From the NCBI GenBank assembly GCA_902561795.1, contig CACERG010000020.1:1-33197 (forward strand): a stretch of 33,197 nt of DNA, given 5' to 3'. The notes beneath the pieces were generated by a model. It saw only the letters and a program-made list of their open reading frames with translations. It had not been told where the DNA came from and ran no database searches. Below, one piece after another: positions 1 to 33,197 of the stretch (positions are counted from its first letter, which is position 1; the number at the start of each line of letters is the position of its first letter). The translations under genes were made by a program, and so were the position numbers. This DNA is from an uncultured Bacteroidota bacterium. GTDB taxonomy: Bacteria > Bacteroidota > Bacteroidia > Flavobacteriales > Flavobacteriaceae.

Positions 1-1192
1 CTTTGGTAAAAATCTAAATCCTAAAATTGGATTGGCTGTGGGATTAATGAATTATATTGGAGTTGATAGCTTAAGTCCTGAAAATTTAAAAAAGGTATTT
101 TATAACCTTGGTGCTGAATATAGTTTTCAAACATCCTCCGATGGTGAAGAGACCTCAGTTTCTATAAGTGGACTGAGTGAAAATATGGAAGCTTCCATTA
201 AGCTTTTTGAAAATTTATTAATTAATCCTATTACAACACAAGAGGTTGTGGATAAATTGGTGGAACGTTTAATTAAATCTCGATTAGATGCAAAAAAGGA
301 TAAAAATATAATTCATAGGAGACAATTGTTATCTTATAGTATTTATGGTGAAAAAAATCCAGTTTCTGATATTTTAACGCCTACTGAGTTAAAAAAAATC
401 AAACAAGAAGAATTAATAGAATTGATCAAATCATTATCAAGTTATTCCCATCGTATAATATACTACGGTAATAAGGATAAAAACTCACTAACATCTCTTA
501 TCAAAAAGTACCACAAAATACCGATCAAATTTTTGGAGGTAAAAAATAAAATTAAAAAATACAAGGAAAAAGATTACAAAGACAATTACGTTTTCTGGAC
601 AAATTTTGACATGGTACAAACTGAAATTATACTTCTCTCTAGGCTTGAGCCTTTAGATAATGAAAAAACAGCAGCAATTAATTTATTTAATCAGTACTTT
701 GGTGGTGGTATGAACTCTATAGTTTTTCAGGAAATTAGAGAAGCTCAAGGCTTAGCTTATGCTGTTTTTTCTAATTACAGTCAGGCGAGCAAAACTGACC
801 GATCAGATTATCTATTATCGTACGTGGGTGTTCAAAATGATAAGCAAAGTGAAGCTTTATCCTCTATGTTTGGGTTGATTAATGAACTACCTAAATCAGA
901 GCAAGCCTTTGAAATAGCAAAAAAAGCTATTTTAAATAAAATAGAAAGTGAGCGCATTACTAAATCATCCGTTTTATCATACTATTTAAGTGCAGAAAAA
1001 AAAGGTGTTGATTATGATATAAGAGAAAAAATTTATGATGAGGTCAAAACTATGACACTTGAGAAATTAAAAAGATTTCATGAAAAATATATAAAGGAAA
1101 AGCCTCACAATATATTGTTGATAGGAAATCGTGATAATATAAATTTTAAAAATTTGAAAAAAATACGGTACAATCAGGGAGATTTCTCTTGA
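1..1192 (+). CDS. M16 family zinc metallopeptidase, C-terminal part (5' truncated by window edge)
   Basis: The reading frame is open from base 2, so this is the 3' part of a longer gene; about 396 residues are visible. The stretch around 'YFGGGMNSIVFQEIREAQGLAY' positions (bases about 690-760) is the hallmark of an M16 peptidase C-terminal domain: a Gly-rich turn, then an R-E-A-x-G-L-A-Y motif that helps form the substrate chamber. No HxxEH zinc site is present here; in this family it lies in the N-terminal half, so it would be upstream of the window. Bacteroidota M16 proteins of this type are usually exported, two-lobed proteases of about 900 or more residues. The first in-frame start-like codon (TTG at 32) is internal and should not be taken as the start. 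The gene converges with nqrF, 45 bases away, with no obvious hairpin terminator between them. Confidence 0.85.
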   Translation, partial: FGKNLNPKIGLAVGLMNYIGVDSLSPENLKKVFYNLGAEYSFQTSSDGEETSVSISGLSENMEASIKLFENLLINPITTQEVVDKLVERLIKSRLDAKKDKNIIHRRQLLSYSIYGEKNPVSDILTPTELKKIKQEELIELIKSLSSYSHRIIYYGNKDKNSLTSLIKKYHKIPIKFLEVKNKIKKYKEKDYKDNYVFWTNFDMVQTEIILLSRLEPLDNEKTAAINLFNQYFGGGMNSIVFQEIREAQGLAYAVFSNYSQASKTDRSDYLLSYVGVQNDKQSEALSSMFGLINELPKSEQAFEIAKKAILNKIESERITKSSVLSYYLSAEKKGVDYDIREKIYDEVKTMTLEKLKRFHEKYIKEKPHNILLIGNRDNINFKNLKKIRYNQGDFS

Positions 1193-1237
1193 AACACTCT
1201 TTGGATTTTGATTAAAGTAAAAAAAACAAGATTATAA

Positions 1238-2533
1238 TTAACCACCAAAATCGTCGAATCTTACATTTTCAGGTGGAACACCAAAATCTTCAGCCATTTT
1301 TTCTACAGCTTGATTCATCAACGGTGGTCCACAAAAGTAAACCTCAATATCCTCAGGCGAATCGTGATTAGAAAGATATTGATCAATCACCACTTGGTGA
1401 ACAAAGCCAGTAAATCCATCACCTTTGGAATCTAAAGAAGATTTTTCTGTCCAATTGTCTTCCTCTAGCGGTTCAGAAAGGGCTATGTAAAACTTAAAAT
1501 TCGAAAAGTCTTTCTCCAAAGCTTTAAAATGATCTATATAAAATAACTCTCTTTTAGATCGCCCTCCATACCAAAAAGTGACTTTTCTTCCAGTTTTTAA
1601 TGTCCTAAAAAGTTCATAAAGGTGTGACCGCATTGGTGCCATCCCAGCTCCTCCACCAACGTAGAGCATTTCTGAGTCTGATTCATTTATGAAAAATTCA
1701 CCATAAGGACCTGATATTGTAACTTTATCCCCTGGTTTTTTTGAAAATATATATGAAGAAGCTACTCCAGGATTAAGGTCACTCCAAGTGTTTTTTGCTC
1801 TATCAAAAGGTGGTGTTGCAATACGTACGTTTAACATTATCTCTTTGCCTTCAGCTGGGTATGAAGCCATTGAATAAGCACGTTCGACTATATCTGGGTT
1901 CTTCATCACTAATGGCCACAAACCAAATTTATCCCATTCTAACTTGAATTTATTTTGGTCTCCAGGGTGCTCGTCAGGGTGAGCTGAAATATCAATGTCC
2001 TCATATTTAACTTCACACTGTGGTATTTCTATTTGAATGTATCCTCCAGCCTTATAGTCCATCTCTTCAGGAATTTCAACGACAAATTCTTTTATAAATG
2101 AGGCTACATTCCAATTTCTCACAACAGTTGCTTCATATTTTTTAATTCCAAAAATTTCTTCTGGTACTTTGATTACCATATCTTGTTTGACTTTAACTTG
2201 ACAACCCAAACGCCAACCATCCGCAACCTCTTTTCTTGAAAAATGAGGTGTTTCAGTTGGAAGGATTTCTCCTCCTCCATCTAAAACTTGACATTTGCAT
2301 TGAATACATGTCCCACCACCTCCACAAGCTGAGGGTAAAAATATTTTATTGTTCCCTAAGGTACTCAACAGTGTACTCCCCGATGAGACCTCTACTTTAT
2401 TTTCTCCATTAATCAAAAGTGATACTGGACCAGACGGTAGCAATTTTGCTTTAACGCCTAAAAGCATACCAACCAGAATAAAGGTAACTACTAAAAAAAC
2501 TATAATACTTGCAAAAACAACTGTAAATTCCAT
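1238..2533 (-). CDS. nqrF: Na+-translocating NADH:quinone reductase subunit F
   Basis: This is the NADH-oxidising subunit of Na+-NQR, which passes electrons from NADH through FAD and a 2Fe-2S centre into the membrane part while Na+ is pumped out. At 431 residues it has family length. An N-terminal membrane helix covers about residues 5-28. The plant-type ferredoxin domain has cluster cysteines at 70, 76, 79 and 111, the same spacing as in Vibrio NqrF. The FAD-binding RAYSMASYP motif is at 218-226, and the NADH-binding GGGAGMAP motif at 293-300. It is the last gene of the nqrABCDEF operon, starting 7 bases after nqrE. No apbE flavin transferase follows it, unlike in Vibrio; the next gene is convergent. 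Confidence 0.97.
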   Translation of the reverse strand: MEFTVVFASIIVFLVVTFILVGMLLGVKAKLLPSGPVSLLINGENKVEVSSGSTLLSTLGNNKIFLPSACGGGGTCIQCKCQVLDGGGEILPTETPHFSRKEVADGWRLGCQVKVKQDMVIKVPEEIFGIKKYEATVVRNWNVASFIKEFVVEIPEEMDYKAGGYIQIEIPQCEVKYEDIDISAHPDEHPGDQNKFKLEWDKFGLWPLVMKNPDIVERAYSMASYPAEGKEIMLNVRIATPPFDRAKNTWSDLNPGVASSYIFSKKPGDKVTISGPYGEFFINESDSEMLYVGGGAGMAPMRSHLYELFRTLKTGRKVTFWYGGRSKRELFYIDHFKALEKDFSNFKFYIALSEPLEEDNWTEKSSLDSKGDGFTGFVHQVVIDQYLSNHDSPEDIEVYFCGPPLMNQAVEKMAEDFGVPPENVRFDDFGG

Positions 2534-2540
2534 TTTTAAA

Positions 2541-3157
2541 TTATATTTTAATTCCCATAAAACTCATAAATCCCAAAGCCATAAGTCCCGTAATAATAAA
2601 AGTAATACCCAGGCCTCTTAATGGTGCAGGTACATTTGAATAAGTAATTTTTTCTCGAATAGCAGCTATAGCTAGAATTGCAAGCAACCACCCTACACCA
2701 GAACCCAATCCATAAATTGCCGATTCTGTTATTCCTGAAAAATCTTTTTGCTGCATAAATAATGACCCTCCAAGTATGGCACAGTTAACTGCAATTAGTG
2801 GCAAAAAAATTCCTAAAGCTCCATATAGGGCAGGAGCAAATTTTTCAACAACCATCTCGACTAACTGAACCATAGAAGCAATAACAGCTATAAACATAAT
2901 AAAGCTTAGAAAACTTAAATCCAGATCAGCATAGCTTTATCAAACCAAGAAAGAGCACCTGGCCTTAGAAGATATGTATCAAGTAAAAAATTTATGGGTA
3001 CTGTTATTGCTAAAACAAATATGACTGCAAAGCCTAAACCTACTGCTGTCTTAACAGTTTTAGAAACAGCTAAATAAGAACACATTCCTAAGAAATAGGC
3101 GAAGATCATGTTTTCAACAAAAATACTTTTTACAAATAGATTTAAATATGATTCCAT
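2541..3157 (-). pseudogene. nqrE: Na+-NQR subunit E, split by a one-base frameshift
   Basis: Two adjacent reading frames together make one NqrE. Bases 2915-3157 give the N-terminal part ([19 protein letters not shown]..., with Cys26). Bases 2541 to about 2930 give the rest ([18 protein letters not shown]..., with the conserved VNCAILGG cysteine). The family has about 200 residues and runs straight through this join. The frame change must fall in roughly 2917-2938. One extra A in the AAA at 2938-2936 (minus strand) would give ...[17 protein letters not shown]... and a protein of about 205 residues. NqrE and NqrD each contribute cysteines to an intramembrane iron-sulfur centre. Here those cysteines fall on opposite sides of the break, so neither half should work alone. 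All other nqr genes are intact. A sequencing or assembly error, or a very recent mutation, is the likeliest explanation. Confidence 0.9.
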
Positions 3158-3163
3158 TTTTCT

Positions 3164-3859
3164 CTAGTTTTTTTCAATAAGTATCCTGTTACGATATCTT
3201 TGAATCCAAATAATTAGACCTACAGTAATTAGTGCCATAGGAGAAAGCAACATTAAACCATTATTTACATAGCCCATTTCATAAAATGAATCAGGAATAA
3301 CTTGATAGCCAAATAGTTTTCCTGAACCAAACAGCTCTCTGAAAAAGGCAACAAGTATTAAAATGAAACCATATCCAGCTGCATTTCCAATACCATCAAG
3401 AAATGATTTCCAAACACCGTTACCTAAAGCAAATGCTTCAAGTCTTCCCATTACAATACAATTTGTTATTATTAAACCAATAAAGATGGATAGCTCTTTA
3501 CTTACATCGTAAGCAAAAGCTCTCAAAATTTGATCTACTAGAATAACCATTGAAGCAACTACAACTAACTGAACAATTATTCTAATTCTGTTTGGTATAA
3601 GATTCCTTAGCAAGGATATGATTACATTGCTCGCAGCCATAACTGCCATAACCGATATACTCATTACTAATGCTGGTTTTAACTGAACTGTTATAGCAAG
3701 TGCTGAACAGATACCTAGTACTTGAACAGTTATTGGATTGTTGTCATCCATGGGATCTGTTAGCAGCTTCCGATTTTTCTTTGATAAAAGAGGCTCTTTC
3801 TCTTTACTAACAAAAAAAATACTTGTCGTTTCTGTTTTTAATCTTTTTTTATTTTTCAT
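3164..3859 (-). CDS. nqrD: Na+-NQR subunit D
   Basis: An integral membrane subunit homologous to NqrE that lies in the Na+ path and helps ligate the intramembrane iron-sulfur centre. The core LLSKKNRKLLTDP...NNPITVQVLGICSALAITV is typical, and the second conserved cysteine is in LIITNCIVMGRLEAF. About six hydrophobic segments follow. I chose the ATG at 3859, four bases past the nqrC stop, giving 231 residues. A TTG further upstream (3883) would overlap the end of nqrC and adds nothing conserved. Even with this start, the protein has about 20 extra polar residues (KNKKRLKTETTSIFFVSK...) before the conserved LLSKKNRK, and no closer start codon exists. It lies between nqrC and nqrE, 6 bases before the nqrE start. 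Confidence 0.95.
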   Translation of the reverse strand: MKNKKRLKTETTSIFFVSKEKEPLLSKKNRKLLTDPMDDNNPITVQVLGICSALAITVQLKPALVMSISVMAVMAASNVIISLLRNLIPNRIRIIVQLVVVASMVILVDQILRAFAYDVSKELSIFIGLIITNCIVMGRLEAFALGNGVWKSFLDGIGNAAGYGFILILVAFFRELFGSGKLFGYQVIPDSFYEMGYVNNGLMLLSPMALITVGLIIWIQRYRNRILIEKN

Positions 3860-3863
3860 TAAC

Positions 3864-4595
3864 TCAATTATATAATGCAACAATGCTTTTTTCTTGTTTC
3901 AAATAGGGCAGATAATGTGTCAACCTCTCCTTGATCATATCTGTTACACCGTCACCTGTAATTGTTGCACCAGATATTGCATCTACTTCATGGTCATCTT
4001 TGTCTAAGTCCTTGGGGTCATTATTTGTTTTAGATACATTTATTCCAACCAAATTACCTTGAGGGTCAAAAACCTTTTCACCCAAAAAACGGTTCTGAAA
4101 CCATTGCTGGGTAATTTCAGCTCCAAGACCAGCAGTTTCACCTTTATGATCAAACACTGCACCTTTAATTGTATTTTTATCTTCCTCTAAAGCGATATAT
4201 CCCCATATTGCATCCCAAAGTCCTTTTCCACGTAAAGGGATGACATAGTATTTTTCTTCTTCAACCGAAGCTACATAAATAGGAAACCGTTGGTCCGAAT
4301 AACTCTTTCTCAATTCATTATTTAATTTGATGTCAAAAGCATTTATCTCTGGATCAATACTCCCATCTTCTTTCAGGGTAAGTTCTTCAGTTATGTACTT
4401 ATTATATAGTGCCTCGGCCTCCTCTCTTTCAGTTTCAATTCCAATTGTAGCCAGGATATTTTGCATTTTTTCTTTACGCACGTTTGATATTTGACGCTCT
4501 TTAAGTGAACTTGCTGTAAAAGCTAATGAAGAGGCTACAATAAGAACCATTAATGTTGCAAATAAAAAGGTATAAACATTACTGTCTCTATTCAT
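3864..4595 (-). CDS. nqrC: Na+-NQR subunit C (covalent FMN protein)
   Basis: A membrane-anchored subunit that carries a covalently bound FMN in the electron path of Na+-NQR. It has 243 residues, with one N-terminal helix (about 8-31) followed by an FMN-binding domain. The flavinylation motif is SGATIT at 208-213, with Thr211 the expected phosphoester attachment site, in the usual DAISGAT context. The acidic linker at 60-85 and the GLGAEI segment near 156-161 are typical of the family. It starts directly after nqrB (the nqrB stop ends at 4596 and the nqrC start is at 4595), suggesting translational coupling. Attaching FMN needs an ApbE transferase, which is not in this window. Confidence 0.97.
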   Translation of the reverse strand: MNRDSNVYTFLFATLMVLIVASSLAFTASSLKERQISNVRKEKMQNILATIGIETEREEAEALYNKYITEELTLKEDGSIDPEINAFDIKLNNELRKSYSDQRFPIYVASVEEEKYYVIPLRGKGLWDAIWGYIALEEDKNTIKGAVFDHKGETAGLGAEITQQWFQNRFLGEKVFDPQGNLVGINVSKTNNDPKDLDKDDHEVDAISGATITGDGVTDMIKERLTHYLPYLKQEKSIVALYN

Positions 4596-5759
4596 CTATA
4601 TTGTTTTAAGTTGGTTTACAGAAGTTTCCCAACGTTTCCTTCGCTTTTTAATATTTCCATTTATTACATAATGATCAATAGTTGGTGCAAATACATTCAT
4701 TAACAAAATTGCAAGCATTACTCCCTCTGGATAAGCGGGATTAAAAACGCGAATCATTATACAAAAAATTCCTACCAAAACACCGTATATCCATTTTCCT
4801 TGATTTGTTTGGGCAGCTGAAACTGGATCTGTCGCCATAAATACAATACCAAAAGCAAAACCTCCAACTATAAGATGATTAATCCAAGAAAAGCTCATTA
4901 ATTCATTTGCTGCCCAAAGGTTAAATAAAAAGCCCATGAATGACGCACCTAAAATACCCCCAACGATTATTCGCCAACTTCCTATACCTGTTAGAATTAA
5001 GATTAATGCACCAACAGCTACCCATAAGGTCGAAGTTTCTGCTATCGAACCTGGTATTGAACCTTGAAACATTTCCATAGCAGAATAATTTACTTTTCCT
5101 CCAGCAGCTAGAGTTCCTAGTATGGTTTCGCCTGAAATTGCATCTATATTTGTAGCTTCGGAAACCCATACTTTATTACCCGACATGTACGTTGGATAAG
5201 CAAAAAATGCAAATGCTCTAGCTGTGAGGGCCGGGTTAAGTATATTCATACCTGTTCCGCCGAAAGCCTCCTTAGCCACCAATACAGCGAAAGCAGTTGA
5301 TAAACCAACCATCCAAAGGGGTATGTCAATAGGCATTATCATTGGTATTAATAGGCCTGTAACCAAATAGCCTTCATTTACTTCATGGCCCCTATAAACT
5401 GCAAAGCCGAACTCTATTGATAATCCTACAACATAAGAAACAACTATCATTGGTACGATTTTCCAACTTCCATGGATAAAAGCTTCTAGAAATGTAAAAG
5501 GACTCCCAGTTTGAATTAAATATTGGTACCCTGTATTGTATATACCATATAATAACGCAGGTAAAAGTGCTATTATAACAGTAACCATAGTTCTTTTGAG
5601 ATCAATGGCATCACGTATATGGGCCCCTTTTTTTGTTGTATGGTTAGGAACAAATAAAAATGTGTCAAAAGCATTTATTGCAGGCGCAAACTTTTCTAAC
5701 TTTTGTCCTTTTCCAAATGGTTTTTTTATTTTATCTAAACTTTTTCTTATTAAATTCAT
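4596..5759 (-). CDS. nqrB: Na+-NQR subunit B (membrane, covalent FMN and riboflavin)
   Basis: The largest membrane subunit of Na+-NQR, which forms much of the Na+ path. It has 387 residues and about ten hydrophobic segments, with a typical N-terminus (PFGKGQKLEKFAPAINAFDTF). The segment LVAKEAFGGTGMNILNPALTARAF is characteristic. The site aligned with the S-G-A-T flavinylation motif reads SGET at 209-212: the acceptor Thr is kept (T212) but Ala is replaced by Glu. Ten bases separate it from nqrA upstream, and it abuts nqrC downstream, so it is clearly an internal operon gene. Identity is certain; the effect of the SGET variant is unknown and it may simply be lineage-typical. Confidence 0.97.
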   Translation of the reverse strand: MNLIRKSLDKIKKPFGKGQKLEKFAPAINAFDTFLFVPNHTTKKGAHIRDAIDLKRTMVTVIIALLPALLYGIYNTGYQYLIQTGSPFTFLEAFIHGSWKIVPMIVVSYVVGLSIEFGFAVYRGHEVNEGYLVTGLLIPMIMPIDIPLWMVGLSTAFAVLVAKEAFGGTGMNILNPALTARAFAFFAYPTYMSGNKVWVSEATNIDAISGETILGTLAAGGKVNYSAMEMFQGSIPGSIAETSTLWVAVGALILILTGIGSWRIIVGGILGASFMGFLFNLWAANELMSFSWINHLIVGGFAFGIVFMATDPVSAAQTNQGKWIYGVLVGIFCIMIRVFNPAYPEGVMLAILLMNVFAPTIDHYVINGNIKKRRKRWETSVNQLKTI

Positions 5760-5769
5760 ATGTATTTTT

Positions 5770-7128
5770 TTAACCTACCTCATTAATCATTAACTCTATT
5801 CCTTCCCTAATAATTTCTTGAGCTTCGATTTTTGAAGTGTTTGAATAATCTATCAATCCAAAGTCCTCAGGTACAACTTCATAAATTCCAAGGGCTTCCA
5901 TTTTTTCAATGTCACCCACCATACATGCTTTTAAAAGTTGCATTGGATAAATTTCTAATGGAAATATTTTTTCCATTTCACCTGTAACAACTAAAGCCCT
6001 TTCCTCTCCATTTAAATTTGTATTAACATCAAATCCTTTTCTATTAAAAACTCTTGAAAATGAAGTGTTAGACAAACTTAAAATATTGTTATCTACAAAT
6101 GGTAGCCATCCAAACATTCTGTATTCATCTCCCTCAGGTATTACAGTAACTAGATTATTAAAATATCCCAGAAAACAATTAGAAGTCGAATCGTTTCCTG
6201 TAAGTACGTCACCGTTAATAACTCTTGTTTTTTTATCTATTGTACCAACTTTTCTTAAAAATGGTTGTAGCTCAGCACCTATTGTTGTTTGGAAATATTT
6301 GGGATTTTCAACTGCATTACCAGATATTGCTACAGTTCGCCTAGGACAAAAAATTCCTGAATTTAGAAATCTACCTAAATTAGCAACATCTTCCGCGTTT
6401 ACAGTCCAAATACGTTCTCCAATATTTAGTGGAGTTAATTCTTGAATATGTAAACTTAAGTTGCCGGCAGGGTGTGGACCCCTAACTGTATAATGCTGAA
6501 CACCTTCTATTGATTCAAAATAATCTGAAAATTCTTTCTCAACACCTAAAAAAACTGGTTGGTCCACTAATTTGTTTAGTAAGTTGATACCTAACTGAAA
6601 ATCATTTTTTTGATCTTTCAAAATAAACTGTAAATCACCATGTAACGGGTCTGTTTTAACAGTCGATACAAAAATAGCCTTCGGTGTATCTGCCGGATTG
6701 GCAATAGTACCATAGGGTCTTTGATGAATGAATGGCCAATTTCCACTACTAGTAAGTAAAGACTTTAAGTCATGACGATTTTTTTTATCCCACCCTGAAA
6801 CGGAATATTTAATAGAATCCTGTTTAGTAGAAGCCTTTATAATGATATTCTCTATTTTTCTTTTGGGGCCTCTTACAACACTCGTTATAGTTCCAGCTAC
6901 AGGTGAAACAAACTTTATATGTGTGTTTTTTTTACTGAAGAAAATTGGGGATCCTAATTTTACAGGAGCGCCTTCCTTTAAAATAAGTTTTGGTGCTATT
7001 CCAAAAAAATCATCAGGCCTTATAGAAAAACTAGAAGGTGAAACAGTTTTGTCTAAAATTTTTTCTGCACCACCTTTTAAATTGAGATTCGCACCCTTAC
7101 GTGTTCGAATATCTTTTATCACTTCCAT
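5770..7128 (-). CDS. nqrA: Na+-NQR subunit A
   Basis: The cytoplasmic peripheral subunit of Na+-NQR, implicated in quinone binding and required for assembly. At 452 residues it matches the family. Typical segments are KGGAEKILDKTVSPSSFSIRPDDFFGIAPKL near the N-terminus (Vibrio-type 'GLDIP' region replaced), SPVAGTI at about 75, HPAGNLSLHIQ near 220, and the C-terminal CMVGDIEKMEALGIYEVVPEDFGLIDY. It is the first gene of the nqr operon. A Bacteroidota-type promoter sits 25-53 bases upstream. Divergent from it, 167 bases away, is the T9SS plug gene. Confidence 0.97.
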   Translation of the reverse strand: MEVIKDIRTRKGANLNLKGGAEKILDKTVSPSSFSIRPDDFFGIAPKLILKEGAPVKLGSPIFFSKKNTHIKFVSPVAGTITSVVRGPKRKIENIIIKASTKQDSIKYSVSGWDKKNRHDLKSLLTSSGNWPFIHQRPYGTIANPADTPKAIFVSTVKTDPLHGDLQFILKDQKNDFQLGINLLNKLVDQPVFLGVEKEFSDYFESIEGVQHYTVRGPHPAGNLSLHIQELTPLNIGERIWTVNAEDVANLGRFLNSGIFCPRRTVAISGNAVENPKYFQTTIGAELQPFLRKVGTIDKKTRVINGDVLTGNDSTSNCFLGYFNNLVTVIPEGDEYRMFGWLPFVDNNILSLSNTSFSRVFNRKGFDVNTNLNGEERALVVTGEMEKIFPLEIYPMQLLKACMVGDIEKMEALGIYEVVPEDFGLIDYSNTSKIEAQEIIREGIELMINEVG

Positions 7129-7152
7129 TAAATCTAATTCATAAAATCATAT

Positions 7153-7181
7153 CAAATTTAATAACTAAACACTTCTGCAAA
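7153..7181 (-). promoter_or_regulatory. Putative promoter of the nqr operon
   Basis: On the minus strand a TTTG (7181-7178) is followed after 17 bases by TAAATTTG (7160-7153). This fits the Bacteroidota sigma-70 pattern, TTTG at -33 and TAnnTTTG at -7. Transcription would start near 7147, leaving a short leader before the nqrA ATG at 7128. Inferred by motif match only. Confidence 0.6.
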
Positions 7182-7257
7182 AAACAAATAACCAGGGAAA
7201 TAGTTTATTTATATTAATTCTAAATAAGTGTTCAATCTTTTTTTAAATAACACGCAA

Positions 7258-7289
7258 TTTGGTGGTCAGAGGATGAACACATAATTTTA
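7258..7289 (+). promoter_or_regulatory. Possible promoter of the T9SS plug gene
   Basis: TTTG at 7258-7261 and TAATTTTA at 7282-7289 (one mismatch to TAnnTTTG) are separated by 20 bases. The start of transcription would fall almost on the ATG at 7296, giving a near-leaderless mRNA. This is weak evidence. Confidence 0.3.
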
Positions 7290-7295
7290 CTTGCA

Positions 7296-8543
7296 ATGAA
7301 AAAAACACTTTTTTTTTTTTTAAGTTCATTTATTTTCAGTCATAGTATTTCCCAAATTGTTTATGAAGTACCTGAACCTGATAATATAAAAACTGTGAAA
7401 TTTTTTGGATCAAAAATTACTGACAACTTTCCAGTAGCTAAATTAGGAGAAAAAATAACTCTAGTATTTGATGATCTGAACGGCAATGAAAATGACTATT
7501 ACTATAAAATAGAACATTTCAATCACGACTGGACTACCTCAAATCTTTTAAAAAATGAATATTTAAATGGATACGACAATCTTAGAATAGATAACTATAT
7601 TAATTCTTTCAATACTTTACAAAGCTACACTCATTACCATTTAGAAATCCCAAATAAAAACGTTAGTCTAATTATTAGTGGAAATTATCTTATTAAAGTT
7701 TTTAACTCATACGACGAGCTTGTATTTTCAAGAAGATTTTGCGTTTATGAAGAATTGGCAACTGTACGATCATCTGTAAATCGTCCACAAAACATGAATC
7801 GATTCAATACTCACCAGTCAATTCATTTTTCAATAACTCCATTAAAGGGGACTTTTAGAAATCCCGAAAAAAACTTGTTTGTGCATTTAATTCAAAATAG
7901 ACAATGGTATAATGAAATTCAAGATTTAAAACCTCAATATTTGTCAGGTAGTACTCTTCAATATTTTTACGAAAGTCCTTCTCAATTTGAAGGGGGTAAT
8001 GAATATTATTTTTTTGACTCCAAAGATTTAAGGATATCTACACCAAATATTAGCTACACAAATAAGTCAGAACTTTATGAAATATATCTCAATATTGATG
8101 TCCCACAGATTTATAAGAATTATTCGTACAGTCAAGATATAAACGGAGGGTTTGAAATAAGAAACACTATGAGGCCAGGCAATCCAGATAATGAGGCAGA
8201 TTATAGCTATGTTTATTTTAGTTTAGCAAGTGACAGAAAAATTAGTGATGGTAAAATATATGTTTATGGGGGATTTAATAACTATAAAATTAGTGACTTA
8301 AATCGTATGTACTTTAATCCTTCTTTAAGAATATATGAGGGTATAATTTTACTAAAACAAGGATTTTATAATTACAAATACATAATACGAGAAAAAGAAA
8401 AAATTAAACAAAATGGCATAAGTGGTTCACATGCTTTGACTGAAAATGACTATTTGGTACTTGCCTATTACAGGAATATTGGGGCACAATATGACTCTTT
8501 AATTGGTGTTGGCGAGTGCAATTCTTTTAACCTTCAAAATTGA
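7296..8543 (+). CDS. Type IX secretion system plug protein (DUF5103)
   Basis: A 415-residue exported protein of the DUF5103 family. In Flavobacterium this family was identified as the 'Plug' that closes the periplasmic side of the SprA translocon of the type IX secretion system. An N-terminal signal peptide is clear (MKKTLFFFLSSFIFSHSISQ, cleavage after about residue 20). The remainder is beta-rich: the N-terminal domain reads YEVPEPDNIKTVKF... and the C-terminus has the diagnostic GxxALTENDYLVLAYYRNIGAQYDSLIGVG. The signal-peptide codons contain a run of 13 T (7309-7321), a possible slippage site. It is followed by apaG and pruA on the same strand and is divergent from nqrA. I see no symbol in general use. 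Confidence 0.87.
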   Translation: MKKTLFFFLSSFIFSHSISQIVYEVPEPDNIKTVKFFGSKITDNFPVAKLGEKITLVFDDLNGNENDYYYKIEHFNHDWTTSNLLKNEYLNGYDNLRIDNYINSFNTLQSYTHYHLEIPNKNVSLIISGNYLIKVFNSYDELVFSRRFCVYEELATVRSSVNRPQNMNRFNTHQSIHFSITPLKGTFRNPEKNLFVHLIQNRQWYNEIQDLKPQYLSGSTLQYFYESPSQFEGGNEYYFFDSKDLRISTPNISYTNKSELYEIYLNIDVPQIYKNYSYSQDINGGFEIRNTMRPGNPDNEADYSYVYFSLASDRKISDGKIYVYGGFNNYKISDLNRMYFNPSLRIYEGIILLKQGFYNYKYIIREKEKIKQNGISGSHALTENDYLVLAYYRNIGAQYDSLIGVGECNSFNLQN

Positions 8544-8598
8544 TATTTTTTAATAGAGATTTTGTTACCTTTAATATTATTCTTATTTGTAAATTTTA

Positions 8599-8985
8599 GT
8601 GATACAACAAATTACAGCTGGTATTAAGATTTCTGTTCAGACTAAATTTGAGGGCAGTTTTCTAAAAGAAAATATCCTACATTATGCATTTAAATATTTC
8701 ATCACTATTGAGAATCAAAGTAAGCATGTCGTTCAACTTCTGACAAGACATTGGAAAATAAATGAAGCCATAAATAGACCCTCTTATATTAATGGGGTAG
8801 GTATTATTGGTAAAAAACCCATACTTAAACCAGGAGATTTACACAAATACCAATCAGGAAGTTTACTCACATCACCAATGGCTGTTATATCTGGTATTTT
8901 TATCATGATTAATTTTAGTACTGCACAAAAGTTTAACGTTCACATTCCATACTTTAAATTAAATGCTCCGCATATATTAAACTAA
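8599..8985 (+). CDS. apaG: ApaG domain protein
   Basis: A 128-residue single-domain ApaG protein, an immunoglobulin-like fold also found in eukaryotic F-box proteins. The bacterial family was linked to Co2+/Mg2+ homeostasis and binds nucleotides in some species; the cellular role is not settled. Family signatures are IENQSKHVVQLLTRHW (about 48-63), GVGIIGKKPILKPG (about 76-89) and YQSGSLLTSPMAVISGIFIMIN (about 93-114). The start is GTG at 8599; it gives the usual N-terminus (QQITAGIKISV), and no ATG is available nearby. It lies 55 bases after the plug gene and 49 before pruA. Confidence 0.93.
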   Translation: MIQQITAGIKISVQTKFEGSFLKENILHYAFKYFITIENQSKHVVQLLTRHWKINEAINRPSYINGVGIIGKKPILKPGDLHKYQSGSLLTSPMAVISGIFIMINFSTAQKFNVHIPYFKLNAPHILN

Positions 8986-9034
8986 TTCAATTTTTTCAAA
9001 TTTATTTTTAAAAAAAGCTTTTTAACAAAATTGT

Positions 9035-10660
9035 ATGTCAAATATTATTTCAAAAAATCCGATAGCTGTAAACGAACCTATTTTAAGCTACAGACCAGGA
9101 AGTAAAGAAAAAAAAGAAGTTTTAGAAGAATATAAAACTCTTTTAGAAAATCCAGTAGAAATTAAAATGAGAATTGGAGATAAAGATGTGAAAACAGGTG
9201 ATACTTCCTTAATGTGCCCCCCACACGATCATCAACATAAACTGGGCTTTTATCATAAAGCAAATAAAAAAAATATTGAAACCGCAATTGATTGTGCTTT
9301 AGAGGCAAAGAAAAAGTGGAGTAAAATGCCTTGGGAATCAAGAGCAGCCATTTTTCTAAAAGCCGCAAATTTAGTTGCAGGACCTTATCGCTATAAAATA
9401 AATGCTGCTACTATGATTGCACAATCAAAAACTATTTATCAAGCTGAGATTGACGCTGCTTGTGAATTTATTGACTTTTTAAGATTTAATGTTCAGTTTA
9501 TGCGCGATATCTATGAAAAACAACCCGAAAATACCTCTGGTGTGTGGAATAGATTAGAGTACCGTCCTTTAGAAGGCTTTGTCTATGCGATAAGTCCATT
9601 TAATTTTACAGCTATTGCTGGTAATTTGCCTGCAAGTGCAGCATTGATGGGTAATGTAGTTGTGTGGAAACCCAGCGATTATCAAATTTTTTCTGCAAAA
9701 ATTATAATGGATATTTTTAGAGAGTCAGGTTTACCAGATGGAGTGATTAATATGGTTTTTGGAGATCCTGAGATGATAACTGATACTATAATTGAAAATA
9801 AAGATTTTTCTGGCCTTCACTTTACAGGATCAACAAATGTTTTTAGAGGTATCTGGAAAAAAATAGGTGAAAATATTAGTAAATATAGATCTTATCCAAG
9901 AATCGTTGGTGAAACAGGAGGAAAGGATTTTATAGTAGCACACCCTTCGGCTGATCCGAAAGAAGTCGCTACCAGTATAGTTAGAGGTGGATTTGAATTT
10001 CAAGGTCAAAAATGTTCAGCTGCATCACGAATCTATATTCCAAAATCAATTGCTGATGAAATAATCAGAATTATTAAATCTGATTTAAAAACTATTTCAA
10101 TGGGCTCACCTGAAAACTTTAAAAACTTTATTACAGCAGTAATTCATAAAGAAGCATATGACAGGATGGTTGCAACTATACAAAAGATAGAAAATGACAA
10201 AAAAGCTAAAATTATAATTGGGGGTAATTATGATGACACTAAAGGTTTTTTTATTGAGCCTACTGTTGTATTAACTGAAGATCATCAATATGAAACAATG
10301 ACCAAGGAATTGTTTGGACCTCTAGTTACAATTTACTGTTTTGACGATAAAAATTGGATTCAAACTCTAAAAACTATTGATCAAACTTCAGAATATGCGT
10401 TAACTGGAGCTATATATTCAAAAGATAGGTATGCGTTAAACGAAGCCTTATCTATTTTGGAAAACAGTGCCGGTAATATCTATATTAATGATAAACCAAC
10501 TGGAGCTGTAGTTGGACAACAACCTTTTGGAGGTGCACGTGGATCAGGAACAAACGATAAAGCAGGTTCAATTTTTAATCTTATCAAATGGGTTTCACCA
10601 AGACTTATAAAAGAAACATTTATTCCGGCATCAGATTATAGATATCCGTTTCTTGATTAA
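9035..10660 (+). CDS. pruA: L-glutamate gamma-semialdehyde (1-pyrroline-5-carboxylate) dehydrogenase
   Basis: Oxidises glutamate gamma-semialdehyde, the open form of pyrroline-5-carboxylate, to glutamate with NAD+; this is the second step of proline breakdown. It is a 541-residue, stand-alone enzyme of the eukaryotic/Bacteroidota type, not fused to proline dehydrogenase as in enterobacterial PutA. The aldehyde dehydrogenase motifs are all present: SPFNFTAIAGNLP (187-199), FTGSTNVF (263-270), the catalytic glutamate E293 in VGETGGKDF and the nucleophile C327 in GQKCSA, then GARGSGTNDKAGS near the C-terminus. The proline dehydrogenase gene is not in this window. It converges with rsmG across 18 bases. 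Confidence 0.97.
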   Translation: MSNIISKNPIAVNEPILSYRPGSKEKKEVLEEYKTLLENPVEIKMRIGDKDVKTGDTSLMCPPHDHQHKLGFYHKANKKNIETAIDCALEAKKKWSKMPWESRAAIFLKAANLVAGPYRYKINAATMIAQSKTIYQAEIDAACEFIDFLRFNVQFMRDIYEKQPENTSGVWNRLEYRPLEGFVYAISPFNFTAIAGNLPASAALMGNVVVWKPSDYQIFSAKIIMDIFRESGLPDGVINMVFGDPEMITDTIIENKDFSGLHFTGSTNVFRGIWKKIGENISKYRSYPRIVGETGGKDFIVAHPSADPKEVATSIVRGGFEFQGQKCSAASRIYIPKSIADEIIRIIKSDLKTISMGSPENFKNFITAVIHKEAYDRMVATIQKIENDKKAKIIIGGNYDDTKGFFIEPTVVLTEDHQYETMTKELFGPLVTIYCFDDKNWIQTLKTIDQTSEYALTGAIYSKDRYALNEALSILENSAGNIYINDKPTGAVVGQQPFGGARGSGTNDKAGSIFNLIKWVSPRLIKETFIPASDYRYPFLD

Positions 10661-10678
10661 TTGATAAATATAGTTTTT

Positions 10679-11296
10679 TCAGAGGGGTAAGTACACAAGC
10701 TTTTTTGTTTCAAAAAATGAATTATCAAAATAAGTATTTAAATTATACACAATTGATCTTGGAAAAGGTGCTAATTCGTCTTTTAAGTCACCTCCCTTCA
10801 AATACAATATGCCATTATTAATCTTATTTCTACTTTTTGAGTTTATTTTATTTTTTACCCATGGTACAAAAATATCCATTCTTGAAACTGCACGACTTAT
10901 AATAAAATCTGTTTTTTTTGAAAATTGCTCTCCACGTGTGGTTTGGATATGGACATTTTGTAATCCTATTTCATCTGATATTTTTTGAACTACTCTCATT
11001 TTTTTTCCAACACTATCAACTAAATAAAATATTACATCAGGAAACAAAATTGCTAAAGGAATTCCAGGAAATCCACCTCCAGTGCCAAAGTCCAAAATTT
11101 TGGTTTGTGGTATAAAAGAAATAATCTTTGAAATTCCTAATGAGTGAAGAACATGACGAATGTAAAAATGGTCCATATCTTTTCTTGATATCAGGTTTAT
11201 TTTCGAATTCCATTTTGAATATAATGGTAAAAGAGCTCTGAATTGAAAAAGCTGTTTATCAGTTAAATTTGGAAAGTAATTAATAATGTATTCCAC
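10679..11296 (-). CDS. rsmG: 16S rRNA (guanine-N7)-methyltransferase RsmG
   Basis: Methylates N7 of a guanine in the 530 loop of 16S rRNA (G527 in E. coli numbering) using SAM. Its 205 residues are typical. The SAM-binding motif is LDFGTGGGFPGIPLAI (about 70-85), followed by YLVDSVGKKMRVV (about 91-103) and DFIISRAVSRMDIF (about 131-144, the R-A motif of the family). N-terminal segments KWNSKINLISRKD and RHVLHSLG are also standard. It is a single gene, convergent with pruA and divergent from the desaturase. Confidence 0.97.
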   Translation of the reverse strand: MEYIINYFPNLTDKQLFQFRALLPLYSKWNSKINLISRKDMDHFYIRHVLHSLGISKIISFIPQTKILDFGTGGGFPGIPLAILFPDVIFYLVDSVGKKMRVVQKISDEIGLQNVHIQTTRGEQFSKKTDFIISRAVSRMDIFVPWVKNKINSKSRNKINNGILYLKGGDLKDELAPFPRSIVYNLNTYFDNSFFETKKLVYLPL

Positions 11297-11362
11297 AACT
11301 TTTTTTATTTATGCTTATTAGAAATTAAATTTTAATTTAATTTGTATGAAACTAAAAAATAT

Positions 11363-12460
11363 ATGAACCCTAAACAAAGTCTTCGTTTTTCTCGTGAAGA
11401 TCCCAAAAAATTTTTTAAAACTTTAAATAACAGAGTTAACGATTATTTTAAAAAAAAGAAAATACGAAAAACAGGGAATTGGAAACTACATTTAAAAACA
11501 TTAATTATGTTTTCAATACTTTTTACACCATATATTTTATTTCACCTAATCGATTTTAGCTTATGGATTAAATTTTTCATGTGTATTTTGATGGGTGTTG
11601 GAATGGCAGGCGTTGGTATGAATGTCATGCATGATGGAAATCATGGTTCCTACTCAAAATATAAATGGGTAAACAAAATTATGGGTGGTAGCATTTATAT
11701 TTTAGCTGGAAATGTTTTTAATTGGAAGGTGCAACATAACATTTTACACCATACATATACAAATATTCACGGTCATGACGAGGATATTGATACTGGTGGC
11801 ATCTTAAGGTTTTCACAATACTCTAAGTGGTTTCCTTTTCACAGATTCCAACAATTTTATTTCATTTTTTTATACGGGCTTTTAACACTAAAATGGGCAG
11901 TTTACGACGATTTTCATCAATTGAAGAGTTACACTTCAAGAAAAATAACCTATGCTGACAGTAAATCTCCTAATCTGCAATGGATCGGTTTAATAATTTC
12001 TAAAATTTTTTATTTTTTATTCTGGTTAATACTCCCGATTATTTTTTTAAAAATCAAATGGTGGAGTATTGTGCTTGGATTCATCTTGATGCATTACACA
12101 GCAGGTCTTATTTTGAGTTTAGTATTCCAACTCGCCCACGTTATGGAGGATACTAAAATGTTTAGGGCACATGAAACTGGTACAATGAAAAATACTTGGG
12201 CAATACACCAACTTTTGACAACTGTAAATTTTTCAACAAATAATAGTTTAATCAACTGGTTTACCGGAGGCTTAAATCATCAAATTGAACACCATTTTTT
12301 CCCACATATAAGCCATATTCACTACTCTAAAATCGGAATAATTGTAAAAAAAACTGCAGCAGAATTTAATCTCCCTTATAATGAACATAAAACAACTAGA
12401 AGTGCTCTATTTTCACACTTTAAATTTTTAAAAAAAATGGGAGCAAAAAAAAGTTTATAA
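11363..12460 (+). CDS. Membrane fatty acid desaturase (acyl-lipid/acyl-CoA type)
   Basis: A di-iron membrane desaturase that puts double bonds into fatty acyl chains, probably adjusting membrane fluidity. All three histidine boxes are visible: HDGNHG (about 90-95), HNILHHTYTNIHGHDED (about 130-146) and HQIEHHFFPHISH (about 305-317). Four or more hydrophobic segments separate them. There is no cytochrome b5 domain, and the annotation 'linoleoyl-CoA desaturase-like' is often used for this family; regiospecificity cannot be read from sequence. I prefer the ATG at 11363 (365 residues, MNPKQSLRFSRED) over an in-frame TTG at 11342. It is followed after 3 bases by the aspartate aminotransferase gene, so the two are probably co-transcribed. 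Confidence 0.9.
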   Translation: MNPKQSLRFSREDPKKFFKTLNNRVNDYFKKKKIRKTGNWKLHLKTLIMFSILFTPYILFHLIDFSLWIKFFMCILMGVGMAGVGMNVMHDGNHGSYSKYKWVNKIMGGSIYILAGNVFNWKVQHNILHHTYTNIHGHDEDIDTGGILRFSQYSKWFPFHRFQQFYFIFLYGLLTLKWAVYDDFHQLKSYTSRKITYADSKSPNLQWIGLIISKIFYFLFWLILPIIFLKIKWWSIVLGFILMHYTAGLILSLVFQLAHVMEDTKMFRAHETGTMKNTWAIHQLLTTVNFSTNNSLINWFTGGLNHQIEHHFFPHISHIHYSKIGIIVKKTAAEFNLPYNEHKTTRSALFSHFKFLKKMGAKKSL

Positions 12461-12463
12461 AAT

Positions 12464-13648
12464 ATGGATATACTATCAGAAAGAATTAATAGTTTACCAG
12501 TATCTGCGACCCTTGAAATGGCATCTAAAGCAAGAGAATTGAAGAGTAAGGGAGTTGATGTTATCGGTCTTAGTCTTGGTGAACCAGATTTTAACACACC
12601 CGAATTTATAAAGCAAGCTGCGATAAATGCTGTTGAAGAAAATTGGAATTCATATTCTCCAGTTGACGGTTATGCTGATTTAAAACAAGCAATATGTAAA
12701 AAATTTGAAAGGGATAATAAGATAAAATATAAACCATCTCAAATAGTAGTTTCTACTGGTGCCAAACAATCAATTGCTAATGTTTGTATGGTACTTTTAA
12801 ATCCTGGAGATGAGGTTTTATTACCAGCACCATATTGGGTCAGCTATTCTGCAATAGCTACACTTGCAGAAGCAAAATCAGTTATAATTCCCTCAACCAT
12901 TGAAAATGATTTTAAAATTTCACCAGAGCAATTGGAAGGATCTATTAATTCTAAGACTAAGCTTGTAATGTTTAACTCACCAAATAACCCAAGTGGAACA
13001 ATTTATACTAAAAAAGAACTTGAAGCTATGGGTGAAATTTTAAAAAAATATCCAGATGTTTATATTCTTTCCGATGAAATTTACGAACATATAAATTACG
13101 GTACTCCACATTTTAGTATTGCAGGGATACCTGACCTTTATGATAGAACAATTACTGTAAACGGTGTTGCAAAAGCTTTTGCTATGACTGGCTGGAGAAT
13201 TGGATACATTGGGGCACCCGAATGGATCGCTAAAGCATGTAATAAAATGCAAGGTCAAATTACATCTGGAGCCAATTGTATTGCTCAGAGGGCTACCATT
13301 ACTGCTCTCAACGAACCTATAACAAAAATTCAATACATGATAGATGAATTTGCAAAAAGAAGAGAAATTATTATCGAATTACTTAAAGATATTCCTGGAA
13401 TAAAATTAAATAAACCTAGTGGAGCCTTTTATGTATTTCCAGATGTTTCCTCTTATTTTGGAAAAGTTCTAAATGGTAAAAAAATTAAAAATGCCACTGA
13501 TTTTGCTCTATACCTTTTGGAAAAAGCACACGTTGCAACAGTAACTGGTGAAGCATTTGGAAATGGAAATTGTATTAGAATTTCATACGCTGCGTCTGAA
13601 GAAAAAATTCGCTTAGCTATTGAAAGAATTTCATCAGCATTGAAATAA
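12464..13648 (+). CDS. Aspartate aminotransferase-like PLP enzyme (class I, subgroup I-gamma)
   Basis: Transfers the amino group of aspartate (or a similar amino acid) to 2-oxoglutarate using PLP. Its 394 residues match the thermophile-type AspC subgroup. Seen motifs: GLSLGEPDFNTP (about 36-47, substrate carboxylate binding), NSPNNPSGTIY (about 169-179), SDEIYEHINYG (about 199-209), the Schiff-base lysine in NGVAKAFAMTGWRIGY (about 229-244), and RISYAAS near the C-terminus (Arg for the substrate carboxylate). It begins 3 bases after the desaturase stop and is 36 bases before the threonylcarbamoyl-AMP synthase gene. Identity as aspartate aminotransferase is likely; side activity on prephenate or aromatic acids is possible in this subgroup. 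Confidence 0.9.
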   Translation: MDILSERINSLPVSATLEMASKARELKSKGVDVIGLSLGEPDFNTPEFIKQAAINAVEENWNSYSPVDGYADLKQAICKKFERDNKIKYKPSQIVVSTGAKQSIANVCMVLLNPGDEVLLPAPYWVSYSAIATLAEAKSVIIPSTIENDFKISPEQLEGSINSKTKLVMFNSPNNPSGTIYTKKELEAMGEILKKYPDVYILSDEIYEHINYGTPHFSIAGIPDLYDRTITVNGVAKAFAMTGWRIGYIGAPEWIAKACNKMQGQITSGANCIAQRATITALNEPITKIQYMIDEFAKRREIIIELLKDIPGIKLNKPSGAFYVFPDVSSYFGKVLNGKKIKNATDFALYLLEKAHVATVTGEAFGNGNCIRISYAASEEKIRLAIERISSALK

Positions 13649-13684
13649 AATTTAATTCTAGTTATACAGTTTTTAAAATTGAAA

Positions 13685-14644
13685 ATGCAAAAAATAACTA
13701 CTGATATAAATCTTGCAATAAATTCTTTAAAAATTGGAAAACTTGTTGCAATACCAACAGAAACTGTTTATGGATTAGCTGGAGACGCATTAAACGAAAA
13801 AGCAGTAGAGCAAATATTTATTCTAAAAAAAAGGCCTAAAAACAACCCATTAATTTTACATATTTCAAGCTATGAGAAACTTCAAGAAATTGTAAAAAAT
13901 ATACCTTTTAAGGCGAAAAAACTAGCAAAAAAGTTTTGGCCAGGCCCACTAACTTTGGTACTTGAAAAGAAAAATAAAATCTCAGATGCTGTTTCGGCTG
14001 GAAAATCAACTATTGCTGTAAGAGTCCCTAATCATCCTTTAACGCTGAAGTTATTAAATTCCATTGACTTCCCCGTTGCTGCTCCAAGTGCAAATCCCTC
14101 TGGATTCATAAGTCCAACATCTGCCTCACATGTTTCGAATTTTTTTAAAGATGGTCTTGATGTAATTCTAAATGGTGGATTATGTAGTAAAGGTTTAGAA
14201 TCAACAATTATAGGTTTTGAAGATGATAATCCAATACTTTATCGCCATGGTGCAATTCCAATTAGTGATTTAGAAGATTGTATCGGAACAATAGGTAAAA
14301 AGATTAAAAATGATCTTAATCCCAGTTCACCAGGTATGTTTTCGCGACACTATTCCCCGAGGACTCCTATAATTCTAATCAACAATTTATCCAAGTACAT
14401 TTATGAAAATAAACATAAAAAAATAGGTGTTTTAAGCTTTGAAAATAAGGAAGGCTTTACATTAGCTACTAAACATGAAATACTTTCTAAAAGCGGTGAT
14501 ATTAATGAGGCTGCTAAAAATTTTTATTCAGCCCTTCACTCATTAGATAGTAAGAACTTGGATATTATTATAACAACACTTTTACCAGAAAAAGGGTTAG
14601 GGAAAACAATTAATGATAGATTAAAAAGAGCTGTAGCTAATTAG
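13685..14644 (+). CDS. L-threonylcarbamoyladenylate synthase (Sua5 type)
   Basis: Makes threonylcarbamoyl-AMP from threonine, bicarbonate and ATP, the first step of the universal t6A37 tRNA modification. The YrdC/TsaC domain spans about residues 1-200, with the KIGKLVAIPTETVYGLAGDA motif region near the start, a KKRPKNNPLILH basic motif, FWPGPLTLVL and AAPSANPSGFISPTSA. A C-terminal Sua5 domain (about 220-319) makes it the longer Sua5 type rather than the short TsaC. I take the ATG at 13685 (319 residues); a TTG two codons upstream is less likely. Its stop overlaps the stop of the convergent membrane-protein gene by 8 bases at the palindrome CTAATTAG. Confidence 0.94.
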   Translation: MQKITTDINLAINSLKIGKLVAIPTETVYGLAGDALNEKAVEQIFILKKRPKNNPLILHISSYEKLQEIVKNIPFKAKKLAKKFWPGPLTLVLEKKNKISDAVSAGKSTIAVRVPNHPLTLKLLNSIDFPVAAPSANPSGFISPTSASHVSNFFKDGLDVILNGGLCSKGLESTIIGFEDDNPILYRHGAIPISDLEDCIGTIGKKIKNDLNPSSPGMFSRHYSPRTPIILINNLSKYIYENKHKKIGVLSFENKEGFTLATKHEILSKSGDINEAAKNFYSALHSLDSKNLDIIITTLLPEKGLGKTINDRLKRAVAN

Positions 14645-15227
14645 TAAGCTCAAAATTATTTTCACTAATTACTTTGTAATAGTTTGCTAAGCTGAGATTA
14701 TGCCATGGCATCACTACAAAAACTCCTACAATAAAAAACAGAATACCAAGAATATACCACGGTATAAAATGCAGATGCAACTTGAATAGCTGCATTTTAT
14801 GTCCATCCATAATTTTCCAACTTTTCTCTATAGCCTTGTGAAAGGAAATTTCAGGGTTTTCAGCAATTATATAGTATGTCATAGATAATCCCAAACTCAA
14901 TATTATACCTGGAAGAATAAAAAAAAATAATCCAATCAACGTAATTAAGTTAATTGATAAAAAAGCCAATAAAATATTTAATAATGGTTTAAAGCCGTCA
15001 AATATGTAATTAAAAGATGGATTAGATCCTTTAGAAATTTTTAAAAAGTATATACATAAACCCAACTGTAACGGACCTGCCAATAAAATTGATAGTAATT
15101 CACCAAAGGCATTTAACTCAGAAGGAACTGAAATAATTAATGCATAAAAAATACAAATGACTGAAGATAATAGCCAACTAGGCTTAAGTTGATTTCTTGA
15201 ATTGTAGATTAATTCTGACAAATTCAC
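14637..15227 (-). CDS. Small multi-spanning membrane protein, DUF975-like
   Basis: A 196-residue hydrophobic protein with about five membrane segments (roughly 20-36, 42-60, 80-120 in two spans, 150-175). The pattern IIAENPEISFHKAIEKSWKIMDGHKMQLFKLHLHFIPWYILG (residues about 120-160) resembles the DUF975 family of uncharacterised integral membrane proteins, where 'A-hydrophobic-S-x-x-hydrophobic-M-x-G' precedes an F-W-rich helix. No function is known. It starts 12 bases after the DAHP synthase/chorismate mutase stop, so it probably belongs to the Phe/Tyr operon as its last gene. A role in aromatic amino acid handling is only a guess from position. Confidence 0.72.
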   Translation of the reverse strand: MNLSELIYNSRNQLKPSWLLSSVICIFYALIISVPSELNAFGELLSILLAGPLQLGLCIYFLKISKGSNPSFNYIFDGFKPLLNILLAFLSINLITLIGLFFFILPGIILSLGLSMTYYIIAENPEISFHKAIEKSWKIMDGHKMQLFKLHLHFIPWYILGILFFIVGVFVVMPWHNLSLANYYKVISENNFELTN

Positions 15228-15239
15228 AAATTATAATGT

Positions 15240-16325
15240 TTAATTTTTATTTAAAATTTTATCCTGTTTATTAATTGATTCCTGATGAATTGCTTTAAAA
15301 ACTCTCAATATAAATTCTTCAGACAATTCACGCTCTTGTCCATCTAAAATCATTTTACCTAATATTTCATTCCACCTCTTATTTTGGAGAACAGCAACGT
15401 TATTATCTTTCTTCAATAATCCTATTTCCTTTGCAATTTTCATTCGCTTTCCTAATGCATCAAGAAGTGTTTGATCAGCAACATCAATTTGAGCTCTTAG
15501 AGAACCTAGCTTATTTTTGTATGCCTCTTCTTCAGTTGTTTTATTTCTCACTTTTAAATCTCGCATAATCTCAATTAAACGTGAAGGGGTAACCTGCTGT
15601 TTAGCATCGCTCCAAGCATTATCTGGATCCCAATGAGATTCTATCATCAATCCATCAAAGTTGAGATCTAAAGCTGTTTGTGAAATATCAAAAATCAAAT
15701 CTCTGCGTCCTGAAATATGTGAAGGGTCGCATATCATTGGAAGGTCTGGAAAACGATTTTTTACCTCAATTGCTATTTGCCATTCAGGATTATTTCGGTA
15801 TTTAGTTTTCTCATAAGTTGAGAATCCGCGGTGAATTAGACCTAACTTTCTAATCTTTGCGCTATGAAGACGTTCAACGCCTCCTAACCATAGCGCTAAG
15901 TCTGGATTAACTGGGTTTTTTACCAAAATAATTTTCTCAGTTCCTGCCAAAGCGTCAGCTAATTCTTGCATAATGAAAGGACTAACTGTAGACCGGGCTC
16001 CAATCCATAAAATATCAATGTCATTTTCAATTGCTAATTTAACATGATCTTTATTTGCTACCTCTGTAGCAGTTAATAAACCTGTTTGCTCTTTTACTTT
16101 TTTTAGCCAGTTCAATCCTATTGCTCCTACACCCTCAAACATACCGGGGCGTGTTCTTGGTTTCCAAATTCCCGCTCTGTATACGCTAACATCACTATCT
16201 TTCAACTGATTTGCGATCTTTAACACTTGTTCTTCTGTTTCAGCGCTACATGGACCACCTATAACCAGGGGATGACTAAGTTCAAAATCATTCAACCAAG
16301 TGCGCATGTTCTTTTTATTTTCCAT
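15240..16325 (-). CDS. Bifunctional DAHP synthase / chorismate mutase
   Basis: A fusion joining the entry step of the shikimate pathway (phosphoenolpyruvate plus erythrose-4-phosphate to DAHP) to the branch step toward Phe/Tyr (chorismate to prephenate). Residues about 1-265 are the DAHP synthase, of the short KDO8P-synthase-like type, with VIGGPCSAE (21-29), KPRTRPGMFEG, WIGARS, KNPVNPD, LIHRGFS, CDPSHISGRRD and ESHWDPD. Residues about 275-350 are an all-helical AroQ chorismate mutase (LRAQIDVADQTLLDALGKRM...). Fused at the C-terminus, the mutase commonly serves as the feedback sensor in this enzyme class. It follows tyrA by 24 bases. The fusion is typical of Bacteroidota. Confidence 0.95.
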   Translation of the reverse strand: MENKKNMRTWLNDFELSHPLVIGGPCSAETEEQVLKIANQLKDSDVSVYRAGIWKPRTRPGMFEGVGAIGLNWLKKVKEQTGLLTATEVANKDHVKLAIENDIDILWIGARSTVSPFIMQELADALAGTEKIILVKNPVNPDLALWLGGVERLHSAKIRKLGLIHRGFSTYEKTKYRNNPEWQIAIEVKNRFPDLPMICDPSHISGRRDLIFDISQTALDLNFDGLMIESHWDPDNAWSDAKQQVTPSRLIEIMRDLKVRNKTTEEEAYKNKLGSLRAQIDVADQTLLDALGKRMKIAKEIGLLKKDNNVAVLQNKRWNEILGKMILDGQERELSEEFILRVFKAIHQESINKQDKILNKN

Positions 16326-16349
16326 TTTATTCTGTCTTTTTTATTTGAT

Positions 16350-17198
16350 TTATTTTATTCCCTCTAAAATTCCTTTGATGGCATTAGTCTGCTCAATTTT
16401 CTCATATATTGACTTGTAATCATTTGCCTGTATTAATTTTTTAAATTCTTCCAAATTTGAAATATATTCTGTCAATACGTCTAAAATATTTTTTTTATTC
16501 TGAATAAAAATTGGTGCCCACATAGAGGGAGAGCTTTTTGCTAATCTCACAGTAGAGGCGAAACCACTTCCAGCCATATCAAAAATTGCTTTCTCATCTT
16601 TTTCTTTCTCCATTACAGTTTTACCAAGCATAAATGAAGAAATATGAGAAATATGTGAGACATATGCTATATGTTGATCGTGTTCAATAGGATCCATCTC
16701 TTGAAGTTTCATTTCCATATTTTTAAACCATTGCACTGCCCATTCCAATAGATCAGGTCTTGTTTTATTTACTTCACACAAAATTTGAGCTTTCCCTTTG
16801 AATAGATTTTTGTTTGCAGCTGAAGGTCCAGAAAACTCTGTTCCTGCAATTGGGTGAGTAGCTAAAAATTGATTACGCTTAGAATGCAATTTTACTTTTT
16901 CACATATCATTTCCTTAGTTGACCCAACATCAATTAAAAGGGCGTTATCATTTATTTGGTCTAAAAGTGTCAAAATTATTTCTAAAACTGCATTAACAGG
17001 TATAGCTAAAATAATTACATCCATATGAGAGTAATTTAAAGGTGTCAAGGATTGATCAATAATGCCTAATTTGATTGCTTGACTTAAGTGTTCGGGATTA
17101 TTATCCATCCCAAATAAACTACAATCTCTTATACTTTTTTTTGCTGATAAAGCAAATGAGCCTCCAATTAATCCAAGACCAATTACACCTATTTTCAT
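16350..17198 (-). CDS. tyrA: Prephenate dehydrogenase
   Basis: Oxidatively decarboxylates prephenate to 4-hydroxyphenylpyruvate for tyrosine synthesis. It has 282 residues. The N-terminal Rossmann motif is GVIGLGLIGGSFALS (3-17); the family's catalytic region reads FLATHPIAGTEFSGP (about 110-124), and the C-terminal helical dimer domain contains DPIEHDQHIAYVSHISHISSF with the conserved His. There is no ACT or chorismate mutase domain. Its start overlaps the stop of the upstream aminotransferase gene by 4 bases, a sign of translational coupling in the operon. Confidence 0.95.
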   Translation of the reverse strand: MKIGVIGLGLIGGSFALSAKKSIRDCSLFGMDNNPEHLSQAIKLGIIDQSLTPLNYSHMDVIILAIPVNAVLEIILTLLDQINDNALLIDVGSTKEMICEKVKLHSKRNQFLATHPIAGTEFSGPSAANKNLFKGKAQILCEVNKTRPDLLEWAVQWFKNMEMKLQEMDPIEHDQHIAYVSHISHISSFMLGKTVMEKEKDEKAIFDMAGSGFASTVRLAKSSPSMWAPIFIQNKKNILDVLTEYISNLEEFKKLIQANDYKSIYEKIEQTNAIKGILEGIK

Positions 17199-18343
17199 GA
17201 TTTAAAACGATTTATAGCTTCAATTATAATTTCTTCTGAAACACAAAGTGAAAAACGAATATAGCCCTCACCTTGCATACCAAATACAGTTCCTGGTGTT
17301 ATAAATATATTTTTTTCATAAAGTATTTTATCAACGAATTCTTCCGAACTAATATTACCTTCGGGAATTTTAGCCCACAAAAATAAACCAACACTTTTTG
17401 ACTCGATTTTAGCCCCAATTTTATTAATTAGTGTTAAAATAAGCTCCTTTCTTTTATTATAGACTTCATTTAATTTTTCAAACCATTCAGGTTTCATTTT
17501 TAATGCAGCTATAGCACCTTTTTGAATACCAAAAAACATTCCTGAATCCATATTGCTTTTAACTTTTAGGACTTCACTTATAACTGATTTTTTTCCAGAT
17601 AACATTCCTATTCTCCAACCAGCCATATTAAAAGACTTACTTAAAGAATTTAATTCAACTGCAACTGACTCAGCACCAGGTATGGATAATATACTTTTTG
17701 GTTTTTTAGTTAAAATAAAACTATATGGATTATCATTTACTAAAAGAATATTACGTTCATAAGCCCATTTAACCAAAAAACTAAAAGTAGATTCTAAAAA
17801 TTCAGCTCCTGTTGGCATATGAGGGTAGTTTAGCCACATGATTTTTACTTTTGTAGTATCTAAATTTTCTAATTCCTTAAAATCAGGTTGCCAATCATTA
17901 GAAAGTTTTAAGTCATATGTAATTGCTTTAGCTTGCATTAATCTTGTTACAGAGGCATAAGTTGGATAACCAGGATTAGGAATCAAAACTTCATCTCCAG
18001 GATTAAGATAAGCCATAGATATATGCATTATTCCTTCCTTAGAACCCATGAGCGGTAGAACTTGCGAATCTGGATCCAAATCTACATCATAATGGGTCTT
18101 GTAAAATTCTGTTACAGATTTTCTAAGTTCTGGTATTCCCTTATAATTTTGGTACATGTGGGCCTTAGGCTCAAGTATTGATTTTTCAAGAGCTTTTACT
18201 ATATCAGGGTGAGGATCTAAATCTGGACTGCCGATTCCCATATTAATTATTGGTTTTCCGACCTTTATCATTTCTCCTACTTCTCTCAGCTTTCTTGAGA
18301 AATAGTATTCTTTTATATTATTTAATCTTTTAGCCGTTTTCAT
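17195..18343 (-). CDS. PLP-dependent aminotransferase, probably aromatic (Phe/Tyr)
   Basis: A class I/II aminotransferase of 382 residues, with the start NNIKEYYFSRKLREVGEMIKVG, then GIGSPDLDPHP (about 37-47), NPGYPTYASV, NYPHMPTGA (about 172-180), the Schiff-base Lys in NSLSKSFNMAGWRIGM (about 232-247) and RFSLCVS at the C-terminus. Placed between pheA and tyrA with 4-base overlaps on both sides, it most likely converts phenylpyruvate and 4-hydroxyphenylpyruvate to Phe and Tyr, closing both branches. On sequence alone it could equally be annotated as an LL-diaminopimelate or methionine aminotransferase-like enzyme. Confidence 0.88.
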   Translation of the reverse strand: MKTAKRLNNIKEYYFSRKLREVGEMIKVGKPIINMGIGSPDLDPHPDIVKALEKSILEPKAHMYQNYKGIPELRKSVTEFYKTHYDVDLDPDSQVLPLMGSKEGIMHISMAYLNPGDEVLIPNPGYPTYASVTRLMQAKAITYDLKLSNDWQPDFKELENLDTTKVKIMWLNYPHMPTGAEFLESTFSFLVKWAYERNILLVNDNPYSFILTKKPKSILSIPGAESVAVELNSLSKSFNMAGWRIGMLSGKKSVISEVLKVKSNMDSGMFFGIQKGAIAALKMKPEWFEKLNEVYNKRKELILTLINKIGAKIESKSVGLFLWAKIPEGNISSEEFVDKILYEKNIFITPGTVFGMQGEGYIRFSLCVSEEIIIEAINRFKS

Positions 18344-19173
18344 TTTTGATGCTGGGTAAATTCCCCAAGAATTTTGAACTCTGATGCCATTATTGAAATT
18401 AATTTTTTTGCTTTTAAGTAATGTCCAAGCTCATCAAAGGTAATATCTACAAAAAAAGCATATTTGCCAGGAGTCTCAATTACAGGTAAGGATTGAATTT
18501 TTGTTAAGTTGAGCTGACAATCACTCATAACATTCAATATTGCGGCTAAACTACCTCTTTGATGATCTAAAATAAATTTAAGGGCAGCTTTATTGATATT
18601 TTCTTTTGAAATTAAATTACCATCATTGTTAAGAATGACAAATCGAGTGACATTATTTTTAATTGTCTGTATAGAGGAAGCGAAAATTGACAAATTATAC
18701 ATTTCGGCAGCTTCCTTGCTCGCTATAGCACCAATACCTTTCATGTTATTTTTAAATATTCTTTGTGCTTCTTCGGCGGTGTCTTCTGATTCAACAAGAC
18801 GTATATGAGGATAATTATTAAAAAAACTTTTGCACTGCAAAAATGCCATAGGGTGAGAGTAAACTTCTTTAATGTCATTAATTTGCTGTCCCTTTAACCC
18901 CATAAAATTATGGTTTATACTTAATCCGTATTCTCCAATAATTTTTACATTATTCTGATCAATTAGTGCATAATTTGGTATTATGGAACCTGCTATTGAA
19001 TTTTCAATCGCCATTACAACATAATCAGCCTCTTCTTTGATGAGTTTAGTTACAGTTTTATCAAAAGTGTCACATAATATTAAAGAAAGGTTTTTCCCAA
19101 AATATCTTTCAGCAACAATATGATGAAAGGATCCCTTCTTACCTTGTATTGCAATGTTTTTCTTAGTTTTCAT
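18340..19173 (-). CDS. pheA: Prephenate dehydratase
   Basis: Converts prephenate to phenylpyruvate on the way to phenylalanine. It has 277 residues and is monofunctional; the mutase lies on the DAHP synthase instead. The catalytic domain shows GKKGSFHHIVAERYFG (11-26), AIENSIAGSI (55-64), HPMAFLQC (107-114) and the key TRF triad at 176-178. An ACT domain follows (about 196-270). Its usual Phe-binding ESRP motif reads QSLP (227-230), so feedback by Phe may be altered. It is the first gene of a five-gene operon and is preceded by a Tyr/Phe-rich leader peptide and a terminator hairpin ending 3 bases before its ATG. Confidence 0.95.
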   Translation of the reverse strand: MKTKKNIAIQGKKGSFHHIVAERYFGKNLSLILCDTFDKTVTKLIKEEADYVVMAIENSIAGSIIPNYALIDQNNVKIIGEYGLSINHNFMGLKGQQINDIKEVYSHPMAFLQCKSFFNNYPHIRLVESEDTAEEAQRIFKNNMKGIGAIASKEAAEMYNLSIFASSIQTIKNNVTRFVILNNDGNLISKENINKAALKFILDHQRGSLAAILNVMSDCQLNLTKIQSLPVIETPGKYAFFVDITFDELGHYLKAKKLISIMASEFKILGEFTQHQK

Positions 19174-19182
19174 TATAAAAAA

Positions 19183-19207
19183 AAAGTCCTGAACGGATCA
19201 GGACTTT
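19183..19207 (-). terminator. Intrinsic terminator (attenuator) before pheA
   Basis: A perfect 10-bp inverted repeat: AAAGTCCTGA and its complement TCAGGACTTT around a 5-base loop. On the minus strand it is followed by a U tract running to 19177 (nine T in all, three of them in the stem). This is a canonical rho-independent terminator placed inside the pheA leader, with only three bases between the U tract and the pheA ATG. Confidence 0.9.
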
Positions 19208-19244
19208 ATATAAAATGTTTTCATAATACTACACAGACCTGATC
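19196..19244 (-). promoter_or_regulatory. Antiterminator pairing of the pheA attenuator
   Basis: GATCAGG at 19244-19238, inside the leader peptide frame, is the exact complement of CCTGATC at 19202-19196, which spans the 5' arm and part of the loop of the terminator. This pairing excludes the terminator. A ribosome stalled on the early Tyr codons (about 19279-19260) would leave GATCAGG free, so antitermination forms. A ribosome that reaches the stop at 19229 would cover it, so the terminator forms. A weak CTTC (19259-19256) to GAAG (19249-19246) pairing could serve as the protective 1:2 hairpin. Confidence 0.75.
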
Positions 19245-19294
19245 TCTTCAACGTAGAAGTAATAGTAGTTATTGTAGTATGAATATAATTTCAT
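19229..19294 (-). CDS. Tyr/Phe-rich attenuator leader peptide of the pheA operon
   Basis: A 21-codon reading frame from ATG at 19294-19292 to TAG at 19231-19229. The first 14 residues are MKLYSYYNNYYYFY; seven of 21 codons are Tyr (positions 4, 6, 7, 10, 11, 12, 14) and one is Phe (13). It lies about a dozen bases after the predicted transcription start and about 20 bases before the terminator, upstream of genes that make Phe and Tyr. This is the classic layout of a ribosome-stalling leader, as in enterobacterial pheL or trpL. The excess of Tyr over Phe suggests tyrosyl-tRNA as the main signal. The frame is seen directly; translation and function are inferred. Confidence 0.85.
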   Translation of the reverse strand: MKLYSYYNNYYYFYVEEIRSV

Positions 19295-19312
19295 TAATTA
19301 ATAATTTCTTGA

Positions 19313-19343
19313 CAAAATTACTATTGCTTTATTCAAAAACAAA
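19313..19343 (-). promoter_or_regulatory. Promoter of the pheA operon
   Basis: On the minus strand TTTG (19343-19340) is followed after exactly 19 bases by TAATTTTG (19320-19313), a full match to the Bacteroidota pattern TTTG-N19-TAnnTTTG. Transcription would start near 19307, giving a leader of about 130 bases before pheA that contains the leader peptide and terminator. Confidence 0.75.
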
Positions 19344-19388
19344 CTTTTGAAGTTTTTTTTTAATATTACGTTATCTTAATTTATCGCA

Positions 19389-20261
19389 TTGAACATAAAA
19401 AATAATAATCTTTATTATATCATAATTTTAAATCTGGCTATGTTGTTTATAAGTACCTCAGGCCCATTGGGAAGATATATTTCTCTCCCGCCTCCAATTA
19501 CAATATGGTTTCGTTCATTGATTGCTATTTTATGTTTAATTATTTATGCCTTATTAAAAAAAACTTCATTTAAAATAAACTTAAATAATCATGGCTTAGC
19601 TATATTACTTAGCGGACTATTTATGAGTATTCACTGGATTACTTATTTTTTTGCTTTGCAATGGAGCAATGTCACTGTAGGTATGTTATCTCTTTTTACT
19701 TACCCTATTATTACAGTTTTACTAGAACCATTATTTATATCTGTAAAATTAAAAGCAAGACATATTATTTTTGGAATTTTAATTTTAATTGGTGTATTCT
19801 TTTTGGTACCTAATTTTGATTTTAATAATAAAGCTACTCAAGGTTTATTAATGGGACTATTTTCTGCTCTCGCGTACTCTTTAAGAAACTTAATTTTAAA
19901 GAAACACAACTCTATGGCAGATGGATCAATACAAATGATTTATCAACTCTTTGTCGTTATAATAATTTTATTACCTGTATTTTTTATTTATTCTGACTAT
20001 CAAATTCAACCTGATTTACCTTATCTACTTATGTTAGGATTTATTACAACAGCATTAGGCCACACGCTTTTTCTTTCAAGTTTCTCGCATTTCAGTATCA
20101 GTACTGCAAGTATTATAAGTAGTATCCAACCACTTTTTGGTATCATTATGAGTGTAATTTTATTAAATGAAATTCCAAATTTTAAAAATGTTGTAGGTGG
20201 AATTATAATTCTTAGCACAGTGGTAATTGAAAGCATAAAATCAAAAGAAAAAAATTCCTAA
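19389..20261 (+). CDS. EamA-family (drug/metabolite) transporter
   Basis: A 290-residue inner-membrane protein with about ten hydrophobic segments in two five-helix EamA repeats (about 8-135 and 150-285). Landmarks are the SGPLGRYISLPPPITIWFRSLIA region after helix 1, SIHWITYFFALQWSNVTVGMLSLFTYPIITVLLEPLF in the first repeat, and the matching GHTLFLSSFSHFSISTASIISSIQPLFGIIMSVILLNE in the second. Substrate is unknown; relatives export amino acids, sugars or metabolites. The only start that keeps helix 1 is TTG at 19389; an in-frame stop lies just upstream. It is followed by gldA after 23 bases and is divergent from the pheA operon. A role in amino acid export is only suggested by that position. 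Confidence 0.85.
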   Translation: MNIKNNNLYYIIILNLAMLFISTSGPLGRYISLPPPITIWFRSLIAILCLIIYALLKKTSFKINLNNHGLAILLSGLFMSIHWITYFFALQWSNVTVGMLSLFTYPIITVLLEPLFISVKLKARHIIFGILILIGVFFLVPNFDFNNKATQGLLMGLFSALAYSLRNLILKKHNSMADGSIQMIYQLFVVIIILLPVFFIYSDYQIQPDLPYLLMLGFITTALGHTLFLSSFSHFSISTASIISSIQPLFGIIMSVILLNEIPNFKNVVGGIIILSTVVIESIKSKEKNS

Positions 20262-20284
20262 TATAAAATGTATATTTATTCCTG

Positions 20285-21178
20285 ATGAGCCTTGAATTAA
20301 AGAAAGTTGCAAAAAGTTTTGGTGCTACAAAAGCCTTGAGTGGAATAAGTTTCACCCTAAAAGAAGGAGAAGTTGTAGGTCTTCTTGGTCCAAATGGAGC
20401 AGGTAAATCAACATTAATGAGAATACTTTCAGGATACTACACAAATTGGGATGGAGATGTAAATTTTTTCGAAAAAAGTTATAGAAATCATCTAAAAAGT
20501 ATCAAAAATGAGGTTGGTTATTTGACTGAAAATAATCCACTATATGCCGATATGTATGTAATAGAATATTTAAAATATGTCGCTGAATTATTTAGACGTA
20601 AAAAAGCTCCAATTAATCAATTAATAAAAAAAACGGGGTTATTAAGTCATTATGACAAAAAAATTAGATTTCTCTCCAAAGGGTATAAGCAAAGAGTAGG
20701 AATTGCAGCTGCACTAATTAACGATCCTAAATTAGTAATTCTTGATGAGCCTACCACAGGTTTAGATCCAAACCAACTCCTTGAAATCAGAAAACTAATT
20801 CGTGAATTGGGTGATAAAAAAATTGTTTTACTATCTACTCATATTTTACAGGAAGTAGATGCAATTTGTGATAGAGTATTAATAATTAATCAGGGAGAAA
20901 TTGTTCTCGACGAAAAATTAAAAAATCTTAGAAAAAATAAAAAGAAAATCATCCAAGTTAGTTTTGATTATCGTGTTGAAACTGTTGCTTTACTTAAAAT
21001 CGAGGATGTAAAACATGTCAGAAATATAGGGGGTTTTAGTTATGAAATAGAAACCAAAGGTAATAAAGATAAACGCTCAGCTATATTTGATTTCGCTAAA
21101 GAAAACGGTTTAAAAATATTAAGTTTAAACCAAAAAAATGAGACTTTAGAAGAACTTTTTAATAGTTTGACTAAATAA
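20285..21178 (+). CDS. gldA: Gliding motility ABC transporter ATP-binding protein GldA
   Basis: The ATPase subunit of the GldAFG ABC transporter, needed for gliding motility in Flavobacterium johnsoniae and often kept in non-gliding relatives. It has 297 residues, with Walker A GPNGAGKST (35-43), signature LSKGYKQR (130-137) and Walker B LVILDEP (150-156), then the switch His in STHILQEVDAICDR. The C-terminal extension (about 215-297, ...FDFAKENGLKILSLNQKNETLEELFNSLTK) is characteristic of GldA. The permease genes gldF and gldG are not adjacent; this is also often the case for gldA in F. johnsoniae-like genomes. Confidence 0.88.
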   Translation: MSLELKKVAKSFGATKALSGISFTLKEGEVVGLLGPNGAGKSTLMRILSGYYTNWDGDVNFFEKSYRNHLKSIKNEVGYLTENNPLYADMYVIEYLKYVAELFRRKKAPINQLIKKTGLLSHYDKKIRFLSKGYKQRVGIAAALINDPKLVILDEPTTGLDPNQLLEIRKLIRELGDKKIVLLSTHILQEVDAICDRVLIINQGEIVLDEKLKNLRKNKKKIIQVSFDYRVETVALLKIEDVKHVRNIGGFSYEIETKGNKDKRSAIFDFAKENGLKILSLNQKNETLEELFNSLTK

Positions 21179-21228
21179 AACTTATTATTAAGCCTAAATT
21201 ATAGCATTTTAAAATTCTATTATAAGAT

Positions 21229-21654
21229 TTAAACCTCGGTACCGTTTAAGTATACTTTATGATTAATTTTAGCTGTGGATTCTAGAGTTTTAGAAACCGA
21301 ACAATATTTTTCAAAAGAGAGTTTTGCGGCTCGCTTTGCTTTTTCCGGTGAAAACCTTCCTTCAAGGTAAATGTTAATATCAATTTGATAAAATAGAGCT
21401 GGAACTTGGTTTTCATGTCTGTGCCCTTTCACATCCATTTTTAAAGATATTGGATTAATTTTTTGCTTATCAAGAATTGCAATAATGTCAATACTGCTAC
21501 ATCCAGCAATACCCATTAAAAGTAATTCCATTGGACTTATTCCTTGGATTTCCCCAAAAGATTTAGACTTGTTATCTAATAACACAGATTTACCATCAGA
21601 ATTTGATACTTCAAAAAGATAGTCTTTATTAATTCGTTCTAGTGAAACATTCAT
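21229..21654 (-). CDS. OsmC family protein (thiol peroxidase-like)
   Basis: A 141-residue OsmC/Ohr-fold protein. The two family cysteines are present: C52 in MGIAGCSSIDI and C118 in EKYCSVSKTL. These typically reduce organic hydroperoxides; the small YhfA-like subgroup to which this looks closest is not well characterised. It starts 16 bases after metX and so is likely the fourth gene of the metK-metY-metX operon. It converges with gldA; the 50 bases between hold only an AT-rich palindrome without a U tract. Confidence 0.9.
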   Translation of the reverse strand: MNVSLERINKDYLFEVSNSDGKSVLLDNKSKSFGEIQGISPMELLLMGIAGCSSIDIIAILDKQKINPISLKMDVKGHRHENQVPALFYQIDINIYLEGRFSPEKAKRAAKLSFEKYCSVSKTLESTAKINHKVYLNGTEV

Positions 21655-21670
21655 AATTATTTAGCTAGTA

Positions 21671-22630
21671 TTAAAATATTTTTGATAAAATTTTTTCCAT
21701 ACTCTGACTTTCAATCAAAAAGGCATCATGTCCATGAAGTGATTTTATTTCATGGTAATAAATATTTTTCTTTACTTTTTTGCAAGAGTTAAAAGTTTTC
21801 TGATCCTCAATGGGTGTAAAAAATAAATCACTATTTATAGCTACCATATGTATTTCCGATTTTATATTTTTTATAATATTTAGAGCAATTTCTCCCTCAC
21901 GCTCAATATTGATTGAAGATAGTAAATGATTCATCATTACATAAGCCTTTAGTTGAAAACGTTTTTGCAATTTTTCTCCATGATAAATTAACCAACTTTC
22001 AATATTAAAAATACCTTGTTCTTTATTTAATGTCCTTCCAAATCTATTCTCAAATGATTGAGGGGTTCTGTAAGTTAGCATTGCGTGTATTCTCGCATCT
22101 TGAAGTGGCTGTTTAGAATTTTCTATAATTCGTTTTTGTAGAAAAGTATTTGCAATTATCCAGTCATTTGCCTTCCAATCTGCAGCAATAGGAACTAAAA
22201 ATTTGGTAATATCTTTAGAGATTGCGGCCATCTCCCATGCAATACCACCACCAATAGATCCCCCAATGAGTGCATAAAGTTTTTTGATCTTTAAATTACT
22301 TAAACCTAATAAAAAAAGTGAAGCAATATCACCTGTATGAAAGTCCTCCGGTTTATTGAAGATTTGACCCTTAACACCATTACCGGGTATATTAAACCCT
22401 AATATAGTATATTTATCAGTATCAATAATTTTTCCCTTTCCAATAATCTCTGTCCACCAACCCCCGTCACCAGTGAGATTAGCATCTCCAGTAAGTGAAT
22501 GATTTACTAAAACTATGGGTGCTTTACCTATCTGCCTTCCAAATTGCTGATAATACAAATTAATTTTAGGATAGATAGCACCCGAGTGTGTTTTAAAGTT
22601 TTTTATTGAAATCGTTCTGATCTCTAACAT
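21671..22630 (-). CDS. metX: Homoserine O-acetyltransferase (MetX family alpha/beta hydrolase)
   Basis: Activates homoserine with acetyl-CoA to O-acetylhomoserine, the substrate of MetY. It has 319 residues, the short Bacteroidota form. Landmarks are NHSLTGDA (43-50), the GGWW segment (56-59), the nucleophile S125 in IGGSIGGG, the acid D268 in NSDLFF and the catalytic H301 in HGHDAFL. It starts four bases after the metY stop. Substrate preference (acetyl versus succinyl donor) is inferred from the family and the MetY neighbour, not read from the sequence. Confidence 0.88.
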   Translation of the reverse strand: MLEIRTISIKNFKTHSGAIYPKINLYYQQFGRQIGKAPIVLVNHSLTGDANLTGDGGWWTEIIGKGKIIDTDKYTILGFNIPGNGVKGQIFNKPEDFHTGDIASLFLLGLSNLKIKKLYALIGGSIGGGIAWEMAAISKDITKFLVPIAADWKANDWIIANTFLQKRIIENSKQPLQDARIHAMLTYRTPQSFENRFGRTLNKEQGIFNIESWLIYHGEKLQKRFQLKAYVMMNHLLSSINIEREGEIALNIIKNIKSEIHMVAINSDLFFTPIEDQKTFNSCKKVKKNIYYHEIKSLHGHDAFLIESQSMEKILSKIF

Positions 22631-22634
22631 AGAT

Positions 22635-23906
22635 TTATATCTGACTAAATGCAGACTCTAAATCAGCAATCAAATCATTAACATCTTCCAAACCTACTGA
22701 TAAACGGATCAAATCTGCAGTTACTCCAGTTGTTTTTTGTGCATCCTCGTCTAACTGTTGATGAGTAGTACTAGCTGGATGAATAACTAAAGATTTTGTA
22801 TCTCCAATATTTGCTAAAATTGAAAATAGTTTTGTGTTATCAGCAACCTTTTTACCAGCTTCAAATCCTTTTTTTAAACCAAATGTGACGATACCACTTT
22901 GCCCTTTTGGTAAATATTTTTGAGCTAGCTTGTTATATTTTGATGATTTTAAACCGGGATAATTTACCCAAGCTACTTCGTCTTTTGTAGAAAGCCATGC
23001 TGCAATTTTTATTGCATTTTCAGAATGTTTTTTCATTCTTATATCTAAGGTTTCTATTCCCTGGATGGTTTGAAAGCTGTTAAAGGGACTTGGAGCACTT
23101 CCTAGATCCCTTAGCCCTTCAACGCGAACTTTTGCGATGAAAGCTATTTTACCGAGTGCTTCATGGTAATTTAAGCCGTGATAACTTGGGTTAGGTTCAG
23201 TAAATTCAGGAAAATTTCCATTACCCCAATTAAATGTTCCAGCATCAATAATAACACCCCCCATACTTGTTCCATTTCCAGTTAGATATTTAGTTAGTGA
23301 GTGTATCACAATATTTGCTCCATGCTCGATAGGATTCAATAAAGCTGGAGATGCGACCGTATTGTCTACAATAAAAGGAACCTTAGCCTTTTTTGCAGAT
23401 TCAGAAATTGCTTTTAAATCTAAAACATCTAGCTTAGGATTTCCTAATGACTCAGCAAAAAAAGCACGTGTATTTGATTTTACAGCTTTTGTAAATTCAG
23501 TTGGATCATCCGGATCTACAAATGTTGTAGTTATTCCAAATCGGGGTAGCGTATTCGACAAAAGATTGTAGGTTCCTCCATACAAACTATTTGATGCCAC
23601 AATATGATCTCCAGTTCTAAGTATTACCATTAGAGAAGTAGCTATTGCTGATGTCCCTGATGCTGTAGCTACAGCTGCAACACCGCCCTCTAATGCAGCG
23701 AGTCGCTGCTCCAGTACATCATTAGTTGGATTGTTTAAACGTGTATAAATGTATCCAGGTTCTGCAAGAGAGAATAAACTCGCAGCATGATCAGAATCAT
23801 TAAATACGTAAGAAGTTGTTTGATAAATTGGAACAGCTTGAGTTCCTTGTGATTTTATTACATCGTGTCCTGCATGTAATGCTTGTGTTGATAATTGTGT
23901 ACTCAT
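22635..23906 (-). CDS. metY: O-acetylhomoserine sulfhydrylase (aminocarboxypropyltransferase)
   Basis: A PLP enzyme of the Cys/Met metabolism family that makes homocysteine from O-acetylhomoserine and sulfide. Its 423 residues match MetY. Seen are the N-terminal [19 protein letters not shown] (26-35), [10 protein letters not shown] (54-63), the PLP-contacting [10 protein letters not shown], and the Schiff-base Lys in [33 protein letters not shown] closes the C-terminus. Its ATG overlaps the metK stop by 4 bases, and metX follows, so direct sulfhydrylation appears to be the route to homocysteine here. Confidence 0.96.
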
Positions 23907-25159
23907 AATTGAAATTTATTTTTAATTAATTTTAAATAATCTAATTTTTCCCAAGTAAATAACTCTACTTCCTTGGTTATTTCACCATTATATGGTGATT
24001 TGAAAGTTTTTTTGACTTTTTGAGGCTGACGCCCCATATGACCATAAGAAGAGGTTTCAAAATAAATGGGGTTTCTTAATTTGAGACGCTGCTCTATAGC
24101 ATAGGGTCTCAAATCAAAGAGTTTCGATGACTTAACTGCAATTTCTTCATCAGAAAGATCTAGTTTTGAAGTACCATAGGTATTTATATTGATGGATATT
24201 GGTTCAATCATTCCTATTGCATAACTAATTTGAACTAGTATTTCGTCAGCTATTCCAGCAGCCGCCAAATTTTTTGCCATGTGCCTTGCAGCATAAGCTG
24301 CACTTCGGTCGACTTTACTTGGATCTTTACCACTGAACGCTCCCCCACCATGAGCTCCTTTACCACCATAAGTGTCAACAATGATTTTTCTGCCAGTCAA
24401 ACCAGTATCTCCATGAGGGCCACCAATAACAAATTTTCCAGTTGGATTTATATGAAATTTTATATCATCCCCAAAAAGTTTCTTTGTATTAAGTGGGAGT
24501 TTACTTTTAACTCTAGGAATTAAAACTTTAATTAAATCGGATTTTATTTTTTCTAGCATCCTATCATCATTATTATCAAACTCATCGTGCTGTGTTGATA
24601 TCACAATTGTATCAACACGTAATGGTTTGTCATTATTATCGTATTCGATTGTTACTTGTGATTTTGAATCTGGACGCAAATATTTAATTAAATTATTTTC
24701 TTTCCGTAAGGCTGAGAGCTCAATTAAAATTTGATGAGAAAGATGAAGAGCAAGGGGAATATATGTTTCTGTTTCATTTGTAGCATAGCCAAACATAATT
24801 CCTTGATCTCCTGCCCCTTGTTTCTCCTTTAATTCTGACTTTACTCCCCTATTTATATCTTGTGATTGTTCATGAATTAATGAAATTACACCACATGAAT
24901 TTCCGCTAAATTGATATGAACTTTTGGTATATCCAATAGAGTTTATGGTATCACGTGCAATAGATTGAACATCTAGGTAAGTTTTACTTTTTACCTCACC
25001 AGCTAGTATAACTTGGCCTGTCGTGACTAGTGTTTCACATGCTACCCTACTGTCAGGATCAAATGCCAGAAAGTTATCCAACAAGGCATCACTTATTTGG
25101 TCGGAAATTTTGTCCGGATGACCTTCACTCACAGATTCTGATGTAAAAAAATATGGCAT
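23903..25159 (-). CDS. metK: S-adenosylmethionine synthetase
   Basis: Makes SAM from methionine and ATP. I place the start at ATG 25159, giving 418 residues beginning [21 protein letters not shown], the standard N-terminus. The open frame runs 38 codons further upstream, but those codons lie over the SAM-II-like aptamer and are not conserved protein. Motifs: GHPDK near residue 15, [12 protein letters not shown] (ATP site), [14 protein letters not shown], and [23 protein letters not shown]. It heads the metK-metY-metX-osmC operon and overlaps metY by 4 bases. Translation is probably lowered by SAM through the upstream riboswitch. Confidence 0.95.
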
Positions 25160-25163
25160 TAAA

Positions 25164-25216
25164 TTGCTTTTTCGGAAGGAATAAACTAAAGCGTTTTTGA
25201 AAAGCAACACTGCTTT
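25164..25216 (-). promoter_or_regulatory. Putative expression platform of the metK SAM riboswitch
   Basis: Two mutually exclusive helices link the aptamer to the metK start. AAAGCA (25216-25211, also the aptamer's 3' pseudoknot strand) can pair with TGCTTT (25206-25201) as a 6-bp hairpin. Alternatively TTGCTTTT (25207-25200) can pair with AAAAGCAA (25171-25164), an 8-bp helix ending four bases before the ATG. SAM binding would hold the first strand and favour the second helix, blocking initiation. A third option, CTAAAGC (25218-25212) with GCTTTAG (25192-25186), also exists. All pairings are seen; the switching logic is inferred. Confidence 0.55.
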
Positions 25217-25261
25217 AGCATTTTTTTTTCGAGGTTTGCAATCAGTCAAATCCTTCCTCGG
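25210..25261 (-). ncRNA. SAM-II/SAM-V-type riboswitch aptamer upstream of metK
   Basis: On the minus strand a 5-bp stem CGAGG (25260-25256) with CCTCG (25234-25230) encloses GGATTTGACTGATTGCAAA. An A-rich linker then leads to GCTAAAGCAG (25219-25210). The ordered core GATTT-A...ATTGCAA...P1'...A-linker...GCTAAA matches the SAM-II aptamer, an H-type pseudoknot, as remembered from the marine metX example. The pseudoknot helix can form here as CTG (25245-25243) with CAG (25212-25210) plus adjacent U-A pairs. Placement before metK, metY and metX agrees with SAM sensing. SAM-V shares this core, so the exact class is open. Confidence 0.82.
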
Positions 25262-25270
25262 TTTGATTTC

Positions 25271-25300
25271 CAAAATTACACTTTTTTTTTATTTGGCAAA
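25271..25300 (-). promoter_or_regulatory. Promoter of the metK operon
   Basis: TTTG (25300-25297) and TAATTTTG (25278-25271) on the minus strand, 18 bases apart, match the Bacteroidota promoter pattern. Transcription would begin near 25265, a few bases before the aptamer's first stem strand at 25260. The -7 octamer is identical to that of the pheA operon. Confidence 0.72.
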
Positions 25301-25416
25301 CATGCTTTAGTTTTTTTTTAAAAAAATGAAGAACAAAACATAATTTTTAATACATCACATAAATTATTGTTTAAAAAAAACTACTTTGCAGAAATTTTAT
25401 ATACTATCCAAGAATT

Positions 25417-26037
25417 ATGCATATTGCAATTTCTGGAAATATTGGCGCTGGAAAAACAAGTCTTACAGAACTTTTGTCTAAACATTATGGATGGGAGGCT
25501 CATTATGAGGATGTCATAGACAATCCGTATTTAGACGATTTCTATAACCATATGGAACGTTGGTCATTTAATCTTCAAATTTACTTTTTGAAGAGTCGTT
25601 TTGAGCAACTTTTAAAAATAAAAAATATTAATAATGTCATAGTTCAAGACAGAACGATCTATGAGGATGCACATATATTTGCTCCGAATCTGAAGTCAAT
25701 GGGGCTTATGAATCAAAGGGATTTTAAAAACTATCAAGAGCTTTTCGAACTTATGGAATCACAAATTCAAGGTCCTGACTTATTAATTTATCTAAGGAGT
25801 AACATTCCAAACTTGGTTAACAAAATACATAAACGCGGGCGAGAATATGAAAACTCAATCAGCATTGACTATCTAAGTAGGTTGAATGAAAGGTATGAAG
25901 CATGGACGTCTACTTACGATAAAGGTAACATAATTAAGATTGACGTGGATGAATTAGATTTTGTTGAAAACAAAGAAGATCTCAAACTTATAGTTGCAAA
26001 GGTAGACGATGAGATAAAGAAAATTAGTGCTGCCTAA
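25417..26037 (+). CDS. Deoxynucleoside kinase (deoxyadenosine/deoxyguanosine kinase family)
   Basis: Phosphorylates salvaged deoxynucleosides to dNMPs with ATP. Its 206 residues fit the family. The P-loop is GNIGAGKTS (about 7-15), the DRS-like motif reads DRTIYEDAHIFA (about 77-88), and the lid region is KIHKRGREYE (about 136-145). WSFNLQIYFLKSRFEQL (about 49-65) forms the substrate-side helix. Which base it prefers cannot be read here. It is a single gene, divergent from the metK operon and convergent with hppA. Confidence 0.92.
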   Translation: MHIAISGNIGAGKTSLTELLSKHYGWEAHYEDVIDNPYLDDFYNHMERWSFNLQIYFLKSRFEQLLKIKNINNVIVQDRTIYEDAHIFAPNLKSMGLMNQRDFKNYQELFELMESQIQGPDLLIYLRSNIPNLVNKIHKRGREYENSISIDYLSRLNERYEAWTSTYDKGNIIKIDVDELDFVENKEDLKLIVAKVDDEIKKISAA

Positions 26038-26069
26038 GTTCCCTGTAGTGAATTGTTATTTAGACTTAA

Positions 26070-28307
26070 TTATTTTTTATAATTAAAAGTTTTCCTTTTA
26101 TCAATATCAGATTTTGAAAAAACATCATCAAAACAAATTTCTGATAAACTAGTATTTGAATTTATCTCTAGATAATCAGTCATATTTTTATCACTCACAG
26201 ATATACTTGGTGCAATAACTAATGCAACAACAGACATCAATTTAAGTAAGATGTTTAATGATGGGCCTGAGGTATCTTTAAAGGGATCCCCAACTGTATC
26301 ACCGACTACCGCAGCTTTATGGGCGTCAGTACCCTTTTTACCTTCCTCTTCAATCATTTTTTTTGCATTATCCCATGCACCACCTGCATTTGACTGAAAA
26401 ATTGCCATTAGGACTCCACAAGTTGTAACACCTGCCAATAAACCTCCTAACATTTCAGCTCCGCCAAAAAATCCAACTCCGACAGGTACAATGATAGCTA
26501 AAATTCCAGGGAGCACCATTTCCTTAATCGAAGCCGTTGTTGAAATTGCAACACATTTATCATACTCTGCGATACCATCTGCAGCATTAAATATTTTTTG
26601 GTCAGCTTTTGAAGCCTTAGACATATCAGAATTATTTTTTTTCATTACTTCAAGTGCCGCTTTAAGTGCAGGAATGTCTCTAAATTGCCTTCTTACTTCC
26701 TCTATCATTGCCATCGCAGCTCTACCAACCGCATTCATTGACAATGCAGAAAAAACAAAAGGCAACATCCCACCTACTAATAGCCCAGCCATAATTTTGG
26801 GCTGAGAGACATCAATTGTGGAAATTCCAGCAGTTTTCATGTATGCGGCAAATAAAGCTAAAGCCGTCAATGCAGCAGATGCTATAGCAAACCCCTTACC
26901 AATTGCAGCTGTTGTATTACCAACAGCATCAAGTTTATCGGTTCGTTCTCGAACCTCAGGATTCAGTTCTGCCATTTCAGCAATACCCCCTGCATTGTCT
27001 GAGATAGGTCCATATGCATCGACTGCAAGCTGTATGCCTGTATTTGCAAGCATTCCAACTGCAGCAATAGCAATACCATAAAGACCTGCAAAGTAGTGTG
27101 AAACTAATATAGCTGTGGCTATTAATATAATTGGAATTGCGGTAGACATCATTCCAACACCTAGCCCTGATATAATATTTGTTGCTGCACCAGTTTCAGA
27201 CTGGTTAACAATTGATTTGACTGGTTTTGTACCTGTACCGGTATAGTACTCTGTTACTTTACCAACAGCTAACCCTGAGACTAATCCAGCGATTGTAGCA
27301 AGGAAAACCCCGATCGCACCGTGCGGAAGTCCGTCAACTGATTCTGGAATAAACGCTTTTATTAGAAAATATGAAGCAATCAGCATAAGTCCTGCTGAAC
27401 CAAACTCGCCTATATTTAGAGCTTTATGAGGAGAACCACCTTCCTTAACTCTAACAAAAAATGTTCCGACAATAGACATAATAATTCCTATTGCGGCTAG
27501 TGCCATAGGAAGATAAACAGCCCCTAATCCGTTAAAGTTTGGTGTCGAAATTAATGCCCCCAAAACCATTGTTCCAATAATTGAACCTACATATGATTCG
27601 AAAAGGTCAGCTCCCATACCTGCAACATCGCCAACATTATCTCCTACATTGTCAGCAATCGTTGCGGGGTTAAGAGGATGATCTTCTGGTATTCCTGCTT
27701 CTACTTTTCCAACAAGATCTGCTCCTACATCAGCAGCTTTAGTATAGATTCCTCCTCCTACTCTTGCAAAAAGAGCAATTGATGATGCCCCTAGAGAAAA
27801 TCCAGAAAGGACATTTAATATTTCTGTTATGTTCCAGCCTTGAGAACTGTAAAAAGCAAAAAGCCCACTCAGGCCTAAAACTCCTAATCCAACTACACCT
27901 AATCCCATAACCGCACCTCCAGCAAAAGCGACTTCCAAGGCTTTCCCTAATGATTTTTGAGCTGCATTTGTTGTTCTAACATTCGCCTTGGTTGCAACTT
28001 TCATACCAATAAATCCAGCAAGTGCAGAACAAACTGCACCAACCACAAATGAGACAGCAACCATTCCATTTGATCCAGTTTCAGATTGGCCTTTAAAAAA
28101 TAATAAAATTGCTACAGCAACAACAAAAACTGACAAAATTTTATATTCTGCCTTTAGAAAGGACATAGCTCCTTCAGCAATATTTTGTGCTATACGAGCC
28201 ATTTTTTCGTTTCCTACATCTTGTTTTGTTACCCATCTATTTTTAATAAACACAAAAATAAGTGCTATTATTCCGAAGGCGGGTAAAAATTGAATCATTA
28301 ATTCCAT
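26070..28307 (-). CDS. hppA: K+-dependent membrane-bound pyrophosphatase (Na+ or H+ pumping)
   Basis: A membrane pump that hydrolyses pyrophosphate and moves Na+ and/or H+ out of the cytoplasm. It has 745 residues and about 16 hydrophobic segments. The active-site motifs are complete: [65 protein letters not shown] and [29 protein letters not shown] has Ala and Gly at the positions that mark K+-dependent enzymes (Lys and Thr in K+-independent ones). Na+ transport is plausible beside Na+-NQR but is not proven from sequence. The protein ends in a 40-residue polar tail after the last helix ([14 protein letters not shown]...), which is beyond the usual end. Single gene. Confidence 0.95.
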
Positions 28308-28400
28308 TTAAATTGTTTTAGAAAAGTGTGCGTAAAAATAGCAAAACATTCTAGAATATGAAATCTAATTCATTTTACTCATTATACAATTTATTTGATC

Positions 28401-29384
28401 TTATTTGGTAATATACATTACTTTTTTGACTGCCTTAATTACATCTTTAAAATTCGGCAACCATTCTGCCAAAAGAACTGGGGAATATGGAGCTGGGGTG
28501 TCTGCGGTATTAATTTTTTCAATAGGTGCATCTAAATAATCAAAAACATGATTTTGAACTTGATATGTAATTTCAGTTGAAATATTTCCAAATGGCCAAG
28601 ATTCCTCTAAAATCACAAGCCTATTGGTTTTTTTGACAGATTCGAAAATAGTTTTATAATCTAAAGGACGAATCGTTCTTAAGTCAATAAGTTCAACTTG
28701 AATTCCTTCCTTCTCTAATTCATTTGCGGCTTTGATCCCTTCTTTTAGAATTTTGCCAAACGAAACTAAAGTAACATCGTCTCCTGAACGTTTTATATCA
28801 GCAACACCTATAGGTAATGTGTATTCACCATCTGGAACCTCACCCTTATCCCCATACATTTGCTCAGATTCCATGAAAATGACTGGATCATCATCCCGTA
28901 TAGCAGACTTCAAAAGTCCTTTTGCATCGTAGGGATTTGAAGGAACTATTACTTTTAGACCAGGGCAATTAGCATACCAACTTTCAAATGCTTGTGAATG
29001 AGTGGCGGCAAGCTGTCCAGCCGAAGCAGTGGGACCTCTAAAAACAATAGGACAATTGAATTGCCCTCCTGACATTTGTCTAATCTTAGCAGCATTATTA
29101 ATAATTTGATCGATCCCAACTAAAGCAAAATTAAAAGTCATATACTCTATTATAGGTCTATTACCAGTCATAGTTGATCCAACACCAATTCCAGAAAATC
29201 CTGCCTCTGAAATAGGTGTATCAATTACTCTTTTGTCTCCAAATTCATCCAACATTCCTTTTGAAGCTTTATAAGCACCATTATACTCTGCAACCTCCTC
29301 ACCCATAAGATAAATAGTTTTGTCTCTTCTCATTTCTTCGCTCATGGCCTGGGATATAGCCTCCCTAAATTGAATGGTCTTCAT
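28401..29384 (-). CDS. pdhB: Pyruvate dehydrogenase E1 component, beta subunit
   Basis: The beta subunit of the alpha2-beta2 E1 of the pyruvate dehydrogenase complex (thiamine diphosphate-dependent decarboxylation of pyruvate). Its 327 residues match PdhB. Typical segments are REAISQAMSEEMRRD (7-21), GEEVAEYNGAYKASKGM (28-44), DTPISEAGFSGIGVG (55-69), RGPTASAGQLAATHSQAFESWYANCPGLKVIVPSNPYDAKGLL and the C-terminal TADTPAPYSPVLLAEWLP. The E1 alpha and E2 genes are not adjacent. It is transcribed divergently from the bifunctional nuclease gene. A 2-oxoisovalerate dehydrogenase beta subunit is a less likely alternative. Confidence 0.94.
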   Translation of the reverse strand: MKTIQFREAISQAMSEEMRRDKTIYLMGEEVAEYNGAYKASKGMLDEFGDKRVIDTPISEAGFSGIGVGSTMTGNRPIIEYMTFNFALVGIDQIINNAAKIRQMSGGQFNCPIVFRGPTASAGQLAATHSQAFESWYANCPGLKVIVPSNPYDAKGLLKSAIRDDDPVIFMESEQMYGDKGEVPDGEYTLPIGVADIKRSGDDVTLVSFGKILKEGIKAANELEKEGIQVELIDLRTIRPLDYKTIFESVKKTNRLVILEESWPFGNISTEITYQVQNHVFDYLDAPIEKINTADTPAPYSPVLLAEWLPNFKDVIKAVKKVMYITK

Positions 29385-29405
29385 TACTTAAAATACAATT
29401 AGCTA

Positions 29406-29413
29406 CAAATTTA
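29406..29413 (-). promoter_or_regulatory. Possible -7 element for pdhB
   Basis: TAAATTTG on the minus strand, 21 bases before the pdhB ATG, matches TAnnTTTG. No TTTG is found at the expected upstream spacing, so this is a weak call. Confidence 0.3.
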
Positions 29414-29521
29414 ATCATTAATTATATATTATTTTAACTCAATAAACCATGAAATATTTCGTTTTAAGGATAATATAAGTTGATTATTACAATATTATTT
29501 ACTCAAACATAAATTAGGAAA

Positions 29522-30136
29522 ATGGATTTAATTCAAATGAAAGTTAGAGGAATTTCTTACAGTGAAACGCAAACTGGAGCTTATGCACTTATATTAAATG
29601 AAGAAAAAGGAGAAAGAAAACTCCCAATTATAATAGGAGGTTTTGAAGCTCAGTCAATAGCTATTGCACTTGAACATGAAGTTAAGCCTTCACGTCCATT
29701 AACTCATGACCTTTTTAAAAGTTTTGGTGAAAGATTTAATATCAATGTAAAACAAGTTATCATACATAAGTTAGTTGATGGTATATTTTTTTCAAGCCTT
29801 ATTTGTGAACGAGATAAAATAGAAGAAATAATTGATGCCCGAACATCTGATGCAATTGCTCTTGCCCTGCGTTTTGATGCCCCAATTTATGCCTATGATT
29901 CTATACTTAAAAAAGCAGGTTTCACCGCGGCAATATCTGAAAATTCAAAAAAGCTATCTGAGGATAAATGGGTTCAAAATTTTGTTACCGAACAAACTGG
30001 CAAAAATGAAGAAATTGGAGATCTAAAAAAACTTTCTGTAAGTAAGTTAAAATCTCTACTAACAAAACTTGTAAGTCATGAAAACTACGAAAAAGCTGCT
30101 AAGGTAAGAGATGAGCTTTCAAAACGAAAAAGTTAA
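29522..30136 (+). CDS. Bifunctional nuclease family protein with C-terminal UVR motif
   Basis: A 204-residue protein. Residues about 1-135 form a BFN (DUF151) domain, with KLPIIIGGFEAQSIAIALE (about 38-56) and ARTSDAIALALRFDAPIYAYDSIL (about 106-129). Residues about 165-200 form a UvrB/UvrC-type helical hairpin (LKSLLTKLVSHENYEKAAKVRDEL). Plant members have nuclease activity; the bacterial role is unknown and the UVR motif suggests a protein-protein contact. It is followed by thyA after 86 bases on the same strand. Confidence 0.88.
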   Translation: MDLIQMKVRGISYSETQTGAYALILNEEKGERKLPIIIGGFEAQSIAIALEHEVKPSRPLTHDLFKSFGERFNINVKQVIIHKLVDGIFFSSLICERDKIEEIIDARTSDAIALALRFDAPIYAYDSILKKAGFTAAISENSKKLSEDKWVQNFVTEQTGKNEEIGDLKKLSVSKLKSLLTKLVSHENYEKAAKVRDELSKRKS

Positions 30137-30199
30137 TTTATTTGTTAATTTTTTTTTATAACCTTTTATAGTTTAAACTTTTTTATAAATCAAATGATA

Positions 30200-30207
30200 T
30201 ACTTTTG
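30200..30207 (+). promoter_or_regulatory. Possible -7 element for thyA
   Basis: TACTTTTG fits TAnnTTTG and ends 15 bases before the thyA ATG. A TTTA lies 25 bases upstream, but there is no good TTTG at the expected spacing. Weak call. Confidence 0.3.
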
Positions 30208-30222
30208 ATTTAAAATTTATAC

Positions 30223-31047
30223 ATGAAACAATATTTAGATTTACTTAGATATGTAGAATCTAATGGTGTTAAAAAGAATGATCGAACTGGAACAGGAACT
30301 AAAAGTATATTTGGTTATCAAATGCGTTTTGATCTTTCAAAAGGATTTCCTTTAGTTACGACAAAAAAAATTCATTTGAAATCTGTAATTCATGAGCTTC
30401 TTTGGTTTTTAAAAGGCTCAACTAATATTTCCTATCTACAGGAAAATGGTGTAAGAATTTGGAACGAGTGGGCAAACGAAAAGGGAGATTTAGGCCCAAT
30501 TTATGGTCACCAATGGCGAAATTGGAATAGTGATGGTGTTGATCAAATTAATGAAGTTATAGAAACACTAAAGATAAATCCAGACTCTAGAAGAATGCTT
30601 GTTTCTGCTTGGAACCCAAGTGTTTTACCAAATCCTAATTTATCCTTTGCTGAAAATATTTCAAATCAAAAAGCAGCACTCCCTCCTTGTCACGCTTTTT
30701 TCCAATTTTATGTTTCCAACGACAGGCTTTCATGCCAATTATACCAAAGAAGTGCAGATGTTTTTTTAGGAGTACCTTTTAACATCGCCTCATACGCATT
30801 ATTAACAATGATGGTAGCTCAAGTTTGTAATTATAAACCTGGTGATTTTGTACATACCTTCGGTGATGTTCATATATATTCTAATCACGAAGAACAAGTA
30901 AAAGAACAATTATCTCGATCTCCGAAGCCACTTCCTATTATGAGATTGAATAAAAATGTAACGTCAATTTTCGAATTTACCTACAGTGATTTTAATATAA
31001 TTAACTATGATCCACATCCATTAATTCCTGGTGCTGTATCAATTTAA
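30223..31047 (+). CDS. thyA: Thymidylate synthase
   Basis: Methylates dUMP to dTMP using methylene-tetrahydrofolate, producing dihydrofolate. It has 274 residues. The family motifs are [31 protein letters not shown] at the N-terminus, [14 protein letters not shown] (about 126-139), the nucleophile Cys in [36 protein letters not shown] and GDVHIYSNH near the C-terminus. folA, which recycles its dihydrofolate product, lies downstream on the same strand, separated by one minus-strand gene whose stop overlaps that of thyA by 4 bases. Confidence 0.97.
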
Positions 31048-32081
31048 TTATTTCCCCTAAGCACATTTTCTAAGTAAAATAAATCCTCTTCAGTGTTGTA
31101 ATAATGAAATGATATTCTTATTCCTTTTCCTCTTAATACACAATGAATTTTAGATTTTTTTAAGTTTTTAAATAAATCCTTATTCCCTTCCAAAATAAAT
31201 ATGCTGCTATGTTGTTTTCTTTTTGAAACCCAAGAGCCAATTTGATTAGTTTCTGAAAGTGAATTTTTAACTTTTTCAGTTAGTACTGCTTTTTGATTCA
31301 TTAAATTTTCAAACCCTTGTTTTTCCAGTGATTGTATTGCAAAGTTTAAACTTGCAGTTGCTAAAATATTAAAATGCCCTTTAAAAATAATATCGCGTAT
31401 AACAGAAGCTTCTTTATTAATTAAGTCTAGGTACCTTTTGGATATCATCAATACTCCATTCCCAAATCCAGCTAACAACCATTTATATCCACTTGCTGCT
31501 AAAACATCAAAAGGAGACGAATCAAAGCTAAATTTATGAGCACCTAAAAATTGGGTCCCATCACCTATCAAAATTAAATTTGGGTGTTTTAACTTAAGAC
31601 TTTCAAGAAAGTTAATATCAATAAGAAGACCAGTTGAATATTGTACAATACTTAGTGCTAAAATATCAATCTGATTTTTTGAAATATAATCATCAATTTG
31701 ATCCTCTAGACCTAAATCTAACATAGGAACTTTATGAATTAAAAAGTCCTCCTCTTCAAATGCTGTAATTAAAGAAGGATAATCATTATCAATTAACAGC
31801 ACTTTTAATTTTTTTGGTAAAAAACGAATTACATGCCTGATACCTGAAGAGAAATTATTTACTACAAAAGCATTATTTAAATTAACGCTAAAAAAACGTG
31901 AAACTGTTCTATGAGCATCCTCTAAGGTCTTATATGAATTTTTCTTATAATCCTCTCCTTTTTGTAAATAATCTTTTTCATTATTGGCTCTGAATTCTAC
32001 TAATCCCTTAGACATTAATCCAACATAAGCTGTATTTAGATAAATACCTTTTGATAATAGAGGGAATATTTTAGAATACAT
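31044..32081 (-). CDS. Class V aminotransferase-fold PLP enzyme of unknown substrate
   Basis: A 345-residue protein of the class V aminotransferase (NifS/SufS/SerC) fold. The PLP aspartate is in [14 protein letters not shown] (D174), and the Schiff-base lysine is K200 in [14 protein letters not shown]. The N-terminus [17 protein letters not shown] is a substrate loop common in this group. The C-terminal [24 protein letters not shown] is typical of non-desulfurase members. It lacks the active-site cysteine context of SufS/IscS (no RxGxxC), so it is probably not a cysteine desulfurase. Substrate unknown. It stands alone on the minus strand between thyA and folA. Confidence 0.8.
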
Positions 32082-32099
32082 TTTAGAAATAGAAAAGTG

Positions 32100-32107
32100 T
32101 ATTTTTG
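32100..32107 (+). promoter_or_regulatory. Possible -7 element for folA
   Basis: TATTTTTG fits TAnnTTTG and ends 26 bases before the folA ATG. A TTTG at the right upstream distance is missing. Weak call. Confidence 0.3.
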
Positions 32108-32133
32108 TTGCTAAAATTAATCTTTTAATAATA

Positions 32134-32643
32134 ATGATTAAAACAAATTATTCAAAAGAAATTATTTTAATAGCTGCAGTTTCAGAAAACCATGTTTTGG
32201 GAAGAGATAACAAACTTATTTGGCACATCTCGGAGGACCTGAAGCGATTTAAAAAGTTAACCAACGGACATTCCATAATTATGGGTAGAAAGACGTACGA
32301 GTCAATGCCAGCTGCTTTACCTGGAAGAAGAAACATAATTTTAACAAGGAATAAAAAATATATTGCTGAAGACGCATTTATTGCCCATTCAATTCATGAA
32401 GCACTAAAGCTCTCTAATGATGATCCATGTCCATATGTTATTGGTGGTGGTGAAATTTATTCTTTATTTCTACCTATTGCAGATAAGATTGAACTAACTC
32501 GGGTGCACAAAATTTTCGAGGGTGATGCTTTTTTTCCCGAAATTGATATGACAAAATGGATCCTACACTCATCTGAAACAAATAATTCAAGTACTGATCA
32601 ACCTTATGATTATTCATTTCTAACATATACTAAGATTAAATGA
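32134..32643 (+). CDS. folA: Dihydrofolate reductase
   Basis: Reduces dihydrofolate to tetrahydrofolate with NADPH, recycling the product of ThyA. It has 169 residues. Motifs: IILIAAVSENHVLGRDNKLIWHISEDLKRFK, where the Asp in EDLKRF fits the catalytic acid position, then IIMGRKTYESMP (about 49-60), LPGRRNIILTR (about 63-73) and the NADPH-binding PYVIGGGEIYSLFL (about 98-111). The proline usual before the catalytic acid (PxD) is replaced by Ser (HISED). The stop codon overlaps the fabD start (ATGA at 32640-32643), indicating a coupled pair. Confidence 0.96.
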   Translation: MIKTNYSKEIILIAAVSENHVLGRDNKLIWHISEDLKRFKKLTNGHSIIMGRKTYESMPAALPGRRNIILTRNKKYIAEDAFIAHSIHEALKLSNDDPCPYVIGGGEIYSLFLPIADKIELTRVHKIFEGDAFFPEIDMTKWILHSSETNNSSTDQPYDYSFLTYTKIK

Positions 32644-33197
32644 AAGCTTTTATTTTTCCAGGTCAAGGATCACAGTTTCCAGGTATGGGAAAGAAACTTT
32701 ATGAAAATTCTAAAAAAGCCAAAAAACGCTTCGAACAGGCTAATGAAATCCTTGGATTTAACATTCAAGAAATCATGTTTGGAGAAGATGCTGAAAAATT
32801 AAAAGCGACAAAAGTAACTCAACCTAGTATTTTTATTTACTCCTTTATTTTAAGTGAAGTAATGGATGACCATTCCACTGCTGAAATGGTTGCTGGTCAC
32901 TCTTTAGGAGAGTTTTCAGCATTAGTTGCCGCAGGAGTTCTGTCTTATGAGGATGGTTTAAATCTAGTGAAAGAAAGGGCTTTGGCAATGCAGGAGGCTT
33001 GTGATCAAACTCAAGGAACAATGGCAGCCATTTTGGGTTTAGATGATAAAATAGTAGAATCTATCTGTAATGAAATATCAGGTGTAGTAGGTCCTGCAAA
33101 TTATAATTGTCCCGGACAGTTGGTAATTTCAGGTGCCAGAAATCAAATAAAAGAAGCGTGTGATAAATTAACAAACGCTGGTGCAAGAAGAGCAATT
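32640..33197 (+). CDS. fabD: Malonyl-CoA:ACP transacylase, N-terminal part (truncated by window end)
   Basis: The first 186 codons of FabD, which loads malonyl groups onto acyl carrier protein for fatty acid synthesis. It runs off the window end. It begins MKAFIFPGQGSQFPGMGKKL, the usual GQGSQ motif, and contains the nucleophile serine in GHSLGEFSALVAAG (about 84-97) and the family's TQPSIF stretch just before it. AANYNCPGQ-like (GPANYNCPGQLVISG, about 142-156) is also standard. Its ATG overlaps the folA stop by 4 bases. Confidence 0.95.
   Translation, partial: MKAFIFPGQGSQFPGMGKKLYENSKKAKKRFEQANEILGFNIQEIMFGEDAEKLKATKVTQPSIFIYSFILSEVMDDHSTAEMVAGHSLGEFSALVAAGVLSYEDGLNLVKERALAMQEACDQTQGTMAAILGLDDKIVESICNEISGVVGPANYNCPGQLVISGARNQIKEACDKLTNAGARRAI

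Follow-up and report, generated by a model that had tools for sequence, protein, structure and literature searches.

The pheA-aminotransferase-tyrA-DAHPS/CM operon in the window, the whole stretch of 33,197 nucleotides that was analysed, is very probably controlled by a classical ribosome-mediated transcription attenuator; from the sequence and from modelled folding we put the probability of this reading at roughly 0.9. The earlier note on this DNA had proposed attenuation by a Tyr/Phe leader peptide, with an antiterminator competing against a terminator, and this was supported as the best reading, since relatives keep the frame of aromatic codons, the terminator and an antiterminator complementary to it. 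The single parts that the note had listed upstream of pheA could also be confirmed. The promoter matches TTTG-N19-TAATTTTG exactly, the translation of the 21-codon frame agrees with a peptide containing seven Tyr and one Phe (Tyr or Phe at 8 of 21 codons), GATCAGG is exactly complementary to CCTGATC, and the 10-bp terminator runs into a tract of nine T. Pfam named all four genes of the downstream Phe/Tyr operon as claimed. The positions of all features are given in Table 1.

Table 1. Features of the leader region and of the operon, in coordinates of the window.
Feature	Position	Strand	Basis or remark
Divergent EamA-type neighbour	starts 19389	+	ORF list, Pfam
Intergenic region	between the EamA-type gene (from 19389, +) and pheA (-)		leader parts on the minus strand
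Promoter, Bacteroidota type, TTTG-N19-TAATTTTG	19313-19343	-	exact match
Promoter boxes	TTTG 19343-19340; spacer 19 nt; TAATTTTG 19320-19313	-	
Leader peptide ORF, 21 codons, MKLYSYYNNYYYFYVEEIRSV*	19229-19294; stop TAG 19231-19229	-	translation
Regulatory codon run, codons 4-14 (7 Tyr, 1 Phe)	19253-19285	-	sequence
Segment 1, ATACTACA, partner of segment 2 in the complete ribosome-free leader	19273-19280	-	MFE fold
Antiterminator strand A, GATCAGG, within leader codons 17-19	19238-19244	-	complement of 19202-19196
Segment 2, TGTAGTAT, closing the 1:2 hairpin around A	19226-19233	-	fold
Terminator, AAAGTCCTGATCCGTTCAGGACTTT	19207-19183	-	10 pairs, 4 G-C
Terminator 5′ arm B, AAAGTCCTGA	19198-19207	-	hairpin scan
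Terminator 3′ arm C, TCAGGACTTT	19183-19192	-	hairpin scan
U-tract, nine T, the first three overlapping the stem	19177-19185	-	sequence
pheA, prephenate dehydratase	18340-19173	-	PF00800, 3e-57; ACT match sub-threshold
Aminotransferase class I/II	17195-18343	-	Pfam
tyrA, prephenate dehydrogenase	16350-17198	-	Pfam
DAHP synthase fused to chorismate mutase type II	15240-16325	-	Pfam

Strand A pairs with the 3′ part of arm B and two bases of the terminator loop. The 7 exact base pairs of this A:B helix are followed by one mismatch and then by 2 further pairs. Segments 1 and 2 form a hairpin of 8 bp in the complete RNA of the window, and the T-run ends 3 nt before the ATG of pheA. The leader of 126 nt folds with -29.6 kcal/mol (z = -4.0), and none of 200 shuffles was as stable. 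A generic terminator scan of positions 14600-20300 gave no excess (3 found, 2.5 expected from shuffles). As the scan was at chance level it was dropped as evidence, and the weight therefore rests on the stability of the leader fold and on the conserved layout.

The comparison with relatives covered 213 regions upstream of pheA. A named set (L001-L080) holds the best 80 of 90 pheA relatives fetched in a search for close relatives. In addition, evenly drawn and overlapping genome sets were searched at the level of the family (60), the order (119) and the phylum (148), which gave a pheA match at the cut-offs in 51, 54 and 128 genomes, respectively; part of these genomes supplied 133 further loci or upstream stretches (L081-L213). 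The named and the genome sets may share species, and their rows are related by descent. ORFs of 9 to 50 codons were counted as leaders if a stretch of 12 residues contained 7 or more F/Y/W and if they lay no more than 300 nt upstream. ATG-started ORFs of this kind were present in 163 of the 213 regions. Dinucleotide shuffles contained them in 30 of 4260 cases and reverse strands in 2 of 213, and a score of at least 7 was reached by 43 of 11,297 other short ATG ORFs of L001-L080. With TTG and GTG starts included, a leader was found in 165 of the 213 regions, among them all 80 named loci.

The distribution of the leader differs between taxonomic levels. Within the same family 64 loci were taken, of which 63 have 150 nt or more upstream, and it is present in 60 of these; it is present in other families of the same order in 8 of 24, in other orders of the same class in 14 of 16 and in other classes in 3 of 29. 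None of the six loci taken from family f16, with genomes of 0.6 Mb (L136-L138, L196-L198), had an aromatic leader; these reduced genomes keep pheA, as if the switch had been lost with genome reduction. Likewise, no aromatic leader was found in the five loci taken from family f5, where the pheA match is itself weak. Three loci that were scored as misses at the order level (L122-L124) carry a weaker aromatic ORF, MNRLENTFNSFYFIYDR, with a score of 5 against the cut of 7. The absence from 26 of 29 loci of other classes is tentative, as several pheA frames there are longer (fusions of at least 380 aa) and their real start codons may be situated further upstream than the tested stretch reaches.

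Promoter and operon could also be followed through the relatives. The motif TAnnTTTG, given as the sigma-A consensus in F. psychrophilum (PMC9723704), precedes the start of 53 of 165 leaders by at most 90 nt, where mononucleotide shuffles predict 11.2, and the full TTTG-N17-22-TAnnTTTG is found upstream of 37 of the 165. Among the loci of L001-L155 with at least 3.9 kb beyond pheA, tyrA and DAHPS/CM follow in 68 of 68 and the aminotransferase in 65 of 68. The products of the operon, Phe and Tyr, agree with the codons of the leader, which we counted in favour of attenuation.

For the pairings, the best hairpin before pheA was taken in each of the 165 leaders, and 156 passed a filter for strong hairpins. 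Nine were removed (L013, L018, L027, L131, L142, L143, L146, L154 and L177); as a terminator was found separately for L013, L018 and L027, these are misses of the filter and no true absence, at least at these three loci. Leaving out six identical sequences (150 remaining) and three of at least 110 nt gave an alignment of 147 loci, in which B and C are paired in 93.4% of the cells, whereas 300 shuffles had a mean of 83.0% and a maximum of 84.3%. Both sides of B:C are changed in 155 of 1321 cells of these loci, a count which overstates the number of independent events because the rows are related. The arms differ by lineage and A follows them, for instance as GTCCTG/CAGGAT, GTCTCG/CGAGAC, GTCCCG/CGGGAC and AATCCC/GGGATT, and further as GCCTCG/CGAGGC, CCGCTC/GAGCGG and AGCTCC/GGAGCT. 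In the GTTCCG lineage the partner is CGGAGC in one of four cases and CGGGAC, with one G-U pair, in the other three.

The complementarity score of A and B in the 156 loci had a median of 17 for the own pair, of 13 when B was swapped in from other loci and of 10 when A was shuffled. In this score, as in the measures of spacing, 1:2 pairing and folding, A was chosen as the strand with the best helix to B, a choice that favours A:B, and only one measure placed A blind to B. This blind placement, which is based on a motif, comprises 120 distinct A/B rows and misplaces some of them (e.g. part of the GTCCT group), gave 101 double-changed cells, whereas 500 shuffles had 53 on average and 73 at most; 68.3% of the cells were paired, with a shuffle maximum of 65.4%. 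It replaced a generic MAFFT alignment, which was rejected for A:B as its A column was off by one base between lineages. There, 62.2% of the A:B cells were paired against 60.5% in a control slid by one base and a shuffle maximum of 59.6%, and the 89 double changes were exceeded by the 103 of the slid control. The terminator covaries, and the antiterminator along with it. The mutually exclusive pairing is conserved, apart from L001, an exception among the relatives with one mismatch inside the 7-bp A:B helix.

The position of A relative to the codons is narrowly kept. In the set of 156 loci, to which the window belongs, the last aromatic codon starts a median of 13 nt (5-95%: 10-16) upstream of A and the aromatic run a median of 44 nt before it. 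A spacing of 13 nt agrees with where the front edge of a stalled ribosome would lie. Parts, conservation, covariation of B:C and A:B and narrow spacing can all be read from the sequences and their comparison; the outcome for each ribosome position comes from a folding model, in which 14 nt are masked from the first base of the A-site codon, this footprint being assumed. Taken together, spacing and masked folding predict that a ribosome at the control codons leaves A free and that a ribosome at the stop codon covers it.

When the RNA of the window was modelled as made to B, before C, the antiterminator was predicted for stalls on codons 4, 6, 7, 10, 11 and 12, with -15.4 to -18.6 kcal/mol compared to -13.4 kcal/mol for the lone terminator hairpin. 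In the complete RNA the predicted antiterminator persists for stalls at codons 6, 7, 10 and 11 (Tyr), whereas stalls at codons 4, 12 and 14 and a ribosome at the stop codon lead to the terminator. Without a ribosome, the complete RNA is predicted to form the 1:2 hairpin and the terminator, and RNA made only to B the antiterminator and not 1:2, so that an untranslated leader may read through; this slightly lowered our confidence in attenuation. Over the 156 loci, 155 are predicted to form A:B ahead of C on no fewer than half of the aromatic codons that were tried, and the terminator is predicted in all 156 with a ribosome at the stop and in 152 without a ribosome (complete RNA only). In the full RNA, 64 of the 156 loci are predicted to form A:B for at least one stall codon and 46 for half or more of them, so most loci would have to depend on A:B forming first; in L001 it is predicted at none of seven stall codons. 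Of the 156 loci, 48 have a best 1:2 helix above the 95th percentile of their shuffles, where about 8 are expected.

By analogy with known attenuators, transcription would start just past the TAATTTTG box and a ribosome would begin to translate the leader ORF of 21 codons. When charged tRNA-Tyr (and tRNA-Phe) runs short, this ribosome would stall in the codon run and cover segment 1, leaving A free. Free A would then pair with B as it emerges, the terminator would not form and the operon would be read. If both charged tRNAs are plentiful, the ribosome would reach the stop codon and cover A, B:C would form and transcription would end in the U-tract before pheA. Translation of the leader, stalling, termination and the response to Tyr and Phe would all follow the pattern of such attenuators. 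A leader that looks right can fail, however: in S. coelicolor, codons upstream of ilvBNC that were candidates for regulation could be changed without effect (PMC1262725), which we counted against the attenuation reading.

The hairpin could instead act mainly on translation, with A:B and B:C opening or closing the start of pheA. This would agree with the T-run (end at 19177) adjoining the ATG (19173) in the window and with a hairpin that abuts the assigned gene start in several relatives, but the long U-tract after the hairpin would be needless for a translational switch. Moreover, the hairpin lies well before the assigned start elsewhere (41 nt in L012, 74 nt in L042 and 118 nt in L128), too far to block it, and we regard a mainly translational role as unlikely. 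Less likely still is an arrest peptide, in which the nascent aromatic-rich chain would bind the free metabolite in the ribosome tunnel as in TnaC. A short peptide of strong composition before a matching operon is what such a mechanism would also show, but arrest peptides are expected to keep fixed residues, as TnaC does, and here the density of Phe/Tyr codons is kept and not the peptide sequence; MKLYSYYNNYYYFYVEEIRSV, MKQNFNFYYTYYFSHQKAG and MTRNYFWNGFYFYFFFKRSTGLF share the layout.

Control of the operon by a metabolite-binding riboswitch or a T-box, with the ORF incidental, is very improbable: the window does contain a SAM-II riboswitch elsewhere, but no family of Rfam 15 reached its gathering score at the leader site, no T-box was matched by Rfam upstream of the operon, and the ORF and the terminator leave little room for an aptamer. 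The best Rfam match was Thr_leader (RF00506) at 19286-19177, with 35.1 bits against a gathering score of 55 (E 3.3e-5 in a 251-base search); Thr_leader codons are Thr/Ile, whereas those of the window are Tyr/Phe. A plain terminator behind a Tyr-rich ORF that arose by chance, with no regulation, is hardly credible either. AT-rich sequence does make Tyr, Phe and Asn codons common and the terminator scan was near expectation, but such ORFs are far fewer in shuffles, on the reverse strand and among other short ORFs, A covaries with B, and the upstream neighbour at 19389 is divergent, so no transcript comes from there for the hairpin to end.

If the operon is attenuated, the question is which amino acids the leader reads. 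The window leader is dominated by Tyr, as the earlier note had said, but this does not hold as the general form. A Tyr share of 86-88% is limited to the window (7 Tyr, 1 Phe) and to its two closest relatives, L001 and L002 (6 and 1); the next highest share among the 165 leaders is 67%. On average a leader contains 3.7 Tyr, 5.2 Phe and 0.5 Trp (n = 165). Trp codons are present in 79 of the 165, and Tyr outnumbers Phe in 22. The usual leader is thus mixed Phe and Tyr, often with Trp in addition, and the check in relatives that had been proposed came out in favour of the aromatic frame with its terminator and complementary antiterminator, Tyr dominance being local. The synthesis of all three aromatic amino acids begins with DAHP synthase. 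Together with the composition of the leaders this suggests that the ancestral form probably reads the aromatic pool, from which the window lineage would have shifted to Tyr. We propose, tentatively and at somewhat less than even odds, that in the window's family, in related orders and in isolated loci from other classes a run of about ten Phe, Tyr and often Trp codons sums several amino acids, so that it senses the aromatic pool as a whole and adjusts a Phe/Tyr operon to which the first enzyme of the pathway also belongs, and that the lineage of the window retuned it to an attenuator with tyrosine as the main input.

Codon choice in the leaders was compared to that in pheA. The share of TAC among Tyr codons is about equal (24% in leaders and 27% in pheA), whereas TTC for Phe (33% compared to 18%) and AAC for Asn (59% in the 165 leaders compared to 29% in the pheA genes) are more frequent in leaders. 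We suspect that RNA pairing underlies this bias; the excess of AAC may stem from the 1:2 hairpin rather than from coding. A second mini-ORF with Phe-Tyr, MKTFYIKS, was observed at 19223-19197 (-) of the window, with its ATG at 19223 and its TGA inside terminator arm B, and the exact ORF is also present in L001 and L002. Mini-ORFs with adjacent aromatic residues number 37 in the 165 leaders, and many of those with another sequence end in FF encoded by the U-tract; MKTFYIKS was rejected as a second leader and is probably due to chance.

Enterobacterial pheL/pheA and trpL/trpE are ribosome-mediated attenuators, and the window has in common with them an ORF rich in codons for the product, a terminator with U-tract, an alternative antiterminator and a matching operon. 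In contrast to them, its leader reads Tyr as well as Phe, and its operon serves both Phe and Tyr and includes DAHP synthase. The host phylum, unlike enterobacteria, lacks Shine-Dalgarno sequences (PMC6847099), so that translation of the leader must begin in another way. A 2021 transcriptome of F. psychrophilum described a conserved 5′ element without Rfam family upstream of pheA in Flavobacteriaceae, and leader-peptide attenuation was suggested there for amino-acid operons (PMC9723704). Gene, phylum and the lack of an Rfam match are the same as in the window, whereas the available text of that study does not describe the peptide with its codons or the competing helices; its supplements may do so. 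The earlier note had been aware of no description of a Tyr-led Phe/Tyr leader in this phylum. This view has to be narrowed, since the pheA element is in print, but no description of a Tyr-led ribosome attenuator was found among the titles and abstract openings searched, mostly of openly accessible literature. Attenuators of Bacteroidetes/Chlorobi were reportedly also treated by Vitreschak in 2004. A survey of 2005 assigns Phe to attenuators and Tyr to T-boxes (PMC1262725), and it would thus be unusual for a ribosome attenuator to respond mainly to Tyr.

Other reports touch on parts of the system. Bacteroid-trp RNA (RF01692), a putative cis-regulatory RNA of Bacteroidetes linked to trp by its name (PMC2864571), is a different family, to which the window has no match. 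Phe/Tyr-containing uORFs at shikimate genes were reported from among five genomes (PMC6429828), and the likeness to the window lies in an aromatic-rich uORF before genes of the shikimate pathway. In Bacteroides thetaiotaomicron, sORFs in long 5′ UTRs were called 'reminiscent of leader peptides' (PMC7366714); they belong to the same phylum and are leader-like, but the example named in the part of the report available is a hypothetical protein gene and not pheA. The kind of attenuator is therefore classical and partly in print, and the multi-aromatic reading and the shift to Tyr are its fresh parts. As far as the sequences tell, a textbook ribosome-terminator switch very probably governs the synthesis of aromatic amino acids in much of the Bacteroidota, in a leader family that the current Rfam library misses. 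The natural series from Phe-rich to Tyr-rich leaders, with or without Trp, lets the relation between codon make-up and sensed amino acid be tested.

Further regulatory elements were observed in this genome and its relatives. A hisG leader with three His codons, MKILLHHAHQFKNYSNEM, has the same layout and lies in the window's own genome (L214 1234-1357, contig C15). Its antiterminator strand CTCAAACG, complementary to a terminator arm, is inside the ORF, and the antiterminator is weaker (-12.7 kcal/mol) than the terminator (-16.7 kcal/mol). With this leader in the same genome, attenuation is likely to be a general strategy. No attenuator was seen when the region upstream of ilvD in this genome was read by eye, and trpE had no match in the genome, which is 81% complete. 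The SAM-II riboswitch of the window (RF01726, 75.1 bits, 25265-25205 on the minus strand) is located directly before the S-adenosylmethionine synthetase gene and inside the 5′ end of the listed frame 23903-25273, so that the true start of this gene is probably further in. Finally, among five loci scanned, L113 contains two Flavo-1 RNAs (RF01705) in the 3.8 kb that surround pheA, at 2698-2775 (+) and 85-160 (-).
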